A stretch of 64,000 bases of DNA from a bacterium (GTDB taxonomy: Bacteria; Elusimicrobiota; Elusimicrobia; Elusimicrobiales; UBA9959), in NCBI GenBank assembly GCA_021811185.1, contig JAJZPL010000008.1:1-64000 (forward strand), written 5' to 3'. Below, one piece after another: positions 1-64,000 of the stretch; position 1 is the stretch's first letter; every line of letters begins with the position of its first letter. The translations under genes were made by a program, and so were the position numbers. The notes below the pieces were generated by a model, which ran no database searches, was not told where the DNA came from, and saw only the letters and a program-made list of their open reading frames with translations.

Positions 1-114
1 GTTTCTCCGGTATTGAATATGTCTTATTTTTGACACCCATAACTGCCTCCTATTTATTTTTTTGGGAGGCCGGAGTGTCAACAGAATTAGGCTTTCAAAT
101 ATGTTTCAATTGTA

Positions 115-477
115 CTAGACGGGACACACATGTATAGCGGCGGAACTGATATCAGAAGGGACATCCGCCTGTACCGCGCGAGCATAAAGGGAATGCGCAC
201 CTTCCGGCAAGGTAAAGGGCTGGCCGTAGATGAAGGGATTTGTGGCTTCTTCAGGATTCTCATCCACCACATAATACACGGTTGTCCCCGGCGCTGTCAC
301 CGGCAAGGCTATGGTTATAAGTCCATCCGCGGATAAGTAGTTTATCGTCCCGGAGGAATAAGAATTATTAAAGGATATTGCCGGCGCGGCCGGGGTTTGA
401 GAAGACGCATTTACAGCCGGCAGAACCTGCGCGGCGAAAATGCCTAAGAATGTAAACGATCTGAGATACTTTATCAT
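115..477 (-). CDS. small secreted protein with chitobiase/hexosaminidase C-terminal-like (CHB_HEX_C) domain
   Basis: N-terminal signal peptide; 'TVYYVVDENPEEATNPFIYGQPFTLPEGAHSLYARAV' resembles CHB_HEX_C-type Ig-like repeats. Confidence 0.55.
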   Translation of the reverse strand: MIKYLRSFTFLGIFAAQVLPAVNASSQTPAAPAISFNNSYSSGTINYLSADGLITIALPVTAPGTTVYYVVDENPEEATNPFIYGQPFTLPEGAHSLYARAVQADVPSDISSAAIHVCPV

Positions 478-657
478 TGCCCCGCTAACCCTTTAACCGC
501 ACGTGATAAAACGCAAAGAACACGTAGTTCTACGTACAGATTATAAGCCAAGTGCGGAAGTAAGTCAATCACGGTACCGTGATCGTTTTTGAGGTTTTAC
601 GACGATAAAGTCTTTGCAGAATTATTTTTCAGGCGGGGTTGAACATGCGGAATAAAG

Positions 658-1353
658 TCACGGCTTATTTACGCGCGGCTGGACGTAGATCCAGCCTTTA
701 CCCAATTTTTTAACGCGGCGGCCCAAGCGGGCGCCGAGTTTATCGCGCAGGCGCTGGGCCACGCCGCGGATCACGTCGCTTTTTTCGCTGCCTTCGTCCG
801 CTTTAAAAACATGCCTGGAAATCTCTTCCTCGCTTACAAAAGCGGGGCTTTTTTCCAGCAAGAGGGATAAAAACCTGAAGTGCTCGGGGCAAAGCTCGGT
901 TACCAGTTTAGAATCCCGGTACACCTGGAAATTTACTCCGTCGAGGCGCAGGTCGCTGCAGGTTACGTTGCCGCGTTCCCAGTTAACGCGGCGGAGCAGG
1001 CTTTCTACTTTTGCCTTTATAAGCGGCAGTTGGGTGTCTTTGGAGAGGAAACCGTCGAGTTGATACTCGGTTTGGGCGAGCAATTCCTGATCTTCATAGC
1101 CGCTCACCATTATTATAGGGGTTTTTTTCAGTTCGTGGTCGCCGCGGATCCTGGCCGCGCAAACGCTCCCGTACTCATCAGGCAGTTGATAGTCCAGCAG
1201 GATGCAGGCGGGCTTATGCAGCTGCGCCATGTTAAAACCTTCGGCGCAGGTGGCGGCGGTTACTACTTTATAGCCAAAGCCGGAAAAATATGCGGACGCT
1301 ACGTTAGTCCAGAACTTATCGTCGTCGATAATAAGCAATGTTCGATGTCGCAT
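658..1353 (-). CDS. response regulator, receiver plus OmpR-like winged-helix output domain
   Basis: 'LLIIDDDKFW...CILLDYQLPDEYG...PIIMVSG' receiver motifs; C-terminal winged helix. Confidence 0.85.
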   Translation of the reverse strand: MRHRTLLIIDDDKFWTNVASAYFSGFGYKVVTAATCAEGFNMAQLHKPACILLDYQLPDEYGSVCAARIRGDHELKKTPIIMVSGYEDQELLAQTEYQLDGFLSKDTQLPLIKAKVESLLRRVNWERGNVTCSDLRLDGVNFQVYRDSKLVTELCPEHFRFLSLLLEKSPAFVSEEEISRHVFKADEGSEKSDVIRGVAQRLRDKLGARLGRRVKKLGKGWIYVQPRVNKP

Positions 1354-1384
1354 TTTCCAAATCCCCTAGGAGAAAATCTGCAAT

Positions 1385-2140
1385 TTAATTATACATGAAT
1401 TTAAACGTATTTGCTCCAGGGGAAAGGCCGGAAGACCACTTGCTCCTTCCGGGGATGAAGAGGGTGCTGTTCTTGTCGGCGCTGGCGAAGTCGCGCTTGA
1501 GTTTTTTGACGGTCGAGCGCAATACGCGGCCCTTCGCGTCTTCCATGAAAGGGGCGTTAACGATATAGACCGGGTGGCCGGGCGGATAGGCCGCCGCCAG
1601 GTTAGCGAGGAATTTGTCTTTTACGCCGGCATGCTCGGGCCTTTCCACCCTGTTGAGGTTATCCATCATAAAAACCATGGTGTCCATCCCGGGGAAGAAA
1701 GCTATTTCTCCGCCCGACAGCCCGGCGTGCACCAGGCGCAGCCCGGCGGCGGCGAACTCGTTAAGGTCCAGCAAATTCACCATGGCGTCGAAAGAAGAGA
1801 CCGCCGACAGCACCTCCACGGTTACACCGCGCTTTTCCAGCCCGGACTTAAGCAGACTGGCGGCGGTATTCAGGAAAAAAGGATTGCCGTAGGTAAGGAA
1901 GGCCGCGGTGCCGCCGGTTTTGAGCGCCGCGGTTATTTGGGCGCTTATCTCCGCCGGGGTTTTCCCCACCAGGGACCTGAACTCCGGGCAGAATTTCCTG
2001 ACCATGGCCGCGGCGGGCCCGCCGCCTATGCTGTGCGAGAACGCCACCCTGGAATTTTTAAGCGCGTTAATGGTCTCGAGCGTAAGGTGCCCGGTTTTAA
2101 GGCCGCAGGAGCAGATGTACAGTTTCCTGTTTTTTTTCAT
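1385..2140 (-). CDS. TP-methylase (tetrapyrrole methylase fold) protein, borosin N-methyltransferase-like
   Basis: 'CGLKTGHLTLETINAL', 'LTYGNPFFLN', 'LSAVSSFDAMVNLLDLN', 'STLFIP' match motif positions of the OphMA/SonM-like TP-methylase family. Confidence 0.6.
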   Translation of the reverse strand: MKKNRKLYICSCGLKTGHLTLETINALKNSRVAFSHSIGGGPAAAMVRKFCPEFRSLVGKTPAEISAQITAALKTGGTAAFLTYGNPFFLNTAASLLKSGLEKRGVTVEVLSAVSSFDAMVNLLDLNEFAAAGLRLVHAGLSGGEIAFFPGMDTMVFMMDNLNRVERPEHAGVKDKFLANLAAAYPPGHPVYIVNAPFMEDAKGRVLRSTVKKLKRDFASADKNSTLFIPGRSKWSSGLSPGANTFKFMYN

Positions 2141-2170
2141 TGGTGTTCAACGCCGCCTTCGGGCGGGCGG

Positions 2171-2824
2171 CTATTTCAGCGCTTCGGCGGCGAAGGTTTT
2201 AGCTTCCTCTATGAAGGTCTGCCAGTGTTCAACGGGCAGGCGCGTCTCGTTTTTAAAGAGGAGCCCGTAGCCTGGGGCGCCCTGCACGCGCAGACCGAGG
2301 TGCCGCTCGAACCAGGCGGCGCGGTCGGGGTTGAAGAACATATGAACGGCGGCTTCGTCGGGGCCGGTCAGGCGGTATTTATTGGAGAACAGCGGAAAAG
2401 CGGGGAGGTCGATGTCTTTAAACCCCAGCACCTCGCCGAACTTGTAAATGAACGTTTCAGGTTTCAGGTCGAAATGCGGCATTTCGCATTTGCAGGAGAC
2501 CAGCGCCAGCGTGAACCGGTGGGTGCGGCTGTTCTTGCCGCCGCGGGTAGTATATTTATAGTCAAAAACCCGCAGCTGACCGGACGGCACGGACGTCTCG
2601 ATAAGGTTGGAAGCCTTGCGGGCGCGGCCGAGTTTAAAGATCTCGAGGCCGGTGCTTTCAAGGAAGTTAAGGTCGGGCCCGTCCTTGGAGAACGCCAGCC
2701 CCAGCGAGGCCGCCAGCGCGGCCAGCGCGTTGCCGCGTTTCCAGTCCAGGTAAAAGGCGGCGCCTATCGCGGCGGCGGCAGCCGCCACGGCCAACAGTAT
2801 TAATTGTTCCTGGGAAAAATGCAT
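2171..2824 (-). CDS. membrane-anchored hypothetical protein, paralog of next gene
   Basis: N-terminal TM; shared 'DGP(D/E)..(F/L)LE(S/N)TGL' and 'FDY(K/Q)' motifs with 2840..3484. Confidence 0.6.
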   Translation of the reverse strand: MHFSQEQLILLAVAAAAAAIGAAFYLDWKRGNALAALAASLGLAFSKDGPDLNFLESTGLEIFKLGRARKASNLIETSVPSGQLRVFDYKYTTRGGKNSRTHRFTLALVSCKCEMPHFDLKPETFIYKFGEVLGFKDIDLPAFPLFSNKYRLTGPDEAAVHMFFNPDRAAWFERHLGLRVQGAPGYGLLFKNETRLPVEHWQTFIEEAKTFAAEALK

Positions 2825-2839
2825 AGCTCTCTCCTTATA

Positions 2840-3484
2840 TCAGCCAAGGTTAAAGGCCAATTTTTTCGCTTCGGTCATAAAGGCCGGGTAGTCAGCCGCC
2901 GGTACCAGGCCGCCGCCTTTATAAAGCACCAGGTAGCGCCCCGAGCCCTGCGCGCTCCAGCCGGAATGCTCGGCGAAGCAGGCGTCCAGCTCCGAAGTGA
3001 AATATTTTTTCAGCGCGGCCGGGTCGCGGCCGAGCAGCTTTACCCCGGCGGGAAAACCGGCGAAATCCTTCATGTCCGCGGGCTCCAGGCCGGAGGCCTC
3101 GTCGGGCAGGTCCCCGCCGGCGGAAAGGTGGAAATCCGGGAAGGCGCCTTTCTCGAAATCGAAGAGGGCCACGGTGGACTGCCGCCTGCGCTCGCCCGCG
3201 CCTTCGCCGAGCGTGCACTGGTAGTCGAAGAAATAAGGCTTCACGCCGTCTTCCGCCTCCAGCCTGAGCAGGCAGCACCCGAAACCGCCGCGCCCGTCCA
3301 CGAAATAAGGCAGGCCGGTATTCTCGAGCAGGGCCACTTCCGGGCCGTAATCCTCGAACAACACCCCGCTGCTCTCGGCCAGCCTGGCAAGTTTGCGCAG
3401 GCGCCGCCCCTTAAGCTGCCTCACGAGCGCCCAACCCGCTATGCCGCCCGCGACAAAGACCAGTACTATCAAGTAAAGATTCAT
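2840..3484 (-). CDS. membrane-anchored hypothetical protein, tandem paralog
   Basis: N-terminal TM; similar layout and motifs to 2171..2824. Confidence 0.6.
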   Translation of the reverse strand: MNLYLIVLVFVAGGIAGWALVRQLKGRRLRKLARLAESSGVLFEDYGPEVALLENTGLPYFVDGRGGFGCCLLRLEAEDGVKPYFFDYQCTLGEGAGERRRQSTVALFDFEKGAFPDFHLSAGGDLPDEASGLEPADMKDFAGFPAGVKLLGRDPAALKKYFTSELDACFAEHSGWSAQGSGRYLVLYKGGGLVPAADYPAFMTEAKKLAFNLG

Positions 3485-3534
3485 TTCCCCTCCCCCCTTT
3501 GCGCTGCTTCAACAAAAACCGGACCGTTCCGAAT

Positions 3535-3834
3535 TTAATTCCCGCCGGTATTGTTCAGGTCCAGGCCGGCGGCTTCCTGTTTGGCGGTTTTCTCGAAAAG
3601 GGCTTTGGCCGCCTTGGCCTCGCCTATATGGCCGACGGTCGTTTTAACGTAATTGCCCGGGGCGTTCAAAAGTCCCAGCGCCGCGGCCGGGGCGGTAGAG
3701 ACCGCCGCCGCTGCGGGGACGGCCATGCTCTGTCCGTCCGCGGCTTTCGGCTGCGGGATCACCTCGGGCTGCTTTTTTTTGCAGGCTACGAGCCCCAGCG
3801 CGCAAAGCATGGACGCGAATATAAGTTTTTTCAT
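3535..3834 (-). CDS. small lipoprotein
   Basis: Signal peptide with lipobox 'LGLVAC'. Confidence 0.6.
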   Translation of the reverse strand: MKKLIFASMLCALGLVACKKKQPEVIPQPKAADGQSMAVPAAAAVSTAPAAALGLLNAPGNYVKTTVGHIGEAKAAKALFEKTAKQEAAGLDLNNTGGN

Positions 3835-3865
3835 TTCCCCCCCCTGTTCTATACCGCGGCCGGGC

Positions 3866-4873
3866 CTAAAGCCCGGCGATAGCCTCGGCGATCTGCACCG
3901 AGTTAAGGGCTGCGCCCTTGTAAAGATTGTCGGACACGATCCAGAGCTGGAATTCGTTCCCGGCCGTGTGCGCCCGGCGCAGCCGCCCGGCGTAAACTAT
4001 GTCCGTGCGCTGCGCGTGCTCGAGCGGCGTCGGGTAATTTCCCGGCTTGGCGAAAAATTTAAGGCCTGGCGTGCACAGCAGTTCCTTCCGGAGCGCGGCT
4101 TCGGTACAGTTTTTTTTAGTAGTGAACCACACGGCCAGGGAATGCCCGCGCAGCACCGGCACGCGTACGGCGGTGCAGCTGATGCGGATCTTCCCGTCGT
4201 TCCAGATCTTCTTGAGCTCGGCTTCCACCTTGTTCTCTTCGCCGGAATTGCCTGCCTCGTCGAAGCCGCCTACCTGCGGAAAAAGATTGAAAGCAATGGG
4301 GCGCGGGAACTGGCCGGGCCCTGGCTTGAGGGGAACGCCTTTAAAATGCGCCTTCGCTTCTTCTTCCAGGCGGCACATGGCGGCTTTGCCGGCGCCGGAA
4401 ACGGCCTGGTACGTGGCCATGCGGAGTTCCGTAATGCCGAAGCGGCGGTGGATCTCCGCCAGCGCCACCGCGGCGCCGGTAAGGGTGCAATTGGGGCCGG
4501 CTATAAGTTTTTTAGAAACCTTTAACTCGCCGGCGTTCACCTCGGGAATGACCAGCGGGACGCCGGGCGTAAGGCGGAAGCGGGAGGAGTCGTCTATGCA
4601 CCAGGTGCCGGCGGCGGCCAGGCGCGGCGCGAACTTTTCGGCCACTTCGTCGGTGGAGACGAAGAAGGCGAGGTCGGATTTCTTAAGGGCCGCCAGCGAA
4701 GGTTTGGCGCAGGCGTACTTTTTGCCGCGGAAAGAGACTTTGGCCGGCCTGCGGCCCGAGTTAAAAGGATAGAATTCCCCGACGGGGAAACGCCGGGTTT
4801 CCAGCAGGCCCAGCAGTTCGCCGCCCACCATGCCCGAAGCTCCCACCACCGCTACGTTGAATTTCTTGGTCAT
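3866..4873 (-). CDS. asd: aspartate-semialdehyde dehydrogenase
   Basis: 'NVAVVGASGMVGGELLGLL' NAD-binding motif, 'GPNCTLTG' catalytic Cys region. Confidence 0.85.
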   Translation of the reverse strand: MTKKFNVAVVGASGMVGGELLGLLETRRFPVGEFYPFNSGRRPAKVSFRGKKYACAKPSLAALKKSDLAFFVSTDEVAEKFAPRLAAAGTWCIDDSSRFRLTPGVPLVIPEVNAGELKVSKKLIAGPNCTLTGAAVALAEIHRRFGITELRMATYQAVSGAGKAAMCRLEEEAKAHFKGVPLKPGPGQFPRPIAFNLFPQVGGFDEAGNSGEENKVEAELKKIWNDGKIRISCTAVRVPVLRGHSLAVWFTTKKNCTEAALRKELLCTPGLKFFAKPGNYPTPLEHAQRTDIVYAGRLRRAHTAGNEFQLWIVSDNLYKGAALNSVQIAEAIAGL

Positions 4874-4883
4874 AGTCGTAAAA

Positions 4884-5933
4884 CTATTGCGGCTTGGGCG
4901 CGGCGGCCATGGCCGGCACAGTTATCTCTTTGGAATAACCGGTGTTTTCCAGGTTATCCAGGGCGGCGGCGCGCAGGTAGAACATTTCCCTGGAAATTTC
5001 GTCGCGGCCGAAGGTCCAGAAATACGGGGCCTTGTACATATAGCGCGTAACGCGCTGCCAGTCGAACTTGTCGTAAGAAACTTCCAGCCAGGCCGCGCGG
5101 ATATCCTCGCCGATGGCCGTGAAGGACGCCGTGATGCTCTCGGAATTCAGTTCCGCGGAAAAACCTTTTATGAACACCTTGTAATCGTTGGCCGGGACCA
5201 GCTTTATGGCCATGGCCGGCTTCAACCCCGAAATGGGGGTTTCCAGCACGTTCTCGCCCGACGGGGCGTTACCCTTTATCGAGCGGTTCAGCCACACGTT
5301 CTCTTCGCCGTCATCGTCGTTCTCGCCCTGCGCGGCGGAAACTATGGGGGAGCTGGAGGCCGAGGTGAAATAGCGGGAAGAGGACCAGAGCGCCAGGTAA
5401 TTAGCCTTATCCTGCGAAACGCGGGTCAGCGGGATCTCAGACCAGAGCCAGCGCGAGGAGTCCACCCCGTCGAGGGAATCGTTGGGCAGGGGCTCGCGCG
5501 GCAGGTCCGCGGCCTCCACCAGGAAGTAGGTATGGTCGGAATTGAACGTGGGCTCCTGGTTGAGGGCCATGTAGACCTTGCCGGGAATGGGGTCGGTGTC
5601 CCAAGAGGCGGGCCACGACTTTACCTTGGAGCGTCCCAACTTGGCGCCGATGAACGCCTTGCCGTAGCCGGCCGTCGGAATAGGCGGCAGCTTTACGATC
5701 CAGCAGTTGTTGTAGCCCACGTACCAGTCGGCGTCAAAGCCGCCGTCGGCGTAAAGATAATATTCGCCGAGGTTCCGGTCGGGCGCGTAGTAGGCCGGCA
5801 CCGGCGACTTGGCCGAGTAAGCGGTGGGCTTGTCGGCGTCGGGCGGCTCGGGGGCGTCGGCCGGGGCCTGCGCCCGGGACGCCAGGGGTACGGCGGCGAG
5901 CAGGGCCGCCGCGAGGAGATAACGCATATTCAC
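4884..5933 (-). CDS. secreted hypothetical protein
   Basis: Signal peptide 'MNMRYLLAAALLAAVPLASRAQA'; no recognised domain. Confidence 0.5.
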   Translation of the reverse strand: MNMRYLLAAALLAAVPLASRAQAPADAPEPPDADKPTAYSAKSPVPAYYAPDRNLGEYYLYADGGFDADWYVGYNNCWIVKLPPIPTAGYGKAFIGAKLGRSKVKSWPASWDTDPIPGKVYMALNQEPTFNSDHTYFLVEAADLPREPLPNDSLDGVDSSRWLWSEIPLTRVSQDKANYLALWSSSRYFTSASSSPIVSAAQGENDDDGEENVWLNRSIKGNAPSGENVLETPISGLKPAMAIKLVPANDYKVFIKGFSAELNSESITASFTAIGEDIRAAWLEVSYDKFDWQRVTRYMYKAPYFWTFGRDEISREMFYLRAAALDNLENTGYSKEITVPAMAAAPKPQ

Positions 5934-5940
5934 CTTCGTG

Positions 5941-6810
5941 CTACTTTTTTAAAATCTGTGTTACCCTATCCAGATCGTCCAGCGAGAAGTAATGTATGAT
6001 TATTTTACCATTCTGCGGGCCCGGCCCGGCACAGATCTCCACCTTGGTGCCGAGCGTTTTTTCGAGCGAAGATTCAAGCTCCACGGCTTCGGGGCTCTTC
6101 TTGGAGCCGCCGCGGGCCGCCTTGGGGGCGCGCGGCCGGAGCGCGTGGAAGCCCTGCGCGAAATTCTCGATATCGCGCACCGAGAGCTTCTCGGTCATGA
6201 TGCGGTGGTAAAATTCACGACGCTTGGAGGAATCCGGGATGGAGATCAGCGCGCGGGCGTGGCCCTCGCTGATCACGCCGGCCTGGATGCCCTGCCTGAT
6301 ATCTTCGTCCAGCTCCAGCAGGCGCAGCGTGTTGGAGACGGCCCCGCGGGATTTACCCACCCTTTTGGCGATATCGGCCTGGGAAACGCTGAAGGTCTGC
6401 ATCAGCTGGCGGTAGGCCAGGGCGGTGTCCACCGCGTTCAGGTCCTCGCGCTGGATATTCTCTATCAAGGAAAGGCCGAGCTTCTGCTCGTCGTCCAGGT
6501 TCTTCTTGACGATAGCTTCTATCTCGGTCATACCGGCCAGCTTGGTGGCCCGCAGGCGGCGCTCGCCGGCTATCAGTTCGTAATGATCGTCGCCCGCGTC
6601 CTTCCATACCGAAATGGGCTGGATCAGGCCGCGCTCTTTTATAGATTCGGAAAGTTCCACCAGGGCAGTTTCGTCGAAATTCCGGCGAGGCTGGTAGCGG
6701 TTAGGAACGATGTTCGCCACCGGGATCCGCTGCACAATGTCCCCGGAAATATCGTTGTTCTGCACCTTGGTGATAAGGGAATCTATTCCCCTGCCTAAAG
6801 CTTTCCTCAT
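5941..6810 (-). CDS. parB: chromosome partitioning protein ParB
   Basis: 'NIVPNRYQPRRNFDE', 'YELIAGERRLRATKLAGM', HTH 'SQADIAKRVGKSRGAVSNTLRLLEL'. Confidence 0.95.
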   Translation of the reverse strand: MRKALGRGIDSLITKVQNNDISGDIVQRIPVANIVPNRYQPRRNFDETALVELSESIKERGLIQPISVWKDAGDDHYELIAGERRLRATKLAGMTEIEAIVKKNLDDEQKLGLSLIENIQREDLNAVDTALAYRQLMQTFSVSQADIAKRVGKSRGAVSNTLRLLELDEDIRQGIQAGVISEGHARALISIPDSSKRREFYHRIMTEKLSVRDIENFAQGFHALRPRAPKAARGGSKKSPEAVELESSLEKTLGTKVEICAGPGPQNGKIIIHYFSLDDLDRVTQILKK

Positions 6811-6845
6811 ATTTTCTCCTTAATATATAAGTCAAATTAAATTTT

Positions 6846-6889
6846 CTGGTGAGGTTGAACCTCGCCATAGTGAGGTCGGACCTCACCAG
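6846..6889. repeat. inverted repeat between parA and parB (CTGGTGAGGT...ACCTCACCAG)
   Basis: 10-bp perfect outer arms enclosing further nested GAGGT/ACCTC repeats. Confidence 0.6.
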
Positions 6890-6891
6890 AC

Positions 6892-7731
6892 TCAGCCGCC
6901 GAGGTCGTATTCTAGTTCGGATTCTTCGGTAACGTATAAGTCGGATTTTTTGTAGGAGGAGATGTCCACGCCGCGCCTTTCGAGGAACTCAAGGGCCAGC
7001 TCCTTGTAGGCCAGCGCGCCGCGGGAGGCGGGGTCGTAGACGAAGATGGACTGGCCGAAACTGGGAGCCTCGGCAAGGCGCACGTTGCGCGGGATAACGG
7101 TCTTGTAAAGTTTTTCGCCGTAGTACTTGCCTATTTCCCCCCTTACCTGGTTGGCAAGGTTTATGCGGGAGTCGTACATAGTGATAACGCCGCCGTCTAT
7201 TTTGAGACCGGGGTTGAGAGCCTGCTTGATCTTCTCCACGGTGTTCATGAAGTAGGCAAGGCCTTCCATGGCGTAGTATTCGCACTGCACCGGGGTTATA
7301 ACGGAATTAGAGGCATTGAGGGCGTTCACGGTAAGCAGCCCCAGTGAAGGAGGGCAGTCTATGATGATGAACTTGTACATGTCCCCAACTTTGGCCAGCG
7401 CGCGCTTAAGCACGGTTTCCCTGGAGAATTCGCTCACAAGTTCTATTTCAGAGCCGGCCAAGTTGTGGCTGGTAGGCACTATGTCCAGCCACTCAACGGA
7501 GGTCTGGTGGATCGCGGCCTCGACGGCGGATTTGCCGCACAGCACGTCGTAAATGTTCTTATTATTGTTGGTTATGTCCACGCCCAGGCCGGAAGTGGCG
7601 TTGCTCTGCGGGTCAAAGTCTATAAGGAGCGTTTCGTAATCGAACGCCGCCAATGCCACAGCCAGGTTTATTGCCGTGGTGGTCTTGCCTACTCCGCCTT
7701 TCTGATTAGCTATCGCCACTATTTCAGCCAT
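6892..7731 (-). CDS. parA: chromosome partitioning ATPase ParA/Soj
   Basis: 'IANQKGGVGKTTTAINLA' deviant Walker A, 'IIIDCPPSLGLLT'. Confidence 0.95.
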   Translation of the reverse strand: MAEIVAIANQKGGVGKTTTAINLAVALAAFDYETLLIDFDPQSNATSGLGVDITNNNKNIYDVLCGKSAVEAAIHQTSVEWLDIVPTSHNLAGSEIELVSEFSRETVLKRALAKVGDMYKFIIIDCPPSLGLLTVNALNASNSVITPVQCEYYAMEGLAYFMNTVEKIKQALNPGLKIDGGVITMYDSRINLANQVRGEIGKYYGEKLYKTVIPRNVRLAEAPSFGQSIFVYDPASRGALAYKELALEFLERRGVDISSYKKSDLYVTEESELEYDLGG

Positions 7732-7768
7732 ATATGATCCTGCCCTTTGTTAGACAACCGCGGTTAAG

Positions 7769-7784
7769 GTTTTCACGTGAAAAC
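7769..7784. promoter_or_regulatory. parS-like site 1
   Basis: GTTTTCACGTGAAAAC palindrome upstream of parA. Confidence 0.8.
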
Positions 7785-7871
7785 TCTCTCCCCTCCGCTG
7801 ATAAGTCTAATTCTATAGTTTTATAAGGTCCGAGTCAACCCGTAAAGGCAGGCGCCAGCACCGCCATGGTT

Positions 7872-7887
7872 GTTTTCACGTGAAAAC
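7872..7887. promoter_or_regulatory. parS-like site 2
   Basis: GTTTTCACGTGAAAAC palindrome. Confidence 0.8.
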
Positions 7888-7999
7888 AATTGCGTTAGCC
7901 CAGGCGCACATCCTTGCCCCCTCCTTATATTAAGCCGCCAACACGCGAACCCGCAGCAATAAGCCAGAACTCACCGGCAACAATAGAGCGCACAGAATT

Positions 8000-8015
8000 G
8001 TTTTCACGTGAAAAC
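8000..8015. promoter_or_regulatory. parS-like site 3
   Basis: GTTTTCACGTGAAAAC palindrome. Confidence 0.8.
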
Positions 8016-8188
8016 TACACGGCACATACGCCCATTCGCTCAAGGACCGGCAAGCAATTAACCAGCAGGGACCCGGAGAGAGGACTATTCCCGCACACGC
8101 TGCCGGGTAAAGATATACTTTTTTAAAAGCAGAACACAAACACCGGCCTGCTCCAAGGCCATCAGTCTTTGCCGGTTAACATAAACAA

Positions 8189-8219
8189 TTTGCCCCCAAA
8201 GCCAGGCTTTGAGGGCAAA
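8189..8219 (-). terminator. stem-loop downstream of the 8270..9338 operon
   Basis: TTTGCCC-C-CAAAGCC/GGCTTTG-A-GGGCAAA hairpin. Confidence 0.5.
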
Positions 8220-8251
8220 CTTCCGCTTCATGGTATTTTTAAGAAGGTTTT

Positions 8252-8267
8252 GTTTTCACGTGAAAAC
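8252..8267. promoter_or_regulatory. parS-like site 4
   Basis: GTTTTCACGTGAAAAC palindrome. Confidence 0.8.
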
Positions 8268-8269
8268 TA

Positions 8270-8575
8270 TTATTTATCCCCCATTCTTTTTGCCGCCTCT
8301 TCTGCGGTGATCTGGCCCTTCTCCAGGGCCTCCAGGATCTTAGCCACGCTCTCTTTCTTCACCTCGCCGCGGCCGCAGCACTTGTGCCCCCACCACTGCC
8401 GCCCAAAAACAGCGCTCCAAATGGAAGAGAGACCTATGATCACTATGATTATCGGCCAGTCTCTGGAAAACCGGAAGGAATAACTGATAAACCCAAAATT
8501 CCCCGCCCAGATCAAGGCCCCCAACACAACCACGATCAAACCCCAAAAGAACTTCCGCATGCTCAATGCCAGCAT
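8270..8575 (-). CDS. small membrane protein (LiaF/DUF5668-like TM region) with C-terminal SHOCT-like motif
   Basis: Two TM segments; 'KILEALEKGQITAEEAAKRM' tail. Confidence 0.6.
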   Translation of the reverse strand: MLALSMRKFFWGLIVVVLGALIWAGNFGFISYSFRFSRDWPIIIVIIGLSSIWSAVFGRQWWGHKCCGRGEVKKESVAKILEALEKGQITAEEAAKRMGDK

Positions 8576-8595
8576 ATTGCCTCCTTAACATAGCG

Positions 8596-8973
8596 CTACT
8601 CTATAAAAATCTCAACCTTGTCCCCGCCATCCTGAACGTCAACTATCTTCATGGGCTCCTGGCTCTCTATAGCCTCCTGCAATTTACCCAGGTCCATGTC
8701 GTAGCCTTTGTCCGCCAATTTATCTTTAAGTTTGCCCTCTATAAAAGGCGCCATAAACTTGGCCCAGCCCAGCGGCACGTTGATATTCACCTTGGGCTCC
8801 GACGTGCCGCCCTCATAGACGCGGATGCGAAGCAGCCGGCCTTTCCTCTCCCCCCCGCCGTCCGGGGAAGCCTTGCCCATGGCCTCGAGCAGTTCCATCG
8901 CTTCAGCTGAGGATATTTTTTTCTCTTCGAGCAGTTTAAGTATCCGCATTTTTTCTTCGTTCATAATTTTCAC
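8596..8973 (-). CDS. SHOCT-like/YvlB-like domain protein
   Basis: 'MRILKLLEEKKISSAEAMELLEAM' N-terminus. Confidence 0.6.
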   Translation of the reverse strand: MKIMNEEKMRILKLLEEKKISSAEAMELLEAMGKASPDGGGERKGRLLRIRVYEGGTSEPKVNINVPLGWAKFMAPFIEGKLKDKLADKGYDMDLGKLQEAIESQEPMKIVDVQDGGDKVEIFIE

Positions 8974-9338
8974 CCCTCCATTTTTTTCAACAAGCCAATG
9001 GCGTCCTGCGCCGTTATCTCCCCCCGCTCCAACCGCTCAACGATCTCCAGCCGGCGCCGCTTAGCCTCTTCCTGCAGACTGCCCAGGCCCAGTTTATTCA
9101 AGAGCGCCTCGAGCCTGCCTTTAACCGTTGGATAAGAGATCCCGAGCTGCCGCTCTACCTCTTTAATACTGCCGCGCGCGGCCAGGAAAATTCTGAGAAA
9201 ATTTTCATCTTCGGGCGCCAGCACGGCCAACTGAGGCAGCTCGAAGCTTCCGCTGATGGTCGTTTTGCAGTCGGTGCAGCAAAGCTGGGTAACCACCACT
9301 TTTCCATTGCACGAAGGACATTTATTAGGAATATTCAT
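8970..9338 (-). CDS. DUF2089 family zinc-ribbon/HTH protein
   Basis: 'CPSCNGKVVVTQLCCTDC' zinc ribbon, 'EVERQLGISYPTVKGRLEALL' HTH, 'VERLERGEITAQDAIGLL' tail. Confidence 0.75.
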   Translation of the reverse strand: MNIPNKCPSCNGKVVVTQLCCTDCKTTISGSFELPQLAVLAPEDENFLRIFLAARGSIKEVERQLGISYPTVKGRLEALLNKLGLGSLQEEAKRRRLEIVERLERGEITAQDAIGLLKKMEG

Positions 9339-9342
9339 TTTG

Positions 9343-9383
9343 TTAATCTTTATATTGATTTTATTAAGTTTTATATTGCTTTA
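9343..9383. repeat. two tandem ~20-bp AT-rich repeats upstream of the DUF2089 gene
   Basis: TTAATCTTTATATTGATTTTA / TTAAGTTTTATATTGCTTTA. Confidence 0.6.
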
Positions 9384-9446
9384 CTAAAAGTATAGTATAG
9401 TTTTACTATTTTGTCAATACCGCATAAAAAAAGGAGGAAATAAAAA

Positions 9447-9614
9447 ATGACCATGAAATCAGGTTAAAAAGATAAAGCCGAACGAGAGCACAATAAACCA
9501 GCGCAAAAACACTCCAAAACCAACTTCCTAAAAAAAAGACGAGGCCAAGACAAGAACCACGGCGCCAAGGGAAATACAAAAAAAGAAGGCGGCCGAAAAC
9601 GCGCCGAAATTTAG
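9447..9614 (+). pseudogene. possible small basic ORF interrupted by in-frame TAA after 6 codons
   Basis: AAGGAGG SD at 9431; ATG 9447 gives MTMKSG* then in-frame KDKAEREHNKPAQKHSKTNFLKKRRGQDKNHGAKGNTKKEGGRKRAEI*. Confidence 0.35.
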
Positions 9615-9722
9615 AACGGCGGGAACCTGCCGCCGCGCGCGGGCTACATTTTCGCGCCGAGACGGCGCGCGCCCCAATACGCCATTTTAAGTTGGCTCCC
9701 AATTGTCTAGAATATACACATA

Positions 9723-11978
9723 ATGAGAAACCCGTTTAAAACACAACCCAGCATCCCTTTCCTGTTTTTTATCTCCGGCATAAGCGGCCTTATCTACGAA
9801 ACCGTCTGGTTCCGCATGCTCATACGTGTATTCGGCACCACCTTGGAGGCAACCAGCACGGTGCTGGCCGTCTTTATGGGCGGTTTGGCGCTGGGCGCGG
9901 TCCTGGCGGGCAAAAAAGCCGACGGACTGAAGAACCCGCTCAAGATCTACGCCGGGCTGGAACTGCTGGTAGCGTTTTCGGCCTTGGCCGCCACGTTCCT
10001 AATGGCCGGCCTGCCGGCGTTTATAGCCCCGCTGCTGCCCGAGGGGGGCACCGCCGGGGCCGCCGCCGCTGTGCCGCTGATCCGCCTGCTGGTGTCCGGC
10101 GCGGTGCTGCTGATCCCCACGGTGCTGATGGGCGCCACGCTGCCGCTGCTGGTGAGCCACCTTTCCAAGGGCGTGGAAGACTCGGGGGGGAAGATCTCCA
10201 GGCTTTACGCCCTCAACACGCTGGGCGCGGTGCTGGGCGTGCTGGCGTCAGGCTATATCCTGCTCGGCCACGTCGGGGAAAAGGGAACCGCAGTTATCGC
10301 CGCGGTGCTGAACCTGCTCATAGCGCTGCGCATTTTCGCGCTTGCCCCGGCGGACAGGCAGCCGCGCGCAGCGGCCTTGGCGCAGAACCCGGAAGCCGCC
10401 GGCGGCTACCGGCGCATGCTCATTATTATGGGCATCTCCGGCTTTACGGCCCTGGCCCTGGAAGTATTATGGGCGCGCGCGCTGATCATCACCATAGGGA
10501 ATTCCGTCTACGCTTTTTCCGCCATGCTGGGCGTATACTTGCTGGGCATAGCACTGGGCAGCCTTTACGCCGAGACCCGCGCCGAAAACACGTCGGACCC
10601 GCTGCCCGCGCTGGCCAGGTGCCAGGCCGCTATAGCCGCGCTGGCCCTGGCAGGGCTCGCGGCGTTCTACCTTATCGGCCGCAACACCATAGCCCCCAAA
10701 TATATTTATTCCCCCATAACCCAGGCTTCGGACATTTTCTCGCTGTTCGGCTGGGCCCTGCTCATAATCTTCCCCGTAACGCTGCTGATGGGCTTCTTTT
10801 TCCCCGTGGCGGCGCAGGCCGGCGTGCGCGCCTCCGGCCGGGTAGGCTCGATAGGGCCACTTTACGGCGCAAATACCCTGGGAACGATCCTGGGCTCGCT
10901 GGCCACCGGCTTTATCCTTATTCCGCAGCTGGGCACTAAGTTCAGCTTCATCATTACGGCGCTGCTGGCGGCCCTTACGGGGGTTTTTCTGGCGGGCCTG
11001 GCGGGAGAAGCCGAAAAGAAGCGCTTTACGCCCTGGCTGGCGGCCTCCGCCCTGCTGGCCATAGGAGCCTTCGCGCTGCCGGACCCGGTTTTCAACATCA
11101 TTAACCGCCGCCTGGAGGTAAATATGCCCGGGATGCTCGCCTACTACCACGAGGACCGCGCGGGAGCGGTCAGCGTGGTCTTCTCTAACGGCGGGCGGAC
11201 AAAATCCCTGTTCATCAACGGCTTCTCGGTATCCGGCAACGGCGCGGCCGGCAAGCTGATGTCGCATTTCCCGCTGATCTTCCAAAAGGACCCCAAGGAG
11301 ATGTTTATCATAGGCCTGGGGGCCGCCAACACCCTGCATTCGGGCGTGGTGGAAGGCGTGCACGTTACGGTGGCGGAACTTATAGCCTCGGTGCGCGCGG
11401 CCGGCCCGCTGTTCCTTAAAGATTGGGACGCGCTGGCCGCGGCCGGCAAGTTCACGGTGCGCCTTAACGACGGGCGGAACGAACTGCTGCGCTCCCGCAA
11501 GCAGTACGACGCCATCGTGGTGGACGTTACGCCGCCTATCTACAGCTCCGGGGCGGTAAACCTTTACAGCCGCGACTTTTTCAAACTGGCCCGCGCCAAA
11601 CTGACCAAAACCGGCGTGTTCAGCATCTGGATCCCCAAGCCCTGCTTCGAAAGCGACTACTTCATGATGCTGAAGAGCCTTAAAGAAGTATTTCCGTACG
11701 TGAACGTTTGGAACTTCCCCAATATGCCGGGCTTCCTGGCCCTGGCCTCCAACGAGGAGCTGGACTTCGGCGCGAAACTGCTCGAAGAAAGAATAAAGAG
11801 GGGGAACGTGAGACTGGAACTGCCGGGCATGTCGGCCGGGTTCATAAACGGGACGCGCTTCATGAACACGGCGCAGGTGGAAGGCTTAGCCGAGCCCTAC
11901 CCCGCCGTTACCGACGACAAACCCTACACGGAATTCCCGCTGGCGCGGTTCATGGCCTTTTCGCCTATGTGGTATTAA
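9723..11978 (+). CDS. fused multipass membrane protein / spermidine synthase-like protein
   Basis: Multiple TM helices with 'GLIYETVWFRML'; C-terminal methyltransferase-like domain 'YDAIVVDVTPPIYSSGAVNLYSRDFF'. Confidence 0.8.
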   Translation: MRNPFKTQPSIPFLFFISGISGLIYETVWFRMLIRVFGTTLEATSTVLAVFMGGLALGAVLAGKKADGLKNPLKIYAGLELLVAFSALAATFLMAGLPAFIAPLLPEGGTAGAAAAVPLIRLLVSGAVLLIPTVLMGATLPLLVSHLSKGVEDSGGKISRLYALNTLGAVLGVLASGYILLGHVGEKGTAVIAAVLNLLIALRIFALAPADRQPRAAALAQNPEAAGGYRRMLIIMGISGFTALALEVLWARALIITIGNSVYAFSAMLGVYLLGIALGSLYAETRAENTSDPLPALARCQAAIAALALAGLAAFYLIGRNTIAPKYIYSPITQASDIFSLFGWALLIIFPVTLLMGFFFPVAAQAGVRASGRVGSIGPLYGANTLGTILGSLATGFILIPQLGTKFSFIITALLAALTGVFLAGLAGEAEKKRFTPWLAASALLAIGAFALPDPVFNIINRRLEVNMPGMLAYYHEDRAGAVSVVFSNGGRTKSLFINGFSVSGNGAAGKLMSHFPLIFQKDPKEMFIIGLGAANTLHSGVVEGVHVTVAELIASVRAAGPLFLKDWDALAAAGKFTVRLNDGRNELLRSRKQYDAIVVDVTPPIYSSGAVNLYSRDFFKLARAKLTKTGVFSIWIPKPCFESDYFMMLKSLKEVFPYVNVWNFPNMPGFLALASNEELDFGAKLLEERIKRGNVRLELPGMSAGFINGTRFMNTAQVEGLAEPYPAVTDDKPYTEFPLARFMAFSPMWY

Positions 11979-11985
11979 CTGCGGG

Positions 11986-12246
11986 TCAATCCCAGCCCAT
12001 GGAATCCAGTTCGCTGTCCGAAAGGAGCGGGGGCTTAGCCTCCGCTTCTTTCTTTTTGGGAAGAGGAACAGGGCGCGGGGCCGGGGCGGGGGAGGGGGAA
12101 ACGTTCAGGGCATGCGCCGGCACGGCCCAGTTGCGTCCGAAACGGAGCGCCTCGAGCTGGCCTTTCTTTACTTTTTTAAAAACGGCGATGCGGCTGATCC
12201 CAAGTATAGCCGCAGCTTCCGGAATCGAATAATATTCCCTGGCCAT
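11986..12246 (-). CDS. excisionase/MerR-type HTH DNA-binding protein
   Basis: 'YYSIPEAAAILGISRIAVFKKVKKGQLEALRFGRNW' HTH_17-like. Confidence 0.75.
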   Translation of the reverse strand: MAREYYSIPEAAAILGISRIAVFKKVKKGQLEALRFGRNWAVPAHALNVSPSPAPAPRPVPLPKKKEAEAKPPLLSDSELDSMGWD

Positions 12247-12257
12247 TATGCCTCAAT

Positions 12258-12275
12258 GTTAACTTATGTTAACCG
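12258..12275. promoter_or_regulatory. operator-like repeat GTTAACTTATGTTAACCG
   Basis: Two GTTAAC hexamers 10 bp apart just upstream of the HTH start codon. Confidence 0.5.
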
Positions 12276-12331
12276 TTAATGCAAGCAGCCAGACTAACCG
12301 CAGGCAAAACAGAAAAACCGCCTCAAATAAG

Positions 12332-12349
12332 GTTAACTGGTGTTAACCG
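12332..12349. promoter_or_regulatory. operator-like repeat GTTAACTGGTGTTAACCG
   Basis: 16/18 identical to 12258-12275. Confidence 0.5.
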
Positions 12350-12456
12350 CGACAAAAGCAAGAAAAAGCGCGGCCCCGGGGCCTGCCGCAGCATTAACGC
12401 CGCGGGCCTGAACTGCGGTGAAAAAATTTATATACTATCTGGACGGTTTTTAAGTT

Positions 12457-13449
12457 ATGAAAATACTGATCCTGGGCGGAACCAGCTATTTCGGCAAGGA
12501 AGCCGCGATACGCCTTTTCAAGGCCGGCAACGAGGTCACGGTCTTCTCGCGCCGCGCCCCCGTGCCGGGCCTGCCTATGGACATCCGCCAGACCCGCGGG
12601 GACCGCACCGTGGAGATCGACCTTTCCCGCATGGCCGTAGAACCGTGGGACGTAGTGATAGACAATATCTGCTACACGCCCGAAGACGCGCAGAAGGCTA
12701 TACGGGTTTTCAACGGGCGCGCCGGCCTTTACCTTTTCACGTCTTCCGCCTCCATCTACTCCGTGCTGGAGGGCTCTTCCACCCCTTACAGGGAGAACCA
12801 GACGGAGCTGCTGCCGCTCAAGAGCGAACTTAAAGAAAAATACGCCTACGGGCTTGGCAAGTACGGGGCCGAGCGGGAATTTCTTAAAGCTTTCCGCGAA
12901 AAAAGCTTCCCTATCCTTATAGTACGCCCGCCGGTAGTTATCGGCCCCAACGACCCCACCTTGCGCGCCTACTCCTACTGGCTGCGCCTGGCCGGCGGCG
13001 GCCCCATGTTCCTGCCGGGCTTCTCTTTCAGCAACCGTTTTATTTTTTCAAAGGACCTGGCGCGCGCTTTCGAGGCGCTGGTCTACGCCCGCCTGCCCTG
13101 CGGCGGAGCTTACAACCTGGGCGACTCCCAGACGCTGACGCTGGACGACTTTGTGAAGATCTCCGCCAGGATCATGCATAAGGAAGCGGAAATACTTTAC
13201 CCGGAATACGCCTGGCTCAAAGAGAACGGCTTCAACTTCGACGCCTCGCCCTTCTCGATGGGCGGGGATTTCGTGCTGGATATCTCGAAGGCGGAAAAAG
13301 AGCTGGGCTGGGCTTCCACCCCGGCCGCGGCCTGGCTGGAAGAGACCATAAACTGGTACCTCTTCAGCTATACCGGCCCGGCCCCCGCCAATTACGCCTC
13401 GCGCAAGGCCGAACTTGAGCTGGCTAAAAAATGGACAATGAAATTATGA
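12457..13449 (+). CDS. NAD-dependent epimerase/dehydratase family protein
   Basis: 'KILILGGTSYFGKEAAIRLFKAGNEVTVFSRR' Rossmann; 'YGLGKYGAE' YxxxK. Confidence 0.8.
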   Translation: MKILILGGTSYFGKEAAIRLFKAGNEVTVFSRRAPVPGLPMDIRQTRGDRTVEIDLSRMAVEPWDVVIDNICYTPEDAQKAIRVFNGRAGLYLFTSSASIYSVLEGSSTPYRENQTELLPLKSELKEKYAYGLGKYGAEREFLKAFREKSFPILIVRPPVVIGPNDPTLRAYSYWLRLAGGGPMFLPGFSFSNRFIFSKDLARAFEALVYARLPCGGAYNLGDSQTLTLDDFVKISARIMHKEAEILYPEYAWLKENGFNFDASPFSMGGDFVLDISKAEKELGWASTPAAAWLEETINWYLFSYTGPAPANYASRKAELELAKKWTMKL

Positions 13450-14063
13450 CCATCAACAACCCCGAAAGCGTAGAGCGGGCCAAGAAGATAAAACTTTTTC
13501 TAATGGACGTGGACGGCGTGCTTACCGACGGGAAGATGTACTATATCCCCGGCAAGGGCGCGGAAATGGTGGAGTTCAAGGCTTTCCATTCGCTGGACGG
13601 CATCGGCCTGCGCCTGGTGAACCAGTTCGGCATCCTCACCGGCGTGATCACGGGCCGGGAATCCCCCGGCACCGAGGAGCGCGCCAGGAACCTTGGCATG
13701 GGCTACGCCTACCAGGGTTTTCTTTCCAAGCTGGAGCCGCTGCGCCAGATCCTGGCAGACACGGGCCTTAAAGAAGAGAACGTGGCTTACATGGGCGACG
13801 ACTGGACCGACATCCCGGTGCTGAAGCGCGCGGGGCTGGCCTGCGCGCCGGGCAACGCCCAGGAAGAAGTGAAAGCCGTTTCGCACCTGGTCACCGCCAA
13901 GGGCGGCGGCATGGGCGCGGTGCGCGAGGTCTGCGATTTTATCCTTAAGAGCCAGGGGCATTGGGACACGATGATGGGCTACGTAGAGAACGCGCACTGG
14001 CCCCCGATAAAAAAAGACCCGATGAAGATAGTGCGGGAATCGGAGCAGGGGGGGAAGAAATGA
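13431..14063 (+). CDS. kdsC: KdsC-type HAD phosphatase
   Basis: 'LFLMDVDGVLTDGKMYY', 'AYMGDDWTDIPVLKRAGLACAPGNA'. Confidence 0.8.
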   Translation: MDNEIMTINNPESVERAKKIKLFLMDVDGVLTDGKMYYIPGKGAEMVEFKAFHSLDGIGLRLVNQFGILTGVITGRESPGTEERARNLGMGYAYQGFLSKLEPLRQILADTGLKEENVAYMGDDWTDIPVLKRAGLACAPGNAQEEVKAVSHLVTAKGGGMGAVREVCDFILKSQGHWDTMMGYVENAHWPPIKKDPMKIVRESEQGGKK

Positions 14064-14515
14064 AAACCTTGATATTGCTGGCGCTGGGCGCGGGCCTGGC
14101 CGGTACGCCCGCTTACGCCGGGCTGGATTACGAGGAAGACGGGCTCACCGAAGCTGTGGTCTCCACGGAAACCGCCAAGAACGGCGACGAGGAAGAAGAA
14201 CAACCCATGATACAGGAGAACGACGCAGACCTGGCCGACTTCGTGACCGACTATATAAAGAAGGATATCGAACTGAAAGGCGCGTTCTTTATAGAGGACA
14301 GGGCCAGCAAAAGGATCATGAAGCTGGAACTGGCGGGCGTGGAGAAGAAGACCTCCGAAGCGGAAGGCGGGGCGAAAAAACTGGCGGCCTCGCTGAAGGA
14401 CGCCGCCGGAAAGAAATACACCGTGGTTTTCTACATGCACAACGGGCCCTGGGGCGGCCTGGACATCTTCAAGATAGAACTTAAAGCGGAAAAAGCCAAG
14501 CCCGCTAAAAAGTAA
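14060..14515 (+). CDS. secreted hypothetical protein
   Basis: ATG at 14060 with signal peptide MKTLILLALGAGLAGTPAYA; overlaps kdsC stop. Confidence 0.5.
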   Translation: MKTLILLALGAGLAGTPAYAGLDYEEDGLTEAVVSTETAKNGDEEEEQPMIQENDADLADFVTDYIKKDIELKGAFFIEDRASKRIMKLELAGVEKKTSEAEGGAKKLAASLKDAAGKKYTVVFYMHNGPWGGLDIFKIELKAEKAKPAKK

Positions 14516-14525
14516 CGGAGGCAGG

Positions 14526-15209
14526 ATGGGACAGTTCATAGCAGCTTTTACCGCGGGGCTGGCGTCTTTCTTCTCGCCCTGCATCCTGCCGCTGCTGCCG
14601 GCTTACCTTTCGATGCTCTCCGGCTTTTCCGCCTCGGAAATAGTGCAAGGCGACGCCAAGGTGATGACGCGCAAGGTGGTGGGGAACGCCGCCATCTTCA
14701 TAGCCGGCTTCACGCTGGCGTTTTCCCTGATGGGCGCCGCCGCCTCGGGCGTGGGCGACCTGCTGGCCTCCCACAAAGACCTGCTGGTGAAAGTGTTCGG
14801 CGTCGTCATGGTGCTGCTGGGCATTCACATGACGGGGCTATTCAACCTGAACTTCCTGAATTACGAAAAACGCTTCTCCATACGCGGCATCGCGGAGGGG
14901 CCGGCCGGCTCTTTCCTGATGGGCTTCGCTTTCGCGCTCGGCTGGTCGCCCTGCATAGGGCCGATACTCGCGGTGATCCTGGGGATGGCCGCGGTTTCCG
15001 GCACCATGGGTAAAGGCGTGGCGCTGCTGCTGGCCTATTCCGCAGGGCTGGCGGTACCGCTGCTGGCGGCGGCCTTCCTTACTGCGGAATTCTTCGCCTT
15101 CATGGCGCGGTTCAAAAAAGCCATGCGCTACGTGGAAATAGCCTCTGGCGTGGTGCTGGCCATAGCCGGGGTGCTGCTGTTCATGAACAACCTGATGTTC
15201 TGGGAATAA
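14526..15209 (+). CDS. ccdA: cytochrome c biogenesis/thiol-disulfide transport protein CcdA
   Basis: 'GLASFFSPCILPLLPAYLSMLSG', 'FALGWSPCIGPIL'. Confidence 0.9.
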   Translation: MGQFIAAFTAGLASFFSPCILPLLPAYLSMLSGFSASEIVQGDAKVMTRKVVGNAAIFIAGFTLAFSLMGAAASGVGDLLASHKDLLVKVFGVVMVLLGIHMTGLFNLNFLNYEKRFSIRGIAEGPAGSFLMGFAFALGWSPCIGPILAVILGMAAVSGTMGKGVALLLAYSAGLAVPLLAAAFLTAEFFAFMARFKKAMRYVEIASGVVLAIAGVLLFMNNLMFWE

Positions 15210-15211
15210 CA

Positions 15212-15267
15212 AAACAAAGGGGACAGGCTACTTTATTTTAAAATAAAGTAGCCTGTCCCCTTTGTTT
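15212..15267. repeat. perfect 56-bp palindrome between convergent ccdA and pyrE
   Basis: 28-bp arms, no spacer: AACAAAGGGGACAGGCTACTTTATTTT|AAAATAAAGTAGCCTGTCCCCTTTGTT core. Confidence 0.85.
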
Positions 15268-15835
15268 AAAACTTGCGGGAACCTGGTTTTACTACGGGGA
15301 GGCCGGCGCGGCAGAGGGGGCATTCAGCCTCGGGCAGCGCGGCGAGATCGAGCTTAAGCAGACTGACGGAGGGGAAAGGCAGGGTTTTGGCGCCCATGCG
15401 GTTTATCACGGACAGGGCGCCAATGACTTCCGCGCCGTGCGCGGCCGCCACCGCCGCAGTTTCGAGCGTGGATTTGCCGGTGGTGAAAACGTCCTCCACT
15501 ATGATCACCCTGGCGCCTACCGGCAGCGTAAAGCCCCGGCGCAGGGTCATAACGTTGTTCTCGCGCTCGGTGAAGATGAAATCCACGCCGAAGGCGCGGG
15601 CCGCTTCGTGGCCGATGATCAGCCCGCCCATGGCGGGGGAAAGCACGACGTCTGGGCGGGGGCCTTTCCAGCCGGCGGCGAGCGCCGCGCCCATCTTCCC
15701 GGCCCATCCCGGGTTCTTGAGCGCCAGCGCGCACTGCACGTAGTCCGGGCTGTGCAGGCCGGAGGAAAGCAGGAAATGCCCGTCGAGGAAAGCCCCGCTG
15801 GCGGCAAGATAGACCCTGAGCTCGGCCTCGTTCAT
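15266..15835 (-). CDS. pyrE: orotate phosphoribosyltransferase
   Basis: 'GARVIIVEDVFTTGKSTLE' PRPP motif. Confidence 0.9.
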   Translation of the reverse strand: MNEAELRVYLAASGAFLDGHFLLSSGLHSPDYVQCALALKNPGWAGKMGAALAAGWKGPRPDVVLSPAMGGLIIGHEAARAFGVDFIFTERENNVMTLRRGFTLPVGARVIIVEDVFTTGKSTLETAAVAAAHGAEVIGALSVINRMGAKTLPFPSVSLLKLDLAALPEAECPLCRAGLPVVKPGSRKF

Positions 15836-16509
15836 TTCAATTCCTTAAGGATGGCGGCGGCCGCGGCGGCGGGATCTTCCGCCTCGATGATGGGCCTGCC
15901 TACCACTATGAAGTCGGCGCCGTTGGCCCTGGCCTCGGCGGGGGTGACGGCGCGTTTCTGGTCGTCGCCGCGCGAAGCCGGCCTGATGCCGGGAGTAACC
16001 AGCGTAAGCTTGCTCCCGTGCGCCGCCTTAAGCCGCCAGGCTTCCAGCGGAGAGCAGACCACGCCGTCCATGCCGCAATCCAGCCCCAGCGCGGCCAGCA
16101 GCTTTACCGTCTTGTCTATGCCGCCGCGGAAACCCGCGCGGAAAAGATTGTGCTCGTCGAAGCTGGTGAGCACGGTGATGCCCCAGAGCCTGGGGCGCTT
16201 TTCAAGCTCCGCGCAGGCTTTGAGCATTTCAGCCCCGCCGGAAAGGTGCAGCGACACGGAATACACGCCCATGGCCTGGGCGTTCTTCACGGCGCCTTTC
16301 ACCGTGTTGGGGATGTCGTGGAACTTAAGGTCGAGGAACACCTTGCCGCCGCGCTTGTGCACCAGGTCGACGGCCGCGGGGCCTTCGGCGGTGAAGAGCA
16401 CGGAGCCTATCTTGAAATATTTCACGCTGCCCTCGAGCCGGTCGAGCAGGCCCGCGGCCTCTTTCAGGGTATGGGTATCCAGCGCAGCTATAAGTTCTGT
16501 TTTATGCAT
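15832..16509 (-). CDS. pyrF: orotidine 5'-phosphate decarboxylase
   Basis: 'VFLDLKFHDIPNTVKGAV' signature. Confidence 0.95.
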   Translation of the reverse strand: MHKTELIAALDTHTLKEAAGLLDRLEGSVKYFKIGSVLFTAEGPAAVDLVHKRGGKVFLDLKFHDIPNTVKGAVKNAQAMGVYSVSLHLSGGAEMLKACAELEKRPRLWGITVLTSFDEHNLFRAGFRGGIDKTVKLLAALGLDCGMDGVVCSPLEAWRLKAAHGSKLTLVTPGIRPASRGDDQKRAVTPAEARANGADFIVVGRPIIEAEDPAAAAAAILKELK

Positions 16510-16565
16510 AGGCCGGCGCGGATAGCGCCGGAGTAAATTATATCTGTTTTACGCGCCGCTGGAAA

Positions 16566-17615
16566 TCAGCGGGCGGCGGCCCGGGGCTTCCAGCCGGAAC
16601 GGGCAAGGTAATCCAGGATGTATTTCACCAGGAAAGGCCCTTCGTAGATCAGGCCGGAGTAAACCTGCACAAGGTCGGCGCCCAGCTTGAACTTTTCCAG
16701 GGCGGTGGGCCCGTCGAAAACCCCGCCGGAGCCCACCAGCGGCACCCTGCCGGCTCCGAGCTCGGCGGTCCGCTTAAGCACCGCGTTGGAAAGTTCGCGC
16801 AGCGGCCTGCCGCTGAGGCCGCCCTCGTAGGCGTGCCAGCGGGCGTGCACGGCCGAGCGGCTCACGGTGGTATTGGTGGCGATCAGCCCGAAGCCCAGCT
16901 CCGCCGCCAGCGCCACCGCGCCCTGCAGGTCGGAGTCTTCCAGGTCGGGCGCTATCTTCACGAAGAACGGTTTGCTCTTTTTCTGCCCGGAGGCGAAGTC
17001 CAACATGGGCTCCAGCAGCCGGCGCAGTTTGTCGCCGCCGTGCAGCGAGCGGAGCCGCAGGGTATTGGGGGAACTGATGTTCACGGCGAAATAGTCGCCG
17101 TACGGGTACATGATCTTCAGGGCTTCCAGGTAGTTGGCAGGCGCGTTCTCTATGGAGCAGTCCGCGTTCTTGCCGATGCTGACGCCCAGGCGCACCGGCA
17201 GCGGCAGCAGACGCTCGAGGCTCCTCGCGGCGTCGAAGGCGCCGGCGTTGTTGAACCCCATGCGGTTGATGATCCCCTTGTGGTCGTGCAGGCGGAACAG
17301 GCGGGGCTTGGGGTTGCCCGGCTGGGGGCGCAGCGTGACGGTACCGAGCTCCAGAAAGCCGAAGCCCAGTCCGGAGAGGATGCGCGCCGCCTCGCAGTTC
17401 TTGTCGAAGCCGGCCGCCAGGCCGATAGGGTTGCGGAACTTAAGGCCGGCCACGGTGACGGGGAGATCTTTGGCGCGGGAAACGAAGCGCACCGCGGAAT
17501 TTATGAATTCCACGCGCTGGGCGGCTTTCGCCCCCTTGATCACGGTGTCATGGACGAATTCCGGGTTGAACCTGAAAAGCAGCCGGCGGATAAGTTTGCG
17601 GTACAAGTAGCCCAT
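16566..17615 (-). CDS. pyrD: dihydroorotate dehydrogenase (class 2, quinone)
   Basis: 'RNPIGLAAGFDKN', 'NISSPNT', 'LVGSGGVFDG'. Confidence 0.95.
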   Translation of the reverse strand: MGYLYRKLIRRLLFRFNPEFVHDTVIKGAKAAQRVEFINSAVRFVSRAKDLPVTVAGLKFRNPIGLAAGFDKNCEAARILSGLGFGFLELGTVTLRPQPGNPKPRLFRLHDHKGIINRMGFNNAGAFDAARSLERLLPLPVRLGVSIGKNADCSIENAPANYLEALKIMYPYGDYFAVNISSPNTLRLRSLHGGDKLRRLLEPMLDFASGQKKSKPFFVKIAPDLEDSDLQGAVALAAELGFGLIATNTTVSRSAVHARWHAYEGGLSGRPLRELSNAVLKRTAELGAGRVPLVGSGGVFDGPTALEKFKLGADLVQVYSGLIYEGPFLVKYILDYLARSGWKPRAAAR

Positions 17616-17630
17616 AGTTGTTTTACAATT

Positions 17631-18902
17631 CTAGCAAATGCCGCTCCGGACTATTTTTCCGGCCACCACGGCGGCGGCCGGCCAGCCGGAAAGCGGCAGC
17701 CCGGTGAAAGGGGAGTTGGAGGACTTCGAAACGAATTTCTCCGGCACCCTCCTGCGGCGCCGGGGGTCTATGATCGTCAGGTCGGCGTCGCGCCCCGGAC
17801 GGAGCGAGCCCTTGTTCTTAAGCCCGAGGAGCGCGGCCGGGTTGGCGCTCAGCAGCCGCGCCAGGCGCGTTTTAGATATATGCTCTTCCAGGACCAGTTT
17901 CGTAACGCAGAGCGCCGCCAGGGTTTCCAGCCCGATAACGCCGAAAGGCGCGCCCGCAAAACCTTTTTCTTTCAGCCGCCTCTCGTGCGGGGCGTGGTCG
18001 CTGGCTATAATGTCGATGGTGCCGTCGGCAAGGCCGCGCAGGACGGCCCGCCTGTCGGCTTCCGGGCGCAGCGGCGGCTTCATCTTAAAATTCGCGTCGT
18101 CCTTTCTAATGGCCCGCTCGGAAAGGGAAAAATAGTGGGGGCAAGTCTCGCCGGTGACCGGCCAGCCGAGTTTTTTAGCGCGGCGCAGCGCGGCGACGGA
18201 AGCGGCCAGGCTCAAATGCTGCAGGTGCAGCGGGCCGTGGGACGCCGCGGCCAGGATGTCGCGCAGCACGGCGAAGGCCTCGGCCTCCGGCGGTATGGGC
18301 GCCAGCCCGAGGCGGCGGGCGGCGGCGGGCGCGGCCACTCCGGCGGCGGTGCGGGAAAAGTCTTCGGGGTGGTCCAGCAGGGGCAGGCCCAGCGCGGCGG
18401 CGCCCTTTATAAGCCCGGCCAGCGCGCCGCCGGGCAGGCAGGAACCGTCGTCGGTAAAAGCTCTGGCGCCGGCCTTTTTAAGGGCCGCCAGGCAGGAAGG
18501 CTCTCCGCCGGCGCGCCAGGCGGTGGCCGCGGCGGAAAAGTACACGTTCACCGGCAGTCCCTTGGCCCTGGCAGCGTATTTCCGCAGCAGGGCGGGGCTT
18601 GCAATCGGGGGCGAAGTGTTGGGCATCAGCAGCATGGAGGTAATGCCGCCGGCGGCGGCCGCGAGCGCGGCGCTCGCCAGCGTTTCCGCGGCTTCGGCGC
18701 CCGGCTCGCGGGCGTGGACATGGATATCTATAAAACCGGGGAAAACCCACAGGCCGGAGGCGTCGAAGACCTCACAGCCGTGAGGCGGCGCCAGCTTCCG
18801 GCCCGCGCGCAGGATCTTGCCGCCGGCAAGGAGGAGGTCGCCCCGCGATTCCCCAAGGACGGGGTCAATGAGCAGGGCGTTTTTGATCAGCAATCGGGGC
18901 AT
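17631..18902 (-). CDS. pyrC: dihydroorotase
   Basis: 'FPGFIDIHVHAREPG', 'IIASDHAPH'. Confidence 0.9.
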   Translation of the reverse strand: MPRLLIKNALLIDPVLGESRGDLLLAGGKILRAGRKLAPPHGCEVFDASGLWVFPGFIDIHVHAREPGAEAAETLASAALAAAAGGITSMLLMPNTSPPIASPALLRKYAARAKGLPVNVYFSAAATAWRAGGEPSCLAALKKAGARAFTDDGSCLPGGALAGLIKGAAALGLPLLDHPEDFSRTAAGVAAPAAARRLGLAPIPPEAEAFAVLRDILAAASHGPLHLQHLSLAASVAALRRAKKLGWPVTGETCPHYFSLSERAIRKDDANFKMKPPLRPEADRRAVLRGLADGTIDIIASDHAPHERRLKEKGFAGAPFGVIGLETLAALCVTKLVLEEHISKTRLARLLSANPAALLGLKNKGSLRPGRDADLTIIDPRRRRRVPEKFVSKSSNSPFTGLPLSGWPAAAVVAGKIVRSGIC

Positions 18903-19566
18903 TTTTAGACCAGGGCAGGTCGGCAGTTCCAGCAGCCGGCAATTCGGGGGCGCTTTCCATGGTAACCATGCGCAGCCCGAAAGAACTTTCCGTCTCCCGG
19001 TACGTCATAAGCTGCAGCGCCGTTACCACCAGCAGCGCGGCCCACGCCAGGTGCAGCTTGCGCCGCCCCGAAAACACGTAAGCCGTCTTGAACGCCACGG
19101 CCAGCAGCAGCGTAGTGCCCATGGCGGCGTGCAGGGGGAGCGTCTGCCGCCAGGCTTCTTCGTTCACGCGCCAGGGCAGCACAAAGTACAGCGCGCCGCA
19201 GGCGGCCAGAAAGGCCAAAAACAGGGCCTGCCAGCCGCCGTCCTTGCGGCCTATGGCCAGCTGGGTCAGGCGGCTGAGCCCGGACGCGGCGAAAAAGCAG
19301 GCGAAAGCGATAAACAGGTAGAAACCGCGGCGCGCGTCGAGAGCCGGCCTGAAATTCTCGAGACTCCACCCGGCGGGCAGCGCCAGCGCCGCCAGCGGGA
19401 TGGCTATGGCGGCGGCCAGCAGCGCCAGCGGGCCGGCGAACTTCACCTTGTTCTCCGGGTTATCCAGGGAATAAGCCTCGACGGCCCCGAGCAGCAGCAG
19501 GGCCGCGCCCTGCAAAGAATGGATTAGGGTGGAGGCCGCCGTAAAACCGTCGTAATTGAGGATCAT
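18865..19566 (-). CDS. multipass membrane hypothetical protein
   Basis: Several TM segments; overlaps start of pyrC. Confidence 0.55.
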   Translation of the reverse strand: MILNYDGFTAASTLIHSLQGAALLLLGAVEAYSLDNPENKVKFAGPLALLAAAIAIPLAALALPAGWSLENFRPALDARRGFYLFIAFACFFAASGLSRLTQLAIGRKDGGWQALFLAFLAACGALYFVLPWRVNEEAWRQTLPLHAAMGTTLLLAVAFKTAYVFSGRRKLHLAWAALLVVTALQLMTYRETESSFGLRMVTMESAPELPAAGTADLPWSKNAPIADQKRPAH

Positions 19567-19925
19567 CTTTTTTTGCCTTTTCTGCTTTTGCCGCCGAGGT
19601 AGAAATACAGCCCGGCCAAACCCGCGCCCACCAGCAGCAGCCAGAGAGGGCTGGAGGCCGGGGCGCCGGCCGGCGCCTGAACCGGAGCGGCGGCGGTAAC
19701 GGAAGACGTTTCTACCGCGGGCTGCGGGGCCGGCTTAATTTCAGGCTCCCTTTTTTTCGACATCACTATGACCGCCTTCTTTACCGGCTGGGCCGAAGCG
19801 GCCAGGAAAGGGGAGACGACGGTCTTTTGCCCGGCGGAGCAAGCGTCGGCGTTCTTGGCGCAGTCCTCGGCGGCGTTAAGCGGGACGCAGCAGGCGAGCA
19901 GGAGGGGGAGTATTATTTTTTTCAT
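19563..19925 (-). CDS. small secreted/membrane protein with C-terminal TM
   Basis: Signal peptide, Pro/Ala linker, 'SPLWLLLVGAGLAGLYFYLGGKSRKGKKR'. Confidence 0.5.
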   Translation of the reverse strand: MKKIILPLLLACCVPLNAAEDCAKNADACSAGQKTVVSPFLAASAQPVKKAVIVMSKKREPEIKPAPQPAVETSSVTAAAPVQAPAGAPASSPLWLLLVGAGLAGLYFYLGGKSRKGKKR

Positions 19926-20479
19926 CAGGGTTGGTTGTAGGAACGGAAGTCTTCGATGTTCTTGCGCGGGCGCGGGCCCGGCGCCTCGTCGGGGTAGCCG
20001 ACGGAAAGCAGGATCTCGATCTTCTTGCCGGCGGGCAGGCCCAGGGCTCTGCCGCCGGCCTTGGCGCCGAACCAGCCCAGCCAGCAGGTGCCCAGGCCCT
20101 GCTCGGCGGCGGCCAGCACGAAATGCTCCGCCGCTATGCCCACGTCCATCAGTCGGAAATTGGTGCCCTGCACCTGGTTGCCCATCCAGGCGGTGAACTT
20201 GCCGGTATCGCCCACCACGGCCACCAGCGCGGGCGCGGCGGCGGCGAACTTGCAGGCGGCATACACGCCGGAGAAAGCGGCGGCGCAGAATTTTTCCTTG
20301 AGCGCGGGCTCGTCTATCACGATAAAATGGTAAGGCTGGGCGTTGCAGGCCGAAGGCGCCAGGCGCGCGGCCTCCAGGCAGAGGTCCAGCTTAGCCCTTT
20401 CCACAGGGACGGCTTTATATTTGCGGATGCTGCGCCGCCCGGCGGCCAGCTTGAGAAAAGGGGATTCCTGCATAGCCAT
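19925..20479 (-). CDS. nitroreductase family protein
   Basis: 'RRSIRKYKAVPVERAKLDLCLEAARLAPSACNAQPYHF'. Confidence 0.9.
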   Translation of the reverse strand: MAMQESPFLKLAAGRRSIRKYKAVPVERAKLDLCLEAARLAPSACNAQPYHFIVIDEPALKEKFCAAAFSGVYAACKFAAAAPALVAVVGDTGKFTAWMGNQVQGTNFRLMDVGIAAEHFVLAAAEQGLGTCWLGWFGAKAGGRALGLPAGKKIEILLSVGYPDEAPGPRPRKNIEDFRSYNQP

Positions 20480-20524
20480 ATTTTATAATATAGGGACAGG
20501 TTTTGCGGTAACTAACGGAGATTT

Positions 20525-20863
20525 ATGAAAAACTGGAAAGACGGGGTCAATTTCGCCATCACGGTCTGCGACGCGGAAGGCATTGTCACGGAGATGAACG
20601 ACAAGTCGGCGGCCACGTTCGCCAAGGGCGGGGGCAAAGAGCTGGTAGGCAAAAGCCTTTTCGACTGCCACCCCGAGCCGTCCAGGTCCAAGTTGAAGAA
20701 GATGCTCAAAGAACCTTTCACCAACGCCTACACTATAGAGAAGAACGGCGTGAAGAAGCTGATCTACCAGACGCCCTGGTTCGAGAACGGCAAACCCGCC
20801 GGCCTGGTGGAGCTCTCCCTGGAGATCCCCGCCGACATGCCCCACTTCGTCAGGAAGCCCTGA
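20525..20863 (+). CDS. small PAS-domain protein
   Basis: 'ITVCDAEGIVTEMNDKSAATFAKGGGKELVGKSLFDCHPEPSR'. Confidence 0.7.
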   Translation: MKNWKDGVNFAITVCDAEGIVTEMNDKSAATFAKGGGKELVGKSLFDCHPEPSRSKLKKMLKEPFTNAYTIEKNGVKKLIYQTPWFENGKPAGLVELSLEIPADMPHFVRKP

Positions 20864-20873
20864 GAGGCGCGGG

Positions 20874-21755
20874 CTATTCGGCGTCTTTCTTGATAAAGAG
20901 CGCGCGGTCGGCGTTGTCTTTGCCGCCGGGCTCGGTCTCTTCGGAGGCGCGGACGTAGCCGGGCCAGGGCCTGGCGCCGCGGCCCACAGCCACCAGCAGC
21001 CAACTGGGCAGAGCGGCGTGCCGGGTGGCGAGCTTGAAGAGCTGGCTCTTCTCGCTGCCGAACACGGCCCAGCCGGAGCCGAAGCCGGAATCCTCCACCA
21101 CCACGGCGTAGGGGAAAGTGCGCCGCTTGCCGTTGATCTTGTACCAGATGGAAGCGAAGGCGGAGACGCCGTCGCAGCAGAGGTAGCAGAACAGCAGCCG
21201 CTTGGGGCCGAGGGTGTTGTCGTACTGCGCCTCGCGCTCCAGCACGCCCCAGAGGCCCCACTGGAATTCCGGGGCCACGAACAGGTCTATATCGGAATAG
21301 GTCTCGCGCAGGTCCTGCCAGCCGTTGGGAAAGAAATCCTTCTCCCCCGCTTCCACGGCGAACAAAGTCTTGTAGCCTTTCAGCAGCTCCCCGCCGCCCA
21401 GGAACTTGGTTATATCGCTGCGCTTCACGCCCGAATCCACGTAGACGAAGCTGTGCGCGGCGTGCGCCGAAGAAAAAAGCCGCAGCGGCTGGCCGTCCGT
21501 GCCGGCGTTGGGATAATACACCACGTTGGAAAGCATCATCTCCCTGGCCGGGAAATCCGGCAGGGCGATCTTTTGGGATTCGGCCTTCAGGAAGACCCTT
21601 TTACAGGCGTTCTGCAGGGAGAGCGCGGCGGCGAAAGGCGCGCCGGCTGGCAGCGCGGCCTTGTTGTTCTTGGCGGCGGAACTGAGCCAGAACGCGTCGT
21701 CGAGCCAGCCAGGGTAAGCCTCTTTTTCCTGCTTAAGCGCGTCTGATAAAGGCAT
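20874..21755 (-). CDS. hypothetical protein
   Basis: Long ORF, no recognised domain. Confidence 0.5.
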   Translation of the reverse strand: MPLSDALKQEKEAYPGWLDDAFWLSSAAKNNKAALPAGAPFAAALSLQNACKRVFLKAESQKIALPDFPAREMMLSNVVYYPNAGTDGQPLRLFSSAHAAHSFVYVDSGVKRSDITKFLGGGELLKGYKTLFAVEAGEKDFFPNGWQDLRETYSDIDLFVAPEFQWGLWGVLEREAQYDNTLGPKRLLFCYLCCDGVSAFASIWYKINGKRRTFPYAVVVEDSGFGSGWAVFGSEKSQLFKLATRHAALPSWLLVAVGRGARPWPGYVRASEETEPGGKDNADRALFIKKDAE

Positions 21756-21783
21756 CTAAAACTCCTGTAGGTGCAAAGCGGGG

Positions 21784-23550
21784 TTACAGCGCGCCGGAGC
21801 GCTGGAAACGGCGGGCGATGTCGGCGCCGGAGAGGTGGAACAGGGTGGGACGGCCATGCGGGCAGTGGTGGCCGTCTTTCGCTCTCTTCAGGTCTTCCAT
21901 CAGCCGCTGGGCTTCCTGCGGCTTAACGAAATCGTGCGCCTTGATGGACTTCTTGCAGGCCATCGTGGCTATTATATTGCGCTTGATGTCCTCGGCGGCC
22001 TTGCCGGGGTCGCCCAACACTTCCGAAAGGTAGCCCAGGAACTCCGCGAAGGCGGGCTGGGTAAAATAGAAGAGGGCGGGCGTAGCGCGCAGCAGGGCCA
22101 CCGTCGGGCCGCGCTGGTCTATTTCGAAGCCGGCGGACTTCATCCAGTCGCGCCACCTGAGCACGGTCTCCATCTGGGAGCGGGAAAGTTCCGCTTCCAG
22201 CGGGACGAGCAGCGGCTGCAGCTTTATCTCGCGCTTCTCCAGCTCTTCAAGGTACTTCTCGAACAGGATCCTCTCCTGCGCGGCGTGCTGGTCCACCACC
22301 AGCAGGCCGGCGCCGCATTCGAAAAGCAAATAGCTCTTGGCCAGCTGGCCTATATACTGAAGGTCCTGGGCGCGCCAGTCGGAAGGAACCGGCTGGGCCG
22401 CTTCGCGCAGCTGCGCCGGCGGCGCGTCGAACAGCCCGGGAGCTTCGGCGGCTGCCGCCGGGGCCCCGGCGGCCTCGCGGTAGGCCGGTACATCGGGCGG
22501 CGTAAATTTATTCTCTCCCGCCGGGGCGGCCAGCTGCACGCCCGCGGTCTGCTTGGCGAGGAGCTCCTCGTAAACGGTGTTGGAAATAGTTTTGAAGATC
22601 TCGTTCTCGGAGGAGAACTTCACGTCCCGCTTCTGCGGGTGGATGTTGGCGTCGAAAGAAGAAGGGTCCAGCTCCACGAACAGGGCGCAGGCCGGGTGGC
22701 GGCCGGTGAGCATATGGCCGTAGCCGCGGTACAGCGCCTGCCGGAGCAGCGCGGAGCCTACCGGGCGGCGGTTTACGAAAAAGTACTGGTTGGCGCGGGT
22801 GGCGGCCAGGCAGTCCGGGCGCGAAACGAAGCCGTACACGGCGAGGCCCGCGGCTTTGCCCTCTACGCGCGCCATCCCGGAATAAACGCTCTTGCCGAAG
22901 ACGGCGGCGGCGCGGTTCTTGAGGTTCTCCCACATCCCGCCGGGCAGCGCCGGCAGCGAAAGGATCTCGGAGCCGTCTATTACGAGCCTGAAACCGGTAC
23001 CGAGGTTGGCCAGCGCGGCTTCTTCCACGGTCTTGATCAGCTGGGCGCGCTCGGCGGCGTCGCTCTTCATGAATTTGGCGCGGGCCGGGGTGTTGAAGAA
23101 AAGGTCGGCGGCCTCGATGGTGGTGCCTTTCACCGGCGGCGCGGGCAGTTCGGCGGTAACGCGGCCGCCTTCGCCCTCGATGGCGTAGCCGGAGGGCTGG
23201 CCGGCGCGGCAGGAAGCCATCTTCAGGCGGGAAACGGCGAAGATGGAATAAAGAGCCTCGCCGCGGAAACCGAAAGTGGCCAGCGAATAGATGTCGTCGA
23301 AAACGTTGAGCTTGCTGGTGGCGTGGCGGCCCAGGGACAGGCGCAGGTCCTCGCGGTCCATGCCGCGCCCGTCGTCGTGCACGCGGATGAGGCCGCGGCC
23401 GGCTTTCTTAATTTCTATCTCTATCCGGGAAGCGCCGGCGTCCAGCGAATTTTCCATGAGCTCTTTAAGCACCGAGGCGGGGCGTTCTATGACCTCGCCC
23501 GCGGCGATCTTGGAGACTACGTCTTCGGGAAGGACTTTGATTTCCGGCAT
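21784..23550 (-). CDS. mutL: DNA mismatch repair protein MutL
   Basis: 'VSKIAAGEVIERPASVLKELMENSLDAGA', 'GFRGEAL'. Confidence 0.97.
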   Translation of the reverse strand: MPEIKVLPEDVVSKIAAGEVIERPASVLKELMENSLDAGASRIEIEIKKAGRGLIRVHDDGRGMDREDLRLSLGRHATSKLNVFDDIYSLATFGFRGEALYSIFAVSRLKMASCRAGQPSGYAIEGEGGRVTAELPAPPVKGTTIEAADLFFNTPARAKFMKSDAAERAQLIKTVEEAALANLGTGFRLVIDGSEILSLPALPGGMWENLKNRAAAVFGKSVYSGMARVEGKAAGLAVYGFVSRPDCLAATRANQYFFVNRRPVGSALLRQALYRGYGHMLTGRHPACALFVELDPSSFDANIHPQKRDVKFSSENEIFKTISNTVYEELLAKQTAGVQLAAPAGENKFTPPDVPAYREAAGAPAAAAEAPGLFDAPPAQLREAAQPVPSDWRAQDLQYIGQLAKSYLLFECGAGLLVVDQHAAQERILFEKYLEELEKREIKLQPLLVPLEAELSRSQMETVLRWRDWMKSAGFEIDQRGPTVALLRATPALFYFTQPAFAEFLGYLSEVLGDPGKAAEDIKRNIIATMACKKSIKAHDFVKPQEAQRLMEDLKRAKDGHHCPHGRPTLFHLSGADIARRFQRSGAL

Positions 23551-23584
23551 AATCTGATTTTACAATACTTGAGTACGCTCCGCA

Positions 23585-24268
23585 TCAGGCGATGAACACC
23601 TTCAGCCCTATCATGCTGAGGTTCACCAGCGAATGCAGCAGGATGTTCACGGAGAGGCGCCGCTCACGCTCGTAAACCCAGCAGAAATACAGGCCGACCG
23701 GCAGGATGACCGGGGCGGCCAGGCCGTGGAACAAGGCGAAGAGCAGGCTGGACCAGAAAGCGCTGAACCAGAAGCCTTTCCTGAGCCGGAGCGTGACGAA
23801 AACAATGCGGCGGAAGAACACTTCCTCGACCACGGGGGCCAGCACGCAGGCGCTGAACAGTACCGCCAGCAGCCGCAGCCGGGAAAACACGGCGATGCCG
23901 TGCAGCTGGGTATTTTCCAAACCGTTCTTAGCGCTCAGCGGCCGCATGGCGTCGGTAACGCCGGGGCCGAACAGGCTGTAGGCCCCGTACAGAACCCCGA
24001 AGAGACAGCCGAGAACAAGGGCGTAGCCGCCGAAATAACCCGCGGCTTTCCGCAGGTCCCGGGCGGCGCCGCGCCGCCAGCCGGCCAGCGCCCCACGCCA
24101 GGAAACCCCGGCGTTCTTAAGCACGGCCCAGGAGACCAGGCCGGTAGCCAGCAGCACCGGGACCATGGACTCGAAAGTGCTGAAGTTATGGCCCGACCGT
24201 TTTTCCGACATAGCCACTATAGTGGAAATAGCCACCTGCAGCAGGACACGGAGGCGGTCAGCAGCCAC
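23585..24268 (-). CDS. CPBP family intramembrane metalloprotease, N-terminus possibly frameshifted
   Basis: 'APVVEEVFFRRIVF' EExxxR and 'ALFHGL' motifs; multipass. Confidence 0.75.
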   Translation of the reverse strand: MAADRLRVLLQVAISTIVAMSEKRSGHNFSTFESMVPVLLATGLVSWAVLKNAGVSWRGALAGWRRGAARDLRKAAGYFGGYALVLGCLFGVLYGAYSLFGPGVTDAMRPLSAKNGLENTQLHGIAVFSRLRLLAVLFSACVLAPVVEEVFFRRIVFVTLRLRKGFWFSAFWSSLLFALFHGLAAPVILPVGLYFCWVYERERRLSVNILLHSLVNLSMIGLKVFIA

Positions 24269-24323
24269 AACTGCGTATAGGTGGCGCAGGCTTTTATGTC
24301 TTCAAAGGGGTTTTTCTTTTCCA

Positions 24324-24355
24324 TAAAAAGCGAACCCGGGCGCGGGGGCCCGGGT
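24324..24355 (-). terminator. intrinsic terminator of the 24374..25531 gene
   Basis: Minus strand ACCCGGGC-loop-GCCCGGGT followed by CGCTTTTTAT. Confidence 0.65.
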
Positions 24356-24373
24356 CGGCGGGGCTGGCGAAGT

Positions 24374-25531
24374 TCAGCGCTGGTGGTGGTCGGGGGCCGG
24401 CTGGCCGGCCTTGGCCACGTAGTCTATGGAGTAAGTGAAGCTGCCGAGCGAACCGGACAGCGAGGAGCCGACCACGCCCAGGCCGGCGGCGTTGAAGGCC
24501 GCGGCTTTCTCGGCCATGGCCTTCTTGGCCTCGGTGTCGAACGTGAAAGTTTCGGGCGCCTGGTAGGTCTCGATGGCGGCGGAGGGGATCACCCCGCCCT
24601 GCTGGTAGATGTTGGCGACCAGGAAATCCACGCTGAAGGAGAAGTCGCTGCCCTCGGGCCTGACGATGTTGGAGAGCGCCGGTACGCCGGCCGCGTTAAA
24701 GACGGGCAGGCGGGCGAGGGAGGCTTTGAGGGCGTCTTTATCGAAAGTAAAGGTCTCGCGGGAATCGTAACGGGCGATGGAATACTGCGGGCGGGGGCCT
24801 TCCTTGCCGACCCTGACCGGGTATTCTATCCACACGGCGTAATTCCCGTCGGAGCGGGGCACGGCCTTGCCGCGGATAGCGGGAATGCCGGCCTGCTTGA
24901 ACAGGGCCAGGTAGGCGGGGACGTTTTTGGCGGCGTCGTTTTCGAAGGTAAACTTGCCGCCGGTATAAGACTCGAACTTCACGGCGTAGTCCTGCGCGGG
25001 GCGCAGCACGTTCTTAACCACGTAGTCCACGGCGAAAGCGTGGTCGGAGCCGGCGTCGTAAAGGGCGGAACCCGCTACGGGGAGTTTGGCGCTCCGGAAG
25101 GCGGCGGCGCAGGCTTTCATGGCCGCGTCGGCGTCCTTTTCCAGCCAGTAGGAGGCCCCGTTCTTATAGGTTTCCACGGTTACCGCCGGCGGCAGGGCCG
25201 TGTTGCCCTTAACGGTCGGAAGATAGTCGATCACGAAGGAATAGTCGTTGCCCAGCGGCACGACGCGCCCGCCGAGGGTGGTGATGCCAGCCGCCTTAAG
25301 CGCGCTGATGCGCGCGTCCATGGCCGGCTTGGCTTCGCTCTCGAAGGTGACCGTTTCGTCGGTGGAATAGGAGGCTATCGTTACGCCCGGAGGCGCGACC
25401 GGGGCGGGCCTGGAAGCGGGGGAGACTTCGACCTGCTTCATGGAAGCCGTAGAGATCTCCGTTAGTTCCCCGGCCATAAGAGCCGGCGCCGCGCCGAAAA
25501 GAACGACCGCGAGCAAGTTAAGTTTTTTCAT
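24374..25531 (-). CDS. secreted protein with ~5 degenerate tandem repeats
   Basis: Signal peptide; recurring '(E/A).Y....TF(E/D)..A..A......F..AG(I/L)......(S/G)....F.(I/V)DY' units. Confidence 0.6.
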   Translation of the reverse strand: MKKLNLLAVVLFGAAPALMAGELTEISTASMKQVEVSPASRPAPVAPPGVTIASYSTDETVTFESEAKPAMDARISALKAAGITTLGGRVVPLGNDYSFVIDYLPTVKGNTALPPAVTVETYKNGASYWLEKDADAAMKACAAAFRSAKLPVAGSALYDAGSDHAFAVDYVVKNVLRPAQDYAVKFESYTGGKFTFENDAAKNVPAYLALFKQAGIPAIRGKAVPRSDGNYAVWIEYPVRVGKEGPRPQYSIARYDSRETFTFDKDALKASLARLPVFNAAGVPALSNIVRPEGSDFSFSVDFLVANIYQQGGVIPSAAIETYQAPETFTFDTEAKKAMAEKAAAFNAAGLGVVGSSLSGSLGSFTYSIDYVAKAGQPAPDHHQR

Positions 25532-25532
25532 G

Positions 25533-26966
25533 TTATCTCCGTATCGGGCCGCGCCCGTAGATCCAGTTCAGGAACGTTCCCCACTTGGTCTCTTTGGCGA
25601 AGGGGAGGCTCCAGTAGTCGGTCTCCAGGTACTTGGAGAACGCGTCCCAGCTGCCGCCGATCATCTTTACCGGTGGAACGTGCACCGAGACGCCGTGCGA
25701 ACGGGCGAAATCGTAGCCGGTATTGGAAGTGCCGGTGTAGTAATACTTGTAGACCAGGCCGTTCGAGATGAAGTTCATCAGTTCCTGGCCGCGCTGGCGG
25801 GCCAGCTGCTGCGCGGGCGTGGCCTGGGGGGTATTCTCGGTGACGATGCTGACGAAGTCGTACAGGTCGCCGGAGATGGACACGCGGCTGGCCGCCGCGG
25901 CCGAAGTGGAAAGCGTAAAGCCGAAGATGTCGAAGCGGGAAACGCCGGCTATGCCCTTGCTAATGCCTTCTTTGTCGTTCAGCGCCATTTCCGCGTCCAC
26001 CCAGGCGTCCAGCTTGGAGCCGAAATCGGGGAGCCTGGAGGTAAGGATGACGGAGGCGTGCCCGCCGGGAAGCTTATTAGCCTTCACGCGGTCCACATAA
26101 CCCTTCGCTATATCCGAGCCGAGCTGCTCGCTGGAAACGGAGGGGCTGGAGGTCAACTCGTTCACCAGGCCGGCCATGTCGTAGCCGGAGGACCACATCA
26201 ACTCGCTGGACCCGACGATAACGTCGGTATAGTCCTTGATCTGCCAGGCCACTTCGCCCATCTGCATGATGCAGGAGGTCATCACGAAAGCGTCCACGTG
26301 CCCTATAGAGGCCATCATCGTGCGCATTTCCGGCAGCGTCACGTAATCCTTGGTTTCCACGTCCATCAGCGTGCCCTTCTGGGGGTTTTTTTTGGCGTCG
26401 AAGATGCCGCTGCCGTGGCCGAAGATCACGAAAGCGTAGTGTTTGGCCGGATAGGCGGCCTTGGCCCACCTGGCGAAAGCGGCCACGCGCTTCCAGTCGC
26501 CGGTGTTCGCGTTCAGCTCACGGCTCACGATATCTCCGGAGAAAGCGGTGAGGACGCTCTCGCTGATCATCTTGTCCTTGGTAACGGCGTTCTTCGCCAC
26601 GTTCTCAAGGGTAGCGTCGTCCCAGGCGCTGCCCAGGGCCATCCTGACGGTGGGCGTGGAAACTACGCCGGCGGCGCTCTCCACGGGGAAACTGCCCTCG
26701 ATGGCGACGTTCACCCCGGAGGTAGCCCCGACCGATTTAAGTTCGAGCAGGCTCTGCACGAAAGAATACCGGAGCGCGTCCTTGGTGGTGGCGTAGAAGA
26801 TTATGGTCCAGTCCTTGGGCTGCGCGGGACCGGAAACGGCGGGCGCGGGCGCCGCGGCGGCGGGCAGGTCCGCGGCCTTGATGGAGTCCAGGCTGAACTC
26901 CTGGGAATACGAGGGAACGCTGAAAGTCAGGAAAGAGAAAGCGGCGATCATCAAGTTCTTGAACAT
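25533..26966 (-). CDS. clostripain-family (C11) cysteine peptidase, secreted
   Basis: 'WTIIFYATT', catalytic His 'AFVIFGHGSG', catalytic Cys 'DAFVMTSCIMQMGEVAWQI'. Confidence 0.8.
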   Translation of the reverse strand: MFKNLMIAAFSFLTFSVPSYSQEFSLDSIKAADLPAAAAPAPAVSGPAQPKDWTIIFYATTKDALRYSFVQSLLELKSVGATSGVNVAIEGSFPVESAAGVVSTPTVRMALGSAWDDATLENVAKNAVTKDKMISESVLTAFSGDIVSRELNANTGDWKRVAAFARWAKAAYPAKHYAFVIFGHGSGIFDAKKNPQKGTLMDVETKDYVTLPEMRTMMASIGHVDAFVMTSCIMQMGEVAWQIKDYTDVIVGSSELMWSSGYDMAGLVNELTSSPSVSSEQLGSDIAKGYVDRVKANKLPGGHASVILTSRLPDFGSKLDAWVDAEMALNDKEGISKGIAGVSRFDIFGFTLSTSAAAASRVSISGDLYDFVSIVTENTPQATPAQQLARQRGQELMNFISNGLVYKYYYTGTSNTGYDFARSHGVSVHVPPVKMIGGSWDAFSKYLETDYWSLPFAKETKWGTFLNWIYGRGPIRR

Positions 26967-27065
26967 AAGGCCTCCTACCGTCTAATTAATTATATTAGAT
27001 GCCGCAAGCGCCGAGGTGGGCCCAAAGTCCATGTTTTTCCTGGGCCCAAAGGGCAAGCGCGGCGC

Positions 27066-29645
27066 TCAGTCTTTAAGCCGCTTCTTCCAGTCGCTGATGG
27101 CGGCCAGGGCCTGCAAGGGGGTGATGTTGTCGGCGTCGCACATCCGGAGCTCGTCCAGCACGGGGTGGCTGGAGAAGATGGGCAGCATCGGGGTCTGGTT
27201 CTCGTCCCCGGATTCCACCTGGATATTGCCCTTCTCCTCCAGGGTCTGGAGGATCTCGCGGGCGCGCTGGATGGCCGAGTCGGGAAGACCGGCCAGCTGG
27301 GCCACGTGGATGCCGTAGGATTTGTCGGCCGGGCCGGAATTGATCTTATGCAGGAAGACCACCTCGGTCTTGCCCGCGGCGTTGGTCCATTCCTTCACGG
27401 AAATGTTGAAGTTCTTGATGCCGGCGAACTTCTCCGCCAGCTCGGTAAGCTCGAAGTAATGCGTGGCGAACAGCACCTTGGGCCCGCCCTCGGGCTTGTA
27501 GAGGTGCTCCACCACGGCCCAGGCTATGGAGATGCCGTCGAAGGTGGAAGTGCCGCGGCCTACTTCGTCCAAAAGGATAAGGCTCTTGGGAGTGGCCAGG
27601 CGCATGATGGCGGAGGTCTCGCGCATCTCCACCATGAAGGTGGATTCGCCGCGGGCCATGCGGTCCTGTGCTCCTATACGCGTCATGATCCGGTCCACGA
27701 TGCCCACTTCGGCGGCGCGGGCCGGCACGAAGGAGCCCATCTGGGCCATGATCACGATAACCGCGGCCTGACGCAGATAAACGCTCTTGCCGCTCATGTT
27801 GGGGCCGGTAAGGATGATAACGCTGGACCCGGGGCCGCCGATATCAAGGTCGTTCGGCACGAAGGTGCCGGCGGGCAGGAAGAACTCCACCGCGGGGTGG
27901 CGGCCTTCCTCGATCTTCAGCGCGTCCCCGGAGTTCATGCGGGGGCGGGAAAATTCATAGCGCACGGCGCTCTCGGCCAGCGCGTAGAACACGTCGAGCT
28001 CGGCCGCTCCGGAGGCGAAGGTCTTGAGCTCGCCCAGCGCGGCGCGCACGGTAACGCGCAGTTCGCCGAATAAATGGTTTTCCAGCTTGGACATGCGCTC
28101 TTCGGCGCCTAAAATTTTATTCTCCAGCACCTTAAGCTCTTCGGTGATGTAGCGTTCGGCGTTAACCAGCGTCTGCTTGCGCACGAAGTAGTGCGGCACC
28201 TTCTGGCTCTGCGCCTTGGAGACCTCGATATAGTAGCCGAACACGCTGTTGTAGCCCACCTTCAGCGTGGAGATCTGGGTCTTGTCCTTTTCCCGCTGCT
28301 CGATGTCGGCCAGGAGTTTCTGGCTGTCGCGGCGCACGGAGCGCAGTTCGTCGAGCTCCTTGTTGTAGCCCTCCAGGATCACGCCGCCCTCGGAAAGCCG
28401 CGCGGGCGGGTTCTCTGCCAGCGCGCGGTCTAGCTCGGCGCGCAGCGCGTTCAGCGCGTGGGAGCCGCCGTCAAGCCGGGAGGCCAGCTCGGGCGCGCCT
28501 TCGAAGAAGCCGGTGGAGCTTAAAAGCAGTTTCAGGTGCGGCAGCTGGGCCAGCGCCTTGCGCACCGCGGCCAGGTCGCGCGGGGAAGCGCTCAGGTTGA
28601 TCACGCGGCCGAGCAGCCTCTCGATATCGGGCACCTGGGCCAGGATGTCGCCCAGCTTTTCGCGGGCCTCGCGGTTGGCGGCCAGAAAAGCGGTGAAGCC
28701 CTGGCGGGACTGGATCTCGCGCAGGTCGCAGAGCGGCTCCAGGATCCAGCGGCGCAGCAGGCGCGAACCCATGGAGGTCTTGGACAGGTCCAGCACGCCC
28801 CACAGGGTTTTGGAGTCGTCCCCGTCGGGGGAAGAGACCAGCTCCAGCGTCTTGATGGCGGAGTCGTCCAGCTGCAGGCGGTTGGAGGGCTCGTAATAAG
28901 AGGGCGAGAAAACTTCTTTCAGGCCGGGCTGGGTCTGGCGCACGTAGGCGGTGGCTTTCAGCGCGGTCTTCAAGGCCAGTTTATGGTTCTGCCACACGGC
29001 GGAAGCCGCCCACGCGGGCACCGTAGTGTCGATACGGGTATATTCGGTGAGCACGGCGGGGCCGAGATCCAGCCCGCGCTTCTGTATTTCCTTCACCGTG
29101 CGGCTGTCCGCTATTATTTCCGCCGGGGCGGTCTTGGAGATGAAGGAGAGCAGCTGGTAAAGATCGGGGTCGTTCAGGTTCTGCGTGGCGAGGAAGTCGC
29201 CGGTGGAGGCGTCCAGCGAGGAGAGGCCCCAGCCTACGATATCTATGTCCAGCGCCACCAGGTAGCTCGACGAGCGCGGGCGGAGCAGCTCGTCCTCTAC
29301 CACGGTGCCCGGGGTGATCAGGCGCACCACTTCGCGCTTGAAAAGTTTGGTCTTCTTGGCGTCGCCGTCGGGGGGGCCGGTCTGCTCGCAGATGGCCACC
29401 TTGTGGCCGGCGGCCAGCAGGCGGGCGATGTAGCCCGACGAGGAATGGTGGGGCACGCCGCACATGGGCACGCCCTGGCGCGCGGTCAGCGTGAGGCCCA
29501 GCACGGAGCTGGCGGTCTTGGCGTCGTCGAAGAACATCTCGTAGAAGTCCCCCAGGCGGAAGAAAAGCAGCGCGTGCGGGTAGGCTTTCTTCAAAGCCTG
29601 GTACTGCTGCATCAGAGGGGTTTCAGGGGTTTCGACTTGGGCCAT
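27066..29645 (-). CDS. mutS: DNA mismatch repair protein MutS
   Basis: 'TPLMQQYQALKKAYPHALLFFRLGDFYEMF', 'ILTGPNMSGKSVYLRQ', 'LILLDEVGRGTSTFDG'. Confidence 0.98.
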   Translation of the reverse strand: MAQVETPETPLMQQYQALKKAYPHALLFFRLGDFYEMFFDDAKTASSVLGLTLTARQGVPMCGVPHHSSSGYIARLLAAGHKVAICEQTGPPDGDAKKTKLFKREVVRLITPGTVVEDELLRPRSSSYLVALDIDIVGWGLSSLDASTGDFLATQNLNDPDLYQLLSFISKTAPAEIIADSRTVKEIQKRGLDLGPAVLTEYTRIDTTVPAWAASAVWQNHKLALKTALKATAYVRQTQPGLKEVFSPSYYEPSNRLQLDDSAIKTLELVSSPDGDDSKTLWGVLDLSKTSMGSRLLRRWILEPLCDLREIQSRQGFTAFLAANREAREKLGDILAQVPDIERLLGRVINLSASPRDLAAVRKALAQLPHLKLLLSSTGFFEGAPELASRLDGGSHALNALRAELDRALAENPPARLSEGGVILEGYNKELDELRSVRRDSQKLLADIEQREKDKTQISTLKVGYNSVFGYYIEVSKAQSQKVPHYFVRKQTLVNAERYITEELKVLENKILGAEERMSKLENHLFGELRVTVRAALGELKTFASGAAELDVFYALAESAVRYEFSRPRMNSGDALKIEEGRHPAVEFFLPAGTFVPNDLDIGGPGSSVIILTGPNMSGKSVYLRQAAVIVIMAQMGSFVPARAAEVGIVDRIMTRIGAQDRMARGESTFMVEMRETSAIMRLATPKSLILLDEVGRGTSTFDGISIAWAVVEHLYKPEGGPKVLFATHYFELTELAEKFAGIKNFNISVKEWTNAAGKTEVVFLHKINSGPADKSYGIHVAQLAGLPDSAIQRAREILQTLEEKGNIQVESGDENQTPMLPIFSSHPVLDELRMCDADNITPLQALAAISDWKKRLKD

Positions 29646-29705
29646 AAAATTGTAGGACCGGGCGGGCGGATCGTTGAAAAACCAGTTGTGGCCGCCGGAC
29701 GCCGC

Positions 29706-30686
29706 TTACTTCGGGTCCTGGGTATATTGTATCAAAAGGTCTTCGGCCTCTTTAAGTGTTTTCAGGCTCATGAAGGCGCCCCGGGCATTGGCGGCCCCAG
29801 GCAGGCCCTTCAGCCAGTAGCCAACCAGCTTGCGCGCGCGGGCCAGGCCGTGCTCCTCGCCGTAGATGCCGGCGTTCAGCTCGAGGAAGCGCAGGAAGAG
29901 GCGCATCCTGGCGGCGGAGGTGACCGAACCGGCCTCCAGGCCGGAAAGCCCGGCGGCTATTTCCGCGAAAAGAGCGGGGTTGAAGACCGCCGCGCGGCCT
30001 ATGGCCACTCCGGCGCAGCCGGCCTCAAGCAGGGCGCGGGCCCCGGCGGCGTTCTCTACGCCGCCGTTGCCGAAAACGGGGAGTTTAACGGCGGCGGCGG
30101 TGGCCGCCATGGCCTCCAGGTCTATCGGGCCGGTATGGAACTGCGAGGCGGGGCGGCCGTGCAGCGTGATGGCGGCGGCGCCGGCTTCCTCGGCGACCCG
30201 GGCCAGCAGCGGCCCCAGGTTCTCTCCGGAGGTAAGCCCGACGCGGAACTTAACGGTAACCGGCACCTTGACGCTTTTAACCATTCGGGAAATTATATCC
30301 GACAGCAGCATGGGTTTGAGCATCAGCTCGGCCCCGGCGCCGGAACGGCGCACTTTTTTTACCGGGCAGCCGGCGTTAATATCCACCGCGTCCGCGCCGG
30401 CTTTCTCCGCGGCCTGCGCGGCCAGCGCCATGGAGGCCGGGTCGGCGCCGAAGAGCTGGATGGCCGCGGGGTGTTCGCCCGGCAGCAGCTCCAGCATCTT
30501 GAAGGATTTCTTGTTGCCGTACTTGATGCTCTCCGCGGAGACCATCTCGGTGACCACCAGCCCGGCCCCGCCCTCGGCGGCGAGGATGCGGAAAGCGGCG
30601 TTGGTGATGCCGGCCATGGGGGCCAGCGCCAGGTTGTTCTTCAGTTTTAAAGGGCCGATCGAGACCGGCTTTAGCAGTGAGGTCAC
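29706..30686 (-). CDS. dus: tRNA-dihydrouridine synthase
   Basis: 'LALAPMAGITNAAFR', 'DINAGCPVKKVRRSGAGAELM', 'GNGGVEN'. Confidence 0.92.
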   Translation of the reverse strand: MTSLLKPVSIGPLKLKNNLALAPMAGITNAAFRILAAEGGAGLVVTEMVSAESIKYGNKKSFKMLELLPGEHPAAIQLFGADPASMALAAQAAEKAGADAVDINAGCPVKKVRRSGAGAELMLKPMLLSDIISRMVKSVKVPVTVKFRVGLTSGENLGPLLARVAEEAGAAAITLHGRPASQFHTGPIDLEAMAATAAAVKLPVFGNGGVENAAGARALLEAGCAGVAIGRAAVFNPALFAEIAAGLSGLEAGSVTSAARMRLFLRFLELNAGIYGEEHGLARARKLVGYWLKGLPGAANARGAFMSLKTLKEAEDLLIQYTQDPK

Positions 30687-31438
30687 GGGTTAAGGGTATA
30701 GCTGCCGTCGTGCGCGGCGGTGAAATCCCGCGGCGCCCGGCGTAAAATGGGCTCGGTCTCGGACCTGGGCGCGCCGATCTTCCTGAGCACCTGCAGCTGG
30801 AAGTCGAAGGCTTTGTTCTCGGTGTAAAGGATCGCGTCCATACCCTTATAGTCCAGTTTCGCGGGATTGGCTTCGGGCATGCGCTCGTCTTTCTCTCCGG
30901 GGAGGGGCGGGGCGGTCCTCGCCCTTTTTTTCTGCCCCGCTACATACCAGGCGTGCCAGGCCTGGTGGGCCAGCACGCCCGCGCACCAGGTAAGCGAACG
31001 GAAGGCGTGGTAATTGGAAATGCCGGCCACCGGGCGGCCGTTCTCGAGGTAGAACCCGGTCTTGTCCTCGTTGCGGATCACGGGCAGGTTGTTCTTGATG
31101 AACAGGAACGTGTCCCGGTCGGCCAGCCAGACCAGCTTCAGCGCGTGCGTGACCTGGCTCTGGAATTCCGGCGAACCCTGGATATCCAGCCCCTGCTTGG
31201 GATCGTACGCTTCCGGCAGCCTGGCGGCGGCCACTCCCTCCAGCCCCGGCACGGCCGCGGGGACCGGCACGGCCGCTTCGGTTTTGGCCGTAGCCGGGAC
31301 GGCCTGGGAAGTTTCGGTGGAATCCGGCGCCACCTGCCTGGCCACGTAGAACCACACGCCGGCGCCCATCACGAGCAGCGGCAGAAAAGCCAGCACCTTG
31401 TGGGTGCGGAAAAAACTTTTGTGTTCGGTCTCTTCCAT
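30683..31438 (-). CDS. membrane-anchored hypothetical protein
   Basis: Single N-terminal TM, Pro/Ala linker, C-terminal soluble domain. Confidence 0.5.
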   Translation of the reverse strand: MEETEHKSFFRTHKVLAFLPLLVMGAGVWFYVARQVAPDSTETSQAVPATAKTEAAVPVPAAVPGLEGVAAARLPEAYDPKQGLDIQGSPEFQSQVTHALKLVWLADRDTFLFIKNNLPVIRNEDKTGFYLENGRPVAGISNYHAFRSLTWCAGVLAHQAWHAWYVAGQKKRARTAPPLPGEKDERMPEANPAKLDYKGMDAILYTENKAFDFQLQVLRKIGAPRSETEPILRRAPRDFTAAHDGSYTLNP

Positions 31439-31514
31439 AGTTAAAAACAGAAAGCGGAAAACGTAAAGAGTACGGACGCTTTATCGCTTCCCGCTTTCCG
31501 GCCTGCGCCCGGCT

Positions 31515-31916
31515 TTATTTCAGCGCTTTGAGGTACGAGCTGTAGAAAGCCTGCAGTTCGCTGTCGGCGTCCTGGAATTCCAGCACGTGCTTCTTGCAGC
31601 CGCGGCGGGAACAGATCTGCACCTTGCCGCCGGCTTTCAGGTCGAACGCTATCATCTGGGAGCCGCAGGCGTCGCACTTGCGGGTGCTCTTCAGGTCCGC
31701 CTCGCAGTGGGGGCAGCGGAAGCCGGCGACTTTCCCCATGGGGATGGGAAGTTCGGTTTCGGCAAGGTAGCTGCCGTAAAGGGAGCTCATGTAGAGGGGG
31801 GCGTGCTTGCCCGCATAGGTAAGGTTGACCTCGATCGAGGAGACCTTGTCCAGTTTCTTGCCGGTGTTCATAAGGGACTTGCCGCAGTGGGGACATTTAA
31901 CAAGAACGCTTACCAT
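31515..31916 (-). CDS. zinc-ribbon-containing hypothetical protein
   Basis: CPHC, CPHC, CDAC, CSRRGC cysteine motifs. Confidence 0.6.
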   Translation of the reverse strand: MVSVLVKCPHCGKSLMNTGKKLDKVSSIEVNLTYAGKHAPLYMSSLYGSYLAETELPIPMGKVAGFRCPHCEADLKSTRKCDACGSQMIAFDLKAGGKVQICSRRGCKKHVLEFQDADSELQAFYSSYLKALK

Positions 31917-32005
31917 GGGAACCTCCAGAACGCGCTGCTTACGGGGGCCGGAAGTTCAAATATCTTCCTGCCCCCGATCGTCCAATAATAATATCAAATT
32001 ATCGG

Positions 32006-33952
32006 TTATTCGTAACGGAGAGCTTCTATCGGAGAAAGCAGGGACGCCTTCCGCGCGGGCCAGAAGCCGAAAACCACGCCCACCGTGGCGGAAAAACCGA
32101 AAGCCAGGATCACGGAGAACGGGGAGATATAAATGGCCCAGCCCGAGAACTTGGACAGGAGCAGGGAAGAGCCGGCCCCTATCAGGATGCCGAGCAGCCC
32201 GCCTATCACCGAGATGATAATGGCCTCGATCAGGAACTGCAGCAGCACCGCGCGCCGGGTGGCGCCGATGGCCTTCCTGAGGCCTATTTCCTTGGTGCGC
32301 TCGCTGACGCTGACGAGCATGATGTTCATGATGCCGATGCCGCCGACGATGAGCGAAATGCCGGCGATGATGCCAAGCAGCGTGCTGAAGGTCTTGATGG
32401 TGCCGGTCAGCATGGTCTGCAGATCCGCCATGTTCATCAGCGAGACGTCGTCGTCCTTGTAGTCCGGGATATTGTGCCGCTTGCGCATCAGCGCCTGGAT
32501 GTCCGCCTGCACTTTGGGCATAAGCTTATAATCGGAAACCTCGACCCAGATGGAATCAACGTACTTCTTGCCCAGCAGGATCTTCATGGCGGTGCGCAGC
32601 GGCACGATCACCACGTCGTCCTGGTCCTGGAAGCCGGAGGCGCCCTTCATGGGCAGCACGCCGATGACGGTGAAGTTCTTCCGGTTGATCTTCATGGTCT
32701 TGCCGACCGGGTTCTCGGCGCCGAAAAGCTGCGTGGCCACGGTCTGCCCGACCAGCGCCACCTTCTTCAGCTGCATATCCTCGTCTTCGGAAAAGAAGCG
32801 GCCGTAATAAGGCTGTGAATTGCGCATGGAGGCGTAAGCCGCGGTCACGCCGGTGACGCGGCTGCGATAGTTCTTGGAGGCGTAGACCAGCTGGGCGGAA
32901 CCTTGCACGTTGGCGTCGGCCCGGGTAACGTTCGGCACGGCTTTGGGGAGCGCGGCGGCGTCCTCCAGCGTAAGGCGGCTGACCGCCCCGCGGCCGAGCG
33001 ACATGCCGCCCTGGCTGCGGTTCCCGGGCATGACGGCCACCAGGTTGGTGCCCAGCGAGGACATCTGCTTCTGGATGGCGCGCTGCGCGCCGGTGCCCAC
33101 CGCGAGCATGGCGATAAGGGCGCCCACGCCGATAATGATGCCCAGCATGGTCAGGAGCGAGCGGGTCTTGTTGCTGATGATGGAATTTATCGAAGAACCC
33201 AGGTTCTCGGCGACTTCGCGCCAGGTAAGGAAGAAAGATTTGGGGATATGCAGGCGGGGCATGACCTCTTTTTTCGCGGGCGCCTTTTTGCTTACGTCCT
33301 CGATGATCATGCCGTCCTTCAGCTTGATCACCCGGTCGGCCCACGCGGCGATATCGGGCTCATGCGTAACTATGACCACGGTGATGCCCTGGTCGTTGAG
33401 CTTGCGGAAGATCCCCATGATCTCGTTGGACTGGTCGCTGGCCAGGTTGCCGGTGGGCTCGTCGGCGAAGATGATCTTGGGGTTATTGACCAGCGAACGG
33501 GCTATGGCCACGCGCTGCTGCTGGCCGCCGGAAAGCTGATTCGGGCGGTGGTCCATACGGTCGGCCAGGCCGACCTGCGAGAGGTATTTTCCGGCTTCGG
33601 TGGGACGGGCCTTCTCGCCCAGGTAGATCTGCGGCAGGGACACGTTCTCGGCGGCCGAGATCCTGGGCAGCAGGTTGAACTGCTGGAACACGAAGCCCAG
33701 GATGCGGGCGCGCAGGTAGGAAAGTTCCACGTCGTCCAGTTCGGAGATCTCGCGGCCGAAAAGTTTATAGGAACCGGCGGTGGGCCGGTCCAGCAGGCCG
33801 AGAATGTGCATCAGCGTGGACTTGCCGGAACCGGACGGGCCCATGATGGCCACGAACTCGCCCTCTTTCACCGAAAGGTCCACGCCTTTCAGGATCTTCA
33901 GCGGCTCGCCGCCCATCTCGTAAACTTTGGTTATCCCTTTGAGTTCGATCAT
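32006..33952 (-). CDS. macB: MacB-type ABC transporter, fused ATPase and permease
   Basis: '[15 protein letters not shown]', '[15 protein letters not shown]', C-terminal '[19 protein letters not shown]'. Confidence 0.92.
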
Positions 33953-33988
33953 AATTATAGCCCGCGCAGGCCCGTAAGCCGCCGCCTG

Positions 33989-35011
33989 TTAATGCATCGC
34001 CCGGCCGGCGCCGCGCGGCACTTTGGGCCTGGAGGGCATCAGAGGGTTGGTCCCGCCCTCGGCCTGCTGCGGCTTGTAGGGCTTGCCGGTATACAGCACG
34101 GTGTCGCCTTCCTCGAGGCCCTTGGTAACCTCCACCAGGTCGCCCTGGTCCAGGCCGGTCTCTATACGCTGGTACACCGGTTTTCCGTCGGTAACCCCGG
34201 TGATCACGGCGGTCTTGCCGGAGGGGTCGATGGTCACCGCGGCGGTGGGGATCAGGAGGGCGTCCCGCTTCCTGGAGACCTCGATCTTGATATTGGCGGT
34301 CATCTGCGATTTAAAGAAAGACGGCACGCTGTCGGGGCGGATCTTAACGGTATAGGTAATGACGTTGCTCTGGTTGGTGCCTTCGTCCAGGATCTGGAAC
34401 ACGTGCCCCTTAACGGGATTGTCGGGGTAGGAATCCAGCACGATGGAGGCGGCCTGGCCTTCCTTAATTTTGCCCACGTCGGACTCGTCAACGTTGGCGG
34501 TAAGGATCAGTTTGTCGGAAAGGGCGAAGAGCACGGTGGACTGGCTGACGGTCTGGCCTTCCACCACGTTCTTGAGGATGATGGTGCCGTCGAGAGGGGA
34601 GAGCACCTTGATGGGCTTGTAAGTGTCCTGCCAGTGCTTGTATTGTTCGTCGCCGGTGGCGCGCGCCGCGTCCAGGATGGCCACGCGGTCCTGGGAGCTC
34701 ATCAGCGCCAGCACCTGGCCGGTCTTCACGGAGTCGCCTTCCTTCACCAGGATCTGCTCTATGCGGCCGGCGGAAGAGGGGTCTATTTCCACGCGGTTCA
34801 GGGGCGAGACGGCACCGGTGGTCTCCACGAATTCCGAGATCGGTTTGGAAACGACCTCGAAGGAGGAGTATTTCACCTCTTTCTTCCCGTTCCTGGCCTT
34901 CCAGTAGTAGCCGCCCCCGGCGAGCAGGGCGATAGCGACGATGGCGATCAAAATTTTCTTCATAGTTTTCTCCGTTCGGGGTAGTTGCCGCTCCGCTGCG
35001 CCGAGGTTCAT
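33989..35011 (-). CDS. macA: MacA-type periplasmic adaptor (HlyD/RND membrane fusion protein)
   Basis: N-terminal TM; 'VEIDPSSAGRIEQILVKEGDSVKTGQVLA' lipoyl-like domain. Confidence 0.88.
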   Translation of the reverse strand: MNLGAAERQLPRTEKTMKKILIAIVAIALLAGGGYYWKARNGKKEVKYSSFEVVSKPISEFVETTGAVSPLNRVEIDPSSAGRIEQILVKEGDSVKTGQVLALMSSQDRVAILDAARATGDEQYKHWQDTYKPIKVLSPLDGTIILKNVVEGQTVSQSTVLFALSDKLILTANVDESDVGKIKEGQAASIVLDSYPDNPVKGHVFQILDEGTNQSNVITYTVKIRPDSVPSFFKSQMTANIKIEVSRKRDALLIPTAAVTIDPSGKTAVITGVTDGKPVYQRIETGLDQGDLVEVTKGLEEGDTVLYTGKPYKPQQAEGGTNPLMPSRPKVPRGAGRAMH

Positions 35012-36276
35012 TCCACTTCGAGGCCCACGCCCAGCAGGCTCTCCAGGGAGATCTTGCTGGTATTGGCGTCCCTGAGGTAGCGCAGCTGGTTGAACTGGGC
35101 GTCCACCAGGCTCTGCTCGATGGTCTCGAGGTCGATGAAGCTCAGCTGGCCGGCCTGGTACTGGATCTGCGATTCCTTATAGCGTTCCTCGTTGGCGCCG
35201 AGCACGCTGACGTTCGCCAGCGCGGTATCCTTCGCGTTCAGGAAAGCGTTGTAGCCGTTGAGGATGCCGCCCTCGAGGGTGTTCTTCAGGTCCCTGAGCG
35301 CCGCCTCCCCGCTTTTCAGCGCCCAGCCGGCGGCCTTGGTATTGTTGGCGTAATAGGTTATGCCGTTGGAGAAGATCGGCAGGCTGAGGCTGAGCCCCAG
35401 CGACCAGCTCTGCGCTCCCGGCAGTTCGCTCTTGCCGGACCAGCCGAGCGACTGGCTGGCGTTAAGGGTGGGGTAAAGATCGTACTTGGAAGAGAGCTGG
35501 CGCTCCTTAAGGCTCTCTACGCTCTTCTCCTGCAGGACCACCTGGGGGATAGTCTCGAGGAGGCTCCCCACGTCCGCCGCGGTAAGGGTGTACTCTGGTA
35601 TGGTCAGGGAGGCTTTGGCCACGATGGGGCGCAATTCGGAGAAACCCATGTTGTTAAGGAGGTCCAGGCGGGCGCTGTTAAGGCTGCGCTCGGCCTGCGC
35701 CACGTTGATCTTCGCCTGCTCGGCCAGGGCCGCCGTGTACATCATGTTGCCGCGCGATTCCATGCCGCTGTCGTACTTCAGTTTGATCAGCTCGGAATTG
35801 TGCCGGCGGATGGTCAGCACCTTGTTCTGCACCGCCACGTTCTCCTGCGCGTAAACCAGGTTCACGAACGAAGCGTACAGGGCCTGCCGGAGGCTGGCCG
35901 ACGCGGCCTTGTAGCTGGCGATAGCCTGGTCGTACGTTATTCTGGAGCTCCTTATCGAGGAAAGGGCTTTCAGGTCGAGAAGGGGCTCGCTGGCCTGCAG
36001 GCGCGTAGACACGCTGTTGGAAGCGGGGGAGGAATCCGACCCGCTCCTGGACAGGGAATGAGAAACGCTCAGGGAAGGGAAATAATTATTATAACTGGCC
36101 TGGTAGTTGTATTTGTTCTGTTCGATAGCCAGTTTTTTGGCCTTGAGCCCCGGGTTGTTCTCCAGGGCCGTTCGCGCGCAGTCCTGCCAGGTAAGCTCGA
36201 GGGGGGGTTCGGCCGCGGCGGCGAAGGACGCCCCCGCAAGCAGCGTTAAGACGAGCAGTGGTATGGGTTTCATCAT
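35008..36276 (-). CDS. TolC family outer membrane efflux protein
   Basis: Signal peptide; 'LTWQDCARTALENNPGLKAKKL', coiled-coil OEP repeats. Confidence 0.9.
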   Translation of the reverse strand: MMKPIPLLVLTLLAGASFAAAAEPPLELTWQDCARTALENNPGLKAKKLAIEQNKYNYQASYNNYFPSLSVSHSLSRSGSDSSPASNSVSTRLQASEPLLDLKALSSIRSSRITYDQAIASYKAASASLRQALYASFVNLVYAQENVAVQNKVLTIRRHNSELIKLKYDSGMESRGNMMYTAALAEQAKINVAQAERSLNSARLDLLNNMGFSELRPIVAKASLTIPEYTLTAADVGSLLETIPQVVLQEKSVESLKERQLSSKYDLYPTLNASQSLGWSGKSELPGAQSWSLGLSLSLPIFSNGITYYANNTKAAGWALKSGEAALRDLKNTLEGGILNGYNAFLNAKDTALANVSVLGANEERYKESQIQYQAGQLSFIDLETIEQSLVDAQFNQLRYLRDANTSKISLESLLGVGLEVE

Positions 36277-36330
36277 TTATATAACGTGCGGAGATCCCTT
36301 TTTATTGCATGAAATGTAAAATAACCTACC

Positions 36331-36366
36331 TACCGGTAAGCATATAACATACTGACCACCCGGTCA
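36331..36366. promoter_or_regulatory. candidate TetR-type operators upstream of tolC-macA-macB
   Basis: TACCGGTA palindrome and TGACC-N4-GGTCA inverted repeat. Confidence 0.4.
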
Positions 36367-36380
36367 ATTAGGAGGGAAGC

Positions 36381-37535
36381 CTACTTAAGTTTCTCCTGGC
36401 CGCTGAAACTGCGCTCCAGCTTGAATCCGGCCAGTATTTCCCTGTCTTCCGCGGAGGGGGTCCCCGCTATATGGGCCGCCACGGCCTCGCCCAGGCCGGG
36501 CCCCAGCATGAAGCCCTGCCCGCACATACCCACGGAAAGCACGTAGCCTTTAAGGGCGGCGGGGAAATCCACCACCGGGAAGCCGTCGGGGGTCATAGGG
36601 TAGAGCCCGCGCCAGGTGCGGCGCACCTTCATGCCGGCGAGGCCGGGCAGCAGCGCTATCATGCGCTTTGAAATTTCCGGCAGGAATTCCGAAGTGGAAC
36701 GTTTGTCGTCGCCCCAGATGGACGGCTGGGGCGTAAGACAGAAAACCAGCTGGTCTTCGGAGTTCTGGTAGAAATAGTAATTCTTGGACTTGTCCCCGGG
36801 CCTTATATCCACGACCATGGGCTCGAAGAACCGCTTTACCGGCTCCGAGATCCCGGCCTCGTGGCAGTCGGGCTTTACGGGCACTTTTACTCCGGCCAGG
36901 TCGGACACGGCCGCGGCCTCCGCGCCGGCCGCGTTGACCACCCACTTGGCGGAGTAGCGGCCCTGCGGGGTAAGCACGCCGGTAACGGCGCCTTTCTCCG
37001 AGAAGATCTCTTTCACCGGCTCCTTGAAATGGAACTCCGCGCCCAGCTTGACCGCGCGCCGGTAAAAAGCGTTCTGGGACAGCAGCGGGGAAGCGGAGCC
37101 GTCGTCGGGGGACCAGGTGCCGCCGCGCAGGTCCTTGGCGTCGATGCCCGGCACGAGCGCCCGCACTTTGTCGGGGCCGATCCAGTCTATATTCAGCCCG
37201 AAGCCCCGCTGGACCTTCAGCAGGTCCCTGAGCACCGCTTCGTCGCGCTCGGTATAGACCGGGAAAAGATACCCGCCCTTGATCCAGCCGATATCCTCCC
37301 CGTGCTTCGCTTTCCAGCCGGCGAAGATGGCCAGGCTCCTCAGGCAGGCCTTGATCTTGGAGCCGTCCGAGTGGGTGGCGCGCACCCCGCCGATGGCGCA
37401 CTTGTTCTGGCCCTGGCCGGGGGAAGCTTCGCCGTCCAGCACCAGGGTCTTCAGCTTGCGCTCCGCCAGCGACATGGCCAGCGGCGTGCCGATGCTGCCC
37501 GCGCCTATGATAATAACGTCGTAGTTGTTTTCCAT
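36381..37535 (-). CDS. FAD-dependent oxidoreductase (DAO family, HcnC/sarcosine oxidase beta-like)
   Basis: 'DVIIIGAGSIGTPLAMSLAERKLKTLVLDG'; C-terminal 'GLYPMTPDGFPVVD'. Confidence 0.85.
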   Translation of the reverse strand: MENNYDVIIIGAGSIGTPLAMSLAERKLKTLVLDGEASPGQGQNKCAIGGVRATHSDGSKIKACLRSLAIFAGWKAKHGEDIGWIKGGYLFPVYTERDEAVLRDLLKVQRGFGLNIDWIGPDKVRALVPGIDAKDLRGGTWSPDDGSASPLLSQNAFYRRAVKLGAEFHFKEPVKEIFSEKGAVTGVLTPQGRYSAKWVVNAAGAEAAAVSDLAGVKVPVKPDCHEAGISEPVKRFFEPMVVDIRPGDKSKNYYFYQNSEDQLVFCLTPQPSIWGDDKRSTSEFLPEISKRMIALLPGLAGMKVRRTWRGLYPMTPDGFPVVDFPAALKGYVLSVGMCGQGFMLGPGLGEAVAAHIAGTPSAEDREILAGFKLERSFSGQEKLK

Positions 37536-37544
37536 AAGATATCC

Positions 37545-39641
37545 TTAAAACCCGCTCCAGCTTGCTTTCTCGTCGGCCTCGGTCCGGCACTTGATGTTGG
37601 AGAACACCCCCAGCGGGGCCTCCACGAACAGCGGCCGCCGGGTGAAGCCGGTAACCTCTTTGGGGTCCACGCCCTCGCTGCGGAAAATGTTCATCAGCAT
37701 TACGGAGCAGGTCTTGGCGCCGCAGGCGCCCATGCCGGCGCGGGTAACGGCCTTCAGCTGGTTCAGGTCGCGCATGCCGCCGCGAATGGCCCGGCGGATC
37801 TCGCCCAGGCTGACGCGCTCGCAGCGGCAGATGATAGTTTCATCCTCGGCTTTGGCCAGGTCGGCGGCCGACTTTATGCCGGCCTCGGCCGGGTACAACC
37901 TGAGCGAGGCGGTAAGGTCCGCGGTCTCCTGCGAGGCCTTCACGATCACGACCATGGTGTTCTCGGCCTTGAAATCCTTCACGTCCAGCACCTCGGCCTC
38001 GCCCAGGTCCGCGCCTTCCCAGCCGGCCAGGCGCACCTTGTCGCCTTTCTTGACCAGGCCGCGGCCTATTTCGAACGGGATGGCCACCGACGGGTGCAGC
38101 TGGTCTTTCCGGCGGTCCACTATAGTGATAGCGAGGCCGGGGCAGATCAGCAGGCATTTGAAGCAGCCGATGCAGTCGCCGGAGAACTTGGGCGTGCTCA
38201 TGATGCTCTCGCCCGACAGTTTGATGGATTTCTTGGGGCAGACGGTCACGCAGGGGTTGCAGGGGATCTCCTGCCGGCAGTGCATCACCGGGTACACCGG
38301 CTTGTCGTGGTCCTTTACCGCCGGGGTCCTGGTGACGCCGGGCCGGGACTTGAGCGTCTCAAGCCGGTCGAACCAGAACTGCGGCACGGGAGCCGCCATC
38401 ACGCCCAGGCTTTTGAGCACCTTGTGGGCGGTGATCTTGCCGCTGAACATGGCGGCGGAGGCTTCGGCTATCTCCTCGGCGTCGCCGCAGAGAAAAGCCG
38501 GCAGGCCGGCTTCGTTAGCCTGCGCGTGGAACTCGTCGATGGAGGTAAGGCCCACCGCTATAAGCAGGGTGTCGGCCTTAAAGGTCTTTTCCGTGCCGGG
38601 CTTCACGCAGAACTTCTCGTCCACCTCGGCGATGGTGACGGTCTCGAGCTCGTTCTTCCCGTCGGCGCGCACCACGGTGTGGCGCGTGTAGACCGGCAGG
38701 CCGAGGCGCTTGACCTTGTCGGCGTGCACCTTGTAGCCGCCGCAGGCCGGCAGAGCCTCGATGAGCCCCACCACCTGGATGCCCGCCTGCATGGCGTGGT
38801 AGGCCGCTATCAGGCCCACGTTGCCGCCGCCCACGATGAACAGCCGCTTGGAAGGGCGGACCAGGTCGCGGTTGACCAGCGTCTGGAAGGCGCCGGCGCC
38901 GTAGACGCCGGGCAGCGTGTTGCCGGGGAAGGCCAGGCTCTTCTCGCGCGCGCCGGTGGCGCTGATAACGGCCTTGGGGCGGATCAGGTAATATTTATCG
39001 CCGCGCAGCACGCCGGCCTTCTTGTCGGAGAAAATGGCAAGGCAGGAGGCGTTGGTCCAGGCCTGTACTGAAGGGTAATCTTTGAGCTGCGCCTCCAGCT
39101 TTTCGGCTATGTCTACGCCGCGGGTGCCGGCGTAACAGTCCTCCACCGAGCCGAAGAACTTATGGGTCTGCAGCACCAGCTTGCCGCCGAACGTGATCTT
39201 ATCGTCTATGATCAGCGTGTTTACGTTCAGCTTGCCCAGCTCGGCCGCCGCGGCAAGGCCGGAGGGGCCGCCGCCTATGATCAGGGCGTCCACGTCCAGC
39301 TCTTCCACACGTCCGAACTCCTGCACGCAGGCGGCGCGGGGGAGCTTGGCGGGGCCGCGCTGCGTTTCCACCTTCATGCCTTCCCGCACCACGGTCACGC
39401 AGGACTTCACGCTGAGCCCGTCCGCTATGACCGAGCACTGGGCGCACTGCCCGTTGGCGCAGAAGATGCCCTGCGGGCTGTTATCTTTCTGGTGGTGACT
39501 GAAGATCTTGACGCCGTTGGCGTAGAGCGCGCTGGAGATGACCTCGCCCTCCAGGGCCTCGCAAGCCTTGCCGTCGAAAGTGAATTTTACGGTCTTGCGC
39601 TCCAAAGGCTGCAGTACCGGGTGTTCGGTTATTCTTTGCAT
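37545..39641 (-). CDS. multidomain 2Fe-2S / FAD / 4Fe-4S / BFD oxidoreductase (HcnAB-like fusion)
   Basis: 'CANGQCAQCSV' 2Fe-2S, 'ALIIGGGPSGLAAAAEL', 'CNPCVTVCP...CIGCFKCLLICP', 'CRCERVSLGEIRRAI...GACGAKTC'. Confidence 0.85.
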   Translation of the reverse strand: MQRITEHPVLQPLERKTVKFTFDGKACEALEGEVISSALYANGVKIFSHHQKDNSPQGIFCANGQCAQCSVIADGLSVKSCVTVVREGMKVETQRGPAKLPRAACVQEFGRVEELDVDALIIGGGPSGLAAAAELGKLNVNTLIIDDKITFGGKLVLQTHKFFGSVEDCYAGTRGVDIAEKLEAQLKDYPSVQAWTNASCLAIFSDKKAGVLRGDKYYLIRPKAVISATGAREKSLAFPGNTLPGVYGAGAFQTLVNRDLVRPSKRLFIVGGGNVGLIAAYHAMQAGIQVVGLIEALPACGGYKVHADKVKRLGLPVYTRHTVVRADGKNELETVTIAEVDEKFCVKPGTEKTFKADTLLIAVGLTSIDEFHAQANEAGLPAFLCGDAEEIAEASAAMFSGKITAHKVLKSLGVMAAPVPQFWFDRLETLKSRPGVTRTPAVKDHDKPVYPVMHCRQEIPCNPCVTVCPKKSIKLSGESIMSTPKFSGDCIGCFKCLLICPGLAITIVDRRKDQLHPSVAIPFEIGRGLVKKGDKVRLAGWEGADLGEAEVLDVKDFKAENTMVVIVKASQETADLTASLRLYPAEAGIKSAADLAKAEDETIICRCERVSLGEIRRAIRGGMRDLNQLKAVTRAGMGACGAKTCSVMLMNIFRSEGVDPKEVTGFTRRPLFVEAPLGVFSNIKCRTEADEKASWSGF

Positions 39642-39722
39642 GGTGTCCTTTTTTGAAGCCTGCCCGGGTTAAAACCCCGCCCTGGCCCGGCGTTCATAAA
39701 TATTACAATAAAAAACGGGGGG

Positions 39723-39740
39723 GCGTGAAACCGTTCACGC
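39723..39740. promoter_or_regulatory. inverted repeat GCGTGAA-ACCG-TTCACGC in divergent intergenic region
   Basis: 7-bp perfect arms, 4-bp spacer. Confidence 0.4.
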
Positions 39741-39806
39741 TGGTTTATGCGCGGCTTAAATCCGGCCTCGTTTGATATAATATAGGAGATAGGTATGGAG
39801 GGTATA

Positions 39807-40340
39807 ATGAAAAAGTTTATTTTAGCGCTCGTTCCCTGTTTATTCGCCGGCAGCCTTTACGCCGCGCCGAAAGCGTCCCCCGACTACGGCTTCAACTCCG
39901 GTCTTAACGCCGTGACAGCCGCCGCGCCCGCTGCGGAGGTCCCCGCCGTGGGCGCCCCCGTCCAGGCCAAAGGCGGCCATTACGCGCAGCTTTCCGGCTA
40001 CGTCAACCTTACCGGCAACGGCTTCCTCAACGGCACCGGCGCCAGCTACACCTCGGTCACGCTCTCCGGCTGGGCCTCTTTCCGCGATTCCAGCGGCGAC
40101 GTCACCTGCAACAACGCCTACATCAACACCATGGTTTCCATGTGGATAACCCCCAACCAGTACGTGTTCCAGACCGTCTGGCCCAACGTCTACGTGCAGT
40201 GCTCCTACAAGGGCAAGCCCGCCGGCTCCGTCAACATGAGCGGCTCCGTTTCGGTTTCCGGCTTCCCCAGCGGGAACTACGTCTCCCTTAACGGTTCCGG
40301 CAACCTGACCGGCTCCCTCTACGTAGAGGACCAGCCTTAA
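39807..40340 (+). CDS. secreted hypothetical protein
   Basis: Signal peptide MKKFILALVPCLFAGSLYA; start chosen over 39795. Confidence 0.55.
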   Translation: MKKFILALVPCLFAGSLYAAPKASPDYGFNSGLNAVTAAAPAAEVPAVGAPVQAKGGHYAQLSGYVNLTGNGFLNGTGASYTSVTLSGWASFRDSSGDVTCNNAYINTMVSMWITPNQYVFQTVWPNVYVQCSYKGKPAGSVNMSGSVSVSGFPSGNYVSLNGSGNLTGSLYVEDQP

Positions 40341-40355
40341 GCCGCCGGTAAAAAG

Positions 40356-40386
40356 AAAAAGGCGGCCGCCGCAGGCCGCCTTTTTT
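40356..40386 (+). terminator. intrinsic terminator
   Basis: AAAAAGGCGGCC-GCCGCA-GGCCGCCTTTTTT. Confidence 0.85.
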
Positions 40387-40392
40387 ACACCC

Positions 40393-41292
40393 ATGCGCAT
40401 ACTTGAAGGAAAAACCTTATCGGCCGAGATCCTGGCCTCCCTGCCCGCCCGCATCGACGCGGTGAAGGCCCGCCTGGGCCGCGCGCCCTCGCTGGCCATC
40501 GTCAACTATTTCGCGGACTCGCCGTCCGCCGTTTACGTAAAGCGCAAGATAGCCGCCTGCGAGAAGCTCGGCATAAAGACCGAGCTGTTCGCGCCGAAGC
40601 CCGAAGAGGGCTACGAAGCCTTCAAGACCCTGCTGGCCCGCCTGGGCGCCGACCAGGCCTACGACGCCATCATGCTGGAGCGGCCGCTGCCCGACGGCTT
40701 CGAGACCATGGAGACCTGGGACTCCCTGCCGGCGGCCAAGGACGTGGACGGCCTTTCCTCGCTTAACATGGGCCGGCTTTTCATCGCCAAAAAATTCACC
40801 GAAATAGAGAACGGCGGGTTCTTTTCTCCCTGCACGGCGCTGGCCGTGGTACGCCTGATGAAGTTCCACGGGCTAAACCCCGCCGGAACGAACATAGCCG
40901 TGGTGGGCCGCTCGGCCGTAGTGGGCCGTCCGCTGGCCCATATGCTCACCACGCTGGATGCCACGGTAACCCTCTGCCACACGCGCACCAGGGACCTGCC
41001 GGCGGTGCTGAAAGCCTCGGACCTGGTAATAACCGCGGCCGGAAAGGCCAAGTGGCTGAAGAAAGAAATGCTGCCCGCCGGCGCCACGGTGATAGACGTG
41101 GGGACCAACTTCGACGAGAACGGCAAAATGTGCGGCGACGCCGACTTCGAGGACCTGAAAGGGACCGCCTCGGCGGTCTCCCCGGTCCCCGGCGGGGTGG
41201 GCCCGGTAACGCTGGCCTGCCTGCTGGAAGCCTCGGTGAAGGCCGCCGAACTGACTCCCAAGAACGAAAAGAAAGGGATAATATTCACATGA
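40393..41292 (+). CDS. folD: methylenetetrahydrofolate dehydrogenase/cyclohydrolase
   Basis: 'YVKRKIAACEKLGI', 'VVGRSAVVGRPLAHML', 'PVPGGVGPVT'. Confidence 0.93.
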   Translation: MRILEGKTLSAEILASLPARIDAVKARLGRAPSLAIVNYFADSPSAVYVKRKIAACEKLGIKTELFAPKPEEGYEAFKTLLARLGADQAYDAIMLERPLPDGFETMETWDSLPAAKDVDGLSSLNMGRLFIAKKFTEIENGGFFSPCTALAVVRLMKFHGLNPAGTNIAVVGRSAVVGRPLAHMLTTLDATVTLCHTRTRDLPAVLKASDLVITAAGKAKWLKKEMLPAGATVIDVGTNFDENGKMCGDADFEDLKGTASAVSPVPGGVGPVTLACLLEASVKAAELTPKNEKKGIIFT

Positions 41293-41723
41293 AAAAAACT
41301 CTGAACCTGCTGCTGCCCCTGCTGCTGCTCGGCGCGCTGGCCCTGCCCTCCTTCGCGCAGGACGAAGAGAGCGCCGCGCCCAAAGAAGAGACCGCCGCGC
41401 CCGCCAAACCCGCGGCCAAGCCCGCCGCGAAGAAACCGGCCAAAAAGGCCCCGGCTAAAAAAAAGCCGGCCAAAAAGAAAAAACCCGTCAAGCCGGTCTC
41501 CGAGTACAAGTTCTCGTCGGGGGAAAGCGTGCCCACGTACAAGTTCGACAAGCGGGCCAACCCGATAGTGAAAGCGCCCAAAAAAAAGAAAGCGGCCAGG
41601 AAAGCCGCCGGGAAAGCGGACAAAGCCGCTCCCAAGCCCAGCGCCAAATTAAAAACCTCCAAGCCCATAGGCGAGGAAGACCAGCCCGCCCAAGGGCAGG
41701 CTGACCAGCCGGCGGGAGAATAA
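41289..41723 (+). CDS. exported Lys/Ala/Pro-rich protein
   Basis: ATG at 41289, signal peptide, KPAAKPAAKKPAKKAPAKKK repeats. Confidence 0.55.
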   Translation: MKKTLNLLLPLLLLGALALPSFAQDEESAAPKEETAAPAKPAAKPAAKKPAKKAPAKKKPAKKKKPVKPVSEYKFSSGESVPTYKFDKRANPIVKAPKKKKAARKAAGKADKAAPKPSAKLKTSKPIGEEDQPAQGQADQPAGE

Positions 41724-42196
41724 TGGCCGACCTGCTGGTTAAGCTTTACGCCCTGCCGCCCTCCGGCCCCATCATAGAGAAGCTGAAGGCCGGGGGCGTG
41801 GAGATCAAACGCGCGATAGGCCCGGAAAAAAGGGTCGTCTCGGAGTGGGCGCAGAACACGTTCTCAAAAGCCTGGGCCTCCGAATGCGAGGTGGCGCTTT
41901 CCGCGCAGCCGGCCACCTGCTTCCTGGCGGTAAAGAATAGCATCATAATAGGTTTCGCCTGCTACGACGCCACCGCTAAAGGCTTCTTCGGACCTATAGG
42001 CGTGGACGAGACCGCCCGCGCTTCCGGGGTCGGTAAAGCCCTGCTCGTCAGAACGCTGGAAGCCATGCGCGAGGCGGGCTACGGCTACGCGGCCATAGGC
42101 TGGGCCGGCCCGGCGGAGTTCTTCAAAAAGACCGTAGGGGCCACCGTCATAGAGGGCTCCGAGCCGGGCGTTTACAAGGACATGGTAAAAGCGTGA
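41723..42196 (+). CDS. GNAT family N-acetyltransferase
   Basis: 'GPIGVDETARASGVGKALLVRTLEAMREAGYGYAAIGW'. Confidence 0.85.
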   Translation: MADLLVKLYALPPSGPIIEKLKAGGVEIKRAIGPEKRVVSEWAQNTFSKAWASECEVALSAQPATCFLAVKNSIIIGFACYDATAKGFFGPIGVDETARASGVGKALLVRTLEAMREAGYGYAAIGWAGPAEFFKKTVGATVIEGSEPGVYKDMVKA

Positions 42197-42939
42197 AAGC
42201 GCCCCGCGACTGGCACAAGTCTTTCTTCAGGAATTCATTTTACAACCCCGCTTCCAAAGCCGCCGTGACCATGGCGCCTGCCGAAACCGCGTTCATCCTT
42301 AAGCAGCTTAAATTGAAAAAGGGGTCCGCCCTGCTGGACCTCTGCTGCGGCCCGGGCCGCCACGCCGTGGAGTTCGCCGGGAATGGCCTGGCCGTGACCG
42401 GCTACGATTTTTCCGGAGAGTACCTGCGGGAAGCGGCCGCCCGCGCGAAGAAAAAGAAAGTGCCGCTTCGGCTGCTGCGCGGGGACATGCGCCGGCTTAA
42501 GTTCAAAGGCGAGTTCGACGCCGCGGTGAACCTTTTCACCAGCTTCGGCTATTTCCTGAAATTCTCCGACGACATCAAAACCCTGAAAGGCGCGGCCAGG
42601 GCGCTTAAGCCCGGCGGGCTGTTCCTGATCGACGTGGTCAGCGGCGAGTACGTGCGCGCGCACTTCAACCCGGGCCCCTGGCACGATATGGGCGGCCATT
42701 ACCTGCTGGAAGCGATCGAGCTGGACAAGGACGGGACCCACTGCACCTGGACCACCGTCTCCAAGAAGACCGGTCTGACCGGCAAAAAGACTTTCTTCAC
42801 CAGGCTCTACGACCGGCGACGCCTCTCGGCCGCGCTGAAGCAAGCGGGCTTCAGGCCGCTAAAGTTCTGGGGGAGTTTCGACGGCCGCCCGCTCTCGCCG
42901 GAGCGCAACCGCCTGATCTGCCTGGCGAAAAAAGCGTAG
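42193..42939 (+). CDS. class I SAM-dependent methyltransferase
   Basis: 'LLDLCCGPGRHAVEFA'. Confidence 0.88.
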   Translation: MKAPRDWHKSFFRNSFYNPASKAAVTMAPAETAFILKQLKLKKGSALLDLCCGPGRHAVEFAGNGLAVTGYDFSGEYLREAAARAKKKKVPLRLLRGDMRRLKFKGEFDAAVNLFTSFGYFLKFSDDIKTLKGAARALKPGGLFLIDVVSGEYVRAHFNPGPWHDMGGHYLLEAIELDKDGTHCTWTTVSKKTGLTGKKTFFTRLYDRRRLSAALKQAGFRPLKFWGSFDGRPLSPERNRLICLAKKA

Positions 42940-42948
42940 CCGGAAATA

Positions 42949-42977
42949 AAAAGACCCCGCAAGCAGCGGGGTCTTTT
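42949..42977. terminator. bidirectional intrinsic terminator
   Basis: AAAAGACCCCGC-AAGCA-GCGGGGTCTTTT between convergent genes. Confidence 0.85.
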
Positions 42978-42991
42978 CTTTGCCGCCGAGT

Positions 42992-43999
<1,008 letters not shown>

Positions 44000-44000
44000 A

Positions 44001-44723
44001 TCACTTCCCCAGTATGTCCGGGTGGTTGCTGAAGATGCCGTCCACCCCGATGTCCCGCATGCGCAGGGCTTCTTTCTTCGTGTTCACGGTGTAGACGCAG
44101 ACCCGGAAGCCGGCCTTGTGGAGTTTCGCCACGTTGAGCTTGAAGGCCAGGCGCACGTTCATGTGGAAATTCACGGCGCCGACCTCTTTAGCTTTTTTAA
44201 TGGCGGGCAGCAGCAGCACGGTCTTGAGGTTGTGCCCCAGGTAGGCCAGTTTCAGCTCCGGCGCCAGCTCGCGGAAACGCCGCAGCGTGCCGTGGTCGAA
44301 GCTGGAGACCACGGACTTCTCGAACAGCCCCGGCTTGCTGCGCAGGAACGCCAGCACCTTCTCCTCGATGCCGGAGTAAATATTGTCGTCGTTCTTCACC
44401 TCGAAGTTCAGCCAGCGGGACGGGTGGCCTATCACGTCGAGCACCTCTTCCAGGCGCGGCACGCACTGGAAAGCAGGGTCTTTGGCGAAATGCGCGGCCA
44501 CATTTATCTTCTTCAGCTCGGCGTAAGTATGGTCCGCTATTTTCACGCCCTTGCCCGCCGTGCGCTTTAGGTCGAAGTCGTGGTGCACCACCAGAATGCC
44601 GTCCTTCGTCTGGTGCACGTCGAACTCAAAGTCCTCGGCGCCCATCTTCACGGCCAGTTCGAAAGCTTTTACAGTATTTTCCGGGGCGTAGGCAGAAGCG
44701 CCCCTGTGCGCGATTATTCTCAT
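44001..44723 (-). CDS. glycerophosphodiester phosphodiesterase
   Basis: 'IIAHRGASAYAPENTVKAFELAVKMGAEDFEFDVHQTKDG'. Confidence 0.93.
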   Translation of the reverse strand: MRIIAHRGASAYAPENTVKAFELAVKMGAEDFEFDVHQTKDGILVVHHDFDLKRTAGKGVKIADHTYAELKKINVAAHFAKDPAFQCVPRLEEVLDVIGHPSRWLNFEVKNDDNIYSGIEEKVLAFLRSKPGLFEKSVVSSFDHGTLRRFRELAPELKLAYLGHNLKTVLLLPAIKKAKEVGAVNFHMNVRLAFKLNVAKLHKAGFRVCVYTVNTKKEALRMRDIGVDGIFSNHPDILGK

Positions 44724-45529
44724 AGAAAAGTCTTCTTTATCTCCGAAAAATATTCGTCCGAATACTCGAACCCGTACATCTTGTCGCGTTCCGAGCCGGG
44801 CCCGTGGAAATCTATGCCGGCGGTCACGAACAGCCCGTAGCGGGCGGCCAGCGACACGAACTCGCGCGTTACCACTCCGGTGTGAGCCGGGTAGAAAGCC
44901 TCGATGCCGTCCAGGCCGAAAGCTTTCCAGGCCGGGAGGTCCAGCACTTTGGAAACTACTCCGGGATGAGCCAGCACGGCCTTGCCGCCCGCGTCCTTGA
45001 TGGCGCGGATAGCCTCTTCCACGGTGGGACCGCTGGGACCCACGTAGGCGGGGGAGCCGGGAGCCAGGTACCGTTTAAAAGCCTGGCTGCGGCCCGAGAC
45101 TATCTTGCGGCTTTTAAGAGCGTCCGCCACGTGCGGCCGGCCTACCGCCCGGCCCTCTATCACCGGCAGGTCCTCGAAAGCTATGTCCACGCCCAGCCCT
45201 TTAAGGAGCTCGAGGATCTTCTTCACCCGGACCACGCGGCGGCCGCGGAATTCCGCCAGCCGCGCCACCAGCACGGGATCGGCCGGGTTTATGCCGTAGC
45301 CCAGGACGTGCAGGTTCTCGTACAGGCTGGTGCTCAGCTCCACGCCGTAGCAGTAGCTGATGCCGGCCTCTTTAAGGGCCGGCTCCATCTCGGCCCAGCC
45401 GCCGGTCATGTCGTGGTCGGTAAGCGAGAAATATTTTATGCCGGCGCGCGAGGCCTCGCGGGCGAGCGCCCCGGGCGTAAGCGTACCGTCGGAGAAAGTG
45501 GAATGGTTGTGAAGGTTGATCAGGGCCAT
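44720..45529 (-). CDS. PHP domain phosphoesterase
   Basis: 'NLHNHSTFSDGTLTP', 'YFSLTDHD'. Confidence 0.88.
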   Translation of the reverse strand: MALINLHNHSTFSDGTLTPGALAREASRAGIKYFSLTDHDMTGGWAEMEPALKEAGISYCYGVELSTSLYENLHVLGYGINPADPVLVARLAEFRGRRVVRVKKILELLKGLGVDIAFEDLPVIEGRAVGRPHVADALKSRKIVSGRSQAFKRYLAPGSPAYVGPSGPTVEEAIRAIKDAGGKAVLAHPGVVSKVLDLPAWKAFGLDGIEAFYPAHTGVVTREFVSLAARYGLFVTAGIDFHGPGSERDKMYGFEYSDEYFSEIKKTFL

Positions 45530-45579
45530 AGGAGCGGGGGCCGTAGAGCGGCCCCCGGCTTCCGCGGTTAGCGCCGGCC

Positions 45580-45804
45580 TCAGCCGACCTTAACTTCTTT
45601 TACTTCGGGGACTTCCTGCTTTATCATGCGCTCCACCACGTTCTTGAGCGTCATGGTGGAGTACGGGCAGGCCCCGCAGGCGCCGGTAAGGCGCACGGTG
45701 ACCGTGCCGCTCTTCTCGTCCACGCCCACCAGCTCCACGGACCCGCCGTCGGCCGCCAGCATGGGCTTTATCTTCTCTATAACTTTGGCGATCTTGTCTT
45801 TCAT
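45580..45804 (-). CDS. stand-alone NifU C-terminal (Nfu) domain protein
   Basis: 'GACGACPYSTMTLKNVVERMI' CxxC. Confidence 0.9.
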   Translation of the reverse strand: MKDKIAKVIEKIKPMLAADGGSVELVGVDEKSGTVTVRLTGACGACPYSTMTLKNVVERMIKQEVPEVKEVKVG

Positions 45805-45913
45805 AAGAACTCCTTATCCGCTTAAATTATAGCAAGTCTGGTTCAAGAGCCGTTCATGCGAAAACCCCGGCGGCAAAAGTCCGGCGAAACGCGGAAAATA
45901 GTAGAATCTCTAT

Positions 45914-46276
45914 ATGCTGCGCGAAGAAAAGAACGTACGCCAGGTTCCCCGCGAACCCGCCCGCCGCTGGTTTTCTGACGAATTCTTCGACCTTATCTTC
46001 TGGTTCGAACCGGATAATACGGTCTGGGGGTTCCAGCTCTGCTATGACCGCGGCTACAAACCGCGCGCGCTGACCTGGACCAAAGCGGGCGGCTATAAGC
46101 ACGCGGGCATTGACGACGGCGAAGGCGCGGGCGGGACGCAGAAAGGTTCCCCGGTGCTGGTGGAAGACGGCCTTTTCGCCGCCGCCGCCATAAGCAGGCG
46201 GCTGGCCGCGGACGCGGGCGAACTGCCGCCGGAGCTGAGTTCTTTCGTCATAAAGAAAGTGTCGGAATTCCGCTGA
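45914..46276 (+). CDS. hypothetical protein
   Basis: ORF consistent with downstream gene spacing. Confidence 0.45.
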   Translation: MLREEKNVRQVPREPARRWFSDEFFDLIFWFEPDNTVWGFQLCYDRGYKPRALTWTKAGGYKHAGIDDGEGAGGTQKGSPVLVEDGLFAAAAISRRLAADAGELPPELSSFVIKKVSEFR

Positions 46277-46277
46277 T

Positions 46278-46763
46278 ATGCCGGAGAATTTTAAACAGAA
46301 CATGGGTTCCGGAGACCTGGGCTTTACCGACCTGTTCGGCGGCCGGCGCGTGCCCAAGACGCACCGCCGGGTGAAGCTGAACGCGCTCCTGGACGAGCTT
46401 TCCGCGCTGCTGGGCCTGCTTAAGACCGGGGTAAAGAGCGGCGGGCTAAAAACAGGGCTTACCGCGGCGCAGGCCGGCCTGATAAAGGCTTCCGGCATTA
46501 TCGCCGGCGCGAAAGGAGACCTCAAAGAGGAAACCGCCGCGCTCGAAGAACTTATAAACTCCGTTTCGGCCGAAGTAAAACCTCCGAAGAGATTTGTGCT
46601 GCCGGGAGCCGGCGAGACCGAAGCCCTGGCCCACCTGACCAGGGCAAAAACCAGGGTATGCGAGATCCTCGCCTGGGAACTTAAGGCCAAAGCTCCGGCC
46701 GTCTACCTGAACCGCCTCTCCGACTACCTGTTCCTGGCGGCGCTGAGAACCGCCCGCAAGTAA
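46278..46763 (+). CDS. hypothetical helical protein; C-terminal cobalamin adenosyltransferase-like segment possible
   Basis: 'FVLPGAGETEALAHLTRAKTRVCE...LNRLSDYLFLAALRTAR' resembles the PduO/CobO-type ATR C-terminus ('FVLPGG......HLARTVCRRAER...LNRLSDLLFVLAR'). Confidence 0.6.
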   Translation: MPENFKQNMGSGDLGFTDLFGGRRVPKTHRRVKLNALLDELSALLGLLKTGVKSGGLKTGLTAAQAGLIKASGIIAGAKGDLKEETAALEELINSVSAEVKPPKRFVLPGAGETEALAHLTRAKTRVCEILAWELKAKAPAVYLNRLSDYLFLAALRTARK

Positions 46764-46778
46764 AAACGTTTCTACACG

Positions 46779-48738
<1,960 letters not shown>

Positions 48739-48746
48739 AAAAGCCT

Positions 48747-50252
48747 TTACCGGCCGGCGCGCTCCCATTTCTTAAGGAAGGCGTCGGCGTCCCGCATTTC
48801 CTCCGGGGACAGCTGCCGCAGGTATTCGAAGCTGGGGCGCTTTCCCTCGAACCAGGCCGCCACTTCCGGGCGGATAATATTCCCGTTCCCGCGATAAATT
48901 TCCACTATCCGCAGGCCCACCTGGGCCAGGTTGTTTTCCGCCGAATCTGCCAGCGCTTTCTTAAAATCTTTTTCCGCCAGTTTGAACCGGTCCGGCATCG
49001 GCGCGGACCCTTTGGCCAGCAGCACCAGGAAGGTGGCGGCCTGGGTATAGGCCTCCGTCCTCGACATGCCCATGCGGTCTATGGAAAAAGGCGGGGTAAA
49101 GAACACGTCCGGGTCCCGGATATCCCTGCGGATCCTGTCCCCGAACAGAGCTCCGAGTTTTTCGGCATAAGCGCGCGAAAGGAACAGGTAACCCGGCGCG
49201 TCGGGGTGCATCATATCCACGAAAAGGTCCGAACCCGGAAGACCGCCCGGGGCATGCCCGGCGAAGAGCGCCTCCGCGTCCACCAGGGGTATTTTATACT
49301 CCGCGGCCAGCGCGCGCAGCAGGGCGTTCTGCGACGGCTTCGCCCGGAACTGCAACGGGTCCGTCTCCAGGGCATACAGCAAATGTCCGCCAGCCTGCGC
49401 GGACCGGCCCTGGGCCTGCAGGCAGCGGCCGAGACGGTACTCAAGATAGGGACGCAGGTTCAGGGAATTCTGCGGGGTAAGCCCGGCCAGGAGGGACCTA
49501 TACCGCGCGCCGGCTCCAGGGTAATCGCCCTTAAGCTCCATGGCTACGGCCGCCTCAAGCCCGGAGGAAGTCTCGGCCCCGCCCGGCTCCGCGCCGGCCA
49601 GGTTGCTGGCCAAGGTGGTAAGAACCGGAACAACCCCCGCGTCCTTAGCCGCCTGGATGATGCTCCTCAGGTAAAACTCGTAATGCGCCTGACTCCTTAC
49701 GCCCTGGAAATTAAAATACCGCTCGGTCCGCAGCGCCAGTTCGCTTAAAGCCAGCGAATGGCTGAGCACGCGCACCTTCAGCGCTTCGTAGAGGCGGAGG
49801 CGGGCCGGGTAGCGCATGCCGGCGCCGATCTGCTCATTGTGCCCGGCGTAGACGAGCAGCGCCGCGGGCGCGCCTTTTCTCCTGTATTTAAGCGTCCGAA
49901 CCACTTTTATAGCCTGTGGATATATAGAATTTCCGCCCTCGGCGAGATTTATAACGCGCACCGGCCGGCCAGCCAGTTCGCCGCCAAAGAACTCGGAGAC
50001 CACGTCAGGAGGCGCTTTGCCGAAGGGCATGCCGCGCATGCTGGACTCCCCGGCCGCGTAAAGTTGGAAATCGCCGGAATTCCCGGCGGCGAGAGCGCGC
50101 GCGAAGAGGGCGCAGCGGAAGAGCCCTTCCGCCAGCAGCGCTGCAAGGACGAGCGCCGCGCATGCCGCAGCCGCTAGGGCGAGGCCTTTCAGTACGAACC
50201 TCTGTGCCGCCGTGGATCTTTCAATCATATATAAGTCCTGAATATCCGGCAC
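48747..50252 (-). CDS. membrane-anchored SGNH/GDSL-like hydrolase with TPR-like insert
   Basis: 'GESSMRGMPF', 'AGHNEQ', 'DMMHPDAPGY'. Confidence 0.7.
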   Translation of the reverse strand: MPDIQDLYMIERSTAAQRFVLKGLALAAAACAALVLAALLAEGLFRCALFARALAAGNSGDFQLYAAGESSMRGMPFGKAPPDVVSEFFGGELAGRPVRVINLAEGGNSIYPQAIKVVRTLKYRRKGAPAALLVYAGHNEQIGAGMRYPARLRLYEALKVRVLSHSLALSELALRTERYFNFQGVRSQAHYEFYLRSIIQAAKDAGVVPVLTTLASNLAGAEPGGAETSSGLEAAVAMELKGDYPGAGARYRSLLAGLTPQNSLNLRPYLEYRLGRCLQAQGRSAQAGGHLLYALETDPLQFRAKPSQNALLRALAAEYKIPLVDAEALFAGHAPGGLPGSDLFVDMMHPDAPGYLFLSRAYAEKLGALFGDRIRRDIRDPDVFFTPPFSIDRMGMSRTEAYTQAATFLVLLAKGSAPMPDRFKLAEKDFKKALADSAENNLAQVGLRIVEIYRGNGNIIRPEVAAWFEGKRPSFEYLRQLSPEEMRDADAFLKKWERAGR

Positions 50253-50283
50253 TAAAAAGCAGCGCGGGGCAATGCAGCGAAAC

Positions 50284-51015
50284 CTAGCGGTGACGGCCTG
50301 GAGCTGTTTTCCGCGCGGCCCTTAGCCGGGAATTGGCCGGGATGAACAGGGTGTGGCTGGCCCCGGCTCCGGCGAGCAGGGCTTTCAGCCCGCCGGCTTT
50401 CCCGGTCAGCAGCGAGCTGCCGCCGCCGTCCCCGGTGCAGCAGGCGGCCAGATGGACCGCCGCCCCCGGGGCGTAGGCATGGGACACCTTTGAGAGGAAA
50501 AGCTTCTTCCGGACGGCCTCTTCCGGGGCGTTAAGCCGGTTCAGGGAAAAGAACATGGTGTTGGCGCCGGGGGTCAGGACCGTAGCCCTGTTTATCCGGG
50601 AGGCGTCGATAAGCCGGAGCTCGTTCTCGAGGTTCAACTTGAAGAGGTTTATCAGCGCGTCGACGGAAGAGACGGCCTCCAGGAAAGTTACGGTTATCTT
50701 TTTCCGCTCGGCGGCTTTAGCCAGAGCGCGCAAGTTGCCGTTAAGGAAGGCCGGGTTGCCGAAAGTGAGGAAGCCCACCGCGGCACGGCCGTTAAAACCG
50801 TCCAGGACCGTCTTTTCCGCGCCTTTCCTGCTATCGAGCTTTATAAGCCTGAGCTTCCGACCGAGATTGGGGAACTTAGCGGTAAAGCGCGCCGCGGTCA
50901 CTGCGTCGAACACAGGGGTGTAAACGATCCCGCATTTCCCGAAGACCTCCAAAGTCTCACGTGTGATATGCGAAAACTTAAGACCGTAGGAAAAAATATA
51001 GAGATTTTTTGTCAT
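50284..51015 (-). CDS. TP-methylase paralog of 1385..2140, borosin N-methyltransferase-like
   Basis: 'YGLKFSHITRETLEVF', 'LTFGNPAFLN', 'EAVSSVDALINLFKLN', 'HTLFIP'. Confidence 0.6.
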   Translation of the reverse strand: MTKNLYIFSYGLKFSHITRETLEVFGKCGIVYTPVFDAVTAARFTAKFPNLGRKLRLIKLDSRKGAEKTVLDGFNGRAAVGFLTFGNPAFLNGNLRALAKAAERKKITVTFLEAVSSVDALINLFKLNLENELRLIDASRINRATVLTPGANTMFFSLNRLNAPEEAVRKKLFLSKVSHAYAPGAAVHLAACCTGDGGGSSLLTGKAGGLKALLAGAGASHTLFIPANSRLRAARKTAPGRHR

Positions 51016-51193
51016 TGGCAGTTGCGCCGCGGAAAAAGCTACAGGGACGATGCTGAAAATATATCATTTATGCCCTTAAAAACAAAAAAAGCGGCGGGTT
51101 CCGCGCGCTTTTAATTGCATTGCAAATTTGTTAGGCTAGGGATGGAAGGGGTAAAACCGATATTCCCGGCGGCCGCTCCCGCGCGCGAACCAT

Positions 51194-52147
51194 ATGAAAG
51201 GAAATGAAAAGACCGGCATAGACTGGTGGCTTTCCCTGCTGAAGGACCGGAATCCTGAAGCCAGGAAGAGGGCGGTGCAGGCTTTGGGCGAGATCCACCA
51301 GCCCAGGGCGCTCAAACCTTTGGCCGCCGCGCTGGAAGACCCGGACCACGGCGTGCGGGCCCACGCGGTAATGGCGCTGGCGCACTTCAAGGAACCGGCG
51401 GCCCTGAAGGCCCTGGTCCAGTCGCTCGGCGACCCCAGCGACCAGGTCAGGAAATGCGCCGCCCTGGCCCTGGGCACGCGGAACGACCCCTCGGTAACGG
51501 GTCCGATGATAGCCGCGCTGAAAGATTCCAGCCCCGAAGTGCGGAACCTGGCGGCCATCGCGCTGCGCAACACGCGGCCCCCTGCCGCGGTGGAACCCCT
51601 GATCTCCGCCCTGGGCGACGAGAACGAACACGTCCGGATCTCCTCGATAGAAACGCTGGGGCTGCTGAAGGACGCCAGGTGCAGCGAACCCCTCGTAGGC
51701 GCCCTTAAAGACGCAAGTTCCCCGGTCAGGAAAGCCGCTATCGCAGCGCTGATGCGGCTGGGCTCGGGCTCGGCCGAGGCCCTGATCCTGGCGCTGAAGG
51801 ACGAGAGCGGGGATATCCGCTATCTCGCCGCCGGGGCCCTGGCCGTGGTAGGCGGCGTCACGGCCGTGGAGCCGCTCTGCGAGGCCATGAAGGACAGGAA
51901 TTTGACGGTTAGGTACGCCGCGGCGGAAGCCCTGGGCGCTATCCAGGACCCGGGCGCGGTGGAATGCCTCATTACCGGGCTGAGGGACGCGAACACGCTG
52001 GTCCGCATAGCCGCGGCCGAGGCCCTCGGAAAAATAAACGACCCCAGGGCGGCAGGCCCGCTGACGGCCCTGCTGAAGGACCCGGACGCGCACGTAAGGA
52101 CCTATGCCGTGGCCGTGCTGGCCAAACTGGCCGGCCGCGGTAAATGA
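51194..52147 (+). CDS. HEAT-repeat (PBS lyase-like) protein
   Basis: About ten ~31-aa units such as 'AVEPLISALGDENEHVRISSIETLGLLKD'. Confidence 0.92.
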   Translation: MKGNEKTGIDWWLSLLKDRNPEARKRAVQALGEIHQPRALKPLAAALEDPDHGVRAHAVMALAHFKEPAALKALVQSLGDPSDQVRKCAALALGTRNDPSVTGPMIAALKDSSPEVRNLAAIALRNTRPPAAVEPLISALGDENEHVRISSIETLGLLKDARCSEPLVGALKDASSPVRKAAIAALMRLGSGSAEALILALKDESGDIRYLAAGALAVVGGVTAVEPLCEAMKDRNLTVRYAAAEALGAIQDPGAVECLITGLRDANTLVRIAAAEALGKINDPRAAGPLTALLKDPDAHVRTYAVAVLAKLAGRGK

Positions 52148-52171
52148 GCCGGTTTTGGACCGTCGAAATAA

Positions 52172-52203
52172 AACCGCCCCTTCAGGGGCGGTTCTGTTTT
52201 TTA
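52172..52203. terminator. intrinsic terminator
   Basis: AACCGCCCC-TTCA-GGGGCGGTT followed by CTGTTTTTT. Confidence 0.85.
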
Positions 52204-52215
52204 TGACAAGGGGAA

Positions 52216-53823
52216 CTACATTCGCTCGGGGGCGGAAACCCCCAGCAGGCCCAGGCCGAGCGCGATCACGCCCTTCACTTCATTAAGAAGGAATAGCCGG
52301 TAAGCGGAAGTTTCCTTGTGTTCCGGGTCCAGCACTTTGTGCTTGTCGTAGAAGGAATGGAACAACGCAGCCAGCTCGGTCAGGTAGGTCGTAAGAGGGT
52401 GCGGAGAGTAGTCGCGCGTGCAATCGAACAGCGCCTTCTCCAGCCACAGCAGCTTCATCAGCAGCGCGCGCTCCTCGGGGCTGATCACGGCCTTGGAAGC
52501 CTCGAAGCCCAGCGCGGGATCTATGCCTTTCTCCGCGGCGTTGGAGAAGATGGAGCAGATGCGGGCGTGCACGTACTGCACGTAGAACACCGGGTTCTCG
52601 TTGGACTTCTTTTTGGCCAGGTCCACGTCGAAATTCAGGTGCGTGTTGGGCCCGCGCGAGGCGAAGAAGAACCGGCAGGCGTCCGTACCCACCTCGTCCA
52701 CCAGCTCTTTGAGGGAAATGAAATCCCCGGCGCGCTTGGACATCTTCACCAGCTCTTCGCCGCGCTTCAGCGCCACCTGCTGGTGGATGATCACCTTGAA
52801 AGAGCCGCTGCCGCCGAGGGCTTTGACGGCGGCTTCCATCCGCGGCACGTAGCCGTGGTGGTCGGCGCCCCAGATATCAATCAGCCGCGTGAAGCCGCGG
52901 GAGAACTTGTTAAGGTGGTACGCGATGTCGTTCAGGAAATAGGTATTGCGCCCGTCGGCCTTCACCAGCACGCGGTCCTTGTCGTCGGCCTCGAGCTCGG
53001 AGGAGGCGCCGAACCACACCGCGCCCTCTTTCTCGTACGTCATGCCGCGCTCTTTAAGGGTGGCCAGCGCCTTGGCCGGACCGCCCAGGTCGTGCAGCTC
53101 GGATTCCAGGAACCAGCGGTCGAACTCCACGCCGAAGGCCTTCATGTCGGCTTTGTGGAGCTTCAGCATCTCGGCCACGGCGTGCTCCGAAAATTGCTTA
53201 TCGGTCCAGCCGGCCGCTTCCTTGGGCAGGGCCGCGGCGAGGACCTTCAGGTAGTCGCCCTGGTAGCCGCCTTCGGGGGGCTCTTTGCCTTCCAGGCGCG
53301 CTTTCAGGGACTGGCCCAGCAGTTCCACCTGCCGGCCTACGTTGTTGACGTAAAATTCGGTGGCGAGCTCCGCGCCGAGCAGGCGCATGATCCTGGCGAG
53401 GCTGTCGCCCAGCGTGGCGCCGCGGCCGCTGGCCAGGTGCATGGGCCCGGTAGGGTTAGCCGAAACGAATTCAAGATTTATCTTCTGCCCTTTGAAGTCG
53501 GGCCGCTCGTAATGGCCGGGGGCGCCGAGCTCCGCCGCCGACTCCAGCAACTGGGCGTCTTTCAGCTTAAGGTTCACGAAGCCGGGAGCGACGGCCTGGG
53601 CTTCGTAGGCTGGGGCCAGCGCGGCGGCGAACTCCTCCGCTATCCTCAGCGGGGGTTTGCGCAGCAGCTTGGCGCCGGCAATAGGCCAGGCGATGGAGAT
53701 GTCGGCGTTCTTGATGTGCGGCGGGGGGGCGGCCAGGGTGAACCCGGCCATGGCCGCTTCGTCCAGGGAAAAGGCCGCTTTAGCGCGGCTCTTAAGGTCG
53801 GCTTCTAGTTGGGAGAGCTTCAT
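52216..53823 (-). CDS. argS: arginyl-tRNA synthetase
   Basis: 'EFVSANPTGPMHLASGRGATLGDSLARI', 'VKMSKRAGDFI'. Confidence 0.95.
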   Translation of the reverse strand: MKLSQLEADLKSRAKAAFSLDEAAMAGFTLAAPPPHIKNADISIAWPIAGAKLLRKPPLRIAEEFAAALAPAYEAQAVAPGFVNLKLKDAQLLESAAELGAPGHYERPDFKGQKINLEFVSANPTGPMHLASGRGATLGDSLARIMRLLGAELATEFYVNNVGRQVELLGQSLKARLEGKEPPEGGYQGDYLKVLAAALPKEAAGWTDKQFSEHAVAEMLKLHKADMKAFGVEFDRWFLESELHDLGGPAKALATLKERGMTYEKEGAVWFGASSELEADDKDRVLVKADGRNTYFLNDIAYHLNKFSRGFTRLIDIWGADHHGYVPRMEAAVKALGGSGSFKVIIHQQVALKRGEELVKMSKRAGDFISLKELVDEVGTDACRFFFASRGPNTHLNFDVDLAKKKSNENPVFYVQYVHARICSIFSNAAEKGIDPALGFEASKAVISPEERALLMKLLWLEKALFDCTRDYSPHPLTTYLTELAALFHSFYDKHKVLDPEHKETSAYRLFLLNEVKGVIALGLGLLGVSAPERM

Positions 53824-54527
53824 TTTTTCTTCTTGGAAACCTTTTTAGCCGCGGGTTTCGCCTTTTTTACCTTGGCGGCTTTTTTGGCGGCGCTCTTCTT
53901 GAGCGCGGCCTTTTTAGAGGCGCCCTTTTTCACCGCGGTCTTTTTGGCGGGTTTCTTAACCGCCGCTTTTTTAGCGGCGGCTTTTTTAACCGTCTTCTTC
54001 CCAGCCGCTTTCTTAACGGGAGCTTTTTTCGCCGGTTTCTTCGCCGCGGGCTTCTTGGCGGCGGGTTTCTTAACCAGGGGCTTTTTGACCTCGGGCTTTT
54101 TGGCGGCCGGTTTTTCCGCCGGGACTTCCGCGGGCTTCCTGGCGGCAACGGCGGGCGCGGCCGCGGGCTTCTCTTCCCACTCTACCGGCTTGTTGTCCGC
54201 GTAATGCTTGGCGATGGCGTAAAATTCTTCGGCTTTCTTCTCGTAAACGTGCACCAGCACGCCGCCGTAATCCAGGACCTTCCAGTTCTTGGACTGCTGG
54301 CCTTCCTTGTGCAGGCAGTACACGCCGAGGTGCTTGAGGCGGATGGAAACTTCCTCTTCCACGGCGTCCAGCTGGGGGGCGGATTCCACTTCCATCAGCA
54401 CCGCGTAGTCCGCTATGGTGGATTTGCCACCCAGGTCGTACACGCGCACGGGGCTGGCTTTCTTGGAATCTCCGGCGAGGGCCGCGATCACCGCTATTTT
54501 TTTAAAGTCGTTCTTGGACATTGTCAT
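53820..54527 (-). CDS. rsfS: ribosomal silencing factor RsfS with long Lys/Ala/Pro-rich C-terminal tail
   Basis: 'YAVLMEVESAPQLDAVEEEVSIRLKHLGV...WKVLDYGGVLVHVYEKKAEEFYAI' then ~110 aa of KKPAAKK repeats. Confidence 0.85.
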   Translation of the reverse strand: MTMSKNDFKKIAVIAALAGDSKKASPVRVYDLGGKSTIADYAVLMEVESAPQLDAVEEEVSIRLKHLGVYCLHKEGQQSKNWKVLDYGGVLVHVYEKKAEEFYAIAKHYADNKPVEWEEKPAAAPAVAARKPAEVPAEKPAAKKPEVKKPLVKKPAAKKPAAKKPAKKAPVKKAAGKKTVKKAAAKKAAVKKPAKKTAVKKGASKKAALKKSAAKKAAKVKKAKPAAKKVSKKKK

Positions 54528-55405
54528 ATTGTGTTTTTGCTCTTCCTCAGTTTTTCCAGCATGGCGGCTTCAGCCTGGTGTTCTATGTTGACCAGCGCGG
54601 AGCCCAGTATGGAGGATATTGTATTAAATATGGTGGCGAGGTTGTTTTTCTCCACGTGCGAGAGTTTCTCCGCGCGCGAGAAGACCGCGCAGCCCAGCGG
54701 CCTCGCGCCTTCGGAGCAGGCCATCATGTACGCGTGGTCGTCCAGCCAGCCGCTCTCCGGGCGCGCCGGCAGGGGCCGGGCCTCCGCCGGGAAGCTTTCG
54801 CGCGAATAAACCTCCTCGAATTCTTCGTTGAACATATTGTAGGAGTAGGCTTTTACGTTCCACGCGCCGTCCAGGTAAGGAAGCATCTCCGCCATGACCA
54901 CGGCCAGAAATTCGCCCGGCGACTTGTGCTGGCGCAGCAGCAGGCGGCTCAGGTCGAAAAGCATGGTGAGCTCGCTGGAGGTGTGCTGCAGGCGGCGCGA
55001 CATGGTGCGCATGATCTCGCTCAGGATGCCCATGCCCGTCTCGGGATGCTCCTTGATGAAGGAGAAGAACTGCTGCCTGCCGACCTCGTAAAGCGCGCTG
55101 GCTTTGGAAGCGCGGGCCTGCGCGAAGCGCGCCGCGCCCTCGAGCAGCGCCATCTCGCCGAAGAAATCCCCGCCCGAGAGGATAGCCAGGGTCTTGAACT
55201 CGCGGCCTTCGGCGTCCAGGGCCTTCTCTATGACCACCTCGCCCTCGACGATGATGTACAGCGTGTCGCCGGAGCTCTTCTCCTTGAAGATCACGCGGTC
55301 AGCCTGGTAAGAGTTCTGTTTGAAATAGGCCGAGAATTCGGCCAGCATCTTGTCCGGCAGGTTGCGGAAAAGAGCTATCCCCTTGAGTTTCGCGTTATCA
55401 GACAT
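54524..55405 (-). CDS. cyclic nucleotide-binding domain protein
   Basis: 'ALFRNLPDKMLAEFSAYFKQNSYQADRVIFKEKSSGDTLYIIVEGEV...GGDFFGEMALLEG'. Confidence 0.88.
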   Translation of the reverse strand: MSDNAKLKGIALFRNLPDKMLAEFSAYFKQNSYQADRVIFKEKSSGDTLYIIVEGEVVIEKALDAEGREFKTLAILSGGDFFGEMALLEGAARFAQARASKASALYEVGRQQFFSFIKEHPETGMGILSEIMRTMSRRLQHTSSELTMLFDLSRLLLRQHKSPGEFLAVVMAEMLPYLDGAWNVKAYSYNMFNEEFEEVYSRESFPAEARPLPARPESGWLDDHAYMMACSEGARPLGCAVFSRAEKLSHVEKNNLATIFNTISSILGSALVNIEHQAEAAMLEKLRKSKNTI

Positions 55406-55427
55406 AGGTAAGCCTCCCCTCCCTGGA

Positions 55428-56507
55428 TCAGAACCCGGACGCCTCGCCGGGGCCGCAAAGTTTTTTAAAACCCTCGATATCGTGCGCTTTGGCGACGGCC
55501 GTTTCGAAGGTAACCAGGTTCTGCTTGACCAGCATGGCCAGCGCGCGGTCCATCGGCATCATGCCGAACTTGGCCCCGGTCTCGATGGCGCTGTAGATCA
55601 TGTGCGTCTTGCCTTCGCGGATCAGGTTCTGGATGGCCGGCGTCATCACCATGATCTCGCGCGCGGCCACCCGGCCCTTGCCGTCCTTGCGGGGCAGCAG
55701 GATCTGGGAGACCACGCCCTGCAGCGAGGCCGCCAGCTGCACGCGCACCTGGGTCTGCTGGTGCGGGGGGAACACGTCGATGATGCGGTCCACCGTGGAA
55801 GGCGCGTCCTGGGTGTGCAGCGTGGCGAAGGTGAGGTGCCCCGTTTCGGCGGCGGTGATCGTGAGCTGGATGGTCTCAAGGTCGCGCATTTCGCCCACCA
55901 GGATCACGTTAGGGTCCTCGCGCAGCGCGCCGCGCAGCGCGTTGCTGAAAGAGCGGGTATGCTGGCCGATCTCGCGCTGGCGCACCACGCAGGCCTGCGC
56001 CTCGTAGGTGAACTCGATCGGGTCCTCCACCGTGAGGATATGCTTCTTGGCCTTGATGTTGATCTGGTTGATCAGGGCGGCCAGCGTGGTGGACTTGCCG
56101 GAACCCGTCGGGCCGGTGACCAGCACGAGCCCCTTGGGCAGGTTGGCGAAATTAACGATGGAGGGCGCCAGCCCGAGCTCTTCCGGCGTGGGGATGATGG
56201 AGGGGATAACGCGCATCACGGCCTCGATGCCGTTCCTGGCCACCAGCACGTTCAGGCGGAAGCGGGACACTCCGGTAATGGCAAAGGAACAGTCAAGCTC
56301 CCATTCCTTCTCGAACTTGGCCTTCTGCTCGTCGTAAAGCGCGGAATAGACCAGCGCCTTCGACTGCTCGGCGGTCAGCGGGGCCAGCCCCTCGGCCACC
56401 GGGATGACCTCGCCGTTCAGGCGCATCATCGGCGGCTTGTTGACGCAGATATGAATGTCGCTGGAACCGCGCTGTACGGCGGTCTTAAGAATGGTAACCA
56501 TGTCCAT
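55428..56507 (-). CDS. pilT: type IV pilus twitching motility ATPase PilT
   Basis: 'LVLVTGPTGSGKSTTLAALI', 'ILVGEMRDLETIQLTITAAETGHL'. Confidence 0.95.
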   Translation of the reverse strand: MDMVTILKTAVQRGSSDIHICVNKPPMMRLNGEVIPVAEGLAPLTAEQSKALVYSALYDEQKAKFEKEWELDCSFAITGVSRFRLNVLVARNGIEAVMRVIPSIIPTPEELGLAPSIVNFANLPKGLVLVTGPTGSGKSTTLAALINQINIKAKKHILTVEDPIEFTYEAQACVVRQREIGQHTRSFSNALRGALREDPNVILVGEMRDLETIQLTITAAETGHLTFATLHTQDAPSTVDRIIDVFPPHQQTQVRVQLAASLQGVVSQILLPRKDGKGRVAAREIMVMTPAIQNLIREGKTHMIYSAIETGAKFGMMPMDRALAMLVKQNLVTFETAVAKAHDIEGFKKLCGPGEASGF

Positions 56508-56525
56508 AGGAACCTCCCCTGTCCG

Positions 56526-57380
56526 CTATTCGGCTAACTGCGTGAATTTAAAATCTTCGCCAAGGATCACCGCGGCCCCGGCTACGCTCTTCTTTGAAGG
56601 CCGCACGTGGATCTCCAGTTCTTCCAGGCCGAGCGCCGAGCGCAGTTTGAGCGCGGCGGCCGCCTCTTTGGAAAAACCGAGGATGGTGGTATGCTTCTGC
56701 CTGCCCCTGGAATCTTCCGTTATCACGTCGAAGCCCAGCCCGCGCAGGTGTTTGGAGACCTGCGCCGCCAGGCCCTTCCTGCCGGAGGCGTTGAAAACCT
56801 CCACCCGGGTGGCGGGGGCGGCTTCTTCCTCAGGCTGCTCCGCTTCCTGCGGCTGACGCGAAAGTTCGGTCATGATGAAGTTGGAAGAGCTCAGGCCGGA
56901 GAACTCCTTGAAAAGGGAGAACAGGTCGAAAGGGCGGAGGTTGGTGGCGCCCGAACGCGCGAGGCCCGCCATCCAGGCCGCCCCCGCAAAGAACCGCCGC
57001 GGTTCGGCGCGCCAGTTGTTGAGCGCGCCCCACAGCGCCTCCAGGCCGGGCGAGGAAGAGACCGAGACATAGAACATCTCTTCCGGGGCCGCGCTCTCGC
57101 GCGCCCCGGCCAGAGCGGAAAGATCCCCGGCGCGCTGCCAGCCGGAAATTCCCGCCTTGGCCCTGGGATGGCTCAGTGTGAAAGCGTTGACGGTCTCGGA
57201 AGAAGGGTGGTAGACCAGCAGCACCGAGGACCTATCGCCCAGCACCGCCACGCGCACGTCCCGGCCGGCCATCAGCGCGCGGGAGACCGGGTGGAAATAC
57301 TGGGCGGCGGCCAGCGCCAGCGCGGCGCAGAGCCCCGCGGCAAGCATCAGCCTTTCTTTTTTTCCTGAAGACTGTTCCAT
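56526..57380 (-). CDS. LytR_C domain protein
   Basis: N-terminal TM; 'VEVFNASGRKGLAAQVSKHLRGLGFDVI'; start likely MEQSSGKKERL at 57380 rather than 57407. Confidence 0.8.
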   Translation of the reverse strand: MEQSSGKKERLMLAAGLCAALALAAAQYFHPVSRALMAGRDVRVAVLGDRSSVLLVYHPSSETVNAFTLSHPRAKAGISGWQRAGDLSALAGARESAAPEEMFYVSVSSSPGLEALWGALNNWRAEPRRFFAGAAWMAGLARSGATNLRPFDLFSLFKEFSGLSSSNFIMTELSRQPQEAEQPEEEAAPATRVEVFNASGRKGLAAQVSKHLRGLGFDVITEDSRGRQKHTTILGFSKEAAAALKLRSALGLEELEIHVRPSKKSVAGAAVILGEDFKFTQLAE

Positions 57381-58501
57381 AGAGAGATACTCAGCGGGTG
57401 CACCCACCCTCCTCCCGAAAATGCATAAACAAGTTTAACATAATTGGCCGCCAGGAAAGCCGCGTTGAAATCCCGGCAAGCCAGCTTGCGCACGAGCGCG
57501 GCCTCGGCGAAAGCCCGGCCGGGAGCGGCCAGGTCGCAGACGTAAATAAGCCTGGCCAGCGGGCCCATGCCGGGCGCCCCGGTGGCGTGCAGCCGGATAG
57601 CCTCCAGGATCTCCGGATCGTCTATGCCGAACTCGACCCTGGCGCGCTCCGCCCCGGCCCAGGCGTGCAGCAGCACCGGCGCTTCCTTTATAAGCGCGCG
57701 TAGCCGCGGGGTGCGCGGAGCGTTCTTGAGCGAATACCTGACCAGCGCGGGGACGGCCATGTCCCTGGCGCAGTCGTGCAGCAGCGCGGCGAGCGCCGCC
57801 TGCTGCGCCGGCACGCCGAGCGCCGGAGCGAGAGCTACGGCCAGGCGCGCTGACCCCAGCGAATGCGCGTACCTCTCCGGCATGATCATCTTTTTAAGCC
57901 GCTCCCGTTCTCGCCCCAGGTAAAGGCCGCGCTCCTCGATGAGCCGGAGCACGGGGGCGTGCAGGCCGGCCGGCTTCCCGCCGAGAAAAAGCTCCGCCCG
58001 CAGGTCGCTGGAGGCCACGCGCGGGAACCGCCCGGCCAGCGCCGTGAACGGCACGCCGCGCCCCGGGGTATGCCCGGGCCTGAGCCCCGCCAGCAGGTTC
58101 GCGCATTTAAGGACGCTGCGCCAGCGCCGCCATTTTTTAAAGCCGGCCAGGCAGTCGGAGCCCAGCAGGAAGTACAGCGGCGCGCCGGGGTGCAGGCGCC
58201 TGAAATATGCCAGCGTTTCGTAAGTGTAGACCACGCGGCCGAGGCGGGCCTCGAAAGAACTTATTTTTACTTCCGGCCGGCCGGCCAGCCCCGCGGCGGC
58301 CAGGGCGGCCTTCAGCATGGCCTTGCGGCCGGCGAAAGGCACCGGCCTGAAGTCCTTGAAAGGCGTGCGGAACCCGGGCACGAAATAGAGCGCCGAAGGC
58401 TCGAACTGGCGCAGCGCCGCCGCCGCCAGGGCCAGGTGCCCCTTATGGGGGGGGTCGAAACTGCCCCCGTAAATTATGACCGGTTTTTTTTCTTCCTTCA
58501 T
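57347..58501 (-). CDS. nadD: nicotinate-nucleotide adenylyltransferase fused to YqeK-like HD domain
   Basis: 'IIYGGSFDPPHKGHLALA' and 'YAHSLGSARLAVALA...AALLHDCARDM'. Confidence 0.9.
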   Translation of the reverse strand: MKEEKKPVIIYGGSFDPPHKGHLALAAAALRQFEPSALYFVPGFRTPFKDFRPVPFAGRKAMLKAALAAAGLAGRPEVKISSFEARLGRVVYTYETLAYFRRLHPGAPLYFLLGSDCLAGFKKWRRWRSVLKCANLLAGLRPGHTPGRGVPFTALAGRFPRVASSDLRAELFLGGKPAGLHAPVLRLIEERGLYLGRERERLKKMIMPERYAHSLGSARLAVALAPALGVPAQQAALAALLHDCARDMAVPALVRYSLKNAPRTPRLRALIKEAPVLLHAWAGAERARVEFGIDDPEILEAIRLHATGAPGMGPLARLIYVCDLAAPGRAFAEAALVRKLACRDFNAAFLAANYVKLVYAFSGGGWVHPLSISLWNSLQEKKKG

Positions 58502-58576
58502 TTATAAATATCCGCCGGGCCGCTCTCCGTAATTAGTATAATATACTTTAACAATTCAGCACAAAGCCCTTTATTT

Positions 58577-59323
58577 ATGGCAAAAAAAAGAGACAACTGC
58601 ATAATACTCCTTGTGGATTCGCCCGAGCCCGAGAAGATCAGCGCCGAGCTCAAGACCGCTTTCGGCCCGGAGCGGGCCGTGCACGTGAACAGCGACCTGC
58701 TCTCCAACACCTACAAGATGGTGAAGGCCTTTCCCGACGCCATCCTGATCCTTTCCTACGAGAAGACCATCCACCACCCCGACCTCACCTGGCTGGACCA
58801 GGAAGATCCCGGTTTCCTGGAAGTGAAGAACCGCCCGCACGAAGACCGCGTGCAGGACGCCTTCCGCCTGGCCTTTTTCACCGGCGCCAGGAAAGCCATC
58901 CTCCTCAACCACCTTTCGCCCGACCTTAAGAAGGACTGGCTGTACCAGGCCTTCGACTCGGTCAGCGACAAGACCGTGGCCGTAGGCGCGAACTCCGACG
59001 GCTCCTTCTACCTGCTGGGCCTCACCCAGCAGAACATGAAGATCCTGGAAGCGCCGGGGTTTTCCCACGGCAAGAGCGCCGAATCCCTTACCGAGCGCGC
59101 CAAGAAGAACAAACTCGCCGTTTTCAACACGCCGGAATCCTACGCCGTTACCGGCGAGGAAGCCCTGCGCAAATGGATGGAAAGCCGCGAGGCCCTGCCC
59201 TCCCTTTTCCGCGAAGCGGCCCCGCTCCCAGAGCCTGGCCAGACCTCCGTGGAAGCGAAGAAACACCACAGGCGGACCAGAGGCGCCCAGGAAACGCAGG
59301 CCCCGGAAGAAACAAAGCCCTGA
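58577..59323 (+). CDS. DUF2064/TIGR04282-like glycosyltransferase-fold protein
   Basis: 'DRVQDAFRLAFFTGARKAILL...AVGANSDGSFYLLGL'. Confidence 0.7.
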   Translation: MAKKRDNCIILLVDSPEPEKISAELKTAFGPERAVHVNSDLLSNTYKMVKAFPDAILILSYEKTIHHPDLTWLDQEDPGFLEVKNRPHEDRVQDAFRLAFFTGARKAILLNHLSPDLKKDWLYQAFDSVSDKTVAVGANSDGSFYLLGLTQQNMKILEAPGFSHGKSAESLTERAKKNKLAVFNTPESYAVTGEEALRKWMESREALPSLFREAAPLPEPGQTSVEAKKHHRRTRGAQETQAPEETKP

Positions 59324-59393
59324 ACTATTATTCAGGAGTAACCCGCGTTCCGCCGTTCCCCAGGGGAGCGGCGGCGTTTTAACAGGAGACCTC

Positions 59394-60722
59394 ATGACCG
59401 ACATAAAGAAAGTCTGCGAAAAAGTTTTTAAACTGGCCGGCAGGGCGCAGTGCGAAGTGCTGGCGGAAAAGCGCGAGGGCGCGCTGACGCGTTTCGCCGA
59501 CAACGTGATCTCCCAGAACGTGGCCTCGTCCTCGCTGTCTTTCTCGGTGCGCCTGCTGGACGCCGGCCGCTCGGCCCAGTTCAGCTTCAACCAGGCCGAC
59601 GACGGCTCGCTGAAGCGCGCCGTGGCTTCCGGCCTGGAGATCCTCCGGCGCCAGAAGAAGGACCCGGCGCTGCTGCCGCTGGCCAAGCCGCGCCCGCTGG
59701 CCGCAGGCCAAGCTCTTTACGACCGGGAGACGGCGGAACTGTCGCCTTCGTTCCGCGCCTGCAGGGCCGCGGAGCTCGCTAAAGCCTGCGCGAAAGCCGG
59801 GCAGGTGGCCTGCGGCACCGTAGAGAACGGAGTAGAAGGCTACACGATCGCCAGCAACCTGGGCCTTTACGCCGAGCACCTGGAAACCTACGCCATGCAC
59901 AGCGTCACGGTGCGCGACCGGGACGGCTCCGGCTGGGCGGAGCAGCCCTCCCACCGCGTGAGCGAGATAGATTTCAAGCGCCTGAACGAGACCGCCCGCG
60001 CCAAAGCCGCGGCCAGCCGCGCCCCGCGGGAAATAAAGCCCGGCAAATACACCGTTATCCTGGAGCCCAACGCCGCGGTCGGCCTGCTCTCTTACCTGGC
60101 GGTCTACGGTTTCGGCGGGCAGCTTTATAACGAAGGCCGCTCCTTCACGGCCGGCAAGCTCGGCAAAAAGGTGCTGAGCCCGCTCCTGTCGATGGAGGAC
60201 AACTCGCTGGACGGCGGCGCGCCCGGCCTGCCCTTCGACTTCGAAGGCCAGCCGCGCACCAAGGTGGCCCTGGTGGAGAACGGCGTGCTGAAAGCCGTGG
60301 TCCACGACCGCAAAACGGCGAAAAAGGCGCGGACGGCCTCCACCGGCCACGCGCTGCCCCAGCCCAACGGCATGGGCCCCATCCCCCTCAATGTGGCGGT
60401 AAAACCCGGCCAGGGCACACTGGCGGACCTTATAAAGGGCACGGAGCGCGGCATCCTCGTCACCCAGTTCCATTACACCAACCTCCTCAAAGCCCGGAAC
60501 GTGGAAATGACCGGCATGACCAGGAACGGCACCTTCATGGTGGAGAACGGGAAGATCGCCTACCCGATAATGAACATGCGCTTCACCCAGAACATGGTGG
60601 AAGCCTTCGGCAATATAGAGGCGGTTTCCGCCGAGACCGGCCTGGTGGCCGAGTGGGGCCGCATGCGCTGCCCCGCCATGCGCCTGGCCGGCTTCAACTT
60701 TTCCTCGTCGACCAAGTTCTAA
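59394..60722 (+). CDS. pmbA: TldE/PmbA-family metallopeptidase subunit
   Basis: 'AVGLLSYLAVYGFGGQLYNEGRSF', 'EMTGMTRNGTFMVENGKI'. Confidence 0.88.
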   Translation: MTDIKKVCEKVFKLAGRAQCEVLAEKREGALTRFADNVISQNVASSSLSFSVRLLDAGRSAQFSFNQADDGSLKRAVASGLEILRRQKKDPALLPLAKPRPLAAGQALYDRETAELSPSFRACRAAELAKACAKAGQVACGTVENGVEGYTIASNLGLYAEHLETYAMHSVTVRDRDGSGWAEQPSHRVSEIDFKRLNETARAKAAASRAPREIKPGKYTVILEPNAAVGLLSYLAVYGFGGQLYNEGRSFTAGKLGKKVLSPLLSMEDNSLDGGAPGLPFDFEGQPRTKVALVENGVLKAVVHDRKTAKKARTASTGHALPQPNGMGPIPLNVAVKPGQGTLADLIKGTERGILVTQFHYTNLLKARNVEMTGMTRNGTFMVENGKIAYPIMNMRFTQNMVEAFGNIEAVSAETGLVAEWGRMRCPAMRLAGFNFSSSTKF

Positions 60723-60779
60723 AAAATAGAGAAGAAGCACCCTTTAACAGGAAAGAGCGGTCAGCGCGACATTAACGGA

Positions 60780-60906
60780 GGGCCGGGCGGAGATCTACCC
60801 TGAACACCCGTTGCGGAAGGGGGCCCCGCCATCAAAGTTAGGCGGGGGGAACCGACGCAAGGGTTCCCTGCAGTCCGGGTGGGCAGGGCAGATCCCCGCC
60901 CGACCC
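60780..60906 (-). ncRNA. candidate structured RNA/repeat element between pmbA and tldD
   Basis: Closing stem 60780-60802/60884-60906, P2 60805-60810/60876-60881, hairpins 60825-60846 and 60847-60868, potential pseudoknot 60811-60815/60856-60860. Confidence 0.4.
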
Positions 60907-60952
60907 GACTGTGCATCTCGCGGTTCTTAATTTTAGTTCTTAGGAGATAATT

Positions 60953-62398
60953 ATGTTCAAACTCGCCGCCAAAGCCATAGAAGTAGCGAACAAGCACCGC
61001 GTCGATTTCGGGGACATCCGCGTAGTCGAGGACCGCAGCCAGTACCTGGCCGTCAAGAACGGCGAGATCTCCGGGCTGAACGACACCACCACGCTGGGCT
61101 ACGGCGTCCGCGTGCTCTACAAGGGCGCCTGGGGCTTCGCCTCGGGCCGGGACATGACCGAGCGCGCGGTGGCCGACACCACCCTGAAAGCTATCGCCAT
61201 CGCCAAGGCCAGCGGCCTGCTGATGCGCGGCAAAGTGCGCCTGGCGCACGAGCCGGCCCACACGGACTTCTGGCAGACCCCGTTCCTTAAAGACCCTTTC
61301 GCCGTGCCGGTGCAGACAAAACTGGACCTCATGTTCCGCCTCGACGCCGTGCTTCGGAAAAACAAAAAGATACGCGTGGCCGCCACCAGCATGCGCTTCA
61401 TCCGCGAACACCAGTGGCATATGACCACCGAGGGCTCGCGCATAGAACAGGTGCTGCTCTCGTCGGGCGCCGGCATGACCGCCACCGCCGTGGAGAACGG
61501 CGAGTCGCAGCTGCGCGGCTACCCGTGCTCGCACGGGGGCCAGACGCTGGGCGGCGGCTGGGAGATCATAGAGGCCATGGACCTGCCCGCCCACGCCGAG
61601 CGCGTGCGCGACGAGGCCGCGGCGCTGCTGAAGGCGCCGGCCTGCCCGTCCGGCGTGAAGGACCTGATAATTTCCGGCAACCAGCTGGCGCTGCAGATCC
61701 ACGAATCCGTCGGGCACGCGTCCGAGCTCGACCGCGTGCTGGGCTACGAGGAATCCTACGCCGGATCCAGCTTCGCCACCACCGAGAAGCTCGGGAAGTT
61801 CCGCTACGGCTCGCCGATCGTCAACCTGGTGGCCGACGCCACCGTGCCGGGCGGGCTGGCCACGGCCGGCTACGACGACGACGCGGTGGAAGCCCAGCGC
61901 TGGCACATCGTTAAGGACGGCGTGCTGTCGGGCTACATGACCAACCGCGAGTTCTGCGGCCGCATCGGCAAAGAGCGCTCCTGGGGCTCCTGCCGCGCGG
62001 ACGGCTATTCTAACATCCCGATAACCCGCATCTGCAACCTGAGCCTGATGCCGGGTTCCACCCCCATGGAACAGCTGGTGGGGGAGATAAAAGACGGCGT
62101 CATGATGGAGAACAACGTTTCGTGGAGCATAGACCAGAAGCGCCTGAACTTCCAGTTCGGCTGCGAGATAGGCTGGCTGGTGAAGAACGGCAAGAAGGCC
62201 GGAATGGTCAAGAACCCCACCTACCAGGGCATTACGCCCGAATTCTGGGGCTCCTGCGACGCGATAGCGGACCACAGCCAGTGGCGCCTGTGGGGCGTGG
62301 CCAACTGCGGCAAAGGCCAGCCCGGCCAGACCGCGGCCATGTGCCACGGCTCCAGCCCGGCGCGTTTCCGCAAGGTTAAAGTGGGAATTCACGGCTAA
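60953..62398 (+). CDS. tldD: TldD-family metallopeptidase
   Basis: 'QIHESVGHASELDRVLGYEESYAGSSF' HExxxH. Confidence 0.93.
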   Translation: MFKLAAKAIEVANKHRVDFGDIRVVEDRSQYLAVKNGEISGLNDTTTLGYGVRVLYKGAWGFASGRDMTERAVADTTLKAIAIAKASGLLMRGKVRLAHEPAHTDFWQTPFLKDPFAVPVQTKLDLMFRLDAVLRKNKKIRVAATSMRFIREHQWHMTTEGSRIEQVLLSSGAGMTATAVENGESQLRGYPCSHGGQTLGGGWEIIEAMDLPAHAERVRDEAAALLKAPACPSGVKDLIISGNQLALQIHESVGHASELDRVLGYEESYAGSSFATTEKLGKFRYGSPIVNLVADATVPGGLATAGYDDDAVEAQRWHIVKDGVLSGYMTNREFCGRIGKERSWGSCRADGYSNIPITRICNLSLMPGSTPMEQLVGEIKDGVMMENNVSWSIDQKRLNFQFGCEIGWLVKNGKKAGMVKNPTYQGITPEFWGSCDAIADHSQWRLWGVANCGKGQPGQTAAMCHGSSPARFRKVKVGIHG

Positions 62399-62421
62399 AT
62401 AGGGCCGCAGCGGGCTTAACG

Positions 62422-62448
62422 AAAAAAAGCGCTTTATGCGCTTTTTTT
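62422..62448 (+). terminator. intrinsic terminator
   Basis: AAAAAAAGCGC-TTTAT-GCGCTTTTTTT. Confidence 0.9.
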
Positions 62449-62645
62449 CATTTGACTTGGGCCCGCCAAATATATAATATATAGATATCCTAATAGAAAT
62501 AGCGCGGTAAGGCGGTTTTGTTCACTATTTTGTAACGTTTTTAGCCACCAAAACAGCGTTTCGGGCCGAGAGCAAAAAAGTTACCAACATAAATAATCGT
62601 TATAAAACAAGCGCTATTCAAGTATTGAAAGATTTTATTAACAGT

Positions 62646-62665
62646 TGTGGATAACTTGTGGATAA
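62646..62665. promoter_or_regulatory. two perfect DnaA boxes (TGTGGATAA), candidate oriC/dnaA autoregulatory site
   Basis: 62646-62654 and 62657-62665, downstream of an AT-rich tract. Confidence 0.8.
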
Positions 62666-64000
62666 CTTAACCGATATCAAGGAAATCTGGCAAAAGGTGA
62701 TGGAAAACCTGGGCGCTGAAATAGGCGTGCAGGCGATCGACCTTTGGATACGCCCGATAAAACCTCTTTTCATTGAGGGAGACACCTTTAAGTTGGAAGT
62801 TCCTAATTCCATAATTTATAATACGGTAAAGAGCCGCTACGAGGAAAAAATAGCGGCCCTGCTGTCCGCGCTGTCCGGAAGGGACCTTAAAATAAGTTAT
62901 TCCATGTCGATGGCCCCGACGGAACAGGAGACCGTGCCGGCCTATAAGCCCGAACCCTCCGCGCCGGCCGCTCTTCCCGCGAATTATTTTTCCTTCAACC
63001 CGAACTACACCTTCGAATCCTTCATCATGGGCACGTCGAACCGCTTCGCCTTCGCGTCGGCGGAAGGCGTGGCGAAAACCCCGGGCCAGACCAACCCTTT
63101 CTTCATCTACAGCGCGCCCGGCCTGGGCAAGACGCACCTGCTGCACGCCATCGCGCACGGCATTTTCAAGAACAACTCCCAGGCCAAGATCCTCTACACC
63201 GCCAGCGAGAACTTCGTGAACGAATATATCGACGCGGTGCGCCACCAGGGCACGGAAGCCTTCCGCAGCAAATACCGCAAGCTCGACTGCCTGCTGCTGG
63301 ACGATATCCAGTTCCTGGTGGATAAAGAGCGCAGCGAGGAAGAGTTCTTCTACACTTTCAATTCCCTTTTCGAGTCCAAAAAGCAGATAGTAGTGACCTC
63401 GGACCGCCCTCCCCGCGAGTTGGCGCTCGGGCAGCGCCTTATATCCCGCTTCCTTTCCGGCGTGGTGGCGGACATCAAGATCCCCGATTTCGAGACCCGC
63501 GTGGCCATCCTGCGCCAGAAGCGGGACCAGCACAAGTACGACATCCCTGACGATATAGTCACCTTCATAGCCGAGAACGTCAAAAAGAGCATAAGGGAAC
63601 TTGAAGGCTGCCTTATCACCGTGGGGAACTTCTGCTCCAACATGAAGATCCAGCCCTCCATAGACGCCGTGAAGGAAATAATAAAGGACCACATCACGGA
63701 CCCGGAGCACGATGATAAGAAGGTCACCATAGAGCTCATTAAGGACGTGGTGGCCGCCAAGTACAACATGGAGATCAAGGATTTCAGCGCCAAGAAGCGC
63801 ACCGAGGCCGTGGCTTTCCCGCGCCAGGTGGCCATGTACCTGGCCTGCTCCATGACCGACATGTCCCTGAACGACATAGGCGACGCCTTCGGCCGCGACC
63901 ACGCCACCGTGATGTACGCCAAGAACAAGATAGGGCAGATGGTGCAGACCGACCCCTACTTCAACGAGACTTTAAACCAGATGATCTCCAAGATAAAGAA
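62658..64000 (+). CDS. dnaA: chromosomal replication initiator protein DnaA (partial, GTG start)
   Basis: Reads VDNLTDIKEIWQKVMENLGAEIG...; 'FIYSAPGLGKTHLLHAIAHGI', 'LLLDDIQFL', 'GDAFGRDHATVMYA'. Confidence 0.95.
   Translation, partial: MDNLTDIKEIWQKVMENLGAEIGVQAIDLWIRPIKPLFIEGDTFKLEVPNSIIYNTVKSRYEEKIAALLSALSGRDLKISYSMSMAPTEQETVPAYKPEPSAPAALPANYFSFNPNYTFESFIMGTSNRFAFASAEGVAKTPGQTNPFFIYSAPGLGKTHLLHAIAHGIFKNNSQAKILYTASENFVNEYIDAVRHQGTEAFRSKYRKLDCLLLDDIQFLVDKERSEEEFFYTFNSLFESKKQIVVTSDRPPRELALGQRLISRFLSGVVADIKIPDFETRVAILRQKRDQHKYDIPDDIVTFIAENVKKSIRELEGCLITVGNFCSNMKIQPSIDAVKEIIKDHITDPEHDDKKVTIELIKDVVAAKYNMEIKDFSAKKRTEAVAFPRQVAMYLACSMTDMSLNDIGDAFGRDHATVMYAKNKIGQMVQTDPYFNETLNQMISKIK

Follow-up and report, generated by a model that had tools for sequence, protein, structure and literature searches.

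The tldE-tldD locus and its structured element

The window (the whole stretch of 64,000 nucleotides that was analysed) carries pmbA/tldE and tldD with dnaA directly downstream of tldD (window 60953-63998), and between the first two genes lies the compact multi-stem element studied here (Table 1). Re-reading of the sequence showed that the segments and coordinates in the original prediction, which had been made from the sequence alone, are all correct, and folding confirmed 23 consecutive closing pairs on the minus strand. The minus-strand fold has an energy of -90.8 kcal/mol (z -7.1, with 0 of 200 shuffles as good) and the plus-strand fold one of -88.4 (z -5.9); on either strand the fold is far more stable than in shuffled sequences, and the structure is therefore well beyond chance. 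The inner stem CACCCG/CGGGTG and both hairpins are present in the window copy and are kept in its relatives. While the structure had been placed exactly, the proposed length of 127 bp was too short, as the covariance model match, the conserved 3' tail and probably also the inserted DNA extend beyond the closing stem. The statement that the element matches no named RNA class held up: scans of the window element and of the relatives covered against Rfam 15, at gathering and at loose thresholds and with HEARO/IscB RNA and ribozymes included, gave no matching family. A 12-nt likeness to an IscB omega-RNA was tested against the HEARO model and gave no match, and we rejected this identity. Nothing in these sequence data suggests self-cleavage.

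Table 1. Features of the element and its surroundings in the window. R1 is a covariance model built from 43 copies, and R2 is R1 widened with distant members.
Feature	Position	Strand	Basis or remark
Element body	60776..60922	+	Full-length match to R1 (141.7 bits, 4e-33) and R2 (1.1e-21)
Closing stem P1, 5' arm	60780..60802	+	Folding and covariation
Closing stem P1, 3' arm	60884..60906	+	Folding and covariation
P2 5' strand CACCCG	60805..60810	+	Sequence and covariation
P2 3' strand CGGGTG	60876..60881	+	Sequence and covariation
Joining strand TTGCGGAAGG, conserved	60811..60820	+	C or G at base 4, coupled to the hairpin 2 loop base 3' of CGCAA
Hairpin 1	60825..60846	+	Compensatory changes in stem
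Hairpin 2	60847..60868	+	Near-invariant loop CGCAA (ACGGGA in other families)
3' tail GACTGTGCATCTCGCGG	60907..60923	+	Common to many genus copies and to copies of related genera; retained in the G003 remnant
Probable left target-site duplication AGTTCTAA	60715..60722	.	Overlaps the tldE stop codon; suggested by empty sites
Probable right target-site duplication AGTTCTTA	60935..60942	.	7/8 match; suggested by empty sites
Probable inserted unit	60723..60934	.	Most relatives are without it
Flanking gene pmbA/tldE	59394..60722	+	
Flanking gene tldD	60953..62398	+	

A dispersed intergenic repeat and its insertions

The element is not a single-copy RNA but one copy of a dispersed intergenic repeat. 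BLASTN found 8 good copies in its own genome, and the covariance model R1 found 18. Within the genus it occurs in all 32 genomes searched, at 1 to at least 91 copies each, where 95 candidates were scored per genome and the top count (91, in genome G006) is a lower bound. A search with R2 found it in 59 of 342 Elusimicrobiota genomes, representing 20 of 100 genera and at least eight families, all of one class and with a patchy pattern of presence. Scanning GTDB genomes with a pattern gave 119 stretches, and among the matches listed the titles named Elusimicrobia or bacterial MAGs, together with one actinobacterial record that is probably a chance match. Plasmid and phage collections gave no match to the element at blastn sensitivity. 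We found no description of such repeats in Elusimicrobia in the open-access literature, and the family is apparently undescribed before.

With a simple ORF caller rather than curated annotation, only 4 of about 146 copies overlap predicted ORFs, and the distance to the next gene has a median of 35 nt. Copies in tandem gene gaps are oriented with the genes in 38 cases and against them in 33 (p 0.64), while the other gaps comprise 23 convergent and 12 divergent ones, a distribution of gap types that departs from background gaps through over-representation of the convergent class (p 0.016). Moreover, opposite orientations were seen at orthologous gaps (L002 and L010 versus L095 and L107; L143 and L018 versus L138 and L021).

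Several copies are accompanied by further modules. Another structured repeat, about 150 nt long (AACGCAAAACGC..GGCCACACCGTGGCC..GCCCGCC..TTATGCAAGCGG..GGTTTTGCTAACC), often precedes the element (L030, L033, L038, L047, L051, L061, L064, L077, L119, L127, L129, L144 and others), and in genomes G024 and G045 the two are combined into one unit about 340 nt long. Some copies from different genomes (L022, L264, L265 and L273) have an optional accessory hairpin (GAAGCTATGCTAGTGCCGT...ACGGC) inserted beside hairpin 2, and in two G006 copies (L263 and L264) a long inverted repeat of the AAAAAGGTGCCAGCC type lengthens hairpin 1.

In most congeners the tldE-tldD gap is empty and about 8-40 nt long, and the window copy is therefore an insertion. 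The gap is filled by full elements in the window genome and in G012, where the subtypes differ, and in G003 (L159) it holds a remnant whose 5' and 3' ends are joined and whose core is gone, which would be expected for a palindrome deletion. Since the left border AGTTCTAA recurs as AGTTCTTA, an imperfect 8-bp duplication, comparison with the empty sites places the probable ends of the inserted unit (Table 1); just inside this probable duplication a weak terminal inverted repeat match (9/11) can be seen by eye. The 97 standard genus copies, that of the window included, show no clear general excess of duplications (12 versus 9.6 by permutation).

Young copies in two other genomes decide how the family inserts. 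Units in G202 start with GTAAGGGTTTAGCGC and end with its complement, giving terminal inverted repeats of about 30 bp, and with ends left unadjusted their 8-bp duplications match at 6-8 of 8 positions in 9 of 10 copies (five of them perfect), with the tenth perfect after a 1-nt shift; mispaired flanks, as a control, give a mode of 1-2 matching positions. G006 units are 165-171 bp long with a 14-bp terminal inverted repeat, GTAACTACTCAGGT, and perfect 8-bp duplications (CTGGAATG, CTTGCTTA, GAATAATC, GACTATGA and GAGTAGCG). In fact G006 derivatives of only 58 and 81 bp, which are without the core, also have perfect 8-bp duplications, so that mobility may not require the core, unless the core was lost after insertion. 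The terminal repeats themselves are entirely different between G202 and G006. What we observe is thus a set of short, non-coding, dispersed intergenic copies with, in these two genomes, terminal inverted repeats and target-site duplications, and the 14-30 bp repeats and 8-bp duplications of the young copies point to a MITE-like family mobilised in trans. IS66-type elements have GTAA ends and an 8-bp duplication, and both are also found in the G006 and G202 copies; however, an IS66 transposase was found in none of the 14 repeat-carrying genomes searched. ISL3 was represented only by fragments, in one genome, and the one IS256 found, in G006, is without the TIR of the repeat; searches with PF03050, PF00872 and PF01610 gave no transposase with matching ends in these draft genomes, which often lose IS copies.

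Pairing and strand bias of the core

In an alignment of 43 copies 97.2% of pair cells hold standard pairs, compared with 82.5% after shuffling, and the covariation score is 0.433 as opposed to 0.154 for shuffled and at most 0.091 for slid controls. The phylum-wide alignment of 36 mostly distant copies has double changes in 30 of 37 pairs and a score of 0.642 versus 0.182 shuffled, though it was fitted to the structure and so leans towards it. Compensatory changes thus exceed both kinds of control.

The original prediction had read a wobble asymmetry in the window copy as a sign of a functional minus-strand RNA. For this copy the asymmetry stands (three A.C and no G.U on the plus strand), but the family shows the opposite: with the arms aligned so that G.T and A.C receive equal scores, 100 copies have on the plus strand 143 G.U (G.T) and 22 A.C. 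These counts make the plus strand the constrained one, and on them we rejected a functional minus-strand RNA. Copy by copy, 70 of the 100 prefer the plus strand and 8 the minus strand, the window copy being among the 8, and distant families lean the same way (33 versus 17 for plus). Stem changes at gene gaps shared across genomes, where some copies are probably independent insertions and not orthologues, comprise 90 double changes that keep the pair, 40 single changes to or from G.U, 1 A.C, 8 other mismatches and 7 doubles that do not keep it. The core, with its long closing stem, inner stem and two adjacent hairpins, is by these comparisons of sequence kept by compensatory change and as a plus-strand fold. 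Arm-to-arm templated repair of the palindrome could make some of the compensatory change, though not the strand bias. In one pair of copies from two genomes (L004 and L013) the closing-stem pairs are identical while the flanks are only 78-83% identical, which may reflect either conversion or strong local constraint.

Outside the stems, the sequence of the joining strand is TTGCGG or TTGGGG and that of the hairpin 2 loop CGCAAG or CGCAAC, and the two vary together: in 100 copies C occurs with G in 42 and G with C in 54, with one clear exception. This differs from the pseudoknot that had been proposed between TTGCG and CGCAA. Such a helix is possible in the window copy, but 54 of the 100 copies have TTGGG against an unchanged CGCAA, which does not support it as a conserved 5-bp helix; it would need as partner of the joining-strand C the G within CGCAA, a base that stays constant when this C changes, and the pseudoknot is therefore unsupported as drawn. 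The coupled partner is a different base, the one 3' of CGCAA.

Comparison with known repeats and interpretation

ERIC/IRU/RU-1 (127 bp) is similar to the Elusimicrobia family in being small, intergenic and present in many copies, with long stem-loops, terminal inverted repeats and target duplications. We know of no sequence relation between the two, which we compared by description. ERIC transcripts can affect mRNA stability (PMC2229807, PMC10969869). ERIC ends in TA (PMC2229807), whereas young copies of the Elusimicrobia family end in GTAA with 8-bp duplications, and the latter has in addition a core that branches into two hairpins and covaries across the class. Identity with ERIC was rejected on these ends and on the hosts, which in the searches made are Elusimicrobia and not enterobacteria. 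The Correia (NEMIS) repeats of Neisseria are MITEs whose ends are inverted, and RNase III cleaves their RNA stem in transcripts (PMC2229807, PMC10969869); inversion of copies is reported there as it is seen here, but host phylum, ends and target differ. BOX, RUP and SPRITE of pneumococcus are likewise intergenic folded repeats, and BOX is modular (PMC3049150); the Elusimicrobia family too can carry accessory hairpins and a module upstream. The hosts, however, differ, and RUP has an IS partner, being linked to IS630-Spn1 at TA targets (PMC2229807), whereas the Elusimicrobia family is without a known one.

Taken together, the dispersed copies, empty sites, target duplications and covariation bear out the suggestion of an RNA-level mobile or repeat element, and we favour, with a probability of about 0.7, a non-autonomous MITE-like repeat of the class Elusimicrobia with a conserved plus-strand RNA fold that probably acts on read-through transcripts. 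A cut-and-paste DDE-type transposase supplied in trans would move the element, and an inserted copy would be read through from neighbouring genes and fold in the transcript, where the fold might have a local effect on how the RNA is processed or how stable it is, in the way known from ERIC and Correia repeats (PMC2229807, PMC10969869). The plus-strand pairing would then be kept by selection that acts on the transcript or during a single-stranded stage of the life cycle.

Other readings account for parts of these data. The core might be a trans- or self-acting RNA (a cofactor, guide or ribozyme) for the movement of the element itself, its fold kept for mobility and not for host expression; this would fit a core conserved over at least eight host families between terminal repeats that differ completely in G202 and G006, a strand-specific constraint and the almost perfect C/G to G/C swap, but the core-less 58-81 bp units carry perfect duplications, no partner protein was found, the ends resemble those of an ordinary DDE-type MITE and there is no Rfam ribozyme or guide RNA match, and we consider it unlikely. 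About as doubtful, to our minds, is the wider suggestion of a class of RNA-dependent transposable elements, in which the core RNA would be exchanged between end pairs and act in trans or in cis with a putative protein, in mobility or in host transcript control. That the family is a neutral MITE, with arm complementarity owed solely to hairpin-templated correction in replication, appears improbable: arm complementarity of a palindrome can be maintained mutationally, and copies are dispersed and many of them old, yet symmetric correction would not lead one to expect either the excess of G.U over A.C or the 40 single changes to or from G.U against 1 A.C, and across the class both inner hairpins are conserved together with their loops.

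Still less probable is that the structured strand serves as single-stranded DNA for a recombinase or HUH transposase (REP/RAYT, IS200/IS605 or attC type) with the RNA irrelevant. Structure on one strand with tolerance of G.T would also suit a DNA hairpin, as would palindromes and intergenic spread; IS200/IS605 and integron systems, however, do not make 8-bp target duplications with terminal inverted repeats, both of which are present in young copies, and the element ends showed no recognisable attC-type core sites. A riboswitch or leader RNA of the downstream gene, duplicated by chance, is mostly refuted and has very little left to recommend it. It would agree with an intricate, conserved core in intergenic positions that are often near the next gene, but an orientation that is random relative to flanking genes and reversed between genomes within one gap argues against it, as does the over-representation of convergent gaps, and with no fixed orientation upstream of a gene set we rejected it.

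The repeat is abundant in a poorly studied phylum, whose draft genomes it also breaks up. It is usually the ends that define a bacterial MITE, whose interior is free to vary. The Elusimicrobia family reverses this pattern: its ends vary by lineage, and the part maintained over at least eight host families is the branched RNA core. Lineage-variable ends around a core held by compensatory change make the family a case in which selection on a mobile repeat's transcript can be tested. It is best read as a new repeat family of MITE/ERIC-like kind, unusual in that an RNA core conserved across the class sits between ends that can be exchanged.
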